DNA from: Auritidibacter sp. Marseille-P8566
Lineage (GTDB): Bacteria; Actinomycetota; Actinomycetes; Actinomycetales; Microbacteriaceae
Reading direction: 5' to 3'
Length of the DNA: 64,000 nt
NCBI GenBank assembly: GCA_945895375.1
Contig: CAMDEE010000001.1
Span: forward strand, 124,001-188,000
Shown here: piece by piece, positions 1-64,000 of the stretch
Position numbering within the stretch: position 1 is the stretch's first letter
Layout: every line of letters starts with the position of its first letter
The notes under the pieces: generated by a model
The model's input: the letters and a program-made list of their open reading frames with translations, nothing else
The model's database searches: none
Told to the model about the DNA's origin: nothing
Made by a program: the position numbers and the translations under genes

Positions 1-2
1 GA

Positions 3-575
3 GTGTTTTACGTTCTAGTTGGTCTAGTTATGTTTGTAGCCGGAGCACTTATCGCATCACGACTTATGTCTTACGTAGGTAACCGAATTGCTGCTTGGTT
101 AGATCCCCTCAACGAAGCTAACTACGAAGCCATTGGTGGTTCATATCAGTTGGTGCAATCTATGTTTGGGCTTGCTCACGGTGGAATATTTGGAACAGGT
201 CTAGGGGGAGGATTGCCAACCATCGTGCCTCTGGCTGAGAGCGACTTCATCATCTCTGCCATCGGTGAAGAGTTAGGTCTAGCAGGACTATTTGCTCTGC
301 TGTCTCTATACATGGTTCTAGTTGCTAGAGCTCTTCGCATTGCTAATACTCACGCTGATGATTTCAGTAAGTTACTCGCAGTTGGTTTAGGTTTCGTTAT
401 TGCTTTGCAGTGCTTCATTGTTATTGGTGGAGTGTTACGAGTAGTTCCGCTAACTGGTCTAACAACACCACTACTTGCGGCTGGTGGTTCCTCTCTTGTG
501 GCTAACTGGATCATCATTGCCTTGCTACTAAGACTTTCTGACACCTTGCCAAAGCCTGGGACGGTGAGCGAATGA
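3..575 (+). CDS. ftsW: FtsW/RodA-family cell division/elongation protein, C-terminal part (5' truncated by window)
   Basis: Multi-TM SEDS C-terminus (GIFGTGLGGG, ESDFIISAIGEELGL); followed by pbpA-pknA-pknB with overlapping stops/starts. Confidence 0.85.
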   Translation: MFYVLVGLVMFVAGALIASRLMSYVGNRIAAWLDPLNEANYEAIGGSYQLVQSMFGLAHGGIFGTGLGGGLPTIVPLAESDFIISAIGEELGLAGLFALLSLYMVLVARALRIANTHADDFSKLLAVGLGFVIALQCFIVIGGVLRVVPLTGLTTPLLAAGGSSLVANWIIIALLLRLSDTLPKPGTVSE

Positions 576-2023
576 CCCCTGAGATCAAGAGAGTTGCTAA
601 CTTCATCCTGCTAATGTTCCTATCGCTGTTCGTTGCAGCTAGTGCAATGCAGGTTGTCAATGCTGATTCACTAAGCAATGATTCTCGTAATCAGAGAGCT
701 GTCTATGAGGGTTATAAAACTCAGCGCGGCGCGATATTGGTTAACAACAAACCAATCGCTGAATCAATTAAGACATCTGACGCTTACAGATACCTACGTC
801 AATACAACGGTGAGCAATACAGCGCTATCACCGGCTTCTATTCTTTGTTCCAAGGTCGAACTGGTTTAGAGAATGTTCTTGATAGTTCTCTTCGTGGTGA
901 TAACTCAGCCGCTTTCTTTGAGCAACTAAATGCGTTGCTTTCGGGTAACCCAGTTTCTGGAGCATCAGTTGAGCTAACTATCGATGAAGACGTCCAGCTA
1001 GCTGCCTGGAATGCCATGGGCGATATGAAGGGTGCTGTTGTGGCAATTGAGCCAGCAACCGGAAGAATTCTTGCTCTTGTTTCTAAATCTGGTTTTGATG
1101 CAAATCTTCTTTCAACACATAACACCAATGATGCATCTGCTAACTATAAGAAGTTACTAACCAACAAGAATGCTCCTCTAATCAATAGAGCTATTGGCGG
1201 AGATCTTTATGCTCCTGGGTCAGTGTTCAAACTGATTGTTGCTGCAGCAGCATTTGAATCTGGTGAATACACTCCTCAGAGCAAGCTGCCTAATCCAAAG
1301 ACATACATCCTGCCCGGCACAACAACTGCAATCACTAATTCAGGTGAAGGTCGCTGTGGTGGAGCCACTACTGTTTCTATAGCCACCGCCTTGAAGCTTT
1401 CTTGCAACATCCCTTTTGCTCAATTAGGTATCGCTCTGGGCCAAGAAGCTATTGCCAAGCAAGCTAAAGCATTCGGCTTTGGTGAAGAGTTAGCGATTCC
1501 GTTGAAGGCAACACCAAGTATTTATCCAGAGAATCTTGATGATGCTCAAACGGCTCTGACGTCTTTTGGTCAGTTTGATGTTCGAGTAACACCGTTGCAG
1601 ATGGCTATGGTTTCAGCTGCTATTGCTAATGCTGGTATTGAGATGAAGCCTTACCTAGTGGATCAGGTTTTCACATCTAACTTGACTCTTCTAGAAGAAG
1701 GTAAGCCAACAGAGCTAGGTCGTTCAATCACGACAAGCTCTGCAGAGCGTTTGAAGACCATGATGATTGCAGCAGTTTCGTCAGGGGTTAGTTCTAATGC
1801 AAAGATTCCTGGTGTGAAGGTAGCAGGTAAAACTGGAACAGCTGAGAACGGGGTGAATGATCCATACACTCTTTGGTTCACTGGTTTCGCTCCTGCTGAT
1901 AATCCACAGGTAGCTGTTGCTGTTGTTATTGAAGATGGGGGTGGCAAGGGGCAATCAGGTAGAGGTAACACACTGGCTGCTCCTGTTGCTAAGAAAGTAA
2001 TGGAGGCGGTGTTGAACAAATGA
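572..2023 (+). CDS. pbpA: Penicillin-binding protein 2 / transpeptidase
   Basis: N-terminal TM, GSVFK (SxxK) and KTGTAE motifs; in ftsW-pbpA-pkn operon. Confidence 0.9.
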
Positions 2024-3351
2024 TGCCTGAAGAAGGAAAGCTCTACGGTGGTAGATACCGACTAATCAAGCGCATTGCAACCGGTGGTATGGGTGAAGTC
2101 TGGCAAGCACAGGATGAAACCATTCTTCGCTTGGTAGCTATCAAGATTCTGAAACAGCAATACATGGGTGATCCTGATTTTGTTGATCGCTTTAGAACTG
2201 AAGCTAAGCATGCTGCGATGATCAATCATGATGGCATCGCTAACGTCTATGACTACGGTGAAGATGAGGGTAGTGCATTCCTAGTAATGGAACTAGTTCC
2301 AGGTGAAGCCCTGTCTTCAATTTTGGAAAGAGAAAGAACTCTTCCTGCCAAGCAAGTAATTTCTATCATTGCTCAAACAGCTTTAGCTCTAGATGCAGCT
2401 CACAGAGAAGGTTTAGTTCACAGAGATGTGAAACCAGGAAACTTACTGATTACTCCTGATGGTCAAGTGAAGATAACTGACTTTGGTATTGCCAGAGTTG
2501 CTAATCAAGTGTCTCTTACACAAACAGGTCAGGTGATGGGAACTGTTCAGTATCTTGCACCTGAACAAGCAACTGGTAAAGCTGCAACTGCTGCAGGAGA
2601 TATTTACTCACTAGGAATTGTTGCCTACGAAGCACTAGCTGGTCGTCGACCTTTCAAAGGTGATACTCAGATGGCTATCGCTATGGCACAAATCAATGAA
2701 GTGCCACCACCTCTACCTGAAGAAATAGATCCAAAACTGATTCGCTTAGTTATGGACTGTCTTGCCAAGAAACCTGATCAAAGACCTAGATCTGCTCTTG
2801 AGTTAGCTGCGAGAGCGGAAGCATTATTAGCAGATAGTCCAGCTCATGTTGCCATCAACACAGTTATTCCAACCGGCGTTGACCCAGTCAGTGATGACAC
2901 CACTGTTATCAATACAGATACGAAACCTACAGTTACTGTCCCGGTTATCTGGCCATGGGTTGCTCTCATCTTGATACTGCTGGCAACTATTGGAGTCATT
3001 GTTTGGGCTGGATTGGTATCTCCTAAGAATGAGGTTGATCCAACACCTACCCCAACACCAACACCAACTGAGACTCAAACGCCTACCCCAACACCGACAC
3101 CGACTGAAACCACTGAAACTGTTGACGTGTTGCTCAGCGAGTATCAGGGCTTGGACGTGTCTTTGGTAGTTCCGAGACTTAGCGACCTAGGACTGATTGT
3201 TGAACCAATAGCTGGCACTGAGGTTCCAGCGGATGATCCTCTGATCTCGCAGGTTTATGAAGTTTCACCTTTAGGGCGATTAGAGGTTGGTAGCACCATA
3301 AAGGTCTACTACTACCAACAGCAACCAGATCCGAACACGGGAACCAACTAG
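2020..3351 (+). CDS. pknA: Serine/threonine protein kinase with TP-rich linker and one PASTA-like C-terminal domain
   Basis: Kinase motifs [24 protein letters not shown] segment; (TP)n linker. Confidence 0.9.
3047..3110 (+). repeat. Thr-Pro codon repeat encoding the extracytoplasmic linker of the kinase
   Basis: Repeated acaccnacnccn units translating to [22 protein letters not shown]. Confidence 0.8.
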
Positions 3352-3425
3352 CAGGTAAGTCTAAGTTTCTATAGGAGAAGCAAAGATAAACTTAACGAGT
3401 TGTCTAAGACAGATTGGAGCGATGA

Positions 3426-5297
3426 ATGAGCGAGTCTAAACGCATCATCGCTGGCCGATACGAACTTGGTGAACTAATCGGTCGCGGGGGTATGGCTGAG
3501 GTTCACTCAGGTATTGACACAAGACTTGGTAGAACTGTTGCCATCAAGCTTCTAAAGGCAGATCTTGCTGCTGACTCTAGTTTTGAAATTCGCTTCCGCC
3601 AGGAAGCTCAGGCATCTGCTCGCATGGCTCACCCAACCATAGTTAGGGTCTATGACGCAGGTGATGAAGTAACTCTTGATGAGTATGGGGTTGAACGCCA
3701 CCTGCCATACATCATTATGGAATTAGTTACCGGTGATGTGCTGAGAGATATTCTTCGGCAAAGAAAACTAACTCAGCAAGAAGCTATCTTCTATGCAACA
3801 GGCATTCTTACTGCTCTTGAGTTCTCTCACGCTGCAGGAGTTATTCACCGCGACATTAAACCTGCCAACGTAATGATTACTCATTCAAATGCAGTCAAGG
3901 TTATGGACTTTGGTATTGCACGAGCAGTAAGTGATTCATCAGCAACGCTTGCGCACACCAACGGCATTGTTGGAACTGCTCAATACTTCTCTCCTGAACA
4001 AGCCAAGGGTGAGACTGTTGATTTCCGAACAGACCTTTACTCAACAGGTGTCTTGCTATATGAAATGCTTACTGGCAAGCCACCGTTCACTGGAGAGACA
4101 GCCGTGTCAGTTGCTTACCAACACGTAAGTGAAACAGCTCCTGCCCCATCGAGTATTAACCCAAGTATTTCTGCAGCAATTGATTCTGTTGTGATGAAGT
4201 CGTTGGCTAAAGAAAGAAACCAACGCTTCCAATCGGCAAGTGAATTTAGGGTTGCTCTAACAGCTGCTGTTGGCGGAAAGTCGGTTTCATTCTTTGAAGA
4301 TGGTGGTCAACCGCCTACCGCTCCATTACAGCCAATCGTTGAAGAGCTGGCAGAAACAATTGCCATTCCAGAAAGTGATCCTTTTGCTGAACTTCTTGCC
4401 TCATCTAACGATGAGTCAACTAACCCTGTCACAACAGTTGCTGAGGTTTCTGAAGAAGCTCCAACAGAAGTAATGGAAGATGGATTCTCTCTTCTAGGTT
4501 TTGAAAATCCTTCTAGTGAAAACGGTGAGCAGGAGACTAGGGTTCTGACCAAGCCACGAGCTGAAAAGCCGACTGCTGGTTTGTTTTGGGGTGTTGGCAG
4601 CGGTGTAGGTGTTTTTGTGATTGGTCTTGTTGTCTGGCTTCTTGCTGGTGGCGCTGCACTGATTTCATTCGGTGGCAACACTGGTACAAAGATTGTTGTT
4701 TCTAATGTTGTTGGTAAAACTTACGAAGAGGCTTTTGCTTCCCTAACCGGGCAAGACCTTCTAGTGGCAAAACAACTTCAGGTTAGTAGCACTATTCCAG
4801 CCGGAACAGTTATCTCAACGGATCCTCCTGCAGGTCAAGAAGTTGGTGCTAAGACAACCATCACAGTTCTTGTTTCATCAGGTCAGGAACTAGCTTTGAT
4901 GCCAAACCTTGTTGGCATGACTGAACAAGATGCAATCTTGGCAATAACGAATGCGAAGTTAGTCCTTGGCACTATCACGCAAAGTGATTCACCTACTGTT
5001 GCAAAGAACCTAGTCATGTCTAGTGATCCTGCTGCCAACCAACAGATAACAGCTGGCACGACTGTTAACGTCGTTATTTCAACCGGAAGTGTTCTAGTTC
5101 CTAACATTGTGAATCTAGAGATTAGTGATGCTAGAGCTCAGCTAACTGCTCCACAGGTTGGTTATGTTGTTGAAACTCAGGTTGACCCTGCTTGCACAGG
5201 AACGACGGGAACTGCAGTTATTGCTCAGTCAATCGCACCTGGTATTCAACCTCAGATGCAGACAATCGTTCTGACTCTTGAGTGTTTAGTTAACTAA
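3426..5297 (+). CDS. pknB: Serine/threonine protein kinase with PASTA repeats
   Basis: GRGGMAEVHSG, HRDIKPANV, DFGIARAV; TM and about three C-terminal PASTA repeats. Confidence 0.92.
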   Translation: MSESKRIIAGRYELGELIGRGGMAEVHSGIDTRLGRTVAIKLLKADLAADSSFEIRFRQEAQASARMAHPTIVRVYDAGDEVTLDEYGVERHLPYIIMELVTGDVLRDILRQRKLTQQEAIFYATGILTALEFSHAAGVIHRDIKPANVMITHSNAVKVMDFGIARAVSDSSATLAHTNGIVGTAQYFSPEQAKGETVDFRTDLYSTGVLLYEMLTGKPPFTGETAVSVAYQHVSETAPAPSSINPSISAAIDSVVMKSLAKERNQRFQSASEFRVALTAAVGGKSVSFFEDGGQPPTAPLQPIVEELAETIAIPESDPFAELLASSNDESTNPVTTVAEVSEEAPTEVMEDGFSLLGFENPSSENGEQETRVLTKPRAEKPTAGLFWGVGSGVGVFVIGLVVWLLAGGAALISFGGNTGTKIVVSNVVGKTYEEAFASLTGQDLLVAKQLQVSSTIPAGTVISTDPPAGQEVGAKTTITVLVSSGQELALMPNLVGMTEQDAILAITNAKLVLGTITQSDSPTVAKNLVMSSDPAANQQITAGTTVNVVISTGSVLVPNIVNLEISDARAQLTAPQVGYVVETQVDPACTGTTGTAVIAQSIAPGIQPQMQTIVLTLECLVN

Positions 5298-5929
5298 AGA
5301 TTTACTAACGGACTTAGTGTCTTGGCTTTTTCAGCTGCACCTTTTAGTCCAAGAGATTCCAACCAGTTACCAAGCATTTGATATCCGCCTTGGGTTAGTA
5401 CTGATTCAGGATGGAACTGAACACCATAAATCGGAAGCGTCTTGTGTTGTAACCCCATGATCACTCCCCCTGCAGTTTTGCTCGTTACAACTAGATCATC
5501 AGGAACTGTGCTAGCCACTACCGCCAATGAGTGATATCTGGTTGCTGTGAAAGACTCGGGGACATCTTTGTATACCAAGCTGTCATCATGAAAAACTTGA
5601 CTGGTCTTACCGTGCATGAGTTCTTCAGCACTGGTGACAGTTGCCCCCATGGCTTCAGCTATTGCTTGATGACCTAGACAAACACCAAATATTGGCTGCC
5701 CTGTCATTAGGGCTTGCTTGACCGTTGGAACACTAAGTCCTGCATCAGCAGGGGTGCCCGGTCCAGGCGAAATCAAAACAGCATCGTATTTAGCCAATAG
5801 CTCAGGTAATTCCGCCTCAGTAACTACGTCGTTTCTAAGCACCTCAGTGCTAGCGCCTAGCTGCTGCAGATACCCGTTGAGGGTATAAACAAAGGAATCA
5901 TAGTTATCTAGAACCAATATCTTGACCAT
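5294..5929 (-). CDS. Anthranilate/aminodeoxychorismate synthase component II (glutamine amidotransferase)
   Basis: ISPGPGTP, GVCLGHQ, GVQFHPES motifs. Confidence 0.9.
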   Translation of the reverse strand: MVKILVLDNYDSFVYTLNGYLQQLGASTEVLRNDVVTEAELPELLAKYDAVLISPGPGTPADAGLSVPTVKQALMTGQPIFGVCLGHQAIAEAMGATVTSAEELMHGKTSQVFHDDSLVYKDVPESFTATRYHSLAVVASTVPDDLVVTSKTAGGVIMGLQHKTLPIYGVQFHPESVLTQGGYQMLGNWLESLGLKGAAEKAKTLSPLVNL

Positions 5930-5979
5930 AAGGATTCAAGACTAACTTGCTTAGGCCCCTCTCGTAATAGAATTGAGCA

Positions 5980-6267
5980 ATGTCTGAAAACGAAAAGAAA
6001 ACACCAAAGATTGGTAAGCGCCAAGCTAAACCTGCTGTCCCTGATTCAGTAAAGGTAGCAAAAAATAAAGAGGGTAACCCTGCTTGGTTCTTGCCTGTGA
6101 CAATTACTTTTCTAATTGTCGGCCTAGTTTGGATCATGGTCTACTACATCAGCCAGACTCTATACCCACTAGGTTCAGGAACACCTATCAACCTAGGTGC
6201 AGGAAACATCATCGTAGGCTTTGGTCTAATGATGGTTGGTTTCGGTTTACTAACCCGCTGGAAGTAA
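5980..6267 (+). CDS. crgA: Cell division protein CrgA
   Basis: Two-TM small protein with WFLPVT start of TM; conserved location next to pknB/trpG. Confidence 0.85.
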   Translation: MSENEKKTPKIGKRQAKPAVPDSVKVAKNKEGNPAWFLPVTITFLIVGLVWIMVYYISQTLYPLGSGTPINLGAGNIIVGFGLMMVGFGLLTRWK

Positions 6268-7089
6268 TTAGTTATACAAACTATTTATTGGTGCGTTACC
6301 AATAATCCATACTGAAACAAGCGCAACAGCTATTCCAATTAGAGCCAACGTTTGGATATTCTGTTTGACTCGATCTCTTGTTGAAACAAGAACATAACCA
6401 ACTGCCGCACCAACAATTAGTCCACCAACGTGAGCTTCCCAAGCTATGCCTGGCAGGAATCCAACAAACAAGTTAATGCCGATGATGATATACATCTGGC
6501 CTGCATTTAATTTCATCTTCACTAAGAAGACTAGATAAGCACCCATCAAACCAAAGACCGCTCCGCTTGCTCCAACTACGCTGCCGAATGAAGTGGAGAG
6601 AATTAGGAATCCAAGTCCTCCTCCGAAGATAGACATGAAGTAGAGAGCTAAGAACCTAATCTTTCCAATCATTGGTTCAATTAATGTTCCGAGCACGAAC
6701 AACGAATACATGTTGAAAAGAATGTGTGTGATCTGAGTTTCTGAATGAGTGAAGCCCGATGTGAAGACGCGAAGCAAGCTTCCTTCATCTGTAATGCTTC
6801 CAACGTTTGCGTATCGAAGTGTGTTAGTCAGACCTGGAATTAAAAGTTGGGCTGCATAGACTAAAACATTTATTCCAATCAGAGTCATCGTAATTGGTGC
6901 TGCGCTAAATAAAGACTTTTGGAAACTAGCCTTCTGGATCTTTACTCGATCTTTGGAGTCCTCTGGACAAAGAAAACCAATGGCTCCAGGACTTGAGCAT
7001 TCAACGCAGATAAATCTTTCACAGCGTTGACAAGACACCCCAGTCTCTCGATCGGGGTGTCTGTAACAACGAGTATCTAGTTCTGACAC
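6268..7089 (-). CDS. Rhomboid-family intramembrane serine protease with N-terminal B-box-like zinc finger
   Basis: CYRHPDRETGVSCQRCERFICVEC; GASGAVFGLMGAYL catalytic Ser and AHVGG His. Confidence 0.9.
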   Translation of the reverse strand: MSELDTRCYRHPDRETGVSCQRCERFICVECSSPGAIGFLCPEDSKDRVKIQKASFQKSLFSAAPITMTLIGINVLVYAAQLLIPGLTNTLRYANVGSITDEGSLLRVFTSGFTHSETQITHILFNMYSLFVLGTLIEPMIGKIRFLALYFMSIFGGGLGFLILSTSFGSVVGASGAVFGLMGAYLVFLVKMKLNAGQMYIIIGINLFVGFLPGIAWEAHVGGLIVGAAVGYVLVSTRDRVKQNIQTLALIGIAVALVSVWIIGNAPINSLYN

Positions 7090-7094
7090 AAGAC

Positions 7095-7622
7095 CTAGAG
7101 TTTTTCGATTGAAATGCTGTTGATTACAACATCCTCGACAGGTCTGTCTTGAGCACCTGTCTTCACAGCTGCAATCTTGTCTACTACCTTCTTTGAGTCT
7201 TCGTCCGCAACTTCACCAAATACAGTGTGCTTGCCATAAAGCCATCCGGTGTCTGCAACGGTGATGAAAAACTGCGAACCGTTAGTACCAGGACCCGCGT
7301 TAGCCATAGCTAGCTTGTAAGGCTCATTGAAGTTCTGTTCGCTGATCTCGTCATTGAAGTTGTAACCTGGGCCACCCATTCCGGTACCGGTTGGGTCTCC
7401 ACCCTGGATCATGAATCCTGGGATGATGCGGTGGAAGATAACACCGTTGTACAGAGGAGTATCGGTGTTCTTGGCTCCAGTACTAGGGTGAGTCCACTCC
7501 TTGGTGCCGTCTGAGAGGCCAACAAAGTTGGCTACGGTTACTGGAGCATCTAGGCCGAAAAGGTTGACCTTAATGTCTCCGTGGTTGGTGTGTAAGGTCG
7601 CTATGTGCGTGTTATTTGTCAT
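7095..7622 (-). CDS. ppiA: Peptidyl-prolyl cis-trans isomerase (cyclophilin)
   Basis: FHRIIPGFMIQGGDPTGTGMGGPGY, NGSQFFIT cyclophilin motifs. Confidence 0.92.
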   Translation of the reverse strand: MTNNTHIATLHTNHGDIKVNLFGLDAPVTVANFVGLSDGTKEWTHPSTGAKNTDTPLYNGVIFHRIIPGFMIQGGDPTGTGMGGPGYNFNDEISEQNFNEPYKLAMANAGPGTNGSQFFITVADTGWLYGKHTVFGEVADEDSKKVVDKIAAVKTGAQDRPVEDVVINSISIEKL

Positions 7623-7706
7623 GTTCTTATTCTCGCACGTCTCTAAATAGTCGCAAAAACCCCGATATCAACGGGAATGTCGGTGGGTAACCTTAGAATG
7701 TTTAAG

Positions 7707-8243
7707 ATGTTTCCAATCGGGGATATTGACACCTCTAAACTACGGGGCGGCATGCACACTGAGATTTTGTTATCACGCGGGGAGACCGTTACTTCCTTGG
7801 AATTGCCTGCGGCAGCACCGATTAGGGTTTCCTGGACAGAGCCAAAAAGAATCAAAATAGTCGTCCCAGTGGGACTGGACTACAACTCCTTCAAGGAAAA
7901 CTTTCAAGACATTCTGCACCCAGATCTGATTTCACACCTTCACACAGCGTGGCCTGAAGACCAGGAGGCCTCAGTTGGCAAGCCTTTGCCCCTAAAGACT
8001 TGGAATGATGTTGAAATTGAACTGATTCCTGAAAAGGATCCTAAGGTTCAGGCTGACGTAGCCATTGATAGGCCGAGAATCACTATTCAAATGGGGCAGC
8101 GTGTTGACGAATTTAGTGAAAAGTGTCAACAACACCTCAAGCCGGAATTATTCGAGCACGTCATACGTCTGTGGTCAGACCCGGACTACTGCCGAACTGT
8201 GCTACCCGTAGGACGAAACTTACTTATCCGCGGTTGCGCTTAG
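7707..8243 (+). CDS. Hypothetical protein (orphan; start uncertain, ORF opens at 7677)
   Basis: Long ORF; possible leaderless promoter TAGAAT 7 nt before ATG 7707; no recognised domain. Confidence 0.55.
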   Translation: MFPIGDIDTSKLRGGMHTEILLSRGETVTSLELPAAAPIRVSWTEPKRIKIVVPVGLDYNSFKENFQDILHPDLISHLHTAWPEDQEASVGKPLPLKTWNDVEIELIPEKDPKVQADVAIDRPRITIQMGQRVDEFSEKCQQHLKPELFEHVIRLWSDPDYCRTVLPVGRNLLIRGCA

Positions 8244-8496
8244 GCTTTGCTGGCCAACCCAAAGCACCTACGGCTTTGAGTAGCTCTTCTGGGGATACCT
8301 TTAGTTCCTGACATAGTCTTCCGACTGTTCCTGAAGGGATCTCACGCTCCAGGTGAAAATACCTGCTCAGGCTTGATTTCTGCATTCCGGTCGCGATAGC
8401 GAACTGGTTTAGGGAACGGTATCCTCTAGCCTCGTACTTAGAGACAAACCATTTCCAAGCGGATTCAATGTTCTCTGCTGACTGCTTTTGTACCAT
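8224..8496 (-). CDS. XRE-type helix-turn-helix protein
   Basis: SLNQFAIATGMQKSSLSRYFHLEREIPSGTVGRLCQELKVSPEELL resembles Cro/C1 HTH. Confidence 0.75.
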   Translation of the reverse strand: MVQKQSAENIESAWKWFVSKYEARGYRSLNQFAIATGMQKSSLSRYFHLEREIPSGTVGRLCQELKVSPEELLKAVGALGWPAKPKRNRG

Positions 8497-8601
8497 TTAG
8501 TGTTAACTACCTGCTCCTTAAAGCCCCGATGCGCGATGCATCCAATACACACTTTATACAGATAATCGGGAACATGTAGAAACTCTCCGCAGATTTTCAG
8601 A

Positions 8602-9390
8602 CTATATTTCAAAAACTTTCCCGTGGCCCTCAAATTCATAGAATCTGATGAAGTCGACCAATAGTTTGTTGGAGTCTGGCAGATCAGGGCTAAGCGGACC
8701 GCCTAGGTTTCCACCCACAGCAAGATTCAGCAGGATGTAGAACGGGTGGTCATAAACCCATTGGTTTGGGCTAACACTTTCTGGGGTAGCTGCGAAGTAC
8801 TCCTTGTCATCAACAAACCAAGAAATTGAACCTGGTTTCCAGTTGATTGAGAACTCATGCCACTGTCCCGCAAGGCTTTCGTCAAATATCAACTTGCCGC
8901 CACAGCCATTGTCCCCAAAGTAACCTGGCCCATGAAGGGTTCCTAGGGCTTCTAGTGGGGCTTTGCCCACCCATTCCATAATGTCAATCTCACCGGCTAG
9001 TGGCCAGCCTTCTGTGTCCATAGTGTCACCGAGCATCCAGAATGCAGGCCATAGTCCAACACCTGCCGGAACCATAGCTCTAATCACTAGACGTCCATAC
9101 TGGAAATGAAGCTTGTTCTTAGTAACAAGGCGAGCACTGGTCCACTCAACAGGCCCGTAATAGGCATCTCCAGCGGAGTTATCTGTGATTCTGCGTGCCT
9201 CTATTTCCAGGAGCCCTTTGGCATTAACAAAGGCGTTTTCGCTTGTGTAAACCTGAAGCTCATTATTACCCCAACCAGGTATGCCGTGTGATGTTCCATC
9301 ACCTAGATCTCTTCCCCAGATTTCAGGGTTGGGAGCTGACCCTTCAACCTGTGTGAACTCTTCGGACCAAAGTAGTTTGTCTTCTGGCAT
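8602..9390 (-). CDS. Glycoside hydrolase family 16 (laminarinase/beta-1,3-glucanase-like)
   Basis: Catalytic motif GEIDIMEWVG; LWPAFWML, HEFSINWKPGSISWFVDD; SD-like GGAAAG upstream of ATG 9390. Confidence 0.9.
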   Translation of the reverse strand: MPEDKLLWSEEFTQVEGSAPNPEIWGRDLGDGTSHGIPGWGNNELQVYTSENAFVNAKGLLEIEARRITDNSAGDAYYGPVEWTSARLVTKNKLHFQYGRLVIRAMVPAGVGLWPAFWMLGDTMDTEGWPLAGEIDIMEWVGKAPLEALGTLHGPGYFGDNGCGGKLIFDESLAGQWHEFSINWKPGSISWFVDDKEYFAATPESVSPNQWVYDHPFYILLNLAVGGNLGGPLSPDLPDSNKLLVDFIRFYEFEGHGKVFEI

Positions 9391-9509
9391 GTTTTCTTTC
9401 CGTGCATAAAAGGTTTGATTCACAGTTTAACGCAACCCCATTGTTACCCGATTACCCCTAGGCTTTTAACAAGTCTTGGTCTTTGAAGTGTCAGAAACTA
9501 GGGGCCTTA

Positions 9510-9533
9510 GACATTAACTAGATACAAAGAAGT
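9510..9533 (+). promoter_or_regulatory. 24-bp promoter-proximal block, copy 1 (GACATTAACTAGATACAAAGAAGT)
   Basis: 23/24 identical to 10290..10313 upstream of the paralogous gene; contains TAGATAC. Confidence 0.7.
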
Positions 9534-9544
9534 AAGGGAAGAAC

Positions 9545-10159
9545 ATGAAGATTTCAAAGATCGCCGTAGCGGCTCTATTCGCAGCTGGTTTTGTGACCGT
9601 GCCGACAACATTCGCCTTAGCAGAAACTCGTGACCAGGATGACACCATGGTTATTCAGTGCATAAACGAATACACCGAAGAAGAGGGTTACAAGTGTGTT
9701 GAGACAAATCCGGAAGAGGAACTCTTCATTTACCCGCCTGTTGAGGAAGCCGCCTCTGATTTAGAAACGGCTAATGGCGACGAGTTAGTTCATTCATGTT
9801 GGAAGACAGACGAAGGGGCAGACGTATGCGCAAGAACTGGGCTTGCTCCTGAGCCTCGTAATCCCCAGGTTATCAAGAGTCCGTATGAGGAGTGCTTTGT
9901 AAGCTCGGAAACGGAAGATGGTGGATGGATGGCTTGTCCAGAATCTTCACCGCTGGATGGTGCTGCTGAAGAGCCTGGTGGTGTTCGTTTCTACAAAGAT
10001 GGTCCTGAGGACAGATCACTAAGGATGCTGAGTGGTGTCAGAGAATTAGCTGGAAAGCCTGATCAGACTGCTTCAAACACACTTGCAGCCTTTGGTGTTC
10101 TAGTAGCAGCTCTTGGTGCTCTTGGTATCGGAATTAGCAGACAGAAGGAAGCTAAATAG
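9545..10159 (+). CDS. Secreted acidic six-Cys protein with C-terminal TM anchor, paralog 1
   Basis: Signal peptide MKISKIAVAALFAAGF; SCWKTDEGADVCAR; C-terminal TM ending RQKEAK. Confidence 0.8.
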   Translation: MKISKIAVAALFAAGFVTVPTTFALAETRDQDDTMVIQCINEYTEEEGYKCVETNPEEELFIYPPVEEAASDLETANGDELVHSCWKTDEGADVCARTGLAPEPRNPQVIKSPYEECFVSSETEDGGWMACPESSPLDGAAEEPGGVRFYKDGPEDRSLRMLSGVRELAGKPDQTASNTLAAFGVLVAALGALGIGISRQKEAK

Positions 10160-10177
10160 CTTCAATAGTTCTTCAAA

Positions 10178-10207
10178 GGGCTCGGCTAACTTAGCCGGGC
10201 CCTTTTG
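10178..10207 (+). terminator. Rho-independent terminator after paralog 1
   Basis: GGGCTCGGCTAACTTAGCCGGGCCC followed by TTTTGTTT. Confidence 0.8.
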
Positions 10208-10289
10208 TTTCTTGGCGACTAGACCCCCATGAGTGGTTACCAACATATCTAAATACGAGTACCCCTTGTGTCATAAATGCGAAATAATG

Positions 10290-10313
10290 GACATTAACTA
10301 GATACATAGAAGT
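10290..10313 (+). promoter_or_regulatory. 24-bp promoter-proximal block, copy 2 (GACATTAACTAGATACATAGAAGT)
   Basis: 23/24 match to 9510..9533. Confidence 0.7.
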
Positions 10314-10328
10314 TTCAAGGAGATAACA

Positions 10329-10877
10329 ATGAAGATTTCAAAGGTTCTTATTGCAGCGATGTTCGCTGCTGGATTCCTAACAGTTTCAGCCACCCCTGGC
10401 ATGGCTACAAGTTGCGCAGAGGGTTACACCTCAATTACACGAGAAGACGGCCAATACTCTTGCGAAGCTACTGAGCCTGAACCAAACGTTGAGGACCTAA
10501 AGCCAATCGATTCATGTTGGACGACCGAAGATGGTTCTGAGGTTTGTGCAAGAGGCGCAATGGTTCCAATGCCTGCAACTGTTGAGGACACTCCAGTAGA
10601 GACAGACTGTTCAGTCACAACAGACGAAGAGGGTGTTGACTCAGAAGTTTGTTTCGATGCTGTTCCCTATGGAACCACTTCAGAGGAAGATGACAGTGTT
10701 GCCTACCTAGAAGATGGGCCAGTCGATGACGAATTGATGTTCCAGAGCGGTGTGACCAAGACACTAGCAACACCAGCTGATCCAACTGTTTCGAACGCTG
10801 TTGCAATCTTTGGTGTTCTAGTAGGAGCTCTATGGGCTCTAGTGATCGTCATGAACAGACGTAAAGAAGCTAAGTAA
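10329..10877 (+). CDS. Secreted acidic six-Cys protein with C-terminal TM anchor, paralog 2
   Basis: MKISKVLIAAMFAAGFLTV; SCWTTEDGSEVCAR; C-terminal TM ending RRKEAK. Confidence 0.8.
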   Translation: MKISKVLIAAMFAAGFLTVSATPGMATSCAEGYTSITREDGQYSCEATEPEPNVEDLKPIDSCWTTEDGSEVCARGAMVPMPATVEDTPVETDCSVTTDEEGVDSEVCFDAVPYGTTSEEDDSVAYLEDGPVDDELMFQSGVTKTLATPADPTVSNAVAIFGVLVGALWALVIVMNRRKEAK

Positions 10878-10890
10878 ATATTGCGAATAA

Positions 10891-10926
10891 GTAACGGGCC
10901 TGACTAAATCTAGTTAGGCCCGTTAC
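10891..10926 (+). terminator. Strong hairpin terminator after paralog 2
   Basis: GTAACGGGCCTGACTA-AATC-TAGTTAGGCCCGTTAC (one mismatch) followed by TCTTT. Confidence 0.75.
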
Positions 10927-10936
10927 TCTTTAGTCG

Positions 10937-12193
10937 ATGATAAAAGCGGAAAGCATTCTCAGACAGAGAGGGTTTGTACCTCTCTGGGTGGGTCAAACGG
11001 TAAGTGCCGTAGGTTCACAAATCTCTGGAATTGCCTTGCCTGTCATTGCGGTTACTTTTCTATCAGCTACTGAGCTGCAGATGGGCTTTCTTAACGCAGC
11101 AAATACTTCCGCATTCCTGGTGTTCGGATTACTTGCTGGAGCATTGGTTGATCGTTGGACTAAACGACGAGTAATGATTGTTGCGGACTTAGTTCGAATG
11201 CTCGGTGTTGGCTTTATTCCAATTCTCTGGTTACAAGGTTCTCTAAACATTTACCACCTGATTCTGATTGGCGCGCTACTCAGCATTGCCTCTGTGTTCT
11301 TTGATGTTGCCTACCAAAGTTACATTCCGATTCTTCTTCCCAGGGATTACATCGGTGTTGCTAACTCGCGACTGGAGACCACTGCTCAGATTTCAGGAAT
11401 AGCCGGTCCAAGCATTGTTGGTTGGTTCCTCACATTCCTTAAGGCTCCGCTTGTGTTAGTTGTGGATGCGTTTAGCTATTTAGTTTCAGCCATCGTACTT
11501 CTATTCATTAGGGACAAAGAGGTTCCTAAACCTAAGCAAGATAGAAGACCACTAGTACTTGAAATACGTGAGGGTCTAAGTTTTGTTTGGAATCAAAAAC
11601 TTATCCGAGCAATTTCTTTCACAACTGCAACAAGTAACTTGTTCACCACCATTGCTGGAACTATGTTTGCTATCTATTTCTTCAGGGAAGAGTTCCTCGG
11701 ATTTAGCACGGCTAACTTTGGGCTACTGGCGTCCATTGGAGCAATCGGCGGATTGGCAGGAGCAACAGTTACTCCAAAACTTATAAAGGTAATTGGCGAG
11801 GGGCGCTTAATTGTTGTCTCTGCTATTTGTTTAGGCTCAACACAGTTGCTGATTCCTTTGTCCTGGTACGTACCAAGATCAGTATCTCTTGTGGTTTTGG
11901 GTGCGCAGTTCTTCTTGACATCGTTCCTAGTCCTCACATACAACATCACTCAAGTAACAGCACGACAGAGGGTTTGCCCTGAGCACTTACTTGGTCGAAT
12001 GAATGCCTCAATCAGATTCTTAGTTTGGGGATGCATGCCTATAGGTGCATTAATCTCGGGTGTTCTTGGTAGCTCACTTGGAGCTTTGAACACTATTTGG
12101 ATTGGTGCGGTTCTGGCAGTGTTTAGCGCTGGTTTCGTATTCTTCTCTCCACTTAGGACTACGAGAGATATGCCGCAACGAGTTGCTGACTAG
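10937..12193 (+). CDS. MFS transporter (DHA3/EntS-like)
   Basis: 12-TM-like; FVPLWVGQTVSAVGSQISGIALPV, GALVDRWTKRRVMI. Confidence 0.85.
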   Translation: MIKAESILRQRGFVPLWVGQTVSAVGSQISGIALPVIAVTFLSATELQMGFLNAANTSAFLVFGLLAGALVDRWTKRRVMIVADLVRMLGVGFIPILWLQGSLNIYHLILIGALLSIASVFFDVAYQSYIPILLPRDYIGVANSRLETTAQISGIAGPSIVGWFLTFLKAPLVLVVDAFSYLVSAIVLLFIRDKEVPKPKQDRRPLVLEIREGLSFVWNQKLIRAISFTTATSNLFTTIAGTMFAIYFFREEFLGFSTANFGLLASIGAIGGLAGATVTPKLIKVIGEGRLIVVSAICLGSTQLLIPLSWYVPRSVSLVVLGAQFFLTSFLVLTYNITQVTARQRVCPEHLLGRMNASIRFLVWGCMPIGALISGVLGSSLGALNTIWIGAVLAVFSAGFVFFSPLRTTRDMPQRVAD

Positions 12194-12555
12194 ATCTTTT
12201 CTCTGCTCATCAAGCCAACTAAGTTGCCTTCTGAGTCTTTGATGAACGCTAGCCATTCATTGCCTGGGGTATCAAACATTCCCTGAGGGTCAGGGAATAC
12301 TATGTGTGGTTCTATTTCAATAGTCACGCCCCTTTCTCTTAGTTCATGTACGGTATTGACTACATTCTCTACCTCTAGGTAGATCATCGATTTAGCGCCT
12401 GTAGGTTCCAGTAGAAGCCTTGTTCCGCCTAAGTCATAGAACAGCATTCCTGGGTTAGGAAATACAACGATTGGTTCTTTCTTCAATAGCTTTGAATAGA
12501 ACTCTTCGGCACGCTCTAAGTCGCTGCAGGCAAGAGAAATCTGTCTAATCTTCAT
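12190..12555 (-). CDS. VOC/glyoxalase-family protein
   Basis: SDLERAEEFYSKLLKKEPI... AFIKDSEGNLVGLM pattern. Confidence 0.85.
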   Translation of the reverse strand: MKIRQISLACSDLERAEEFYSKLLKKEPIVVFPNPGMLFYDLGGTRLLLEPTGAKSMIYLEVENVVNTVHELRERGVTIEIEPHIVFPDPQGMFDTPGNEWLAFIKDSEGNLVGLMSREKI

Positions 12556-12596
12556 AAAGACAAGATACACGAGGATTAGGGAAGTAGATTTGTTCC

Positions 12597-13811
12597 GTGC
12601 CTAAAAGTTCCTCGCTGAGATCATTCAAACATCGGAACTTTCGCATACTTTATCCAGCGAACGCCATGTCCAACATTGGCACATGGACCCAAAGAGTTGC
12701 TCAAGACTGGTTGGTTCTAGAGCTAACAAACAACGACGCTGCAATGCTCGGGCTTGTAACAGCCATCCAGTTCTTACCTGCGATGCTTCTTAGCCTTTAC
12801 GGTGGCCTTCTTGCAGATCGTTTCAGCAAGAGAAAACTTCTTATTCTTACCAACACTGGTGCTGGATTAACATCAGTTGTCCTAGGGCTTTTGGTTGTTG
12901 GTGGGATGGTTCAACTCTGGCATGTGTTTGTATTGGCTTTAGCTCTAGGTGTCTTCACTGCTATTGACTCCCCTATTCGAGTTAGCTTCACAAGTGAGCT
13001 CGTCGGTAAGGATGATCTTGCCAACGCAGTTAGCTTGAACTCAGCTAACTTCAACGTTGGAAGATTAGTTGGTCCAGCTCTAAGTGGTTACCTGATCTTC
13101 TTCTATGGAACAGGCCCTTCATTCCTAATCAACACTGTTACGTATGTATTTATGGTGGTCACACTTCTAGTGATTAGGGATAAAGACCTACACATCACAG
13201 TTAAGCCTGCCAAGGACAACAAATTAGCTGAAGCATTTTCATATGTGAGATCCAGGCCTGACTTGATGTTGGTTATGACAACGGTTTTCTTCACGACGAC
13301 CTTTGGGCTTAACTTTCAGATCTTCATTGCCTTGATGGCAACTAAAGAATTCAGTATGGGTCCGGACCAGTTCGGTGCTCTGGGAAGCATCCTGGCTATT
13401 GGTTCATTGTCAGGTGCATTGATCGCAGCTCGTCTTGAGAAGCACAGAACAACTCAAAACATTCTTCGTGGAGCAAGTTTGTTTGGTGTCTTGCTAATAC
13501 TTTCTGCTTATCTACCTAGCCCACTGTTATTTGCAATCATGCTGCCAATTATGGGTGCGACAGCTCTTCTTACTCTTATCTCTGCAAACACATATGTTCA
13601 AGGCAATACCAGTAACGCTCTTCGTGGAAGAGTGATGGGAATCTACTTGATGATCTTTATGGGTGGAACACCTATTGGTTCACCACTGATTGGTTTTGTT
13701 GCTGCTGCAGTCGGTATACGTCTAACTATTGTTTTGTGTGGATTGGTCCTGCTTATAGCAGCACTAATTATTAGAAGAAGATTTAAAGATCTAAAGCCGG
13801 TAACTGTTTAG
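12597..13811 (+). CDS. MFS transporter (DHA3/EntS-like)
   Basis: FRILYPANAMSNIGTWTQRVAQDWLVLELT; GGLLADRFSKRKLL. Confidence 0.88.
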   Translation: MPKSSSLRSFKHRNFRILYPANAMSNIGTWTQRVAQDWLVLELTNNDAAMLGLVTAIQFLPAMLLSLYGGLLADRFSKRKLLILTNTGAGLTSVVLGLLVVGGMVQLWHVFVLALALGVFTAIDSPIRVSFTSELVGKDDLANAVSLNSANFNVGRLVGPALSGYLIFFYGTGPSFLINTVTYVFMVVTLLVIRDKDLHITVKPAKDNKLAEAFSYVRSRPDLMLVMTTVFFTTTFGLNFQIFIALMATKEFSMGPDQFGALGSILAIGSLSGALIAARLEKHRTTQNILRGASLFGVLLILSAYLPSPLLFAIMLPIMGATALLTLISANTYVQGNTSNALRGRVMGIYLMIFMGGTPIGSPLIGFVAAAVGIRLTIVLCGLVLLIAALIIRRRFKDLKPVTV

Positions 13812-14444
13812 TTACTCGCTCAATCTTTCAAGTTCTTTATCAACAGCATCCTTTAAGGCCTGCATGTCTTCAGCTGACACAGGACCATACTCAAGTTGTC
13901 TTGTGTTCTTTACATCTTCTGGAGTTGCCTTAACTAGCAAGCCTTCTTTCACTTCGAAGATTGTGTCAGCAAGTCTTGGGCCTTCTTCAAAGTATGAACT
14001 TTGAGTCCAAACAAATGTGCCATCAGCATTCTTCTTCACATAGTGCTCGTAGTCTCCGGTGTTTCCTTGGTTAGCTTCTTCCATCATGGAGATTAGATAG
14101 CCAGGATTACAAGCTGTTGTTTCTAATTCGTATAGAACCTGAGCAGCACCTTTATCGTCGATATAGATTGCGCTGTAATCCATGTAAGCATCATCTTTAG
14201 AGAGTGCAATGATTCTTGAAGGAGTGTTGTTGATGAATCTTTCAACAAGTCCTTCTTCTTGACCCTTGGCACAAGAGTCTTCTGCGATCTTGTAAAACTC
14301 TGTCTCAATCTCAGCTTGTGTTTGCGTGACGGTAGGAGTTGGTGTAGGTGTTGCAGTAGGTTCTGGAGTGCTAGCTGCACAACCTGCCAATACAAAAATT
14401 GATGCGCTAATCGCAAGTACTTTAAATGTGTTTGATGTTCTCAT
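13812..14444 (-). CDS. Predicted lipoprotein, unknown function
   Basis: Lipobox VLAGCAAS followed by TP-rich linker. Confidence 0.7.
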   Translation of the reverse strand: MRTSNTFKVLAISASIFVLAGCAASTPEPTATPTPTPTVTQTQAEIETEFYKIAEDSCAKGQEEGLVERFINNTPSRIIALSKDDAYMDYSAIYIDDKGAAQVLYELETTACNPGYLISMMEEANQGNTGDYEHYVKKNADGTFVWTQSSYFEEGPRLADTIFEVKEGLLVKATPEDVKNTRQLEYGPVSAEDMQALKDAVDKELERLSE

Positions 14445-14477
14445 TTGGATCCCCGTCTCTTGTATCTAGAATACCTG

Positions 14478-14732
14478 CTACTTCTTGGTTTTTGAGCCCT
14501 CAATAAAGACCAGCACAAGACAGATTCCCAACAGCGCAAGAGAAATCATGCCTAGCATTTGAGTGATTTGGAAAGCAAAGACTGTTAGAACAGCTTGCAC
14601 ACCTACTGAGATGTAGCCAACCAGCTTAGGTAGTTTTCCAACATTGACAAGGATAGACAAAACTAGGGAGGCAACTGCTAAAAGAAGCATGGCCAAGAGC
14701 ATAAAGCCCACGAAGATTGCTAGGGATTCCAT
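14478..14732 (-). CDS. Small membrane protein, unknown function
   Basis: 84 aa hydrophobic ORF in coding-compatible context. Confidence 0.5.
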   Translation of the reverse strand: MESLAIFVGFMLLAMLLLAVASLVLSILVNVGKLPKLVGYISVGVQAVLTVFAFQITQMLGMISLALLGICLVLVFIEGSKTKK

Positions 14733-14847
14733 ACGTTGAGTCTATGCCTGAGGTTTGCGTTTAAGCTATCCCCTGGCTCACTCTGAAGATCTCTCACCCT
14801 AGAAGGTCAATGGTTTGGATTCGTCAATGTCAGATTCCGGCGACAAG

Positions 14848-15069
14848 CTAGAGGTATTTGTTTAGCCAGTCCGGCATGCTTGCATCGTCTATATTCCAAG
14901 TCTCTATGACTTCCTCTTTTTCTACCCAAGTATTTTCGTCTCCGTCAAAAAACTTACGTCTGTTGCATTTGTACTTGACTACTTGGCCGCCTTCAAGCCT
15001 GTATTCGTTCCAAAAATAGTTTTGTTTACCATGGCCACTCCATTCCTGTGTTTTGTAAATCACGCTCAT
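14848..15069 (-). CDS. Hypothetical small protein
   Basis: 73 aa ORF, Trp/Tyr-rich; no recognised domain. Confidence 0.45.
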
Positions 15070-15116
15070 GGCCTTCTTCCCCTTTCAGAACCAACAATCT
15101 ACTACTTAAAGAGAGA

Positions 15117-15140
15117 AGCCCGGTCATTTCTGACCGGGCT
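15117..15140 (-). terminator. Hairpin downstream of tRNA-Ala
   Basis: AGCCCGGTCA-TTTC-TGACCGGGCT perfect 10-bp stem directly after the tRNA pair. Confidence 0.65.
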
Positions 15141-15151
15141 TTCCACTTGCG

Positions 15152-15224
15152 TGGAGACTAGGGGGGTCGAACCCCTGACCCCCTGCTTGCAAAGCAGGTG
15201 CTCTACCAACTGAGCTAAGTCCCC
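15152..15224 (-). tRNA. tRNA-Ala (anticodon TGC)
   Basis: Revcomp GGGGACTTAGCTCAGTTGGTAGAGCACCTGCTTTGCAAGCAGGGGGTCAGGGGTTCGACCCCCCTAGTCTCCA folds as a cloverleaf. Confidence 0.95.
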
Positions 15225-15258
15225 ATTCGGAAGGCCACTCTGGTGAGAGAGTACTTCC

Positions 15259-15335
15259 TGGTGGGCCTAGGAGGACTTGAACCTCCGACCTCTTCATTAT
15301 CAGTGAAGCGCTCTAACCACCTGAGCTATAGGCCC
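15259..15335 (-). tRNA. tRNA-Ile (anticodon GAT), CCA encoded
   Basis: Revcomp GGGCCTATAGCTCAGGTGGTTAGAGCGCTTCACTGATAATGAAGAGGTCGGAGGTTCAAGTCCTCCTAGGCCCACCA. Confidence 0.95.
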
Positions 15336-15386
15336 ATAGAACGAACTTAACCTTATCTGATTTGAGGATTTGTCTCAAACTGAGAT

Positions 15387-15752
15387 TTAGTTATTTGTGA
15401 AACCTACTGATACTCCACCTGTAATACGGGCAACTATGTTGAAAATAGCCGCCCAAACGCCTGCCAGGATGGTTCCCACAACAATGGTGAAAAGGGCCAT
15501 GCTGAGGGCTGTAGCAAGCACTGCAGGGAAAGCTACGTCTAATCCGACGAAGTCTTTCAGCAGGGCTGTAGCGCCTAGGGCGTTGAGGATGAAGTACACC
15601 ACTGAAACCGCGATAACTAAGCCGATTCCAACTGCGATGTTGATGACAAAGCCAACCCTCACTGCAGACCAGAAGCTGATCTTTACTAGCTTGAGGTTGA
15701 CAGGTTTGACGCTAGATTCACTGCGTCTTACAGTGCGTGAAAAGATACTCAT
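15387..15752 (-). CDS. DUF3566-family membrane protein
   Basis: Conserved gyrA-DUF3566-tRNA order; [25 protein letters not shown]. Confidence 0.85.
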
Positions 15753-18271
15753 TCTTGCTCTCCGCTTTCTTCTGAGACAACTTCGACACTAGTGGTTTCT
15801 GCGTCGACGCTCTCTATATTTCTTTCGCTGTTCTTTGCTAATCCTAGGACTGAATCGTCATCATCGAAACGGGCAAAAACAACTCCCATTGTGTCTCTTC
15901 CGCGAGCAGGGACTTCACTCACGGCAGATCTGACCACTTTACCGCTGGATAGGACGATTAGAACTTCGTCATCTTCTTCAACGATTAGTGCACCAACGAT
16001 GTCGCCACGGCGATCTTCTAGCTTGGCTACCTTGATTCCGATACCACCACGGTTTTGTAGACGGTACTGATCAACTGATGTTCTCTTCGCGAAACCACCT
16101 TCAGTTACTACAAATACGAATCCACGGTCAGTGATTACGTCTGCTGATAGTAGGTGATCACCGTCTCGGAAGTTCATACCAATGTTTCCACTGGTGTCTC
16201 TACCCATAGGTCTTAGTGATTCATCGCTTGCAGAGAATCTGATAGACATGCCCTTGCTTGAAACTAGAAGTAGATCATCACTCTGGTTCACAAGCATCGC
16301 TGAAACAACTTCATCGTCCTCGCGAAGCTTGATAGCAATCAAACCACCTGAGCGTGCAGTGTCATAAGCCTCCAGAGATGTCTTCTTAACAAGACCTGAC
16401 TTAGTTGCGATAACTAAGAACTCTGCTTGCTGGTAATCGCGGATGTCTAGTACCTGAGCGATTTTCTCATCAGGCTGCAAAGCTAGAAGGTTAGCTGCGT
16501 GTTGACCCTTTGCATCTCTTCCTGCTTCTTGTAATTCATAAGCCTTGGTTCTATAAACGCGACCCTTGTTTGTGAAGAACAGTAGATAGTGATGAGTTGT
16601 TGTTACAAAGAAGTGTTCAACAACGTCATCTGCTCTAAGGCTTGCACCCTTCACACCCTTACCGCCACGATGCTGTGAACGATAGTTATCGCTCTTAGTG
16701 CGCTTGATGTATCCACCTCGAGTAATGGTGATAACCATTTCTTCTTCAGGGATTAGATCAAGATCAGTAACACCGTCTTCTCCTGGGAGGATCTGAGTTC
16801 TTCTATCATCACCGTGACGCTTAACAACTTCTTCAAGTTCTTCGCTAACAATGGTTCTCTGTCTTTGTGGGTCAGCAATGATTGCCTTGTATTCAACAAT
16901 CAATGCTTCTAGCTCTGCTGCTTCGTCAACGATCTTCTGTCTTTCAAGAGCTGCTAGCTGACGCAACTGCATGTTCAAGATTGCTCTTGCCTGCAGTTCA
17001 TCAATTGAGAGAAGCTTCATCAAACCATCGCGAGCATCATCGGCAGTTGCGCTTGCTCTAATAAGTTTGATTACTTCATCAAGAGCGTCAAGAGCCTTTA
17101 GGTAACCGCGAAGAATGTGTGCACGTTCTTCTGCTTTCTTTAGACGGTAAGTGGTTCTTCTAACGATGACTTCAATTTGGTGAGCGATCCAGTATGTGAT
17201 GAATCCATCTAGGCTCAAAGTTCTTGGAACACCATCAACAAGAGCCAACATGTTTGCGCTGAAGTTTTCTTGCAGTGGAGTGAACTTGTAGAGGTTGTTT
17301 AGAACAACCTGAGCAACTGCATCTTTCTTCAAAACGATTACTAAGCGCTGACCTGTTCGACCAGAAGTCTCATCACGAATATCTGCGATACCGGTTAGTC
17401 TCTGCTCCTTAACTAACTCAGCAATTTTAAGGGCTAGGTTGTCTGGGTTAACTTGGTAAGGAAGTTCTGTTACTACTAAGCAAGTTCTGCCTTGAATCTC
17501 TTCAACGTTAACGATTGCTCGCATGGTGATTGACCCGCGACCAGTTCTGTATGCGTCCTTGATTCCTTGAGAACCAAGAATGGTTGCTGCAGTTGGAAAG
17601 TCTGGCCCCTTGATGCGTTGCATTAGTGCAGCAAGAAGTTCTTCTTGAGTTGCATTTGGGTTAGCTAGGGCCCACTGAGCACCTTCTGCAACTTCGCGAA
17701 GGTTGTGCGGTGGGATGTTGGTTGCCATAGCAACAGCGATACCAATGGATCCGTTGATAAGCAGGTTCGGAATACGGCTAGGAAGAACTGTTGGTTCTTG
17801 AGTTCTACCGTCGTAGTTGTCCTGGAAGTCAACCGTCTCTTCGTCGATGTCTCTAACCATTTCAAGGGCTAGAGGGGCCATGCGACACTCGGTGTATCGA
17901 GGTGCAGCTGCGCCATCGTTACCAGGAGAACCGAAGTTACCCTGTCCATTTACCAGTGGATAGCGCAGGTTCCATTCTTGAACAAGACGTACCAAGGTGT
18001 CATAGATAGCACCATCACCATGAGGGTGATACTGACCCATGACATCTCCAACAACACGAGAGCACTTTGAGAATTGTTTGTCTGGTCTATAGCCACCGTC
18101 ATACATCGCATAAATTACTCTGCGGTGAACTGGCTTTAGACCATCTCTAACATCAGGTAGAGCACGGCCAACAATAACGCTCATTGCATAGTCAAGGTAT
18201 GACCTTTGCATTTCTACGTTTAGATCGATTTGCTCGACTCTGTCGACAATTGGTTCGTTGTTTTCAGTCAT
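15749..18271 (-). CDS. gyrA: DNA gyrase subunit A
   Basis: [31 protein letters not shown]; GyrA-box-like QRRGGKG ([10 protein letters not shown]). Confidence 0.98.
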
Positions 18272-18285
18272 AGTATTTTCTCGCT

Positions 18286-20238
<1,953 letters not shown>

Positions 20239-20374
20239 CTATTTCATCGAGTCAGGCCCTCACGACTGCACCTTCAATAAGGCGACTTAAATCCGGGGTA
20301 ACTGACCCTCTAATTCTACCCTTTTTAAGGCCTCTGGGAGGCCTAAAAACGGCTTAGTTGGGGACTTTTTCGCC

Positions 20375-20383
20375 TGTGGATAA
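20375..20383 (-). promoter_or_regulatory. DnaA box (TTATCCACA) upstream of gyrB
   Basis: TGTGGATAA on + strand. Confidence 0.6.
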
Positions 20384-20429
20384 CTCTCTACAGGTCGCAT
20401 ATTTACAAGGGTGTCGCCAATGTGGCTGG

Positions 20430-20921
20430 TTATCCGAAGGTGTCCCTTGGGCCCCTACCCTGAACCGTCCTAAAACCTCGCTTAAAGCTTGGTGCTTGAG
20501 GCCCAACAAATCTTACTTCCGTGACTTCCAGATCCGGCAAACTCTCCGAAATCTTAGCCAGAATCTCGGCACCCATGAGCCTCAGTTGGGTTGCCCAAGC
20601 AGTACTTTTACAGCGCACCGTTAGCACTCCCTTGGATAAATCTTCAGGGAAACTACTCTCAGCGACCCTGTCCCCTACTAGTTCCTTCCAATTAGCAAAA
20701 AGCTCGCCTTCCGAGACTTTCGATTGCCAACCAAAACTTTGGATAAGCTCATCCATTGTGTTGGCTATTGACTTAGGTGCTCTTCCTTCATCAAATGGTC
20801 TGGAGCTCTGGCGTTGGTTCTTCTCTCGCCTCTTTGTGTCTCTATCTTTTCGACCAGTTATAGCTGCTCTCATACGATAGTAAAACTCAACAGCGATATC
20901 CGGCTTGTTCTCTTTAGTCAT
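20430..20921 (-). CDS. DciA/DUF721 family (helicase-loader-like)
   Basis: DUF721-like LIQSFGWQSKVSEGELFANWKELVGDRVAESS between recF and gyrB. Confidence 0.85.
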   Translation of the reverse strand: MTKENKPDIAVEFYYRMRAAITGRKDRDTKRREKNQRQSSRPFDEGRAPKSIANTMDELIQSFGWQSKVSEGELFANWKELVGDRVAESSFPEDLSKGVLTVRCKSTAWATQLRLMGAEILAKISESLPDLEVTEVRFVGPQAPSFKRGFRTVQGRGPRDTFG

Positions 20922-22074
20922 CGGACACCTCAAGAGCTCCTGCTTTTACATAAAAGCGGGTAGCGCTTAGCTCAGAAGGAACATCTTCTGCAACCGCTGC
21001 TGTGATTATCACCTGTTCATTATGCGATACCAATGCAGCCAAGCGAGACCTTCTGGTTGAATCAAGTTCCGCAAATACGTCGTCAAGAATCAACACTGGG
21101 TCTCCAGCTCTGGCTTCTTTACGAATAAGTTCCGCGCTAGCTAATTTCAAGGCAAGAGCATATGACCAAGATTCGCCGTGGCTGATGTATCCCTTGGCTG
21201 GAAGTGTGCCTAAAAGTAAAAGCAGGTCATCTCTGTGCGGGCCAACTAGGGTTACTCCCCGCTCGAGTTCTTTAGTTCTAACTTCCTTTAAGCGTTCCTG
21301 GAATAGATTCTCTATCTCTTCCCTATTTCCTGATTCTAAAAACTCAACAGAAGTTTCAGACTCTAAGTCATTGGATAAAAGTGAGCTTCTTAGTTTCACT
21401 GAAGGATCATTCTTTTCATCAGCTATCGCAGAGTATGCCTCTTGCAAATGCGGGGATAGCCTGGCTGTGATGTCAAATCGAGCTGAAATGATTTCACTGC
21501 CAATGCGAACTAATGACTGGTCCCAAGAATCTAGTGTGCTCAGACTTGACGAACCCGCGGGTATGTTTCTGGCGCTTTTGAGTAAAGTGTTTCGTTGTTT
21601 TAGGACTCTCTCGTAGTCGCTGTAAACACCGGCCATTCTTGGTGTTAGTTGAACAATTAGTTCGTCAATGAAGGCTCTCCTGTTGGAAGGATCTCTTTTT
21701 ACAATATCCAAATCTTCCGGAGAAAAGATGACGGCGTTCACGTAACCAAGAACATCTCTAACTCGAGTCGCGTCACTCTTATTAATGCGCGCTCTATTGG
21801 ATCCTTGAGTGTTTAGTTCTAGCTCCAGTAGATTTTCACGATCATCAAATCGCGCAAGAATTCGAATAATTGCTTTTGATTCACCTTGTTTGATAAGTGG
21901 AAGATAACCACTGACTCTGTGTGAACTTAAAGTTGCTGCATAGAAAATTGCTTCTGCAAGATTAGTCTTACCCTGACCGTTTTTACCAACTAGTAAATTG
22001 ATGCCTTGGTTAAGTGCAAGCTCAACTGTTTGATAGTTGCGAAAGTTTGAAAGAGTCAGATGCTTTACGTGCAT
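20914..22074 (-). CDS. recF: DNA replication/repair protein RecF
   Basis: MHVKHLTLSNFRNY, GKNGQGKTNLAEAI, SHGESWSYALALKLA, LILDDVFAELD. Confidence 0.97.
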   Translation of the reverse strand: MHVKHLTLSNFRNYQTVELALNQGINLLVGKNGQGKTNLAEAIFYAATLSSHRVSGYLPLIKQGESKAIIRILARFDDRENLLELELNTQGSNRARINKSDATRVRDVLGYVNAVIFSPEDLDIVKRDPSNRRAFIDELIVQLTPRMAGVYSDYERVLKQRNTLLKSARNIPAGSSSLSTLDSWDQSLVRIGSEIISARFDITARLSPHLQEAYSAIADEKNDPSVKLRSSLLSNDLESETSVEFLESGNREEIENLFQERLKEVRTKELERGVTLVGPHRDDLLLLLGTLPAKGYISHGESWSYALALKLASAELIRKEARAGDPVLILDDVFAELDSTRRSRLAALVSHNEQVIITAAVAEDVPSELSATRFYVKAGALEVSDD

Positions 22075-22081
22075 CTAGAAT

Positions 22082-22966
22082 CTAATCTGCTTTTTTAACC
22101 GCGTGACCACCAAATTGATTACGCAGAGCTGCAACGGCTTTCATAGCTGGTGAATCATCTTGGCGGCTAGTGAATCTTGCAAACAAAGATGCGGTGATTG
22201 CTGGCATTGGAACAGCGTTAGCAATTCCTTCTTCAACAGTCCATCGACCTTCACCTGAGTCTTCGACGTAACCCTTGATCTTTGACAAACTTGGATCTTC
22301 TTCAAGTGCTAGTACTAGAAGATCTAGTAGCCAGGAACGAACAACTGTTCCTCTTTGCCAAGCAGCAAATGTTCCGTGAACATCTTTGATGATGTCCTTC
22401 TTTTCAAGAAGTTCGTAGCCTTCAGCAAATGCTTGCATCATGGCGTATTCAATTCCGTTGTGAACCATCTTGGCGTAGTGACCAGCACCAACATCACCAA
22501 CGTGAACAAAACCTTCAGCTCTTTCACCTTCAGGACGTAGTGCATCGAAGATTGGCATTGCCTGAGCTACTAGCTTCTCATCGCCACCAACCATCAAGCC
22601 GTAGCCGTTTTGAAGTCCCCAGACTCCACCGGAAACACCACAGTCGAGGTAACCAATGCCGGACTCTGCAACCTGGGCTGCATGTCTAATGTCTTCGCTG
22701 AATCTAGAGTTTCCACCCTCAATGATTAGATCTCCTGCACCCATGTGCTTCTGAAGTTCATTTATGACATCGTCAGTGGCTTTACCGTGAGGGACCATAA
22801 CCCAAACAATCTTTGGAGAAGGCAGTGCAGCTACCAATTCTTCGATGCTACCGACATCAGCAACGGCACGATCACGTGCGTAACCAGTTACTTCAATTCC
22901 TTTATTACGAAGACGGGTACGCATGTTGCCACCCATTTTTCCTAGACCAATTAGTCCAATGTGCAT
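22082..22966 (-). CDS. gnd: 6-phosphogluconate dehydrogenase, decarboxylating (short YqeC-type)
   Basis: MHIGLIGLGKMGGNMRTRLR; DCGVSGGVWGLQNGYGLMVGG; HYAKMVHNGIEYAMMQAFAEGYE. Confidence 0.93.
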   Translation of the reverse strand: MHIGLIGLGKMGGNMRTRLRNKGIEVTGYARDRAVADVGSIEELVAALPSPKIVWVMVPHGKATDDVINELQKHMGAGDLIIEGGNSRFSEDIRHAAQVAESGIGYLDCGVSGGVWGLQNGYGLMVGGDEKLVAQAMPIFDALRPEGERAEGFVHVGDVGAGHYAKMVHNGIEYAMMQAFAEGYELLEKKDIIKDVHGTFAAWQRGTVVRSWLLDLLVLALEEDPSLSKIKGYVEDSGEGRWTVEEGIANAVPMPAITASLFARFTSRQDDSPAMKAVAALRNQFGGHAVKKAD

Positions 22967-22993
22967 TTGTTGCCTTTCACTTAATGCCTTTAT

Positions 22994-24136
22994 TTATCGC
23001 TTTAGCATGTTCGGGTTTAGAAGGTACCGATATGTGTCAGGCGAAGCTGCATCTTTGGAGTTTTGGCTTGACATGATGATTGGTCCAGGACGAGAAGGGT
23101 CTCTCTGATTCTTTGTAAATTCAATCTTTACGAAGTCACTGGTGATCTGAGATAGACCATCGTGGAACAACCAAGGCTTAAATCTCAAACTAGTTGGGTT
23201 ACCGCTAAGTGTTGCTTGGACTGATTCAGATGCGTTGTTTTCTGAACTAGTTGAATCTAGGTTCACAGATCCATCTTCAAACGCATAGCGAATGGTGTCT
23301 TCAGATTCATTCACAACAAGCTCTACTCGTCTCGTTGCATCGATTAGATCTTGTTTATTGATGACTACAGACTCTTCAAGGTTTGTTGGGAAGTACTGAT
23401 CGATATCTGGATAGTTTTCAATGTTTAGAACAACCGTTGTTACGGTTCTGTTCTTAGCTTGGAAGGCAACCATTCCACCATCAGGTGAAATTGAGATGTT
23501 TACTTCACCTAGGTTTGCAAAAGTTTTCTCAATGTCTTGCATGGTTTTGGTTAGTACCACTGCTGAAGTTTCGTCTGGAACATTCTTACCCAACCACTGC
23601 ACCTGGCAACGAGCAATTCTGTTTGGATCAGCCGCAGTGAACGTGACTGAAGTTTGTGTCGCCTTAAGTTGAATTCCTTTTTGGAAAGGTCTTGTCGATT
23701 CTTTAGCAGATGCAACAGAGACTCTTCTAATTGCTGAGATGAACGCATCACCCTCAATAGTTCCGTTTACTGGAGGAATTGGTGGAAGAGTTGGGTATTG
23801 CTCAATTGGCAGTGTTGCTAGTTCGAACTTAGATGTTCCACAAGTAAGAACGGCTTTTGTTCCATCAATCACCAGAGTGACTGGCTGGTTTGGAAGCCTG
23901 CCAATGATGTCATTGAGAAGTCTTCCTGAAACTAGAGCTGTTCCTGATTGTTCCACATTTGCGACAATGTCAGTTTGAGCTGATACGTCGTGATCAAAAA
24001 CTGAGATTTGTAGAGAGTTGGCGTCAGCTACCAATCGCATACCTGAAAGAACTTGGGATGTTGGTTTTGACTGCAACATACGAGCAGCGAAAGCTACTGC
24101 TTCTGCGAGCACATCTCTGTTGACCTGGAACTTCAC
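22994..24136 (-). CDS. dnaN: DNA polymerase III beta sliding clamp
   Basis: MKFQVNRDVLAEAVAFAARMLQSKPTSQVLSGM; beta clamp length and location. Confidence 0.97.
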   Translation of the reverse strand: MKFQVNRDVLAEAVAFAARMLQSKPTSQVLSGMRLVADANSLQISVFDHDVSAQTDIVANVEQSGTALVSGRLLNDIIGRLPNQPVTLVIDGTKAVLTCGTSKFELATLPIEQYPTLPPIPPVNGTIEGDAFISAIRRVSVASAKESTRPFQKGIQLKATQTSVTFTAADPNRIARCQVQWLGKNVPDETSAVVLTKTMQDIEKTFANLGEVNISISPDGGMVAFQAKNRTVTTVVLNIENYPDIDQYFPTNLEESVVINKQDLIDATRRVELVVNESEDTIRYAFEDGSVNLDSTSSENNASESVQATLSGNPTSLRFKPWLFHDGLSQITSDFVKIEFTKNQRDPSRPGPIIMSSQNSKDAASPDTYRYLLNPNMLKR

Positions 24137-24265
24137 AGTTCACCTTTCTTGGGATTACCTTAATCTTGGCATAAAACTAACCCACGCTGGGGACATAGCC
24201 AAACCCTAAGGGTTATGGTCTTGAACTTCTTTAACTCTTAAATCTTTAATAGTCTTATTAACGCT

Positions 24266-24283
24266 TGTGGATAATGTGGATAA
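24266..24283 (-). promoter_or_regulatory. Two directly adjacent DnaA boxes in dnaA-dnaN intergenic region
   Basis: TGTGGATAATGTGGATAA = two abutting TTATCCACA on - strand. Confidence 0.8.
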
Positions 24284-24468
24284 CTGTCGAACAACCTTGT
24301 ATTTGACCTGAACTACAAGCGTGAAAGTTGTATACACATCTGGGGATAATACTGTGCATAACTTTCACTCTTGTGGACTGACTTCAGGGAACTAACAAGC
24401 ATGGTTTAGTTACTAACAGAAAATTGAATGTATTACACAGGTTATAAACAGGCGATGTTGAAAAGTTC

Positions 24469-25869
24469 CTACTTCAATCCAGACATAATGTCTGTCACAA
24501 AGTTATAAATAGATCTGCGTTCCTTCATCAGATCTCCAACCTTCTTGATCGCATACATCACTGTGGTGTGGTCTCGACCACCGAATAGAGCACCAATCTT
24601 AGGAAGAGACATGCTCGTCTTCTCTCTACATAAATACATGGCAATCTGTCTTCCAGTCACAATCGCCTGAGATCTTGATTTACCAAAAAGCTCTTCCTGG
24701 GTGAGTTTGAAGTAACTGCAAACGGCTCTGACGATTTCCATAGGAGCAATGCTGTTTCCATCCTCACCTAAGGGGACTACATCCTTTAGAACAGCTTGAA
24801 CCAAAGGCATGTCGATTTGAGTCCTGTTCAGTGCGGCAAAAGCAGTGACTCTGATTAGCGCGCCTTCAAGTTCACGGATGTTGGATGAGATACGTGCTGC
24901 CATGTAATCCAAAATCTCATCACTGACACGAATCTTGTCGTTTTCAGCTTTTTTCCTGAGGATCGCGATTCTTGTCTCAAGTTCAGGTGCCTGAATATCG
25001 GTCATTAGACCCCATTCAAAGCGGCTTCTCATGCGCTCGTCAAAGCTGTTCAAAAGCTTCGGGGAGACATCGCTAGTTATAACAACCTGCTTGCCTTGCT
25101 CATGAAGAGCATTGAAGGTAGCAAAGAAAGACTCCTGGGTCTCTTTCTTACCCTGCAGGAACTGGATGTCATCGATCAGAAGAACGTCTACCTGACGATA
25201 CTTGGATTGGAAATTGAAGCTGGTATTGGTTTGAATAGCGTTAATGAAGTCGTTGGTGAAAACTTCACTGGATACATAACGTACTTTCTTGCCAGGCCAG
25301 TACTGCTGGACATAGTTACCAATGGCATGAAGCAGGTGGGTTTTACCTAGACCTGAGTTTCCGTAGATAAACAGTGGATTGTAAGCATTGGCAGGAACTT
25401 CGGCCACGGCAAAGGCGGCAGCATGGGCAAATCTATTTGAACTTCCCTGCACAAAACTTTCAAATGTATAGCGAGGGTTTAGGCGAGATGATCCATCAGC
25501 TGGTTGTGAACTATCTGTTGAAGAGTAGACCGGCACAACGGCGGGTTCTTCCTCTATTTCAATTTCAGCCTGCTGGGTTGCGCTGAAAGCCAAAGCCAGC
25601 TCAGGGTTTACAACGATTCCAATGTTTGTCGGGGTGTCTTCCAAACCGACAATTGAAAGAGTTTCCAACAGAGGCAGTTTGATCCGCTGTTCAATGATCC
25701 CCCTGGTCATCTCATTGGCAACCTGCAAATAAAGTGTTTCACCTAGAATTCCTTGAACTGAGATCAAATTCACGAAGCCAAGGAGTTGCTTGGTTATTCT
25801 CTCGTCGTCCCTGAGCCTAGAAACCACGTCTTGCCACTGTTCAGTGGTAATTCCGGTTATTTCGGCCAT
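24469..25869 (-). CDS. dnaA: Chromosomal replication initiator DnaA
   Basis: NPLFIYGNSGLGKTHLLHAIGNY, LLIDDIQFLQGKK, GRDHTTVMYAIKKV. Confidence 0.99.
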   Translation of the reverse strand: MAEITGITTEQWQDVVSRLRDDERITKQLLGFVNLISVQGILGETLYLQVANEMTRGIIEQRIKLPLLETLSIVGLEDTPTNIGIVVNPELALAFSATQQAEIEIEEEPAVVPVYSSTDSSQPADGSSRLNPRYTFESFVQGSSNRFAHAAAFAVAEVPANAYNPLFIYGNSGLGKTHLLHAIGNYVQQYWPGKKVRYVSSEVFTNDFINAIQTNTSFNFQSKYRQVDVLLIDDIQFLQGKKETQESFFATFNALHEQGKQVVITSDVSPKLLNSFDERMRSRFEWGLMTDIQAPELETRIAILRKKAENDKIRVSDEILDYMAARISSNIRELEGALIRVTAFAALNRTQIDMPLVQAVLKDVVPLGEDGNSIAPMEIVRAVCSYFKLTQEELFGKSRSQAIVTGRQIAMYLCREKTSMSLPKIGALFGGRDHTTVMYAIKKVGDLMKERRSIYNFVTDIMSGLK

Positions 25870-25912
25870 TAGTGTCTTTCAATAATTCAATGATTTAGTG
25901 GTCTTCACGTAG

Positions 25913-25999
25913 TTTTCCACAAGCAAGTCCACATATATTAACACCTGTGGATAACTTGTGGATAACCAACATCCCCAAGCTGTTGGAGTCTGTGGAAAA
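25913..25999. promoter_or_regulatory. Candidate oriC DnaA-box cluster (dnaA-rpmH intergenic)
   Basis: TTTTCCACA 25913-25921, TGTGGATAA 25946-25954 and 25957-25965, TGTGGAAAA 25991-25999; AT-rich tract follows. Confidence 0.75.
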
Positions 26000-26262
26000 C
26001 TATCTCTAGTTATTCAACTGCTTAAGTGATTGAAATTGCAAATCGAAAAAGCAATTTTTGGCCCGTTTTTCCAAAATGTTATGAAAAAAGTTTGTTTTGG
26101 TTTGTCAGGGAACCTAAATCTATGAATAAAAAGTTTAGATATAACTTGACCTGTAGGCCTTTGTTGCCGTAAGTTTAAGAGGTTGCTCAGCATTGGGTTC
26201 GCTGAGTACCAGATCAATTCAACTTCGACGTGGACCCACCAAAAGTTTTGGAGTAACACCTA

Positions 26263-26400
26263 ATGAGCAAGCGTACCTTCCAGCCAAACACCCGTCGCCG
26301 CGCTAAGACCCACGGTTTCCGTCTTCGCATGAAGACTCGCGCTGGCCGTGCCATTCTTGCAGCTCGTCGCCGCAAGGGCCGCACCGAACTGTCTGCGTAA
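26263..26400 (+). CDS. rpmH: 50S ribosomal protein L34
   Basis: [45 protein letters not shown] (45 aa; below ORF-track cutoff). Confidence 0.98.
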
Positions 26401-26406
26401 ATTCCT

Positions 26407-26763
26407 TTGCTGGCTCGAGAGAACCGGCTAAAGACAGCCGAGGATTTTCGATCAACCATGAGAACAGGTCGCAAGACCGTTTCCGACAGTATGGTCACAT
26501 ATCTTAAAAACGACGCAAATCCGATTGCTCCAAGGTTTGGTTTTGTCGTAGCAAAAACTGTTGGTTCGGCCGTTCAAAGAAATCTTGTGAAGCGAAGATT
26601 GCGATCAGCTATCAGAGACCGCATTTCTCGATTTGAAAATGGACAAACTTTAGTGATTCGAGCCCTGCCCTCAATTAGCGAATTGTCCTGGGATGAACTA
26701 GGAAGCCAGTTGGATTGGTGTCTCAATCAAACTTCAACCAAGCCAGATTCGTTAACTAGGTAA
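26407..26763 (+). CDS. rnpA: Ribonuclease P protein component
   Basis: RFGFVVAKTVGSAVQRNLVKRRLRSAIRD; directly after rpmH. Confidence 0.95.
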   Translation: MLARENRLKTAEDFRSTMRTGRKTVSDSMVTYLKNDANPIAPRFGFVVAKTVGSAVQRNLVKRRLRSAIRDRISRFENGQTLVIRALPSISELSWDELGSQLDWCLNQTSTKPDSLTR

Positions 26764-26767
26764 ACAA

Positions 26768-27091
26768 ATGAAGTCATTGCTACTCAACATTTGGTTCATT
26801 CCAAGGAACGTTTTTATCGCCTTCATTGTTGCGTGGCGAAAGTTGATTTCACCTCTTTATGGCGAAGTTTGCCGTTTCTACCCATCGTGTTCCGCTTACG
26901 GTTTAGGCTCTATACAGCAGCAAGGATTTGTCAAAGGGACAGTGTTGACCACTTGGCGGATCCTGCGCTGTAACCCATTTGCTAAGGGTGGCATTGACGA
27001 GGTTAGGCAAGGTCCTGCGTGGCTGAGCTTGACCAAACACGGATTTGTATTTGCACAGTCAAAAGCTGTGTCTTTAGAAAAGGAAAAATAA
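26768..27091 (+). CDS. yidD: Membrane protein insertion efficiency factor YidD
   Basis: WRKLISPLYGEVCRFYPSCSAYGLGSI. Confidence 0.95.
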   Translation: MKSLLLNIWFIPRNVFIAFIVAWRKLISPLYGEVCRFYPSCSAYGLGSIQQQGFVKGTVLTTWRILRCNPFAKGGIDEVRQGPAWLSLTKHGFVFAQSKAVSLEKEK

Positions 27092-28030
27092 ATGGATATT
27101 TTCGCGGCCATTCTCTGGCCATTTAGATGGGTTATCGAAGCAATCCTCATAACCTTCCACAACGTCTTCACAACCTTCGGGATTCAGCCTGACTCAGGTG
27201 TTTCCTGGGTGGCCTCAATCGTAGGTTTGGTTCTAGTTGTTCGCGCAGCTCTTATTCCCCTGTTTGTAAAGCAGATTAGATCTCAGCGAGCAATGTACGT
27301 TCTACAGCCTGACCTTCAGAAGATTCAGAAGAAATACAAGGGAAAGTCAGACCGCGATTCTCGCGAAAAGATGGCAAAGGAGCAGATGGCTCTATACAAG
27401 AAGCACGGATCAAGCCCTTTCGCTTCATGTCTACCGCTCATCGCGCAGATGCCGGTGTTCTTCTCGCTCTTTATAACCCTGCAGGATGCACAGGCTAAAA
27501 AGCCTGGAGTTGGACTACTGACTCAGGATCTATCAGACTCATTCGCTCGCGCAAAGTTCCTAGGAGCTAGCCTCTCAGAAACCTTCTTGACAGCGACAAG
27601 CATTTCTGTGCAGATCATAGCGGCCGTGATGATTGTGTTAATGACCGGATCTCAGTTCATCACCCAGAAGCAGATCATGGCTAAGAACATGAACCCTGAG
27701 ACCCAGAACTCACAGTTCGCTCAGACCCAGAAGATCATGCTCTATGCGTTCCCGGTCATCTTTCTCATCTCGGGTATCTCATTCCCACTAGGTGTATTGA
27801 TCTACTGGCTAGTGTCTAACTTCTGGACAATGGGCCAGCAGTATGTCGTCATCAAGCGCATGCCTACCCCTGGCTCAATCGCCTTCAATGAGAGAGAAGC
27901 CAAGCTAATCAAGAAGGGCAAGCTAACCAAGGAAGCACCTGTTGAAGAAGTTGAAGAATCAAAACCAACCCAGCGCGTTCAGCCAGTATCTAAGGCCAGA
28001 GCCAAAAAGAAGCCGAACGGCAAGAAGTAG
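27092..28030 (+). CDS. yidC: Membrane protein insertase YidC
   Basis: RAALIPLFVKQIRSQRAMYVLQPDLQKIQKKYKGK; position after yidD. Confidence 0.95.
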   Translation: MDIFAAILWPFRWVIEAILITFHNVFTTFGIQPDSGVSWVASIVGLVLVVRAALIPLFVKQIRSQRAMYVLQPDLQKIQKKYKGKSDRDSREKMAKEQMALYKKHGSSPFASCLPLIAQMPVFFSLFITLQDAQAKKPGVGLLTQDLSDSFARAKFLGASLSETFLTATSISVQIIAAVMIVLMTGSQFITQKQIMAKNMNPETQNSQFAQTQKIMLYAFPVIFLISGISFPLGVLIYWLVSNFWTMGQQYVVIKRMPTPGSIAFNEREAKLIKKGKLTKEAPVEEVEESKPTQRVQPVSKARAKKKPNGKK

Positions 28031-28035
28031 GACGC

Positions 28036-28566
28036 ATGTCAGATCAGATTGAAACCCCAGAAAATGAAGAGCAGACCACTGATTCAGCAGACCCAAAAAC
28101 CTCAGTTAAGGACCTAGAAGAAGAGGGCGAAGTAGCGGCCGATTACCTAGAAGAACTGCTCGACATCTTCGATCTCGATGGCGACATCAACATTGACGTT
28201 AGACAAGGAAGAGCCTATTTGGAGGTTACTGCAGACGAGCAGAGCAACCTCAGACTGGTTTCTCACCCAGACACAGTAGAGGCACTTCAGGAGCTAACAC
28301 GTATTGCTGTTCAAACCAAAACGCAGTCTTTTAGCAGACTAATCATCGACATTGCTGGCTCAAGACAAGTTCGTCTAGATGCGCTTACCAAGTTGGTAAA
28401 CAAGGCAATCGACAAGGTCAAAGACACAAATGCCCCGGTCGCCCTAAAGCCAATGAGCTCGTACGATCGCAAGATCTCTCACGATTTGATTGCCGAAGCT
28501 GGGCTAATTTCCCAGTCTGAGGGAGAGGGCAAGGAACGCCACATTGTGGCGAAACCTGCCGAATAG
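28036..28566 (+). CDS. Jag/KhpB-like R3H-domain RNA-binding protein
   Basis: SRLIIDIAGSRQVRLDALTKLVNKAIDKV; PMSSYDRKISHDLI R3H; position after yidC. Confidence 0.9.
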   Translation: MSDQIETPENEEQTTDSADPKTSVKDLEEEGEVAADYLEELLDIFDLDGDINIDVRQGRAYLEVTADEQSNLRLVSHPDTVEALQELTRIAVQTKTQSFSRLIIDIAGSRQVRLDALTKLVNKAIDKVKDTNAPVALKPMSSYDRKISHDLIAEAGLISQSEGEGKERHIVAKPAE

Positions 28567-28579
28567 TTTCACGTGAAAC
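28566..28579. promoter_or_regulatory. parS site 1
   Basis: Perfect 14-bp palindrome GTTTCACGTGAAAC. Confidence 0.93.
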
Positions 28580-28583
28580 ATTT

Positions 28584-28609
28584 AGCCAGGGCTGAGGTCC
28601 TGGCTTTTT
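28584..28609 (+). terminator. Rho-independent terminator after jag
   Basis: AGCCAGG-GCTGAGGT-CCTGGCT then TTTTG. Confidence 0.75.
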
Positions 28610-28636
28610 GTTTATCGTTGTAGATTGGATTCAGCC

Positions 28637-29290
28637 ATGAACACTCGCGAAGAAAACATCGATTACACCCCTGAGGCCGAGCCAGATGAGGCCCAGAAGG
28701 TCTATGGTGAGCACATCGAAAAGGCTCGCAAATACTTCGATCTGTTAGTCCGAGACGGGGACCTATTGGGCCTAATTGGACCTAGAGAATTACCTAAACT
28801 TTGGTCGAGACATATTCTCAATTCGGCCGTGGTAGCAGACCTAGTCGAAGACGGGCAGCTTGTAGCTGACGTCGGATCTGGAGCAGGATTCCCTGGAATA
28901 CCGATGGCCATCCTGAGGCCTAACGTGAGATTCGTCCTGATTGAGCCAATGGAAAGAAGAGCCAATTGGTTAGCTGAAGTAGTGGTTCCAGAACTAGACC
29001 TTAAGAACGTCAAAGTCCTGAGAGGTAGGGCCGAGGAAGCGCCTCTTCGAAACTACGATGTGGTCACAGCTCGAGCAGTTTCAGCTCTACCAAAGCTCCT
29101 GAGTATGTTGGCACCATTGACCGTTCAAGGAGGTCAAGTACTAGCTATGAAAGGTTCTAAGGCGCAGGATGAGATAGACGAATCCAAATCTTTGATGAAG
29201 AAATTGAAGCTCGAGTCATTCGAAATTGTCACAGTTGGGCAAAATATTCTGTCTGACCCAACTACAGTGGTTCGGGTTAGGCTACTCTAG
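28637..29290 (+). CDS. rsmG: 16S rRNA (guanine527-N7)-methyltransferase
   Basis: LWSRHILNSAVVADLV, VADVGSGAGFPGIPMAI. Confidence 0.95.
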   Translation: MNTREENIDYTPEAEPDEAQKVYGEHIEKARKYFDLLVRDGDLLGLIGPRELPKLWSRHILNSAVVADLVEDGQLVADVGSGAGFPGIPMAILRPNVRFVLIEPMERRANWLAEVVVPELDLKNVKVLRGRAEEAPLRNYDVVTARAVSALPKLLSMLAPLTVQGGQVLAMKGSKAQDEIDESKSLMKKLKLESFEIVTVGQNILSDPTTVVRVRLL

Positions 29291-29474
29291 GAATCTGAAC
29301 AGGGAGATGTTTTGAGTCAAAAAAACCAAGTGAATGAGACCTCAGAATTTGAAGCTGAACGCACCTGTATAGCAAAAAGAACAGTTGTCAGGGGCCTCGG
29401 GTACCCTAACGGTAGAGAAGAAGTTAGCCCAGATCCCGTGGGTTGGCAACCAAATTTCGAAGAAATAACCATGA

Positions 29475-30404
29475 TTGAGAAGCAGGTTTCACGTGAAACA
29501 TCCAGATGAATTTGGCTTAGCAGGTGGCTTTAAAGACGCACCCCTAGCCCAAGAGATCAGCGACAACAGTAGACGAATGTCTCTCGTGAGGAATGCTGTT
29601 GTATCTCGTCCAGAGTCAACTCGAATCATTACTGTTTCGAACCAAAAGGGAGGCGTTGGCAAGACAACGACCGCTGTAAACCTTGCCGTCGCCTTGGCTG
29701 AGAAGGGCATGGAAGTGCTCGTAATCGATCTAGATCCTCAGGGAAATGCATCCACCGCTCTAGGAATTGAGCACAGAATTGGAGTCAAATCTATTTATGA
29801 GGTCATTACCGCGAACATGCTTCTTTCGGAGGTCATTCAGGTTAGCCCAGAGTCTCCGAGAGTTCGCTGCGTGCCAGCAACTATCGATCTAGCTACTGCC
29901 GAATTGGATCTAGTTTCTCTCCTAGCGCGAGAATACCGACTTCGTAACGCCCTGGCTGAATACATGTCAACCACAACAATAAAGCCGGACTATGTCTTCA
30001 TTGACTGCCCGCCAAGTCTGGGCCTTCTAACCGTGAACGCATTCACAGCAGCAACCGAGGTACTGATTCCTATCCAGTGTGAGTACTACGCGCTAGAGGG
30101 ACTTAGCCAGCTAAAGAGAAGCATTGACATGATTAGGGGGGCTTTGAACCCTAATCTTTCTCTCTCAACAATCTTGCTGACCATGTATGACTCAAGAACC
30201 AAGCTAAACCAGGCAGTAGTGGATGATGTTCGCACACATTTCCCAACCCAGACCTTGCAAACCCTTATTCCCCGTCAGATTGGTGTTGCTGAAGCACCTA
30301 GCTACGGACAAACAGTCATAAATTACGACCGCAGCTCAAATGGAGCAATTTCATACATGGAAGCTGCCTTGGAGATCGCAAACAGAGGAGCAACGCATGG
30401 CTGA
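29475..30404 (+). CDS. parA: Chromosome partitioning ATPase ParA (start may be 29493)
   Basis: SNQKGGVGKTTTAVNLAVALAEKG; YVFIDCPPSLGLLTVNA. Confidence 0.97.
   Translation: MRSRFHVKHPDEFGLAGGFKDAPLAQEISDNSRRMSLVRNAVVSRPESTRIITVSNQKGGVGKTTTAVNLAVALAEKGMEVLVIDLDPQGNASTALGIEHRIGVKSIYEVITANMLLSEVIQVSPESPRVRCVPATIDLATAELDLVSLLAREYRLRNALAEYMSTTTIKPDYVFIDCPPSLGLLTVNAFTAATEVLIPIQCEYYALEGLSQLKRSIDMIRGALNPNLSLSTILLTMYDSRTKLNQAVVDDVRTHFPTQTLQTLIPRQIGVAEAPSYGQTVINYDRSSNGAISYMEAALEIANRGATHG
29486..29499. promoter_or_regulatory. parS site 2 (within the parA 5' coding region)
   Basis: Perfect GTTTCACGTGAAAC. Confidence 0.93.
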
Positions 30405-31353
30405 GAAAAAAGGTGGACTAGGTAGGGGAATAGGCGCTCTAATTCCAGAAGTGTCCAACACCGGAGATCGCATGGAGAGACCTGCAGATGGTAATCCCAT
30501 CAGCGTATTTTTCGGAGGCTCTTCAAACGCCCCAGTTGATTTGCTTCCAGTGCCGGGTGCAACTTTTGGATATCTAAACATTGATGACATCACCCCAAAC
30601 GCAAAGCAACCTAGAACCAATTTCGATCCAGACGACTTCGCTGAGCTTGTTGGAAGTATTAGTGAGTTTGGTGTTCTACAGCCAATCTCTGTTCGTTCAC
30701 TAGGTAAACAAAATGGAATAAACAAGTATGAACTGATTATGGGAGAGCGCCGACTCAGAGCGTCTAAGGCTGCTGGACTAACCCAGATCCCTGCCGTAAT
30801 TAGAGAAACTGGCGACGAGAATATGCTTCGAGACGCCCTTCTTGAGAATCTCCACAGAAGTGATCTCAACGCAATCGAAGAAGCTAGCGCTTATCAACAA
30901 CTTCTCGAGGAGTACGGGTGCACTCAGGATCAATTGGCTGAGAAATTATCCAGGTCTCGCCCTCAAATCACTAACACTTTGAGGCTCCTGAGGCTTCCTA
31001 CAGCTCTTCAGTCAAAAGTGGCAGCCGGTGTCTTGAGTGCGGGTCACGCCAGGGCCATTCTTTCTGTCGAAGATCCAGAACGAATGGTAGAACTCGCAAA
31101 CAAGGTTGTGAATCTAGGCCTATCTGTTCGTGCGACCGAGGAACTAGTCAAAAAGCCAGGACAGAAAGCAAAAATCAGACAGGGGAGTAAGCAGCAAGCC
31201 CTCAAAGCGCTCGCGGACACACTTTCAGACAAGTTGAACACTTCAGTGAGAATCAAATTGGGTCTTCGCAAGGGCACAATTGAGATCGACTTCGCCAGTG
31301 TAGACGACATGAAGAGAATTTTGACCGAGCTAGGGCAAAAGACCAAGTTCTAG
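30397..31353 (+). CDS. parB: ParB/Spo0J centromere-binding protein
   Basis: MAEKKGGLGRGIGALIP start at 30397; MGERRLRASKAAGLTQIPAVIRE. Confidence 0.97.
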   Translation: MAEKKGGLGRGIGALIPEVSNTGDRMERPADGNPISVFFGGSSNAPVDLLPVPGATFGYLNIDDITPNAKQPRTNFDPDDFAELVGSISEFGVLQPISVRSLGKQNGINKYELIMGERRLRASKAAGLTQIPAVIRETGDENMLRDALLENLHRSDLNAIEEASAYQQLLEEYGCTQDQLAEKLSRSRPQITNTLRLLRLPTALQSKVAAGVLSAGHARAILSVEDPERMVELANKVVNLGLSVRATEELVKKPGQKAKIRQGSKQQALKALADTLSDKLNTSVRIKLGLRKGTIEIDFASVDDMKRILTELGQKTKF

Positions 31354-31355
31354 AG

Positions 31356-31437
31356 TTATCCACAATTTTATAAACAGAGTTTTCCACAGGATTATCCACA
31401 AACTTTTCCACATTTTCCTTGCGGAGCCTGTGGATAA
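31356..31437. promoter_or_regulatory. DnaA-box cluster downstream of parB
   Basis: TTATCCACA 31356-31364, 31392-31400; TGTGGATAA 31429-31437; TTTTCCACA 31380-31388, 31404-31412. Confidence 0.8.
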
Positions 31438-31441
31438 CTGG

Positions 31442-32656
31442 CTATGTGACCAGCTCTAACTCAGCTGAAATAGTTTTAGCCAATCGCTCGACCCCAACTT
31501 TAATGTTTTCAGGAGTTGGATAAGAGTAAGAGATCCTTAAGAACTCCTGACCTGTTCCATTTCCGTAGAACGCTGTGCCAGGCGTGTAAGCAACCAAGTT
31601 CTCAACGGCTTTTGGAAGCATTTTCTTTGAATCCACGCCTTCTGGCAGATCTACCCATAGGTAAAAGCCGCCACCAGGCTTGGTTGTCTTTAGATTTGGA
31701 AGGTATTCATTCATCGCAGACAGTGCAGCGTCTCTTCTGAGTCTGTATTCGTCGCGAAACACAGATATTTGAGCCTTCCAGTCGTTTGTACTGAGGTATT
31801 CACTAATCATCATTTGGGAAAACGCACTTGGACAAAGCACAGCTGACTCATTAGCCAAGACCAGTTTGTCTTTGATCGAAGGCGGTGCCAGCACATAGCC
31901 AACTCGGAATCCCGGGACCAAAATCTTTGAGAACGAGCCCAGGTAAATAACCCCATCCTCATCTAGAGAGCGAAGGGCTTCTGGCGCTTTCTCCTCAAAG
32001 TAGAGAAGACCGTAAACGTTGTCTTCCAAAACCAGGATTCGATTCCTTCGACAAATTTCTAGAATCTGTGCTCGTCTTTCAGCAGCTAAGGTCACACCAC
32101 TTGGGTTAGCAAAGTTAGGAACGAGGTAAAGGAACTTTATGTTTTTGCCTGCTGCTTGAACACGTTTGATTGTTTGTGCCAATGCTTCGGGGGAGATTCC
32201 ATTGTCATCCGTGTATACATGTTCAATGTGTGCTTGCCTCGCTCTAAAAACACCCAAGGCTCCAACATAACTTGGGCCTTCAGCAAGAACCACATCACCT
32301 GGATCTAGAAACAGAGAAGAAACCAAATCAAGTCCGTGCTGAGAACCAGTTGTCACAACGATGTTGTCTATGTCACTCTTAATTCCCTCAAGAGCCATGA
32401 TCTCCTGAATGTGTTCACGAAGTTTAGGGTCACCCTGACCACCTGAGTATTGCAATGCAACAGCAGACCTGTCTGACATCAGTGACTGGAAACTCTCAAT
32501 CATTCTCTCTTTAGGAAGAGCAGGAACGAACGGCATTCCACCAGCAAGAGATACTACCTCGGGTCTTGAGACGACCGCGAACAACGCTCGAACTTCAGAG
32601 GCGGATAAACCATTAGCTCTGGATGCGTATCTGTCGGACCATAGATCTTTAGTCAT
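31442..32656 (-). CDS. PLP-dependent aminotransferase (MocR/AAT fold I)
   Basis: LVPNFANPSGVTLAAERR, YLGSFSKILVPGFRVGY. Confidence 0.9.
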   Translation of the reverse strand: MTKDLWSDRYASRANGLSASEVRALFAVVSRPEVVSLAGGMPFVPALPKERMIESFQSLMSDRSAVALQYSGGQGDPKLREHIQEIMALEGIKSDIDNIVVTTGSQHGLDLVSSLFLDPGDVVLAEGPSYVGALGVFRARQAHIEHVYTDDNGISPEALAQTIKRVQAAGKNIKFLYLVPNFANPSGVTLAAERRAQILEICRRNRILVLEDNVYGLLYFEEKAPEALRSLDEDGVIYLGSFSKILVPGFRVGYVLAPPSIKDKLVLANESAVLCPSAFSQMMISEYLSTNDWKAQISVFRDEYRLRRDAALSAMNEYLPNLKTTKPGGGFYLWVDLPEGVDSKKMLPKAVENLVAYTPGTAFYGNGTGQEFLRISYSYPTPENIKVGVERLAKTISAELELVT

Positions 32657-32697
32657 TGTTGCCTTCTTCGTTAATCGTGAAACATTTACTTAAAAGA

Positions 32698-32731
32698 AAA
32701 CGGCCACGGTGCATAGGCACCGTAGCCGTTT
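32698..32731 (-). terminator. Rho-independent terminator after trxA
   Basis: CGGCCACGGTGC-ATAG-GCACCGTAGCCG with A/T-rich flank giving a U tract on - strand. Confidence 0.8.
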
Positions 32732-32745
32732 AACTTAGAACTAAC

Positions 32746-33069
32746 TTAGTTGATGAATGCGCTCAAGTCTGCCAATAGAGCTGGCTTTGGCTTTGCGCCA
32801 ATAATTGACTTAACCACTTCTCCACCCTGGAACACCTGCATCGCAGGGATTGAGGTGATTCCGTACTGCTGAGCCAATGCTGGCTCTTCGTCAACGTTCA
32901 CCTTCACGATGGTGATCTTGTCAGCGTGCTCGCCAGCAATCTCATCAAGGATTGGTGAAACCATGCGACATGGGCCACACCATTCGGCCCAGAAATCTAC
33001 TAGAACTGGCTTTTCTGATGAAAGAACATCAGCTTGGAAAGTCGCAGTTGTTACGTTTTTTGCTCCCAT
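32746..33069 (-). CDS. trxA: Thioredoxin
   Basis: VDFWAEWCGPCRMVSPILDEIA. Confidence 0.97.
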   Translation of the reverse strand: MGAKNVTTATFQADVLSSEKPVLVDFWAEWCGPCRMVSPILDEIAGEHADKITIVKVNVDEEPALAQQYGITSIPAMQVFQGGEVVKSIIGAKPKPALLADLSAFIN

Positions 33070-33091
33070 GATTACTCCTTAATAGTCAACT

Positions 33092-34027
33092 CTATTTTAG
33101 GTTGCTTAGGTAGTGTTCTGCGTCTAATGCCGCGACACAACCAGAACCTGCTGCGGTAATTGCCTGACGATAAGTCGGATCGATAACATCTCCGGCAGCA
33201 AATACTCCAGGCAAGCTCGTCTTTGATGAACGACCATCAACTTGAATGAACTTGTCTGAAGTCAGTGTGACCTGATCTTCAACCAACCAAACGCGAGGGT
33301 CATTACCAATTGCGATGAAGAGACCATCTAGTTCAAGTGTGTTCTGTGTTCCATCAACCAAGTTGGTTGTCTTGATACCAGTAAGTTTTCCTTCACCGAG
33401 AAGTTCGCTTACTTCTGTGTTCCAAATAACTTCAATCTTTGGATTGTTCATGGCACGTTCTTGCATAATCTTCGACGCCTTGAATGAGTCACGACGGTGA
33501 ATGAGATATACCTTGCTAGCAAAGCGAGTTAGGAATGTTGCCTCTTCCATTGCAGAGTCTCCACCACCAACAACAGCGATTACCTTTTCTCTAAAGAAGA
33601 AACCATCACAGGTAGCACACCAAGAAATTCCGTAACCACTAAGTTCTTTTTCTCTAGGCAAACCAAGTTCACGATATGCAGCTCCGGTTGCCAGAATTAC
33701 TGTTTTTGCTTCAAAGGTCTTTCCGCCACCGGTCTTAACAATCTTTATGTCACCTTTTAGATCCACTTCAATTACGTCATCAAGCAATACTTCGGTGCCG
33801 AAGCGTTCTGCTTGAGCTCTGAAGGCATCCATAAGTTCTGGACCTTGAAGACCAGCTGGGAAGCCGGGGTAGTTCTCAACCTCAGTTGTCTTCATTAGCT
33901 CACCACCGGCTTCAACAGAAGAAGCGATTAGCAGGGGATTCAACCCAGCACGACCGGCATAGATTCCTGCGGTGTATCCAGCTGGACCAGAACCGATGAT
34001 GATTACTTCGTACAATTTATACTCCAA
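33092..34027 (-). CDS. trxB: Thioredoxin-disulfide reductase
   Basis: IIGSGPAGYTAGIYAGRA, WCATCDGFFFREK. Confidence 0.97.
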   Translation of the reverse strand: MEYKLYEVIIIGSGPAGYTAGIYAGRAGLNPLLIASSVEAGGELMKTTEVENYPGFPAGLQGPELMDAFRAQAERFGTEVLLDDVIEVDLKGDIKIVKTGGGKTFEAKTVILATGAAYRELGLPREKELSGYGISWCATCDGFFFREKVIAVVGGGDSAMEEATFLTRFASKVYLIHRRDSFKASKIMQERAMNNPKIEVIWNTEVSELLGEGKLTGIKTTNLVDGTQNTLELDGLFIAIGNDPRVWLVEDQVTLTSDKFIQVDGRSSKTSLPGVFAAGDVIDPTYRQAITAAGSGCVAALDAEHYLSNLK

Positions 34028-34075
34028 AACATTGATGAAAGGGGAAGCGGGTAAGGCTAGTTTATCTCTGCAACA

Positions 34076-35713
34076 TTAACGACGTAGCAGGCGTACTACT
34101 GGCGCTAACAGAATGCTCACTTCTTGAACCTTCAGTAACTTCAGAACAGCGATGTAGACGATAGCGATTTCAAAGCCAACTGTTAGACAGGTCAGCACAG
34201 ACGAGATAACTGTTTGAACAGCGAAGGCACCAGCACCAACTCCACCCATAGCCTGCAACAGCCCGTAACCTGAAGCACCGGCAACCAGAGCCGCTCCAAC
34301 AAACTTGGCTGTCACGATTGAGAGCTCTCCGTGGCCTAGGGCACCGAACTTTCGTTTGAAAAGAATGAAGGCAAGACCTGACTGAACCAAAATGCTTCCA
34401 CTAGTCACAAGAGATAGACCGACAACCATCCATAGGTCTTCAACGTAAATCCCAACAATAAGAGACCCAACGATATTTACACCAACTTGAATCACAGTGA
34501 AGATAAAAGGTGTTCTCGTGTCTTCTAAAGAATAGAAAGCACGTTGAATCATAAAGACATAGCTAAACGGCAATAAGCCAACAACCATTGCGATCACAAC
34601 ATTTCCCAAAGCGATAGCACTAGGTAGCTCACCAACAAATACACGTGAAACCGGGTACGCCAAAACAATGAGAGCGGTTGTTGCTAAGACGCTAATCATT
34701 GCGATGGTTCGAAGACCATCAACTAGATCTTTCTTTAGTTCCTCAAACTTCTTCTCCATCGCGTGGATGGACATTCGGGTGAAGTATGCAGTTGCGATAG
34801 AAACAGTTGCAACTGAATGAGGAAGCATGAAGATTAACCAGGCAACGCTCATAGCCGCAACAGATGCAATCGCAACAGAATCATCAACTAAAAACTCTCT
34901 ACCCTCAATAGCGCTGGAGGCAACAGCGGTTTGAACAATGCCACCGATCTGGGTAACGATTAACATTCCTAATGTCCAGGAGGCAGTTTTCATGGCTGGC
35001 CCAAGTCCAACCCCACGCCAAGAGAAGTTCAGCTTGAAACTCAAACCCATCTTCTTCCAGAACACAAAAAGAATTAGTGCCTGAAACGCAACTCCCATAG
35101 TTGCCGATCCTGCTAGCCAAGCAATCTGGGCTTGTGTCCAATCAGCAACACTCTGTTGACCGGTTGGGTCTAATCCGAATTGCCAGATGAAGGCACCCAT
35201 ACCAACGATTGCGACAATGTTGTTTAGAACCGGAGCCCACATATATGGCCCGAACTTGCTCTTAGCGTTTAGAACTTCACCAAGCATCGAGTAAAGACCA
35301 TAGAAGAACAGCTGAGGTAAACACCAGTATGCGAAAGCAGTTGCTAAAACTAACTGATCTGCTTCCCAACCACTTGTGTATAGAGATACAAGTAGTGGAG
35401 CACTGATGGTAGTCAGAATCGTAATGGAACCGAAGGTAACAATTGCAATGGTTAGCAATCGACCAATGTATGCCTTGCCACCATCTAGGTGTGCTCTAGC
35501 TCTAACAATTTGTGGCACTAGAACAGCGTTTAGAACACCACCAGCGATGATTGCGTAAACGTTGTTTGGTAACTGATTAGCAACTCCGAAAGCATCGGCT
35601 GCGTTGGTGGTAACACCAATGGTTGCTGCTAGCAGAATTGCTCTAAGGATGCCTAAGAATCTTGAGAACACAGTTCCACTTGCCATGATCAAAGAGGAGC
35701 GAACAATACTCAT
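34076..35713 (-). CDS. murJ: Lipid II flippase MurJ (MviN)
   Basis: Multi-TM; MASGTVFSRFLGILRAILLAATIG; conserved order with trxB and NUDIX. Confidence 0.93.
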   Translation of the reverse strand: MSIVRSSLIMASGTVFSRFLGILRAILLAATIGVTTNAADAFGVANQLPNNVYAIIAGGVLNAVLVPQIVRARAHLDGGKAYIGRLLTIAIVTFGSITILTTISAPLLVSLYTSGWEADQLVLATAFAYWCLPQLFFYGLYSMLGEVLNAKSKFGPYMWAPVLNNIVAIVGMGAFIWQFGLDPTGQQSVADWTQAQIAWLAGSATMGVAFQALILFVFWKKMGLSFKLNFSWRGVGLGPAMKTASWTLGMLIVTQIGGIVQTAVASSAIEGREFLVDDSVAIASVAAMSVAWLIFMLPHSVATVSIATAYFTRMSIHAMEKKFEELKKDLVDGLRTIAMISVLATTALIVLAYPVSRVFVGELPSAIALGNVVIAMVVGLLPFSYVFMIQRAFYSLEDTRTPFIFTVIQVGVNIVGSLIVGIYVEDLWMVVGLSLVTSGSILVQSGLAFILFKRKFGALGHGELSIVTAKFVGAALVAGASGYGLLQAMGGVGAGAFAVQTVISSVLTCLTVGFEIAIVYIAVLKLLKVQEVSILLAPVVRLLRR

Positions 35714-36198
35714 GCTTGCTCTCCTGTGATACCTCTTCGCTTCATACGAATGACACCCAGTACCAGAAGCACTGCAATTAGAGCACCAAACACAATAATG
35801 ATGAACACTTCAATATCTGGATTAACGGTTAGTTTCATCTCAACTGTTTCGCCAACTCTAATGTCGTTGAAAGTAGTAACCCAAACATTTAGCTTGTATT
35901 CACCACCGGAGAGAATGCTGATTGGAATCAATGCGTCTTTTCTGGAGTTGGCAGGAATAGTTAGAGAAACATAATTCTGAACAGTAACCGCTGGATCCGG
36001 GGCACTGGCATGAACACGAATCTTTACCTGGCGGTCATAATTATTTTGAATCGAGACTGGAACTTTGCTCTCACGTGAAACTATGTTGATGTTTGATCCT
36101 GTGACAACGAATACTTGAGCAGGAGGAAGAGCTGCTTGAACAGGTGTTGCTACTGCTATTAAAACTAAAACAGCTAAAGCTTTCAAGAACTTACTCAT
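35710..36198 (-). CDS. Short secreted/TM protein in the DUF6049 (Rv3909-like) position
   Basis: Signal peptide, Ig-like NNYDRQVKIRVHA... and C-terminal TM; between NUDIX and murJ; start MSKFLKAL at 36198. Confidence 0.7.
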   Translation of the reverse strand: MSKFLKALAVLVLIAVATPVQAALPPAQVFVVTGSNINIVSRESKVPVSIQNNYDRQVKIRVHASAPDPAVTVQNYVSLTIPANSRKDALIPISILSGGEYKLNVWVTTFNDIRVGETVEMKLTVNPDIEVFIIIVFGALIAVLLVLGVIRMKRRGITGEQA

Positions 36199-36647
36199 TG
36201 ATTTGAAACCCACTCCTGAACGATGAGAGCTAGTCTTCTTTCGTTCTCGTGAGCTAGTTCGGCATGTAGCAGCTCAGCGTTGACCCATCTGATATCCACT
36301 GCCTCTTGATCTGGGTCATTTTCAATAGTTAGTTCTCCACCGGTTTGCTTCATTAAGAAGTGGTGAACAGTTTTACTGATGATTGAAGTTGGGGTCGAGA
36401 ACTCGTAGTGAATTGAACCCAGAGATTCAATGATTACTGCTTCTAAACCAGTCTCCTCAGCAATCTCTCTAAGTGCTGCTTGCTCAATGGTTTCGTCACC
36501 CTCAAGGTGCCCCTTAGGAACACACCAGTCAATGCGACCGCCACGGTTGCGTCGTCCAATGACGGCGATCCGGGGAGACCCATCAGCAGCTAAAACAAAT
36601 CCCCCGGCTGAAGTCTCCTCGACACGAGGTTTCTGTCGAGAGTTCAT
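36195..36647 (-). CDS. NUDIX hydrolase
   Basis: GHLEGDETIEQAALREIAEETGLE Nudix box. Confidence 0.93.
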   Translation of the reverse strand: MNSRQKPRVEETSAGGFVLAADGSPRIAVIGRRNRGGRIDWCVPKGHLEGDETIEQAALREIAEETGLEAVIIESLGSIHYEFSTPTSIISKTVHHFLMKQTGGELTIENDPDQEAVDIRWVNAELLHAELAHENERRLALIVQEWVSNQ

Positions 36648-36691
36648 TGCTTTAGCCTAATGCGAGGCATTTGTTGGGCATACTTAAATCC

Positions 36692-38110
36692 ATGCGAACT
36701 GTTGCCGAGGCGTTAGCAAATTTACAGCGGATATCTGAGACTCCGCTACTTAGCAAACTCGGCAAACTCTTTACTGAGGCTGGTTTTGAGCTGGCATTGG
36801 TCGGGGGACCGGTTAGAGATGCTTTCCTAGGCAGAATCACCAATGACCTAGATTTCACCACCTCGGCAAACCCAGATCAAATACTTGAAGTCCTCAAAGG
36901 CCACGTTGATGCTCAGTGGGATGTTGGCCGCGAGTTCGGCACCATCGGTGCTCGCATCGGTGATGACACTGTTGAAATAACCACCTACCGTGCTGATTCA
37001 TATGACTCAGAATCCAGAAAGCCAGTAGTCGCTTTCGGTAAGAACCTTGAGGATGACCTCTTTAGACGAGACTTCACCGTTAACTCAATGGCTTTGAGAT
37101 TGCCTGAAGGCGTATTTGTTGACCCATTCAATGGACTAACTGACCTCATTGATGGAGTGATTAGAACCCCAGGCAAACCAGAAGACAGTTTCTCTGATGA
37201 CCCGCTTCGAATCATGAGAGCAGCAAGGTTTGCATCCCAGCTCGGTTTTATGGTTCACGAGGACACTTTCAGAGCAATGAAGGCTATGGCTGATCGCATT
37301 GAAATAGTCTCAGCCGAAAGAATCCAGGTTGAAATCTCAAAGCTAATCCTTGGAGCTAATCCGAGAGAGGGTCTTGAGGTTCTGATTGATTCAGGAATAG
37401 CCGATATCGTCTTCCCTGAACTTCCCTCTCTAAAACTAGAAATAGATGAGCATCACCACCACAAAGATGTTTATGAACACACTCTTACTGTGTTGGAGCA
37501 GGCAATTGGCTATGAGGCTGAGTATGGCCTTGAGCAGGATTTGGTTCTAAGACTTGCTGCCCTAATGCACGATATCGGTAAGCCACTAACTAGAAAGCTT
37601 GAACCCGGAGGCGGAGTCACCTTCCACCACCACGATGTTGTTGGAGCAAAGTTGGCTACCAAAAGACTAAGAGCTTTGAGATATGACAATGACACTATCA
37701 AGGGGGTAGCTCGCCTTGTTGAACTGCACCTAAGGTTCTTTGGCTATAGCGATCAAGCTTGGGGAGATTCAGCCATCAGACGCTATGTCCGAGATGCTGA
37801 TGACCAACTAACTCGCCTGCACGTTCTAACTAGAGCGGATGTGACTACTAGAAACCAGAAGAAGGCCGACCGTCTTTCCCATGCCTATGACGATCTGGAG
37901 CAGCGAATAGCTGTCCTATCTGAGCAAGAACAGCTAAAGGCAATCAGGCCTGACCTATCTGGCGAACAGATCATGGAGATACTGGATTTGAAGCCAAGCC
38001 CTGAAGTTGGAGCAGCCTATAAATACATGCTCGATCTTCGTCTTGATGAGGGACCACTTGAATATGAAGAAGCAAAGATTCGCTTGCTTGCATGGTGGCA
38101 ATCAAGGTAG
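36692..38110 (+). CDS. cca: CCA tRNA nucleotidyltransferase with HD domain
   Basis: LVGGPVRDAFLGRITNDLDFTT; LMHDIGKPLT HD motif. Confidence 0.93.
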   Translation: MRTVAEALANLQRISETPLLSKLGKLFTEAGFELALVGGPVRDAFLGRITNDLDFTTSANPDQILEVLKGHVDAQWDVGREFGTIGARIGDDTVEITTYRADSYDSESRKPVVAFGKNLEDDLFRRDFTVNSMALRLPEGVFVDPFNGLTDLIDGVIRTPGKPEDSFSDDPLRIMRAARFASQLGFMVHEDTFRAMKAMADRIEIVSAERIQVEISKLILGANPREGLEVLIDSGIADIVFPELPSLKLEIDEHHHHKDVYEHTLTVLEQAIGYEAEYGLEQDLVLRLAALMHDIGKPLTRKLEPGGGVTFHHHDVVGAKLATKRLRALRYDNDTIKGVARLVELHLRFFGYSDQAWGDSAIRRYVRDADDQLTRLHVLTRADVTTRNQKKADRLSHAYDDLEQRIAVLSEQEQLKAIRPDLSGEQIMEILDLKPSPEVGAAYKYMLDLRLDEGPLEYEEAKIRLLAWWQSR

Positions 38111-38120
38111 AGTAGTGAAG

Positions 38121-38214
38121 TTGCCCTGATAAGACCCTGTGCTTATCTGTTGGGCAGCAATTGCATTTACCCTCCTGTCACGGAAACGCCGTGGCCGTTC
38201 TAGTCCAAAGGAGG
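38121..38214 (+). promoter_or_regulatory. Structured rpsF leader (candidate S6:S18 autoregulatory element)
   Basis: TGCCC..GATAAG..CTTATC..GGGCA hairpin; CACGG-AAACG-CCGTG hairpin; CCTCCT 38171-38176 complementary to SD AGGAGG 38209-38214. Confidence 0.5.
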
Positions 38215-38224
38215 TGGGTTAGTC

Positions 38225-38611
38225 ATGCATAAATACGAAGTCATGGTCATTCTAGACTCAGACATCGAAGAGCGTACCGTCGGTACAAGCCTTGACAAAT
38301 TCCTCAACGTAATTCGCAACGGTGGAGGCACCGTTGACAGCGTTGACATTTGGGGCCGCCGTCGTTTCGCATACGAAATCAACAAGAAAACTGAAGGCAT
38401 CTACGCAGTTCTATATCTGACCTGTAACCCTGCCGAAGTTCTTGAGTTGGACCGTCAACTAACGTTGTCAGAAGCAGTTGTTCGCACCAAGGTTTTGCGT
38501 GCAGAAGACGCTGTATTCAGAATCAACCCAGTAGTAGTCCCAGAGGTAAAAGCTAGCGAAGATAAGCCAGCTCGTGCCAAGAAGGCTCCTGCTGCAAAGT
38601 CAGCTGAGTAA
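38225..38611 (+). CDS. rpsF: 30S ribosomal protein S6
   Basis: [40 protein letters not shown]. Confidence 0.97.
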
Positions 38612-38616
38612 CCCTC

Positions 38617-39138
38617 ATGGCCGGTGAACTAACTATCACAGTTGTTGGCAACCTAGCCAACGATCCAGAGATTCGTCAGGTAGCAGGCGGTATCGCTGTT
38701 GTTAATCTAAACGTGGCTTCAACTCCTCGTACATACAACAGAGACACCAACACCTGGGTAGATGGCGACACCGTTTGGGTGAAGTGCACCGCATGGCGTG
38801 AACTAGCCGAGAACATTGGCCAGTCACTAACCAAGGGAACTCGCTTGATCATCACAGGCAGACTAAAGCCAGCTACTGCTTACCAAGCAGCCAGCGGTGA
38901 AGCTCGTGCCTCAATCGAACTTGACATCGACGAAGTTGGACCATCACTGAAGTACGCAACAGCGACTGTAACTAGACGCTCACGCGATGGTCAAACTCCA
39001 ATCGACGCAAATCCATGGAACAACTCACCAGCAGCAACTGCAGCAGCCCCAGTGGTTGCGGCATCAGCAGCTGACGCGTGGTCTAACCCAGGTGTCTCAG
39101 ACGGTGGCTTTGCCGCTGGCGAAGACACCCCTTTCTAA
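38617..39138 (+). CDS. ssb: Single-stranded DNA-binding protein
   Basis: ITVVGNLANDPEIRQVAGG; acidic tail ending EDTPF. Confidence 0.96.
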   Translation: MAGELTITVVGNLANDPEIRQVAGGIAVVNLNVASTPRTYNRDTNTWVDGDTVWVKCTAWRELAENIGQSLTKGTRLIITGRLKPATAYQAASGEARASIELDIDEVGPSLKYATATVTRRSRDGQTPIDANPWNNSPAATAAAPVVAASAADAWSNPGVSDGGFAAGEDTPF

Positions 39139-39157
39139 GAATTCATAGGAGAAAACA

Positions 39158-39421
39158 ATGGCAGCAAAAGTAAACAGCGACCGCGTAAAAAAGGGTAGTC
39201 GCAACGCAAAGAACCTAAAGCTTGCACCACCGAAGCCAATCAAGGTCGGAGTTATCGACTACAAGGACATCGCAACCCTGCGTAAGTTCGTATCAGACCG
39301 CGGCAAGATCCGTTCACGTCGCATCACCGGTGTTTCAGTTCAGGAACAGCGTCTAATCGCTAAAGCCGTAAAGAACGCACGTGAGGTAGCACTTATGCCT
39401 TACGCAGGCGCAGGCCGCTAG
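39158..39421 (+). CDS. rpsR: 30S ribosomal protein S18 (Cys-free form)
   Basis: [44 protein letters not shown]. Confidence 0.97.
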
Positions 39422-39432
39422 GAGGAATCGAA

Positions 39433-39885
39433 ATGTCTAAAATTATTTTGACTAATGAAGTATCAGGTCTAGGCTCAGCCGGAGACGTAGTAGAGGTTAA
39501 GAACGGTTACGCTCGCAACTACCTATTACCTCGTGGTTTCGCAGTTATGTGGAGCAAGGGTGGCGAGAAGCAAGTTGCTCAGATCAAAGCTGGCCGTGAG
39601 GCTCGTGCTCTAGCAACTGTTGAAGAAGCTCAGGCATTCAAGGACGCTCTCCAGGCAGCAACTATCAGATTGGCTGTAAAGGCTGGTGTTGGTGGTCGTT
39701 TGTTCGGTGCAGTAAAGACCGGAGACGTTGCAGCAGCAGTTGCAGCAGCTGGATTGGGCGAGATCGACAAGCGTAAAGTTGCTTTCTTCTCACCAATCAG
39801 AACCACTGGTTCATACGAGGCAACTGTAAAGCTGCACTCAGACCTGACTGCAACCCTAAAGCTAGAAGTTGTAGCAAAGAAGTAA
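39433..39885 (+). CDS. rplI: 50S ribosomal protein L9
   Basis: [20 protein letters not shown]. Confidence 0.97.
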
Positions 39886-39900
39886 GTCTTTCTAACTAAT

Positions 39901-39930
39901 GGCAGGCTTTCGGGCCTGCCTTTAGTCTTT
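39901..39930 (+). terminator. Rho-independent terminator after rplI
   Basis: GGCAGGC-TTTCGG-GCCTGCC then TTTAGTCTTT. Confidence 0.8.
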
Positions 39931-39948
39931 AAGCCACAAGCCACTATC

Positions 39949-40172
39949 TGTGGATAACTTGTGGATAACTCAGACAAAAAGGCCATAAACAAGGGCTTAT
40001 CTACAACCTTCATGCACAGGTTTAGACTTTACGGGCAGATTTAAAATCCACCGAAAATCCCAGTGTTCGATTGGTCTTTAGGCAGTTATCCACAGTTTTT
40101 ACACAGAGTTATACACATTTTGTCCACAGTTAAATCGGCGTGTTACCCAATTTATCCACAAGCTTAGCCACA
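39949..40172. promoter_or_regulatory. DnaA-box cluster upstream of dnaB
   Basis: TGTGGATAA 39949-39957, 39960-39968; TTATCCACA 40086-40094, 40152-40160; TTGTCCACA 40120-40128; near-matches TTATCTACA 39997, TTATACACA 40109, TTAGCCACA 40164. Confidence 0.85.
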
Positions 40173-40253
40173 GACCGAGTTGATTTGGGCATGTCAGACG
40201 ACGATGCTACTAATAAGTTTCTATAGTTTTAGTACTACTCAAGAAAGATTTAC

Positions 40254-41606
40254 ATGTCTATTGCACCAGTTGGCAAGAGTTTTCGCAGCGAGGACCGCCT
40301 GCTTCCTCATGATTTAAACGCCGAGCAGAGCGCTCTTGGAGGCATGCTTCTTTCTCTGGACGTTGTTCATGGAATTTTGTCGGAAGGCAAGATTCAGGCT
40401 CGTGACTTTTATGCCCCTAAGCACGAACTTATTTATGTAGCGATTATCAACCTGGCCAATCACGCTGAACCTACTGACGTAATTACAGTCAGCGCTGAGC
40501 TAACCAAGATGGGCAAACTAGCCACCGTTGGTGGAGCAGAGTATTTGCACGAACTAACAGCGATTGTGCCAACAGCAGCGAGCGCAAATTTCTACGCCAA
40601 GATTGTTCGGGAGAAAGCAATTCTTCGTCGCTTAATTGAAGCCGGTACTCGAATCGCACAACGTGGTTACGATGCTGAAGGTGAAATCGAAGACCTAGTT
40701 AACAAAGCTCAAAGTGAGATCTACACAGTTGCTGATGAATCAACTGGAGCTGACTGGACTCGTCTGAGTTCTGCTCTAGAAGGTGCCGCAAATGAAATTG
40801 AATTCATTCAAAAGAACAAAGGTATCTCTGGAGTGCCAACTGGCTTTACTGAATTTGACAAAGACACTAACGGTTTGCACCCAGGTCAGCTCGTGATTAT
40901 TGCTGCAAGACCTGGTTTGGGTAAGTCAACTCTTGCGCTTGACATCGCCCGTTCGGCAGCGATTGACAACAAGCTTGCAACAGCAGTCTTCTCTCTTGAA
41001 ATGAGCACAACTGAAATTGCTATGCGAGTGATGTCAGCTGAAACAGGAATTCTTTTGCAGAGCATGCGTAAGGGAAACATCAGTGACAACGAATGGGCCA
41101 TCATGGCTGAACGTCGAAGCAATATTGGTGCTGCACCTCTTGTCTTTGATGACAGTCCGAACCTAAACATCGTAGAGATCAGAGCCAAGTGTCGTCGAAT
41201 GATGACAGAGTTTGATCTCAAGCTTGTCATAATTGACTACCTACAATTGATGAGTTCCGGCAAGAAGGTAGAAAACCGTCAGCAAGAAGTGTCTGAATTC
41301 TCAAGGTCTCTAAAGCTTCTCGCTAAAGAACTCAAGGTTCCAGTCGTTGCACTATCACAGTTGAACAGAAAGTCTGAAGACGGAACAAACAAGAGACCAG
41401 AACTGTCTCAACTCCGTGAATCTGGATCACTTGAGCAGGATGCAGACGTAGTACTTCTAATTCACCGCGATCAAACTGCAGGGGCAGAAACAAATCGTAT
41501 TGGTGAAGCTGAACTCATTATCGCGAAGCAAAGAAATGGACCAACAGGAAGTTCAACCGTTCTGTTCCAGGGTCAATACTCACGTTTCGTGAATCCAAAG
41601 GAATAG
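40254..41606 (+). CDS. dnaB: Replicative DNA helicase DnaB
   Basis: LPHDLNAEQSALGGMLLS; IIAARPGLGKSTLALDIARSAA; VIIDYLQLM. Confidence 0.97.
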   Translation: MSIAPVGKSFRSEDRLLPHDLNAEQSALGGMLLSLDVVHGILSEGKIQARDFYAPKHELIYVAIINLANHAEPTDVITVSAELTKMGKLATVGGAEYLHELTAIVPTAASANFYAKIVREKAILRRLIEAGTRIAQRGYDAEGEIEDLVNKAQSEIYTVADESTGADWTRLSSALEGAANEIEFIQKNKGISGVPTGFTEFDKDTNGLHPGQLVIIAARPGLGKSTLALDIARSAAIDNKLATAVFSLEMSTTEIAMRVMSAETGILLQSMRKGNISDNEWAIMAERRSNIGAAPLVFDDSPNLNIVEIRAKCRRMMTEFDLKLVIIDYLQLMSSGKKVENRQQEVSEFSRSLKLLAKELKVPVVALSQLNRKSEDGTNKRPELSQLRESGSLEQDADVVLLIHRDQTAGAETNRIGEAELIIAKQRNGPTGSSTVLFQGQYSRFVNPKE

Positions 41607-41608
41607 GA

Positions 41609-42118
41609 ATGCGTTTAGCAAATTCAGTGCGTGCGGCAATCTTTGCAACAGGCTCAGCGTTTCTGATTTTCTATCAAGACCATTCCGTCGAAGTTGGAAT
41701 GATGGTTCTTCTAATCGTTACAGCTGCTCTTGTTGTCTCGGGTGTTCTCACAAAGAAATATTCAGCCAAAGAGTATTTGATTCCAACAGCACTGTCTGGT
41801 GTTGTAGCCGTTTTAACTCTGGTTTTTCTAGTGGTTGAAAACGACAGACCATTTAGTTTCAGAGCGCTTGTATTTGTCTTTGCAGTTGGCATGGCTGTTT
41901 ACGAATTCGCTTTGTCTCGCAAAGCGAATCCTGATGATGTGCTGGAATTACGTATCGCAGCCGGTATCGGATTACTGACAGGGTTAGTATTTTCATTGGC
42001 ACCACTTGATGTTGGAAATGCTGTTGGATTCCTAAGTGCTTACCTAGCGATCTCGGCAGTTCAACGAGCAGTGTGGGCGGCAACTCCAACCAATGGAAAG
42101 AAGAGCGACAATGCCTAA
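41609..42118 (+). CDS. Membrane protein, unknown function
   Basis: 169 aa multi-TM ORF directly after dnaB. Confidence 0.6.
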   Translation: MRLANSVRAAIFATGSAFLIFYQDHSVEVGMMVLLIVTAALVVSGVLTKKYSAKEYLIPTALSGVVAVLTLVFLVVENDRPFSFRALVFVFAVGMAVYEFALSRKANPDDVLELRIAAGIGLLTGLVFSLAPLDVGNAVGFLSAYLAISAVQRAVWAATPTNGKKSDNA

Positions 42119-42332
42119 GAAGAATTCCCCAACTTCTCTAAATTCAATGTTGGGCTTCTCCGCAGTTGCAACTGCGTTCGTGGTAGCAATAGCTGCAGGT
42201 GCTTTCGATGATCTATTTAGAGTTGTGCTTGCTGGGGCAATCACTTTTGTGATTGTTATGGGTGGTTTGTTTGTCTTGAACTTGGTTGCCAAGGATGACG
42301 AGAGCGAGCCAGGAAAACCTAGGCTCAAGTAG
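42111..42332 (+). CDS. Small membrane protein, unknown function
   Basis: MPKKNSPTSLNSMLGFSAVATAFVVAIAAGAFDDLFRVVLAGAITFVIVMGG; overlaps previous ORF. Confidence 0.55.
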   Translation: MPKKNSPTSLNSMLGFSAVATAFVVAIAAGAFDDLFRVVLAGAITFVIVMGGLFVLNLVAKDDESEPGKPRLK

Positions 42333-42335
42333 AAA

Positions 42336-43733
42336 CTATTTGCGGCGGTTTGAAATAATCAAAACTAACTCTGATGCAAGACCTGTGTAAGTATTTGGCT
42401 TAAGCATCAATAAGCGATCTTTGGCATCCTGACCGATGTTCAAATCCTGAACAAACAGCGCTAAGTCTTCACTGCCAATTCTTCTACCGCGAGTTAACTC
42501 TTTGAGAAGTTGGTAAGGATCTGAAATGTCACTTCGTCCAGCAGCAACTTCAGCGCGAATAACCGTTTGAATTGCCTCAGCTAGTACTTCCCAGTTCTCA
42601 GCTAGGTCAGCATCTAGGACAGCGCTTGATAGTTCAACTTCAGCCAAGCCGCGAGTCGCGTTATCTATTGCTAGTAGCGAGTGGCCAAGACCTAATCCAA
42701 TGTTTCTCTTAGCACTTGAGTCTGTTAGGTCGCGCTGCATCCTTGAGGTAACAAGAGTGCTTGATAGTGAATCAAGAATTGCATTTGACAGTTCAAGGTT
42801 TGCTTCGGCATTCTCAAAACGAATTGGGTTAACTTTGTGAGGCATTGTTGATGAACCTGTTGCTCCAGCGACTGGAGTCTGCTTGAAGTAGTTCATCGAG
42901 ATGTATGTCCACATGTCTGTGCAAAGGTTGTGCAGAATTCTGTTGAACAAAGTAATTGCTGAATAAAGTTCAGCTTGCCAATCGTGAGATTCGATTTGAG
43001 TGGTTAGGGGATTGAATTTCAAACCAAGGGATTCAACAAACGCTTTTGATTCTTGGAACCAGTCAACCCCTGGTGCTGCAACAACGTGAGCAGACCAGGT
43101 ACCTGTTGCTCCTGAGAACTTACCTAAGTATTCTGCATTTTCAATACGAGTGATTTGTCTTTTGAGTCTGTGAATAAACACCGCTAGCTCTTTACCCATG
43201 GTTGTAGGCGTGGCTGGCTGACCGTGAGTTCTTGCAAGCATCGCAGAGTCTTGATACTTAACTGCCATTACAGATAGAGCTTCTACTAATGCATGTGCCT
43301 TTGGTAACCAAACATCAGTAACTGCATCATGAATGGTGATTGCGTAAGAGAGATTGTTAATGTCTTCACTTGTGCAGGCGAAGTGGGTTAGTTCAAGTAA
43401 GTCTTCTCTACCAAATTTGGTAAGTCGATCACGCACAAAGTATTCGATTGCTTTAACGTCGTGACGAGTCTTCGCTTCAGTATCGGCTAACTCCGCAACG
43501 TCAGCATCACTAAAGTCAATGACCAAACTCTTTAGCTTTTCTTTGAGAACGCCATCGATTGGAGCGTTAGTGCCTAGCAGGTTCCTGTTGGCTAAGAAAA
43601 TCAACCACTCGACTTCAACCAGGATGCGAGCTCTGTTTAGACCCGCTTCACTCAGGTGCTCACCTAGAGCGGCGACCACAGGTTGGTATCTACCGTCTAG
43701 TGGACTGATTGGCTGATTCGAAAGATTACTCAC
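42336..43733 (-). CDS. purB: Adenylosuccinate lyase
   Basis: SSTMPHKVNPIRFENAEANLELSN signature; PLDGRYQP. Confidence 0.95.
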   Translation of the reverse strand: MSNLSNQPISPLDGRYQPVVAALGEHLSEAGLNRARILVEVEWLIFLANRNLLGTNAPIDGVLKEKLKSLVIDFSDADVAELADTEAKTRHDVKAIEYFVRDRLTKFGREDLLELTHFACTSEDINNLSYAITIHDAVTDVWLPKAHALVEALSVMAVKYQDSAMLARTHGQPATPTTMGKELAVFIHRLKRQITRIENAEYLGKFSGATGTWSAHVVAAPGVDWFQESKAFVESLGLKFNPLTTQIESHDWQAELYSAITLFNRILHNLCTDMWTYISMNYFKQTPVAGATGSSTMPHKVNPIRFENAEANLELSNAILDSLSSTLVTSRMQRDLTDSSAKRNIGLGLGHSLLAIDNATRGLAEVELSSAVLDADLAENWEVLAEAIQTVIRAEVAAGRSDISDPYQLLKELTRGRRIGSEDLALFVQDLNIGQDAKDRLLMLKPNTYTGLASELVLIISNRRK

Positions 43734-43812
43734 ATGTCTATATTGCCCTGCTTTATGCACAGAACTCCCTTATTCGTAGGGTCTGTGACTAGAAATATTA
43801 GAGATTTCCATC

Positions 43813-43989
43813 ATGAACATTTTCAATAATCACTTGGCCGTAACCATCGCTCTGCTTAAACGCGCAGAACCTAGCCACACACTCTGGCGAGGACCCGCAG
43901 CCGACTCCTGTCGGTTGGAAATGCAGAAACTCCAACACCAGATGAGTTCGCTCATGTGGCAGATGCAACTGCTTGGGTTGATCCCATGA
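43813..43989 (+). CDS. 58-aa WXG100-like small protein (missing from ORF track)
   Basis: MNIFNNHLAVTIALLKRAEPSHTLWRGPAADSCRLEMQKLQHQMSSLMWQMQLLGLIP; W-R-G-PAAD between two helical segments; TGA overlaps ATG of next ORF. Confidence 0.65.
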   Translation: MNIFNNHLAVTIALLKRAEPSHTLWRGPAADSCRLEMQKLQHQMSSLMWQMQLLGLIP

Positions 43990-44759
43990 AGCCGGATGTC
44001 TGCACCCCACCGGTGGCCCCAGTGGTGGTAGTTGCCACTCACGAAGAGCTAGTTAGAAGCGCTAGAGACATGTGGCTAGTCGCCGTGAGCTTACTTACCG
44101 AACTCAACCCAACGAAGTTCACCACCGCTCCTTGGGCTGCTGCCAGATTCACCATCGAGCTACCTTTTCTCTTAGGCAAGCTCTGGCATATCCAACAGGG
44201 GCTGATCACATCAGCACATTCCTATATGCAAACCGAGACCATGCTCACAACCGTCCTAGAGACAATCAACGTTCCTGAACTTCTAAAGGAATTAGGTTCT
44301 TGGGCTGTCGAACTAGCTCCGGTTTTAAACCTGCCATTCGGTTTCAGCCAGCACGTGCCACCGGTGACAATCATGCCGCCAACTGATGTGAACATAATCA
44401 CTCAGCGGTATACAGAAACTACTTGGTCGGGGCAGCCGCTAGTGAGAGAAGAAACCTATGCGATGAGAAACGGCACAACCTCACACTGGTTCTATCTTCC
44501 AAAAGAAGAGGATTGGGCAGTTATCAATGGCCATGCACCGATGACACCAGAAGATAACCGCTTAGCGGATTTCATTAAATATCGAACAATAGGAAACGAT
44601 CAAGTGCACTTCGTTGGAATGAGAGATGGCGAAGTGATCATTCCGGATGCTCAAGTGCTTAACGATCACCAGGGCTTAGCTGATGGGGAAGTGCAGGTCT
44701 TTTCTATGAATGACCTAAAGGATTCTCAGAGCCTTGAAAAGTCCTCGACCAATGAATGA
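43986..44759 (+). CDS. Hypothetical protein with ESX/WXG-like helical N-terminus
   Basis: ATGA-coupled to 43813..43989; helical N-terminal ~110 aa with YMQTE (YxxxE); unknown C-terminal domain. Confidence 0.65.
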   Translation: MKPDVCTPPVAPVVVVATHEELVRSARDMWLVAVSLLTELNPTKFTTAPWAAARFTIELPFLLGKLWHIQQGLITSAHSYMQTETMLTTVLETINVPELLKELGSWAVELAPVLNLPFGFSQHVPPVTIMPPTDVNIITQRYTETTWSGQPLVREETYAMRNGTTSHWFYLPKEEDWAVINGHAPMTPEDNRLADFIKYRTIGNDQVHFVGMRDGEVIIPDAQVLNDHQGLADGEVQVFSMNDLKDSQSLEKSSTNE

Positions 44760-45140
44760 GAAAATGCTGATCACTATTGAGGCAAGAATTGCCCAACCTA
44801 GAGATTCAATTTCTAGTCCTTCGGAAGTGAAACCTTGGATTGTGAAGGTATCAGGGCTCAGCTGCTGGCTTATCCAGGCCACCAAAAGAAGTAGTGATCC
44901 ATTAATCACAAATGAGATCAGACCGAAGGTCAGAATGTATAACGGGAACGCGATTACCTTGATAACTGGGGCAATTATGGAGTTGATGAGGCCAAAAATG
45001 GCTCCAATAACCAACAAAGTAGCGATTAATTGCCACAATTCGTTGCCACCGTAAGGCTTTAGACCGATTCCTGGGATTATTGCTGAAACCAGCCAAATAC
45101 CCAGTCCGTTGATGATGGTGCTAACAAGAAAACGTTTCAT
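44715..45140 (-). CDS. YvlD/phage-holin-4-like (PF04020-type) membrane protein
   Basis: MKRFLVSTIINGLGIWLVSAIIPGI; LVIGAIFGLINSIIAPVIKVIAFPLYILTFGL. Confidence 0.85.
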   Translation of the reverse strand: MKRFLVSTIINGLGIWLVSAIIPGIGLKPYGGNELWQLIATLLVIGAIFGLINSIIAPVIKVIAFPLYILTFGLISFVINGSLLLLVAWISQQLSPDTFTIQGFTSEGLEIESLGWAILASIVISIFSFIGRGLFKALRIL

Positions 45141-45178
45141 GTGTTTTATTGTGCCACCCCTCAAGTAAATTGGTATCT

Positions 45179-46345
45179 GTGAACGCCGCATCCCCAGAAA
45201 TTCCTATGGTTCAACTCCTAACGGTTGAAGGCGATTTTATCGAGCCTCGAGAACATGCTGTGTATGGCGAGATCGTCCGATCGCTTCGAGAAGCAGACTT
45301 CCTAAAGTTCTATCGGGACATGGCTCGTATCCGTCGTTTCGACGAAGAGGCAACCGCACTTCAACGCCAAGGCCAAATGGGTCTTTGGGTTTCAGCAATT
45401 GGCCAAGAGGGAGCTCAGATCGGATCTGGCTACGGAGTCGGACCAAACGATCACATCTTCCCTTCTTATCGTGAACATGGAGTAGCAATCACTCACGGTG
45501 TTGACCTCATGTCAATCATCAAAATGTTTCGTGGTGTTAACCACGGTGGATGGAATCCAAAAGAAACCCGCTTCCACTTATATGCAATTGTTCTTGGTAC
45601 TCAAGCTCTGCACGCAACCGGTTATGCAATGGGCTTGAACTTTGAAGGTCTAGTTGGAACTGGAGATCCAGAAAAAGACCTAGCGGTAATTACATATTTC
45701 GGTGATGGAGCTACAGCTGAAGGTGACATCAGCGAAGCTTTCCTTTTCGCGGCAACTAATAACACTCCTCAAGTTTTCTTCTGTCAAAATAACCAGTGGG
45801 CAATCTCTTCTCCTGTTGGAACACAAACCAAGGTGCCTCTATATAAACGCGGTGAAGGTTTTGGAGTTCCTGGTATCCGTGTTGATGGTAACGACGTTCT
45901 CGCTTGTTATGCAGTTACAAAGAAGCACATGGATGATGCTCGTGCAGGTAGAGGGCCTTCACTAATTGAAGCTTTGACTTACCGAATTGGTGCACACACA
46001 ACTAGCGATGATCCATCGAAGTATCGTGACCCGGCTGAGGTTGCTGAGTGGGCTGCTAAAGATCCGCTACTGAGATTCGAGAAGTTCTTGCGTAAACAAG
46101 GGATTGGCCAGGATTTCTTTGATGAAGTAAAAGCTGCTGGAGATGAACTTGCTACAGAGCTTCGTGAAAAAACTTTTGTTATGACTGAGCCACCTCTTGA
46201 ACTTATGTTTGATCATGTTTACTCAGAACCTCATCCACTAATTGAAGAGCAGAGAGCGTGGCTTCAGGGCTACGAAGAATCCTTGGGTGGCCACACTTCT
46301 GCTAACAACGGTGACGACACCCCTAGCTACGGAGGAACTCGCTAA
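45179..46345 (+). CDS. pdhA: Thiamine-diphosphate 2-oxoacid dehydrogenase E1 alpha (PDH/BCDH)
   Basis: FGDGATAEGDISEAFLFAATNNTPQVFFCQNNQWAISSP; GTG start at 45179 inferred. Confidence 0.9.
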   Translation: MNAASPEIPMVQLLTVEGDFIEPREHAVYGEIVRSLREADFLKFYRDMARIRRFDEEATALQRQGQMGLWVSAIGQEGAQIGSGYGVGPNDHIFPSYREHGVAITHGVDLMSIIKMFRGVNHGGWNPKETRFHLYAIVLGTQALHATGYAMGLNFEGLVGTGDPEKDLAVITYFGDGATAEGDISEAFLFAATNNTPQVFFCQNNQWAISSPVGTQTKVPLYKRGEGFGVPGIRVDGNDVLACYAVTKKHMDDARAGRGPSLIEALTYRIGAHTTSDDPSKYRDPAEVAEWAAKDPLLRFEKFLRKQGIGQDFFDEVKAAGDELATELREKTFVMTEPPLELMFDHVYSEPHPLIEEQRAWLQGYEESLGGHTSANNGDDTPSYGGTR

Positions 46346-47328
46346 TGAGTAATTTCGTAGAGCTTTCAATTGCTAAAGCAATCAACGCTGGTATCCGTAA
46401 ATCCATGCAGGACAACTCAAAGGTTCTGGTCTTTGGTGAAGACGTAGCTCAACTCGGCGGTGTGTTCCGAGTCACTGAAGGTTTACTTGATGAGTTTGGT
46501 GCTAAGCGAGTTTTTAACTCACCGATTGCTGAATCAGGAATTGTTGGAACTGCAATTGGCTTGGCAATGCGCGGTTTTCGTTCAGTTGCAGAAATCCAAT
46601 TCGATGGATTCATATACCCAGCTTTCAACCAGATTGTAAGCCAGCTGGCAAAACTAACTAATCGAAGCGAAGGCTTCTTTGATATGCCTGTAGTCATTCG
46701 TGTTCCTTACGGTGGTGGCATTGGTGCCGTTGAGCACCACAGCGAATCACCAGAAGCATATTTCGCACACACCCCAGGTCTTCGAGTGATTAGCCCATCT
46801 AATGCCAACGATGCTTACTGGATGATTCAGCAAGCTATCGAATCACGTGACCCAGTTATGTTCTTTGAACCAAAGCGAAGGTATTGGCAAAAGGGTCAAG
46901 TGAACCTTGACCAGGCTCCTATGTCTATGCACACAGCAGCCACTATCCGTCAGGGTGCTGATGTGACTATTGCAACCTATGGACCAATGGTTGTTACCGC
47001 ACTGCAGGCAGCAGAGAACGCAGCTGCAGAAGGCATAAACATTGAAGTGGTTGATATTAGATCTCTTTCACCAATTGACTTTGGACACATTGTTGAATCA
47101 GTGAAGAGAACCGGAAGACTGATCGTCACACACGAAGCAGGAACCTTCGTAAGCATCTCTTCTGAAATTGCAGCAAAGATATCTGAACTCTGCTTCTACT
47201 ATCTAGAAGCTCCAGTAATTAGAGTTGGTGGATTCGATGTTCCTTATCCAGCAGCAAAGCTCGAAGAATTATTCTTGCCAGACGCAGACCGCTTATTAGA
47301 AGCAGTCGATCGAGTGTTGGCTTACTAG
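46345..47328 (+). CDS. pdhB: 2-oxoacid dehydrogenase E1 beta
   Basis: [32 protein letters not shown]. Confidence 0.92.
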
Positions 47329-47338
47329 GGCGGATCAG

Positions 47339-48721
47339 ATGTCACAGATTGCATATTTTGATTTGCCAGATGTTGGCGAAGGTCTTACCGAGGCAGAGAT
47401 TGTTTCTTGGAAAGTCAAAGTCGGCGATAACGTAAGCGTCAACCAGATCATTGTTGAAATTGAAACAGCAAAGTCTTTAGTTGAACTACCTTGCCCTTTC
47501 GCTGGAGTTGTTACTCAACTGCTTGCTAATGAAGGCGACACAGTAAACGTTGGTTCACCAATTATTGGAGTAACAGTAAGTGAAGCAACAGCAGCAGTTG
47601 CTGCAGGTCATGCACCAACTTCAATGCACACAGCAGTTGCACAAAACGCAGTGACGACAGAAGCTATTGAAACTGTTTCTGAAGTTTCTTCTTCAAGTTC
47701 TGAAGAGAAACCTCAACCTAATCTTGTCGGTTATGGAGTATCAGCTGCTGCTCCTAGTAGAAGAAGACGCGGAGTCGCTCCGGTAGCTGCAGCGGCAGCA
47801 ACATCTATTGCGAATGCAACAGCACCAGGAACCGATCTAATCGCAATTGTTCCTGCTGCAGACGTTGTGTTGGCTAAGCCACCGATTCGCAAACTTGCTA
47901 AAGACATGAACGTTGATATTTCTAAAGTTAAAGCAACTGGAGTCTCTGGTGAAGTCACTAGAGAAGACATTCTTGCAGCAGCTCAAGTTGCAAGTGTTTT
48001 TAGAAACCAAACAACACCTGAACCTAAAACAGAACGTGAAGAAAGAATTCCTGTTAAGGGAGTTAGAAAAGCCATTGCTAGCGCAATGGTTCAATCAGCA
48101 TTCACCGCTCCGCACGTAAGCATCTTCGTTGATGTGGATGCAACAAGAACAATGGAATATGTAAAGCGCTTGAAAGCAAGTGCTGATTTTGCTGGAGTAA
48201 AAGTAACACCACTTCTGATCATGGCTAAGGCGATGATCTGGGCAGCAAGAAGAAATCCAACCGTTAACTCAACTTGGACCGACACTGAGATCATCGTTCA
48301 CAACTATGTGAACTTTGGAGTTGCTGCTGCTACACCAAGAGGACTCATAGTTCCAAACGTTAAAGACGCAGATAAAATGTCAATGCTTGAACTAGCCATG
48401 GCCTTAGAGAAACTTGCAGCTACTGCTCGCGAAGGCAAAACAACTCCAGCAGATATGCAAAACGGAACCATCACAGTTACCAACATCGGTGTCTTCGGTG
48501 TTGACACTGGAACACCAATTCTTAACCCAGGCGAAGTTGGAATCGTAGCTCTTGGTTCGATTAGACCAAAGCCTTGGGTTGTTGACAATGAGATCCTCAT
48601 CCGCCAGGTAACAACTATTGGAGCTACTTTTGATCACCGAGTTGTTGACGGAGACGTTGCAAGCAGATTCGTTCAAGACGTCGCGTCGGTTATCGAAGAA
48701 CCAGCACTTTTGCTAGATTAA
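47339..48721 (+). CDS. pdhC: Dihydrolipoamide acyltransferase E2
   Basis: Lipoyl domain [25 protein letters not shown] active site. Confidence 0.93.
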
Positions 48722-48723
48722 TA
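48704..48723 (+). repeat. 20-bp direct repeat copy 1 (pdhC 3' end)
   Basis: GCACTTTTGCTAGATTAATA, identical to 49037..49056. Confidence 0.85.
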
Positions 48724-48758
48724 ATGCGTTCCCATGGAGGGAATTGGAAGGGGCAAAA

Positions 48759-49034
48759 TTGAATAATCAATCACAAGAAATCGAAACAAAGAGCAATCTG
48801 CCAATTTTGGCATTGGCCTTAGGCATCCTGGTTCCGCCACTCGGAGCAATCATGGGTCACATCGCGTTGAAGTCAATGAGCACAGGTGAAATCAGTTCAG
48901 TGAACAGAAGATTTGCAGTTGCAGCAGTTGCTGTGGGATGGATTTTGACTGGACTTATCCTTGCGGCGCTTTTTCTAGTGCAATTGCTTATTTGGGGGTT
49001 ACAGGCATTCTTTGGATCTCTTACATACAACTAA
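48759..49034 (+). CDS. DUF4190-like membrane protein, paralog 1 (TTG start inferred)
   Basis: LPILALALGILVPPLGAIMGHIALKSM-x-TGEISS; paralog of next ORF. Confidence 0.7.
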   Translation: MNNQSQEIETKSNLPILALALGILVPPLGAIMGHIALKSMSTGEISSVNRRFAVAAVAVGWILTGLILAALFLVQLLIWGLQAFFGSLTYN

Positions 49035-49036
49035 GT

Positions 49037-49056
49037 GCACTTTTGCTAGATTAATA
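49037..49056 (+). repeat. 20-bp direct repeat copy 2 (promoter region of paralog 2)
   Basis: GCACTTTTGCTAGATTAATA. Confidence 0.85.
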
Positions 49057-49091
49057 CTGTATTCCCAAGGGGGAATAGAAAAGGTGGAATC

Positions 49092-49355
49092 ATGAGTAAC
49101 AATTCAAATCAAAACAATGCAACAGAGAGTTCGCTCCCGATCTGGGCCTTGGTGCTCTCATTCCTTGCATCACCTGTAGGGGCAATTCTGGGCCACGTGG
49201 CTATGTCGCAAATGAAGAGCGGTCAGATCAGCTCTTCAAACCGAGGAATGGCTCTTGCGGCCGTAATCTTGGGTTGGACATTCACCGCTCTCGCCATTTT
49301 TCTGGTGCCGATTCTTCTTAGTTTGTTTGTGTTGATTGGGTTTACTGGCTCATAG
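49092..49355 (+). CDS. DUF4190-like membrane protein, paralog 2
   Basis: LPIWALVLSFLASPVGAILGHVAMSQMKSGQISS. Confidence 0.75.
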   Translation: MSNNSNQNNATESSLPIWALVLSFLASPVGAILGHVAMSQMKSGQISSSNRGMALAAVILGWTFTALAIFLVPILLSLFVLIGFTGS

Positions 49356-49380
49356 ACCCAGTCCAATGGCAATCGTCTAT

Positions 49381-49407
49381 TGTTATTGATATTCATTATC
49401 AATAACA
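49381..49407. promoter_or_regulatory. Zur/Fur-type operator palindrome in znuA promoter
   Basis: TGTTATTGATA-TTCAT-TATCAATAACA, perfect 11-bp arms; -10 TATGAT at 49409-49414. Confidence 0.8.
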
Positions 49408-49420
49408 CTATGATTTAGCT

Positions 49421-50392
49421 ATGAAGAAATCATTAGTAGCACTAGTTGCCGTAACTTCCCTAGCAATAGGCCTATCTGGCTGTTCATCAACAGAGTCAGC
49501 CGATACCCGACCTTCTGTTGTCGCCACAACCTCAGTCTGGGCTGATGTAGCCAGCCAGATCGCTGGCGATAAGTTCCAGGTCCTGGCCCTGATTGATAAG
49601 CCAACTCAGGACCCTCACTCATTCGAGGCATCAGCCAGAGATCAATTGGCCGTGTCTGAGTCAAGCATCTTCATTATGAATGGTGGTGGCTATGACGAGT
49701 TTGCATCCAAGCTTGCAAGCGCAGCTAACGTTGTTCCATTTGATGTGTACGAGAGTCACGAAGCTGCTCACGCAGATGAGCACGCTGGAGAGACTAAAGA
49801 CGAGCACGCTGGCGAAAGTGAGGATGAGCACGCTGGAGAGACTAAAGACGAGCACGACGGAGAGCACGCTCATGGACACGATGGCTCAGACCACATTTGG
49901 TATGACCTACATGTTGTTGAGGCAACTGCGTTTGAGCTCTCAAAGAAAATGGCTGAGCTTCAGCCAGAGAACAAGAATGTGTTTGATGAGAATTACACAA
50001 AGTTCGCGACTTCAATTGAAGAACTTGAAGAACGAGCGGCAAAGATCACAACAAAGCTTTCATACTTTGAAGCCCACCCTCTTGCAGCTCTCTTGTTCCA
50101 GGAATTGGGCTTTGAGAACCTAACACCAGAAGGCTTTGCTGAAGCTGAAGAAGCGGAACTAGAACCATCACCGCTAATCATGAATGACGCCAAGGAACTT
50201 ATCGGCGGCAAGAAAGTTAACTTTGTTGCTGTCAACCGTCAGGCGACCTCCACTTCTCTTGAGCAACTCATCGCTGTTGCTGAAGAGAACATGGTTCCTG
50301 TGTTGAACTTCGATGAGCTTCTGCCAGAAGGTTCTAACTACCAAGACTGGATGTCTGGAATCCTCGCTGAAATCGAAACAATAAGCAACTAG
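49421..50392 (+). CDS. znuA: Zinc ABC transporter substrate-binding lipoprotein (ZnuA-like)
   Basis: Lipobox LSGCSST; His/Asp-rich loop; IWYDLHVVEATAFELSKKM. Confidence 0.92.
   Translation: MKKSLVALVAVTSLAIGLSGCSSTESADTRPSVVATTSVWADVASQIAGDKFQVLALIDKPTQDPHSFEASARDQLAVSESSIFIMNGGGYDEFASKLASAANVVPFDVYESHEAAHADEHAGETKDEHAGESEDEHAGETKDEHDGEHAHGHDGSDHIWYDLHVVEATAFELSKKMAELQPENKNVFDENYTKFATSIEELEERAAKITTKLSYFEAHPLAALLFQELGFENLTPEGFAEAEEAELEPSPLIMNDAKELIGGKKVNFVAVNRQATSTSLEQLIAVAEENMVPVLNFDELLPEGSNYQDWMSGILAEIETISN
49775..49870 (+). repeat. Tandem repeat (48-bp period) encoding the His-rich zinc loop of ZnuA
   Basis: DEHAGETKDEHAGESE-DEHAGETKDEHDGEHA; GATGAGCACGCTGGAGAGACTAAAGACGAGCACG at 49775 and 49823. 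Confidence 0.85.
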
Positions 50393-50431
50393 TTCCTAAT
50401 CTCGCTGAGGGATAAACTCAGTCAATGAAGA

Positions 50432-51259
50432 ATGAAGTTGTTAACCATATCCACCACCAATAGCCCAGTGCTAAGAATTAGCCAAGCCACTCTCGGTTAC
50501 GATGAGCGGCCGCTTTGGAGCAACCTAGATTTAGAAGTTGCTCAGGGAGAATTCATAGCAATCATTGGTGCCAACGGATCTGGCAAAACAACGCTGCTTA
50601 GAGCAATCTTGGGTCAAGAGAAACTTAACTCAGGAGCGATCCTGCTGAATGGAAAACCGGTTACTCACGGTTCCAGGAAGATTGGATATATTCCTCAGTC
50701 AAGAACTCTTGATGCTCACACACCACTGCTAGCTAGAGACCTGTTGACTATGGGCATCAACGGTCATCGCTACGGTGTTCCATTTACTTCACGTAAAGAT
50801 AAAGCAAGAGTTGAACACATTCTCAACTGCATTGATGGTCATGAGCTAGCCAGTCTTCCAGTGGGTCAATTAAGTGGTGGACAGCTGCAAAGATTTCGGG
50901 TTGGTCAAGCAGTAATCGATGAACCAGATCTGATTCTTGCCGATGAGCCACTTAGTGCTTTAGACCTAGCACAGCAGGGAGTACTTGCAGATCTAATTGA
51001 TCGTGAAAGAAAAGATCATTCAGCAGCAGTGTTGTTTGTCACACACGATGTTAATCCAGTACTTGACATGGTTGATCGAGTTTTGTATTTGGCTAATGGA
51101 CAATTCAAAATTGGAACTCCTGATGAAGTAATGCGCAGCGAAGTACTCAGTGAGCTTTATGGTGCTCCTGTTGATGTTGTTCGTAACCAGGGAAGAATAG
51201 TAATTCTTGGTACCCACGGCTCTGATCATGAGCATCACGATCATGAGGAGTGGAAATAA
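50432..51259 (+). CDS. znuC: Zinc ABC transporter ATP-binding protein with His-rich C-terminal tail
   Basis: IGANGSGKTTLLRAIL; LSGGQLQRFRVGQAVIDEPDLILADEPLSALD; tail HGSDHEHHDHEEWK. Confidence 0.92.
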   Translation: MKLLTISTTNSPVLRISQATLGYDERPLWSNLDLEVAQGEFIAIIGANGSGKTTLLRAILGQEKLNSGAILLNGKPVTHGSRKIGYIPQSRTLDAHTPLLARDLLTMGINGHRYGVPFTSRKDKARVEHILNCIDGHELASLPVGQLSGGQLQRFRVGQAVIDEPDLILADEPLSALDLAQQGVLADLIDRERKDHSAAVLFVTHDVNPVLDMVDRVLYLANGQFKIGTPDEVMRSEVLSELYGAPVDVVRNQGRIVILGTHGSDHEHHDHEEWK

Positions 51260-52113
51260 TGATTTTCGACTTCACTGATTACGACAAGCTGCTTCCCCTA
51301 GTAACCAACCCACTTATAGCCTCAGCTTTGCTGGGTCTAATGGGTGGTCTAATCGGTATCTTTGTAATGACTAGAGATTCTTCCTTTGCTGTTCATGGAA
51401 TAAGTGAAATCTCTTTTGCTGGTGCAGCAGTTGCACTGCTAATCGGTCTAGATGTTGTCTTAGGTTCCGTGATTGGATCTGCAGCAGCTGCAATCCTCAT
51501 CGGAATACTAGGGACAAGAGCAAAAGATCGAAACTCAATCATTGCTGTCCTAATGCCATTTGGTTTAGGTATTGGAATTCTTGCGCTCTCACTTTATGAA
51601 GGAAGAACTTCAAACAAGTTTGGTTTACTAACCGGACAGATTATTGCCATCGATTCACCTTCACTGTTTTGGCTAACTGCAATATCTATTTTTGTAATTC
51701 TGGTTCTTGTAATTATCTGGCGACCACTTCAGTTCGCAAGCCTAGATGCAGAGGTTGCTAAGGCTAGGGGAGTTGCAACTGGAAAGCTTGGTTTCGGTTT
51801 CTTGCTACTTCTAGGACTAGCAGTTGCTGCAAGCGTCCAAGTGGTTGGAGCATTACTCGTGCTTAGTCTTCTGGTTACCCCAGCTGCCGCTGCACTTAGA
51901 GTTACTTCATCACCAAAGCTCGCTCCTCTTCTAAGTGTTAGCTTTGCAATGACTTCGGCAATTGGTGGAATACTGCTAGCCCTTGGTGGTGGGCTTCCAG
52001 TAAGCCCATACATTACTTCCGTTTCATTCTTTATCTACCTTGTTGCACGAGTAGTAGAGGTAATGAGAAAGCGATCAGCTAAGCAGTCAGTATCAAAAGG
52101 TTTGAAGGCATGA
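51250..52113 (+). CDS. znuB: Zinc ABC transporter permease
   Basis: ABC-3 family multi-TM; MTRDSSFAVHGISEISFAGAAVALLIG. Confidence 0.92.
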   Translation: MEIMIFDFTDYDKLLPLVTNPLIASALLGLMGGLIGIFVMTRDSSFAVHGISEISFAGAAVALLIGLDVVLGSVIGSAAAAILIGILGTRAKDRNSIIAVLMPFGLGIGILALSLYEGRTSNKFGLLTGQIIAIDSPSLFWLTAISIFVILVLVIIWRPLQFASLDAEVAKARGVATGKLGFGFLLLLGLAVAASVQVVGALLVLSLLVTPAAAALRVTSSPKLAPLLSVSFAMTSAIGGILLALGGGLPVSPYITSVSFFIYLVARVVEVMRKRSAKQSVSKGLKA

Positions 52114-52499
52114 GTACAGCAAAGAGAAATACCTGGCAGAAAGATGCAGTGATGCATGCTCTGACTGAAGCCAAAGGTTTTGTCAGTGCTCAACAGTTAC
52201 ACCTTGTTCTCAAGCAACATGGATCAACTATTGGATTGGCAACCGTATACCGAGCGCTAACCGAACTTGTAAGCCTAGGTAAAGCAGATAGCCTGCAGAG
52301 CAATGAAGGTGAAACCTTGTATAGAGACTGCTCAACCCATCACCACCATCACCTGATCTGTGAGAACTGTGGAGTCACCATTGAGATCGAAGCTGAAGCT
52401 GCAGAAGCCTGGGCCTCAAAGGTTGCCAAAGAGCATGGCTTTACCCAAGTGACCCACACCATCGACATCTTCGGACTCTGCAAAGCCTGCAGCAAGTAG
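52110..52499 (+). CDS. zur: Fur-family regulator, probably Zur
   Basis: GLATVYRALTELVSLGKAD; HHHHHLICENCGV; CKAC; end of znu operon. Confidence 0.9.
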   Translation: MSTAKRNTWQKDAVMHALTEAKGFVSAQQLHLVLKQHGSTIGLATVYRALTELVSLGKADSLQSNEGETLYRDCSTHHHHHLICENCGVTIEIEAEAAEAWASKVAKEHGFTQVTHTIDIFGLCKACSK

Positions 52500-52537
52500 T
52501 ATTTGGAAAGGCTAGATACTTTCCTAAAGGGGGGCAA

Positions 52538-53128
52538 ATGAAATTTGTAAGCGACGCAATTAAGCAAACCAGAGTGGTTAGAGCCACATTCAAGATCTTT
52601 TCCATTCTCTTTGGTCTGTTAGCCCTTAGCCCTCTATTTTTTGGCTTTCTGAGCAATTTATTGCCGGGGTATTCAATAACATCCTCAAATGCTTACCTAC
52701 TCAACATGTCCTACTTGCTACCTTCGGTGTTTGCGGCGGCCTTCACATTCGTGGCTCTTGATTACCTTATAAAGCCCAGAGTTCGGGATTTGAAAGAAAT
52801 CCTGAGTTTTGAGCAAAAGCCTGAGGTCGCATCAGCACTAATTGGGGCATACACCCGTAACTTGAGGAACAGCTCCATATTTCTTCTGGTAGCCAGCGCA
52901 GGCTTCCTTTTAAGCTCTCTTTCGCAAGTATCGCTGGCGGTTCAGTACGCATCGCTAGGGATAAGTGGAAATAGTGGCCCAGCGTCTGAGGTTTACTTCC
53001 TGCAAGCGTTTCAGCCTCTCCTGACAGCCATAGTTCTAGGCCTTTTAGCCATATTCCTGCTCAGTCAGGCTAGGGCTTTGAGATCAGGCCTAACCAAGCT
53101 GGAAACCCCAGATATTGCCCTAAATTAG
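52538..53128 (+). CDS. Membrane protein, unknown function
   Basis: 196 aa, about 4-5 TM; no recognised family. Confidence 0.6.
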   Translation: MKFVSDAIKQTRVVRATFKIFSILFGLLALSPLFFGFLSNLLPGYSITSSNAYLLNMSYLLPSVFAAAFTFVALDYLIKPRVRDLKEILSFEQKPEVASALIGAYTRNLRNSSIFLLVASAGFLLSSLSQVSLAVQYASLGISGNSGPASEVYFLQAFQPLLTAIVLGLLAIFLLSQARALRSGLTKLETPDIALN

Positions 53129-53171
53129 GACTTGCACACATACCCTAAACAGGTCTAAACTTGAGCAGTTG

Positions 53172-53190
53172 CCCGAAATCTTCGGGTTTT
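53172..53190 (+). terminator. Possible small terminator/attenuator between 52538 ORF and rpmB
   Basis: CCCGAA-ATC-TTCGGG-TTTT. Confidence 0.5.
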
Positions 53191-53241
53191 ACAAACCGGT
53201 CATTTTTAGACCATCCATCATTTTTATAACGGAGGAAGCCG

Positions 53242-53478
53242 ATGTCTGCTTACTGCCAGGTCACAGAGACCCGTCCGCAGTTTGGACACGCTGTTTCGCA
53301 CGCTCAGAACAAGACCAAGCGTCGTTTCAACCCAAACATCCAGAAGCGCACCTACTTCGTGCCTTCACTAAAGCGCAATGTAACTCTTCAGTTGAGTGCA
53401 CGTGGCATCAAGGTTATTGACGCTCGTGGCATCGAAGCTGTTGTTGCTCAAATCCTTGCCCGTGGCGAGAAGATCTAA
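53242..53478 (+). CDS. rpmB: 50S ribosomal protein L28
   Basis: [48 protein letters not shown]. Confidence 0.96.
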
Positions 53479-53488
53479 GGAATAGACA

Positions 53489-53656
53489 ATGGCTAAAGAC
53501 AGAGACATTCGTCCAATCATCAAAATGAAGTCCACAGCGGGCACTGGTTACACATACGTAACCCGTAAGAACCGTCGTAACGACCCAGACCGTATCGTGC
53601 TAAAGAAGTACGACCCAGTTGTGCGTAAGCACGTTGAATTCCGCGAGGAGCGCTAA
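53489..53656 (+). CDS. rpmG: 50S ribosomal protein L33 (Cys-free)
   Basis: [55 protein letters not shown] (55 aa; below ORF-track cutoff). Confidence 0.97.
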
Positions 53657-53658
53657 AA

Positions 53659-53964
53659 ATGGCTAAGAAGAGCAAGATTGCACGTAACGAGCAGCGCAAG
53701 GTTGTTGTTGAGCGCTACGCAGCAAAGCGTCTAGAACTAAAGAAGGCTTTGGTTGACCCAAACTCAACAGACGAACAGCGCGAAGCTGCACGTCTAGGCC
53801 TACAGAAACTTCCTCGTAACGCGTCCCCTACCCGTGTCCGCAGCCGCGATGCTATCGATGGCCGTCCACGTGGTGTTCTAAGCAAGTTCGGTGTATCTCG
53901 TGTTCGTTTCCGTGACATGGCTCACAAGGGCGAGCTTCCAGGTATCACCAAGTCTTCTTGGTAA
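53659..53964 (+). CDS. rpsN: 30S ribosomal protein S14 (long, Cys-free)
   Basis: [73 protein letters not shown]. Confidence 0.97.
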
Positions 53965-54162
53965 TCACCATTTTTTATAGAGATCCGCTGTCGAAAGATG
54001 GCGGATTTTCTGCTTAAATGCGTCAAAAACCTTGTATTCACAGGGCTTTTCTCAATAATGTTATCCGCAACACGCCGAAACCCTAATAAATACGCGGTAT
54101 CTAGGCGTATAGGGTGATTACGAAGTTCCAAATTGAATCTTTCAAAAGTCCAGGAGGACAAC

Positions 54163-54444
54163 ATGTCAGCACTAAACAAGAGCGACCTAGTAGCCGCAAT
54201 CGCAAGCCACACCGGTGAGTCACAGGCAGCAGTCAACAGAATCGTTGACGCTTTCTTCGAGACCATCGCAGCAACAGTTGCTAAGGGCGACAAAGTAACA
54301 ATCCCAGGTTGGTTGTCAGTTGAGAAGGGTTTCCGTGCAGCACGTGCAGGCCGTAACCCACAGACTGGTGCAACAATCCAGATTGCTGCTTCAAACACAG
54401 TGAAGGTTTCAGCTGGAAGCAAGCTAAAGGCAGCTGTTAAGTAA
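54163..54444 (+). CDS. hup: HU-family DNA-binding protein
   Basis: MSALNKSDLVAAIASHTGESQAAVNRIVDAFFETIA; AGRNPQTG; SD AGGAGG. Confidence 0.95.
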   Translation: MSALNKSDLVAAIASHTGESQAAVNRIVDAFFETIAATVAKGDKVTIPGWLSVEKGFRAARAGRNPQTGATIQIAASNTVKVSAGSKLKAAVK

Positions 54445-54464
54445 TTCCAGTTACACAAGCAGGC

Positions 54465-54492
54465 GACGCACTTCGGTGCGTCGTTTTGCTTT
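54465..54492 (+). terminator. UUCG-tetraloop terminator after hup
   Basis: GACGCAC-TTCG-GTGCGTC then GTTTTGCTTT. Confidence 0.88.
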
Positions 54493-54508
54493 AACTTAGG
54501 CTTGTTGA

Positions 54509-56479
54509 ATGACCACAATCAAAACTATTAACTGGGTAGCCATTAGCTGCCTTTTAATAGTCGGATCAGCTCTTGGCTTGATTGCCGGAATGATCACCGG
54601 TGGTGCAGCCACCCCTTCCCAGTTGGGAGACGTTGGTGATGTTCTCAGATGGGGAACACCTTCATCTAGATCTATAGCAAACGTGGCTCAAGCAATAACA
54701 ATTGGATCCCTAATCTTTGCTGCATTCGCCTTAGGTGGGAAGAGTAAAGCATTTGCTAAAACACTTTCACTTGCAGCCGTTTCAGCTGCAGTATGGGCAA
54801 TAGCCGGAACTGCCTATTTACTTGCAACATTCCTAGCTGTTACCGGTTCTGAAATTTCAATTGAAGAAAGCTTCACTCAGCAGCTCTTCGTATTCATTAC
54901 GGACATCGAACTAGGTCAACTAATAGCTCTAAACATTCTTGCGGCAATCGTTCTGTCTATTGCAGCACTACTAGTTAGAAGACTATTCAGCGTTGCTGTT
55001 TGTGCAGGTATTGGATTGCTTTCACTTGTTCCAGTAGCCCTTGGTGGACATGCTGCGGGCTCAGCCAGTCACGCGATGGCGGTTAACTCTCTTGGACTTC
55101 ACCTAGTTGGAATTAGCATCTGGGTTGGGGGACTAGTAGCTATTGTCTTTGCATACAAAGCAGATCCAGCAATTGAGATTGTGAAAAGATTCTCATCACT
55201 TGCGCTGGCTGGTTATGGTTTAGTGATTGTGTCTGGTTTTGCTTCAGCACAAATCAGAATCGGAACTATTGAAAACCTATTTGTTACAGGCTATGGACAA
55301 GTTGTAATTCTAAAAACAATTGCGTTCATTCTTCTTGGGATTATTGGCGCCCTGCACAGAAGAAAACTGATCACTGTCTTAGCAACTGCTCCCAAGAAGT
55401 TCTGGCAACTGGTTTCAGTTGAGTTTGTAATCTTTGGTATTGCTATTGGTTTGGGTACAGCTCTAGCTAGAACAGAGAACCCAGTTAGCGACTTCCCTAC
55501 TGGTCAACTAACCCCAGCTGAGATTCTTACTGGAGCAAAACTTCCGCCTGAACCAACAGCATGGACATGGGCAACAACTTTCAGTCCAGACATTCTCTGG
55601 CTAGTCATTACTGCTTCACTTGCCGCCTTCTATCTAGTTGGTGTTTGGCGATTGAAGCAACGTGGAGATTCATGGTCATGGAGTAGAACAGCTTCTTGGT
55701 TAGGTGGTGTAGCTCTTCTTGCCTATGTAACCAACGGTTACTTTGCTGCCTACGAGCAGTATCTTTTTAGTGCACACATGCTTGCCCACATGCTTTTAGC
55801 TATGGGTGTTCCAGTGTTGTTAGTACCAGGGGCACCGATCACTCTTCTGGCTAGAGCTGTTGCTAAGAGACAGGATGACTCAAGGGGAGTTAGAGAGTGG
55901 ATCCTCTGGGCAATTCACACTAAGTATGCCGAGTTCATTTCTCACCCATTGATTGCAGCACTTATGTTTGCAAGCTCTCTTGTTGTGTTTTACTTCACGC
56001 CTTTGTTTGGTTGGTCAATGACAGAACACATTGGTCACCAGTGGATGATTGTACATTTTGTAATTACTGGATATTTATTCATTCAATCACTCATAGGAAT
56101 TGATCCAGGACCTTCAAGATTTGCTTATCCGCAGAGATTGATGCTTCTAATTGGAACTCTTGCTTTCCACGCGTTCTTTGGTTTGGCAGTTATGAATTCA
56201 ACTACTTTGCTACTTCCAGAATGGTTCGGTGCAATGGGAAGAACATGGGGGCAAGATCCTCTTCTTGATCAACAAACCGGTGGAGCTATTGCCTGGGGTC
56301 TTGGTGAATTACCAACAGCAGCAATTACTTTGATTGTTGCTATTCAATGGGCAAGAGCAGATGCCAGGGACGCTAAACGATTAGATCGTGCAAGTGATAG
56401 AGGTGGCAACGAGGATTTAGCCGAATACAACCGTATGCTTGACGCTCTGGCCAAACGCAAAGAAGATTCAAGGAACTAG
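54509..56479 (+). CDS. CopD-CtaG fusion membrane protein (copper / cytochrome oxidase assembly)
   Basis: CopD-like N-terminal half (SLGLHLVGISIWVGGLVAI) and CtaG-like C-terminal half (FSAHMLAHMLLAMGVPVLLVPGAP). Confidence 0.88.
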   Translation: MTTIKTINWVAISCLLIVGSALGLIAGMITGGAATPSQLGDVGDVLRWGTPSSRSIANVAQAITIGSLIFAAFALGGKSKAFAKTLSLAAVSAAVWAIAGTAYLLATFLAVTGSEISIEESFTQQLFVFITDIELGQLIALNILAAIVLSIAALLVRRLFSVAVCAGIGLLSLVPVALGGHAAGSASHAMAVNSLGLHLVGISIWVGGLVAIVFAYKADPAIEIVKRFSSLALAGYGLVIVSGFASAQIRIGTIENLFVTGYGQVVILKTIAFILLGIIGALHRRKLITVLATAPKKFWQLVSVEFVIFGIAIGLGTALARTENPVSDFPTGQLTPAEILTGAKLPPEPTAWTWATTFSPDILWLVITASLAAFYLVGVWRLKQRGDSWSWSRTASWLGGVALLAYVTNGYFAAYEQYLFSAHMLAHMLLAMGVPVLLVPGAPITLLARAVAKRQDDSRGVREWILWAIHTKYAEFISHPLIAALMFASSLVVFYFTPLFGWSMTEHIGHQWMIVHFVITGYLFIQSLIGIDPGPSRFAYPQRLMLLIGTLAFHAFFGLAVMNSTTLLLPEWFGAMGRTWGQDPLLDQQTGGAIAWGLGELPTAAITLIVAIQWARADARDAKRLDRASDRGGNEDLAEYNRMLDALAKRKEDSRN

Positions 56480-56480
56480 C

Positions 56481-57854
56481 TTGTCAACCGTAAAACTTTC
56501 TAAAGAACAACTTGCTCTATTTCAATACATAGAGAAAGATGGCCAAACTGTTTTTGTAACCGGAAGAGCTGGAACCGGTAAATCAACTCTCTTGAGTTAT
56601 CTAAGAGATAACACCGAACAGAAAGTTGTAGTTTGTGCACCAACTGGAGTGGCTGCATACAACGTAGGTGGAATTACCATTCACTCTCTATTTGGATTCG
56701 CCTTCGGAGCATTAACTCCAGGTGAGGTTGCTAAGCACTTAGGCAGAAGACAGCGTGAGGTTCTAAGAGAACTAGACATGCTCATCATCGATGAGGTCTC
56801 CATGGTCTCAGCGAACCTCATGGATGCCATTGATGTGGCCCTCAAGACAGCCCGAGGAAAGCCTAAACTTCCCTTCGGTGGCTGCAAGGTGGTTATGTTC
56901 GGCGACCCTTATCAGTTAGCTCCTGTGCCAGCCAGAGGCGAAGAACTAGCCAAGCTATACGAGATGGAATACAGATCTCAGTGGTTCTTTGATGCCAAGG
57001 TATGGCTCAGTGAGCGCATGGAAATCTTTGAACTAGTGGAAATCTTTAGACAAAGAGATCCTGAGTTCAAACAGATCCTAAATGCCATTCGTGTTGGGGA
57101 AGTGAATCAAGAGATAGTAGATCGCATCAACCAAGCAGGAAATAGATTCCCACCACACGACAATGTAATTCGTTTAGCAACAGTTAACGCAGCAGTTGAC
57201 TCAGTGAACTTTGCAAGACTTGCAACTTTACAAACCGAAGAACGCGTATTCAAATCTTCTTTTGCATCAGGTGATGCAAGTTCATTCGGTTCAACCTTGC
57301 CAGCTGAATCAGAGCTCAAACTAAAAGTTGGTGCTCAGGTTATGTTCATCAAGAACGATGATCAGAAGCCAGTCAAGAACTCTGAAGGCAGCATGAGCTG
57401 GCGTTGGGTTAACGGAACTATTGGCAAGGTAGTTTCATTTGGTGAAGGTAATCAAGTTTTAGTTGAAGCAGACAATGAAATACACACTGTCGGTGTTAGC
57501 ACCTGGCAGAAGGTTAAGTATCTAATTGAAGAAGACTTCAATGAAGAAACAGGAAAGTTTGTTGAAACCATAGTTCCTGAAGTTCAAGCAGAGTTTAGAC
57601 AAATACCATTGCGACTAGCTTGGGCTGTAACGGTTCACAAATCACAGGGACAAACCTATGACGAGGTGACGATAGACATGGGTAGTGGAGCTTTCTCTTC
57701 CGGGCACACCTATGTTGCTTTGAGCCGAGTTAGATCACTTGAAGGGCTTTATCTAACTAAAGCAATCAGGTTGAAAGATATTCAAGTTGATCCAACAGTT
57801 GTTGAGTTCATGAGTGGTGCCAGAAGTCTCGTGAAAGACGATCCTCTAGGTTAA
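56481..57854 (+). CDS. PIF1/RecD-like AAA helicase
   Basis: VTGRAGTGKSTLLSYLRDN; LIIDEVSMVSANLMDAID; VHKSQGQTYDEVTIDMG. Confidence 0.9.
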   Translation: MSTVKLSKEQLALFQYIEKDGQTVFVTGRAGTGKSTLLSYLRDNTEQKVVVCAPTGVAAYNVGGITIHSLFGFAFGALTPGEVAKHLGRRQREVLRELDMLIIDEVSMVSANLMDAIDVALKTARGKPKLPFGGCKVVMFGDPYQLAPVPARGEELAKLYEMEYRSQWFFDAKVWLSERMEIFELVEIFRQRDPEFKQILNAIRVGEVNQEIVDRINQAGNRFPPHDNVIRLATVNAAVDSVNFARLATLQTEERVFKSSFASGDASSFGSTLPAESELKLKVGAQVMFIKNDDQKPVKNSEGSMSWRWVNGTIGKVVSFGEGNQVLVEADNEIHTVGVSTWQKVKYLIEEDFNEETGKFVETIVPEVQAEFRQIPLRLAWAVTVHKSQGQTYDEVTIDMGSGAFSSGHTYVALSRVRSLEGLYLTKAIRLKDIQVDPTVVEFMSGARSLVKDDPLG

Positions 57855-59038
57855 GAGTTCAACCACCAGTTGATTGGGTGTTCAACTCGTTGACCCCACC
57901 AGGTTTCGTTGTGTCCTGTGCCAGGCCATAGCTCAGCACGATAACTAACATCTCTAACCCAACCGGCTTTATCCATTGCTTCAACAAACTTGAAGTGCCA
58001 ATGGAAATAAGAAGCATCTAGTTCAACTGTTCCGCAGTCACTGTAAATACGAACTGAACCAGGCTTCCCTAAATCTTTCACCAAGATATCAATTAGTTCT
58101 TGTCCACCTAATGGCCAACTAGTTGATAGCGCTAATGCAGTTCCAAAAACTTCAGGATGTCTCATCACACCATAGATAGTGGCAAGACCACCAAGGCTTG
58201 CTCCTAATTGAGCGGTTCTTGAAGGAGCAAGAGTTAAGGAGTATCTTCTAGCGATTTCAGGAACTAAACGAAGAGCAAGAAGATCTTGGTATTCGTTTCC
58301 TTTGTATTCAAGATTCGCAGGTCGGTGAATAGGGTCAACTTGGTTCAGTAACTGAGGATGAGCCTTCAAGATATCTTCTGGAACTAACTCGTTCATACGC
58401 AGTGAGTCATCAACTCTATGAACTCCAACAAATATGGGCAGGCGACCATTCACGGCAACGATGCGTGAACTAGTCATAGCTTCCGGGATTCCCCAGTTCT
58501 GCCCATTCCATGTTTCAGAGATATCCATGAGGAAGTTACCGCCATCGTGAGCAATAACAAGTGGTGTTAGCTCATCAACAAATTCAGGAACCCAAACATC
58601 AATTCGCCTTCCTTCAAACTCAAATGTTTCAATACTTCCCTTTGATGAACCTTTAGCCAGTGGAACATCGTGAACGCGAGAGGAAGACCGCTTAGTTCCT
58701 GTTTCTGATCTTTCTAACTTAGAAAGATGTAATTCACGCATGGCTAACCAGAATGGAAAGACAAATGCGATTGCGGTTATAAAGCTTGATAGCGCATACC
58801 AAACAACATGCTTCATGCCAATGCGCTTAGATTCAATAAACATGAATGGAACAGCAGCAAAGGCTGTTACTAGAAGATCTAGGGAGAGCACTAGATCAAC
58901 TTCAGAACCAAACCATGAACCGAAGTAATCCTGTGCTTTGAGAATTGCCACGGTGTTGAAGTACCAAGCTGTGGTCAGACCAACAAAAGCCACAACAAAG
59001 AAGAATGTTGCTTTGTGATTCCTGTTAATTCTCTTCAA
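57851..59038 (-). CDS. DUF2834-like membrane domain fused to Fes-type alpha/beta esterase
   Basis: N-term LDLLVTAFAAVPFMFIESKRIGMKHVVWYALSSFITAIAFVFPFWLAMRE; C-term GASLGGLATIYGVMRHPEVFG. Confidence 0.8.
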   Translation of the reverse strand: MKRINRNHKATFFFVVAFVGLTTAWYFNTVAILKAQDYFGSWFGSEVDLVLSLDLLVTAFAAVPFMFIESKRIGMKHVVWYALSSFITAIAFVFPFWLAMRELHLSKLERSETGTKRSSSRVHDVPLAKGSSKGSIETFEFEGRRIDVWVPEFVDELTPLVIAHDGGNFLMDISETWNGQNWGIPEAMTSSRIVAVNGRLPIFVGVHRVDDSLRMNELVPEDILKAHPQLLNQVDPIHRPANLEYKGNEYQDLLALRLVPEIARRYSLTLAPSRTAQLGASLGGLATIYGVMRHPEVFGTALALSTSWPLGGQELIDILVKDLGKPGSVRIYSDCGTVELDASYFHWHFKFVEAMDKAGWVRDVSYRAELWPGTGHNETWWGQRVEHPINWWLNS

Positions 59039-59079
59039 GGGGCAAATCTTTCCTAGGTAAGTAATTTAGACTTGAGGCA

Positions 59080-61233
59080 ATGAGACCTCTTAGTAATTTT
59101 GTCATTCGACACAGCAAACTCTCCCTCTTCGGCTTTATTTCGCTTATCTTGCTTTCCCTCATTGGTGGAGTTCAGGTTTTTGGCAACCTTTCAGGCGGTG
59201 GATATGGAGACCCAGGCTCAGAATCAGCCAAAGTATCCAAAATCTTGGTTGAAGACTTCAAACAAAATGAACCTGAAGTGGTCCTTATCGCCGATATGGG
59301 CAGAAGCGTCGATGATCAACAGTCAGTTGAAAACGCCAAGCTAATCACAACTGCCTTAGAAGCGGTCGATGGGGTTCAAACAGTAACCTCTTACTACTCA
59401 CTGGGCAGTCCCGCCAGCCTTCGCTCAACCGATGGATTGGCCACCTACTTCTTCGTTGAATTAGATCCAGAAGTGTCCATGCCAACAATGGGTATGACTA
59501 TTCAAGATGAGTTCACCGGAAACAAATATGGTGCAACTATCTATGTTGCAGGTCTAGCGGCTGTCAATGGCGAAGTGAACCACATCATTGAACAGGACTT
59601 AGTTAAGGCAGAGACAATTGCCTTGCCACTTGTGATGCTGCTTATGATATTTGTTTTTGGTTCTGTGGTTGCTGCAGGACTGCCTTTGTTTATCGCAATA
59701 CTTACTATTCTCGGTTCATTCTTCTTCATCTGGCTATCTACCTTCTTTACCGAAACATCAACATTCTCAGTGAACTTGGTAACTGGTTTAGGTCTAGGCC
59801 TTGGTATCGATTACGCGCTATTAATGGTTAATAGATATAGAGAAGAACGTCAACGCAAACAAGATGTTGCTAAAGCTGTTGAAATTACTTTGCTCACAGC
59901 AGGACGAACAGTCTTCTTCTCAGGGCTAACAGTTGCACTGGTAATGGTTGCCCTTAACTTCTTCCCACAAACATTCCTAAAGTCATTTGCTTTGGCAGGT
60001 TTAGTTGCTGTTTCACTTGCTGTTGCAGCTGCACTAATAGCACTTCCTGCAATGATGCATTTGATTGGCGACAAGATTGATCGTTGGCCACTGTTCAAAC
60101 ATCGTCCAGCTAAAGATGTTGGTTTTTGGTCGAAGCTTGCAATGTTTGTTATGAAGCGACCTATCCCAATCATTGTGGTCTCAGTACTGGCTCTGGGTTC
60201 ACTTGCAGCCCTAGGTGCAAACGCGAAGCTTGGTTTAATTGATGACCGTATCTTGCCACCAGATAACAGAGTGGTAATAGCTACCGATCAGATCCGTGAA
60301 CGTTTTGAAGGTCGCGAAGGCTCACCGGTTGAAATCATGGTCAAGAATGCAACCGATGATCAAATTACAAGTTTTGCTCAAGCAGTTTCCAAAGAAGATC
60401 ATATTTCTAGAGTTCAAACCCCGCTTGGAATATTCAGCGAAGGAACGCTAATCCCACAGACAGGAGCGATGTTTAGCTCTTATGAGAGTGGAACCTGGAC
60501 GCGAATCGCTGTCGTTGCAGACATTGAACCTCGAAGCCCAGATGGTGAAGCCCTTACCCTTAGCCTCAGAGATCAGCCAAATACTTTCTCAGAGTATTTA
60601 GTTGGTGGTTCCGGAGCTTCATACACAGACTCACTTCTTGGAATTACAAATAATCTTCCATGGGCAGTTCTTTGGATTGTCGGGGCAACTTTGCTTTTGC
60701 TTTTCCTATTCACCGGATCACTGCTGCTACCTATCAAAGCGGTATTACTAAACTTCTTATCCTTGTTTGCAACTCTTGGATTCTTGGTATGGGTATTCAT
60801 GAATGGAAACCTGAAATGGTTGCTGGGAGATTTTGCAACCACAGGAACAATCGATTCATCTTCACTAGTGCTAGTTGCGGTAATTGCATTCGGATTGTCT
60901 ATGGACTACGAGTTGTTCTTACTTTCAAGAATCAAAGAGCAACATGATGCAGGTTTAGATACTAAATCTTCAGTTGCTCTTGGTTTGCAAAGATCAGGAC
61001 GCATCATCACAACAGCCGCTCTAGTTCTAGCATTTTCATTCGCAGCTTTTGCCTCTAGTGGTGTCAGCATCATGAAGATGCTTGGACTTGGTATTGCTTT
61101 CGCTGTGTTGCTAGATGCAACAGTTATTAGAGCTCTTCTAGTGCCAGCACTTATGACTTTGTTTGGTAAAGCTAACTGGTATGCACCTAAGTGGATGCTT
61201 TGGATTCAGAAGAAGATTGGCTTAGAGCACTAG
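59080..61233 (+). CDS. MMPL/RND-family membrane transporter
   Basis: 12-TM RND; GLGLGIDYALLMVNRYREE; GLSMDYELFLLSRIKEQHD. Confidence 0.92.
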   Translation: MRPLSNFVIRHSKLSLFGFISLILLSLIGGVQVFGNLSGGGYGDPGSESAKVSKILVEDFKQNEPEVVLIADMGRSVDDQQSVENAKLITTALEAVDGVQTVTSYYSLGSPASLRSTDGLATYFFVELDPEVSMPTMGMTIQDEFTGNKYGATIYVAGLAAVNGEVNHIIEQDLVKAETIALPLVMLLMIFVFGSVVAAGLPLFIAILTILGSFFFIWLSTFFTETSTFSVNLVTGLGLGLGIDYALLMVNRYREERQRKQDVAKAVEITLLTAGRTVFFSGLTVALVMVALNFFPQTFLKSFALAGLVAVSLAVAAALIALPAMMHLIGDKIDRWPLFKHRPAKDVGFWSKLAMFVMKRPIPIIVVSVLALGSLAALGANAKLGLIDDRILPPDNRVVIATDQIRERFEGREGSPVEIMVKNATDDQITSFAQAVSKEDHISRVQTPLGIFSEGTLIPQTGAMFSSYESGTWTRIAVVADIEPRSPDGEALTLSLRDQPNTFSEYLVGGSGASYTDSLLGITNNLPWAVLWIVGATLLLLFLFTGSLLLPIKAVLLNFLSLFATLGFLVWVFMNGNLKWLLGDFATTGTIDSSSLVLVAVIAFGLSMDYELFLLSRIKEQHDAGLDTKSSVALGLQRSGRIITTAALVLAFSFAAFASSGVSIMKMLGLGIAFAVLLDATVIRALLVPALMTLFGKANWYAPKWMLWIQKKIGLEH

Positions 61234-61763
61234 TCGTCGCTCTTCAGATCTTTCTTTAGGTGCCCTGCTAGCTTGCTGCTGAGTCTTAGATACTCAAGTA
61301 ACTCAGCGTCAGTAAAGATGCTAAATAGTTCTGACATCTTCTTCTCGTGCTTAGGCATCATCTGTTTGGCTTGGGCTTCTGTTTTAGCTGTTACCGAGAT
61401 TAGATACACACGCTTATCGTGTGGACTAACCTGTCTAGTAACCAAGCCTTGCTTTTCTAGAGAGTCAACAAGTCTTGTGATGGCTCTTGGGGTGACATCA
61501 AGTAACTCAGCTGCCTCACCCATGGTTAGGGTCTTATGTCTAACTAAGACAGCAATCAGCATTAGCTGAGGAGCAGTTCCCTGCCAGCTGACATCTATAT
61601 TGCGCTCAAGCCAGCGAGAGAATAGGTGGCCAAGACGAAGGGTGACAGCTGCCCCTAGTGGACCTCTCTTGTTTCGAGGCACCTTGTTAAAGGCTTCAGC
61701 CTCACCTTCGAAGACTCTTCTGAGTTTCTCAGGCGGAGATATCCGTCCGTCTTTATCGCGCAT
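61230..61763 (-). CDS. MarR-family transcriptional regulator
   Basis: [47 protein letters not shown]. Confidence 0.92.
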
Positions 61764-61832
61764 AGGTCTATTTTGCCTTACACACGCTCAACCAACATCA
61801 CCCATAGACATCTTCAGGGTAACCTTTTGATT

Positions 61833-62435
61833 ATGTTAATGTCAGACAGAGATATCAGAGCCCAGATCGAAGCAGGGCGTATTGGCCTAGACCCACTAGA
61901 GATGAACTTGTTACAGCCATCAAGCATGGATGTGAGATTAGACAGGTTCTTCCGTCTATTCGACAACCACAAGTACGCATTCATTGATCCAGCTATCGAC
62001 CAACCAGATCTAACCAGATTGGTTGAAGTTGAAGCTGATGAAGCCTTCATCCTGCACCCAGGAGAGTTCGTTCTTGGTTCAACCTATGAGTTTGTAACAC
62101 TGCCTGATGACATTGCAGCAAGACTAGAAGGTAAGAGCTCGCTTGGAAGACTAGGTCTTCTAACTCACTCAACAGCAGGATTCGTTGACCCTGGCTTCAA
62201 AGGTCACGTAACACTCGAACTTTCTAACACAGCAACACTGCCAATCAAGTTATACCCAGGTATGAAGATCGGTCAGCTTTGCTTCTTCCAACTATCAAGT
62301 GCTAGTGAGACTCCATATGGTTCAGCTAAATACAACAGCAGATACCAAGGTCAAAGAGGCCCAACAGCATCTCGTTCATTCCTCAACTTTTATAAAACAG
62401 ATGTTGGCAATGAACCGCTAGAGCAAAAGGACTAG
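61833..62435 (+). CDS. dcd: dCTP deaminase (possibly dUMP-forming)
   Basis: [56 protein letters not shown]. Confidence 0.95.
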
Positions 62436-62490
62436 AAAGTTAGCCGCCCTTGAGGGCGAACTGCTCTTTGTTGCCGAGTTGCCATATTTG

Positions 62491-62507
62491 TTCTACTAGT
62501 CGTAGAA
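62491..62507. promoter_or_regulatory. Operator dyad 1 upstream of ycnI-like gene
   Basis: TTCTAC-TAGTC-GTAGAA. Confidence 0.7.
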
Positions 62508-62542
62508 TTAGGTATATTCTACGAATTGTAGAATATACCTAA
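62508..62542. promoter_or_regulatory. Operator dyad 2 upstream of ycnI-like gene (extended)
   Basis: TTAGGTATATTCTAC-GAATT-GTAGAATATACCTAA, perfect 15-bp arms; core TTCTAC-N5-GTAGAA. Confidence 0.8.
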
Positions 62543-62550
62543 GGAGAAAA

Positions 62551-63249
62551 ATGAAGAGATTGTTGCTCGTAGCAGCGATTACAGTAGCCCTACTTCCTGC
62601 AAGTGCGGCGATGGCCCACGTATCAATAATTCCTGGTGTGGCCGCAAATGGCAGCACCACGGATTCTCTAAAAGCTGGGAAGAGCGGATTCGTAAACTTC
62701 CGCATCGGACACGGATGTTCTCTAGAAAAAGAGACATTGAACCCTGCAACTAAGACCAGCATGCTTGGCACTAACTGGGGAACCAAGGAGTTCTCAGTTG
62801 AGATCCCCGCTGTTGCTCAGGGTACAGGAACAACTATTCCTAGACCAGCTTGGGTTCCAGGCTGGAAGACTTCTGTAACAAAGAATGCTGTTACTGGAAA
62901 CTACTTAGTTACTTGGAAGTCAATCAACAGAGCTTTTGATGTGCCAGATGCACCTGAGGGTAACGCTGGTGGAAGAATGCAGTTTGACTTTGGCGTTCGC
63001 ATCCAGTGGGCAGCTGACTCAGTGGGCCAGAAGGTTTATTTCAAGTCAGTTCAAACTTGTCAGGTAGACGTCCCTGGTGTTGCAGCAAAAGCAAAGACCA
63101 AGACCAAACCAGCAGTAAAGGCAATCAAGCCTAGAAGCTTTGATATCAAAGTCAGCTGGGAAAAGACAGACGGATCTGGCGCTGACACAGTTGCAGATCT
63201 AATCGAACACAACGATGCACCTAGCGTGACTGTATTGGCAGCTAGCTAA
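62551..63249 (+). CDS. YcnI/DUF1775-family secreted protein
   Basis: Signal peptide then HVSIIPGVAANGSTTDSLKAGKSGFVNFRIGHGC; LVTWKSINRAFDVPD; followed by CopC. Confidence 0.85.
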   Translation: MKRLLLVAAITVALLPASAAMAHVSIIPGVAANGSTTDSLKAGKSGFVNFRIGHGCSLEKETLNPATKTSMLGTNWGTKEFSVEIPAVAQGTGTTIPRPAWVPGWKTSVTKNAVTGNYLVTWKSINRAFDVPDAPEGNAGGRMQFDFGVRIQWAADSVGQKVYFKSVQTCQVDVPGVAAKAKTKTKPAVKAIKPRSFDIKVSWEKTDGSGADTVADLIEHNDAPSVTVLAAS

Positions 63250-63623
63250 TGAAGAGGATGCTTGTTGCTCTTTTGTTGATTACAACATTTGTAGCTCCAC
63301 CAGAGCAACAAGCATCCGCTCACGCCAGCCTTGCCATTGCTACACCGGGAGTGGGCAAAGTAATTCATATGTCACCGAAGAATGTACGTCTAACATTCGA
63401 TGAAAACTTAATCAGCCTTGGCAAATCGAATCAAATAAAAGTAACAAACTCCAAAGGCAAGCAAGTAAGCCTTCCAACTACAACTGTTCGTGGAGCGACT
63501 GCAAGCGTGAAGCTAATTACAGGCCTTGAGTACGGTACTTACGTGGTCACTTACAGAGTTGTCTCTGCTGACGGGCACATCGTTTCATCGAAGTATAAGT
63601 TCTACTACCGAAAGAAGAGCTAG
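63249..63623 (+). CDS. CopC-domain copper-binding protein
   Basis: AHASLAIATPGVGKVIHMSPKNVRLTFDENLI; GTYVVTYRVVSADGHIVSSKYKFYY. Confidence 0.9.
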   Translation: MKRMLVALLLITTFVAPPEQQASAHASLAIATPGVGKVIHMSPKNVRLTFDENLISLGKSNQIKVTNSKGKQVSLPTTTVRGATASVKLITGLEYGTYVVTYRVVSADGHIVSSKYKFYYRKKS

Positions 63624-63997
63624 CAGTAAGCTCCAAGAATATCCTTAGCTTCACCAAGAGCCTTAGCGCCAACCTTCTTTTCTGCAGCTTGATCTGCAGC
63701 TAGCTCAGTGAGCTGGTTGATCTCATGATTGAAACAAATCGCTAACCAAGACCATGGGGTAGCCACCAGAAGTCTTTTGGCCAAAGACTTGATTTCAAGA
63801 TGATGCCTTTTTAGGTGTGTGTATTCGTGCCAGAGAACAGCCTCTAATTGCTCCACATTCAAGGCATTAGCTGTACCTCTGGTCATAAAAATGAATTTTT
63901 CCCCATCTACTTTTTTTGCAAAGGCAAGACGTGGTTCCAACGGAACCAGTATCACAGGAATGTCTTGAAATCTTCTAAATTCACGACCAATTGACAT
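63620..63997 (-). CDS. M56/BlaR1-like zinc metallopeptidase domain protein (5' part probably beyond window)
   Basis: AVLWHEYTHLKRHHLEIK; ELAADQAA. Confidence 0.8.
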   Translation of the reverse strand: MSIGREFRRFQDIPVILVPLEPRLAFAKKVDGEKFIFMTRGTANALNVEQLEAVLWHEYTHLKRHHLEIKSLAKRLLVATPWSWLAICFNHEINQLTELAADQAAEKKVGAKALGEAKDILGAYC

Positions 63998-64000
63998 GAA

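What the first reader, a model, noticed from the sequence alone, without database searches (positions are those of the whole stretch)
43813..44759. Translationally coupled WXG100-like mini-protein plus unknown 258-aa partner
The ORF track misses a 58-aa ORF (43813-43989): MNIFNNHLAVTIALLKRAEPSHTLWRGPAADSCRLEMQKLQHQMSSLMWQMQLLGLIP. It has a W-R-G motif between two helical segments, as in WXG100/ESX proteins. Its TGA overlaps the ATG of the next ORF (ATGA, 43986-43989), predicting coupled translation. The partner has a helical N-terminus with YMQTE (YxxxE, the ESX signal form) and a C-terminal domain I cannot assign. No EccC/type VII machinery is in the window. This could be a reduced ESX-like pair or effector, or a secretion-independent WXG fold in a streamlined genome.
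Basis: partly seen in the sequence, partly recalled or inferred. Interest (0 to 1): 0.72.

Follow-up and report, generated by a model that had tools for sequence, protein, structure and literature searches.

The report
Mini ESX-like pair, hydrolase domain lost
In a tiny freshwater bacterium (Rhodoluna), two overlapping genes encode what looks like a pocket-sized type VII secretion partner pair; throughout the bacterial family the larger partner carries a serine hydrolase, but in this lineage the enzyme part has been lost while the export-signal-like parts stay strongly conserved.

Summary
In detail: a 58-aa ORF (43813-43989) overlaps its partner by ATGA (partner 43986-44759, 257 aa). The pair is a core locus of the genus; the W-x-G turn of the small protein and a YxxxE motif in the partner are nearly invariant. 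Across Microbacteriaceae the locus sits between purB and a 4-TM protein/pdhA, and the partner normally ends in an alpha/beta hydrolase with a Ser-Asp-His triad. In one clade of 13 genomes, the window's included, that domain has shrunk to a remnant without the triad, while the WxG protein and the YxxxE helical domain stay under strong purifying selection. Profile comparison matches the small protein to the WxG half of WXG100 proteins and, more weakly, the partner's N-terminus to their YxxxE arm. The genome has no detectable EccD but has an EccC-like ATPase and one orphan WXG100 protein. Among listed genomes the pair accompanies the shorter class of EccC-like ATPase (114/114 versus 4/17 with only longer ones). 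Best reading: a reduced type VII substrate/partner pair whose effector domain was lost and whose signal module was kept for a non-catalytic role.

The parts
43813..43989 (+). mini-WXG protein, 58 aa; helix 2-17, WRG turn (25-27), helix 28-53
   Evidence: ORF; conserved with invariant P20, W25, G27, A29; pN/pS 0.16; AlphaFold helix-turn-helix; profile match to WXG100
43986..43989 (+). ATGA stop/start overlap, predicted translational coupling
   Evidence: ATGA in 12 of 13 copies of the clade, TTGA in one; 4-bp overlaps also in several remote members
43986..44759 (+). partner protein, 257 aa: N-terminal helical signal-like domain plus alpha/beta-hydrolase remnant
   Evidence: ORF; family alignment; model
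44025..44270 (+). partner residues ~14-95: helical hairpin with the YxxxE motif (Y80-E84, bases 44223-44237)
   Evidence: Y80 and E84 invariant in 23 sequences; pN/pS 0.15; extended HxxxD/ExxhxxxH pattern
44364..44705 (+). partner residues ~127-240: alpha/beta remnant of the hydrolase domain; the GxSxG position reads GMRDG, catalytic segments missing
   Evidence: alignment to intact homologues; triad absent in all 13 members of the clade; strands and helices in the model
42336..43760 (-). purB (adenylosuccinate lyase), divergent neighbour that marks the conserved locus
   Evidence: ORF; synteny across genera; name from sequence knowledge
44715..45191 (-). 4-TM Phage_holin_4_2 family membrane protein; convergent, its 3' end overlaps the partner by 45 bp
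   Evidence: PF04020, E 2.4e-20; synteny

Best explanation
The two genes are a reduced type VII (ESX-like) substrate/partner pair. The coupled mini-WXG protein and the helical N-terminal domain of its partner most likely assemble into a helical bundle that brings W-x-G and Y-x-x-x-E together, the bipartite signal that EccC/EssC-type ATPases recognise in known systems. In most Microbacteriaceae this signal is fused to a serine alpha/beta hydrolase, probably an exported esterase or lipase-like enzyme. In the window's Rhodoluna clade the hydrolase lost its catalytic core, most simply once, and the WxG/YxxxE module was retained under tighter selection, presumably as a non-catalytic EccC-dependent or envelope-associated heterodimer. 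Shown: ORFs, overlap, motif conservation, synteny, triad loss, monophyly, selection, co-occurrence with an EccC-like ATPase. Inferred: heterodimerisation, recognition by the ATPase, export, and the present role.
For: Partner family in 61/67 genus genomes and 21/22 high-quality ones. Y80, E84 and W25, G27 invariant across 23 pairs. Extended T7SS pattern HxxxD/ExxhxxxH: final hydrophobic 39/39, middle 36/39 (pattern from PMC3935865). Mini-WXG profile versus WXG100 profile: probability 81.6%, E 1e-5, score 31.2, against at most 11.6 in 40 column-shuffled controls and 16.4 reversed. Partner N-terminus aligns to the YxxxE arm of WXG100, score 22.9 against at most 14.1 in shuffles. Ser motif 27/27 and His motif 27/27 in intact members, none in 13 eroded members. 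Eroded clade one group on the purB tree, support 95/76, with intact sister G037. pN/pS of the N-terminal domain 0.15 in the eroded clade versus 0.53 in intact ones. EccC-like ATPase in own genome and in 21/22 high-quality genus genomes, with Walker A and B motifs in all 25 extracted. Pair presence tracks the shorter EccC-like ATPase, 114/114 versus 4/17.
Against: No Pfam or NCBIfam hit for either window protein. EccD was not found in the genome, with a working positive control. The ATPase matches EccCa far below its curated cut-off (119 versus 509 bits) and lies in no ESX locus. Two genomes with the pair show no clear ATPase (G128, G306), though both are fragmented assemblies. Foldseek matches of the small model to Esx proteins are weak (E 4-7) and the partner model has no significant match. 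The N-terminal part of the partner model has low confidence (block means 43-66).
Confidence: 0.62

Rival explanations
1. The pair is an intracellular heterodimer that is never exported: a WXG-type fold kept as a scaffold or as an allosteric regulator of the EccC-like ATPase or of a membrane partner.
For: No EccD found, EccB inconclusive; ATPase reduced to one module in most of the genus; catalytic domain lost in this clade while the helical module is kept.
Against: The YxxxE motif and its extended pattern, known as an export signal, are retained across the genus and in most other genera examined, and the ancestral architecture has the signal plus an effector-like enzyme.
Confidence: 0.24
2. 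The small ORF is mainly a translational leader that regulates the partner, and the WxG resemblance is incidental.
For: Short ORF with a stop/start overlap in all close relatives.
Against: Protein-level purifying selection (pN/pS 0.16); invariant P, W, G, A across divergent genomes; profile similarity to WXG100 far above shuffled controls.
Confidence: 0.05
3. The partner is a pseudogene in decay, and the whole remnant has no function.
For: The C-terminal tail (residues 181-235) evolves fast (pN/pS 0.63) and the triad is gone.
Against: All 13 ORFs are intact at saturated synonymous divergence; the N-terminal domain is more constrained than in intact relatives; the remnant still models as an alpha/beta unit at pLDDT 72-88.
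Confidence: 0.05

Closest known systems
PE/PPE proteins and LipY-type ESX substrates of mycobacteria
   Same: Helical signal domain with YxxxD/E, a WxG on the partner, and in LipY fusion to a lipase-type hydrolase (PMC3935865 lists the LipY and PE25 arms)
   Different: No PE or PPE family match for the window proteins; the WxG partner is only ~58 aa; no complete ESX locus; the enzyme is absent in the window clade
WXG100 (EsxA/EsxB) proteins
   Same: Helix-WxG-helix; profile match over WxG and helix 2
   Different: 58 instead of ~100 aa, no own C-terminal YxxxD/E arm, no PF06013 hit, and the partner is a larger protein
LXG effectors with Lap1/Lap2 targeting proteins (PMC9600955)
   Same: Small helical WXG100-like partner encoded directly upstream of the larger substrate; composite signal
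   Different: Firmicute T7SSb; Lap proteins ~100 aa; no LXG domain recognised here
TslA lipase substrate with TlaA1/TlaA2 (PMC10730906)
   Same: Hydrolase (phospholipase A) plus small helical partners
   Different: Reverse domain order in TslA; Bacillota; has a dedicated immunity protein
Abhydrolase_8 (PF06259, DUF1023) hydrolases
   Same: Best Pfam model for the intact partner of a larger Microbacteriaceae genome (19.7 bits, cut-off 20.5)
   Different: Below cut-off; genus members hit only other general hydrolase models, also below cut-off

Membership tests
WXG100 superfamily (PF06013) | Match to the curated model | tested here: not met
   0 Pfam families at E up to 10 for the window protein and 0 for three remote homologues; the own-genome PF06013 search found only the orphan WXG100
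WXG100 superfamily (PF06013) | Helix-turn-helix with W-x-G in the turn | tested here: met
   Model helices 2-17 and 28-53, WRG 25-27; W and G invariant in 23; profile-profile E 1e-5
WXG100 superfamily (PF06013) | About 100 aa with a C-terminal YxxxD/E or equivalent arm | tested here: not met
   58 aa without such a motif; the motif is in the partner
Type VII secretion substrate pair | YxxxD/E with HxxxD/ExxhxxxH on one partner and WxG on the other | tested here: met
   39/39 and 36/39; W25/G27 invariant
Type VII secretion substrate pair | EccC/EssC-type ATPase in the genome | tested here: inconclusive
   EccC-like ATPase with two P-loops present but far below the EccCa cut-off
Type VII secretion substrate pair | EccD membrane component in the genome | tested here: not met
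   EccD model matches 87/198 class genomes but not this one
Type VII secretion substrate pair | EccB membrane component in the genome | tested here: inconclusive
   no match in the genome, but no control genome matched either
Type VII secretion substrate pair | Heterodimer formation and ATPase-dependent export | not testable with these tools
   needs an experiment or a complex prediction
Active alpha/beta serine hydrolase | GxSxG nucleophile elbow plus Asp and His | tested here: not met
   Window partner lacks all three; intact relatives have them

The most novel reading that the evidence does not exclude
Streamlined Microbacteriaceae run a minimal type VII-like route made of an EccC-like ATPase and WXG-type proteins without EccD, and in one Rhodoluna clade its hydrolase effector was converted into a non-enzymatic, strongly conserved signal-only partner of the ATPase.
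Probability: 0.22. Interest if true: 0.78.

Novelty: new variant of a known kind. Interest (0 to 1): 0.6.

Why it matters
It points to an unannotated, family-wide type VII-like substrate locus, with a partner about half the usual WXG100 size, in bacteria not usually credited with such systems (for one streamlined relative, PMC6106888 states there are no type VII systems). If an EccC-like ATPase plus such pairs work without EccD, the question of the minimal machinery becomes testable in a 1.4-Mb genome. The eroded clade is a natural experiment in which the cargo enzyme was lost and the signal module kept.

Tried and rejected
Pfam and NCBIfam scans of both window proteins: no hits. The search for related loci with the broad alignment failed because no stretch was conserved enough; a narrower alignment worked. 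EccB search uninformative because no control matched. Foldseek on the partner model gave nothing significant. The small-protein PDB profile search was led by designed coiled coils; S. aureus EsxA was the first type VII protein, at E 0.8. Structure prediction accepts only window sequences and loci from certain tools, so no full-length hydrolase was folded, and a heterodimer could not be predicted. Promoter and terminator scans: nothing above shuffles. Paper search for WXG100 with Microbacteriaceae: no paper. Considered and rejected: leader peptide, whole-gene pseudogene. The apparent five-fold slowing of the pair relative to purB was cut to about two-fold after pdhA and the membrane neighbour were used as controls.

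Full report
Observation. The 58-aa ORF (43813-43989) and its ATGA overlap with the next ORF are in the sequence. The partner from ATG 43986 is 257 aa. Neither protein has a Pfam or NCBIfam match.

Conservation. The window lies in a 1.43-Mb genome of 99.8% completeness; close relatives are recorded as Rhodoluna sp. or as uncultured Micrococcales MAGs. The partner alone finds 23 of 67 genus genomes; a family profile finds 61 of 67, including 21 of 22 high-quality ones, mostly as a single copy. In 23 aligned pairs the small protein keeps P20, W25, G27 and A29, and the partner keeps Y80 and E84 among ten invariant columns. All 13 close copies of the small ORF, the window's included, are intact at near-saturated synonymous divergence, pN/pS 0.16. 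The overlap is ATGA in 12 of 13 and TTGA in one.

What the partner was. Most genus members, and the small-genome relatives read here, are 354-476 aa and carry a C-terminal alpha/beta hydrolase (sub-threshold hits to Abhydrolase, Cutinase and PE-PPE models). In 27 intact members the GxSQG elbow and a C-terminal HxxxxY are always present, and a strict (E/Q)HxxDxxP Asp pattern is found in 24. The 13 members of the window's clade have none of the three. In the alignment the elbow position reads GMRDG in the window and about 100 residues after it are missing. On a purB tree the 13 form one group (support 95/76; 94% of bootstrap trees), with the intact G037 as sister, so one loss is the simplest reading. 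The remnant still models as strands and helices (residues 127-240, block means mostly 72-88).

Selection. In the eroded clade the N-terminal helical domain has pN/pS 0.15 and the rest 0.46; in intact genus members the same N-terminal domain has 0.53. Relative to purB, the mini-WXG and N-terminal domain change 0.89 times as fast in the eroded clade and 4.2-4.3 times as fast in the intact clade. Controls show that part of this is baseline: pdhA shifts from 0.63 to 1.14 and the membrane neighbour from 0.92 to 2.08; the ATPase D1 domain shifts from 1.41 to 4.40. The extra tightening of the pair is therefore about two-fold, not five-fold.

Family-wide distribution. The profile matches 307 of 400 family genomes and 67 of 81 genera, mostly through the hydrolase part. 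Where the locus was read in other genera it is usually purB, then small ORF plus hydrolase, then the 4-TM protein, then (hisC) and pdhA-pdhB-pdhC, on the same strands. In larger genomes the small ORF often has W-x-S instead of W-x-G, such as WRSPA or WSSPA, and a YxxxE lies about 205-280 residues before the serine elbow in 13 of 15.

Type VII features. The published extended signal HxxxD/ExxhxxxH (PMC3935865) fits 39/39 at the last position and 36/39 at the middle one. hhalign matches the mini-WXG profile to WXG100 over the WxG and the following helix (score 31.2; shuffles at most 11.6), and the partner N-terminus to the YxxxE arm of WXG100 (score 22.9; shuffles at most 14.1). The small model shows helix-WRG-helix, with EsxEF, EsxA and EsxGH among weak fold matches. 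In known systems such a WxG plus YxxxD/E combination is a bipartite signal read by EccC/EssC (PMC9600955).

Machinery. The genome has FtsK, a second FtsK/EccC-like ATPase of 548 aa with two P-loops and N-terminal hydrophobic segments (EccCa 119 bits against a cut-off of 509), and one orphan WXG100 protein beside groEL. EccD is not found, while the model works in 87 of 198 class genomes. The ATPase is near-universal in the family (191/200). In larger genomes it lies beside MoxR/DUF58-like genes (named from sequence knowledge) and a zinc-ribbon/FHA protein. Among 131 genomes with listed hits, the pair is present in 114/114 with an ATPase frame under 1260 aa and in 4/17 with only longer ones (Fisher 8e-15; by genus 45/45 versus 4/11, p 1.4e-6). 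This list was truncated to the best matches and is not corrected for phylogeny. Two small-genome relatives without a hit (G078, G155) have a diverged ATPase.

Conclusion. The evidence supports a reduced type VII-like substrate/partner pair whose effector domain was lost in this clade. It is not a member of WXG100 by the curated model, and type VII membership is only partly met. Export, dimerisation and dependence on the ATPase are inferred from motifs, profile similarity and co-occurrence.

Noticed in passing
G000:C6 (L029:8162-8482): Orphan canonical WXG100 protein (106 aa) between a two-component system and groEL; WXG100 hits occur in 114 of 120 Microbacteriaceae genomes searched.
   Followed up: partly
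G000:C2 (L028:8130-9776, minus strand): EccC-like ATPase of 548 aa with two P-loops in the window's clade, about 320-420 aa with one P-loop in other genus members read, about 850-1100 aa in many larger relatives: looks like stepwise reduction.
   Followed up: partly
window 44715-44759: The 3' ends of the partner gene and the convergent Phage_holin_4_2 membrane-protein gene overlap by 45 bp.
   Followed up: no
window 49421-50392: Probable metal-binding lipoprotein of ZnuA-like appearance with a His/Asp/Glu-rich repeat segment (HAGETKDEHAGESEDEHAGETKDEHDGEHAHGH).
   Followed up: no
window 48744-49034 and 49092-49355: Two adjacent similar small membrane proteins with a shared GAI(M/L)GH(I/V)A motif, probable tandem paralogues.
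   Followed up: no
[quoted passage not shown] worth rechecking for this pair and the EccC-like ATPase.
   Followed up: no
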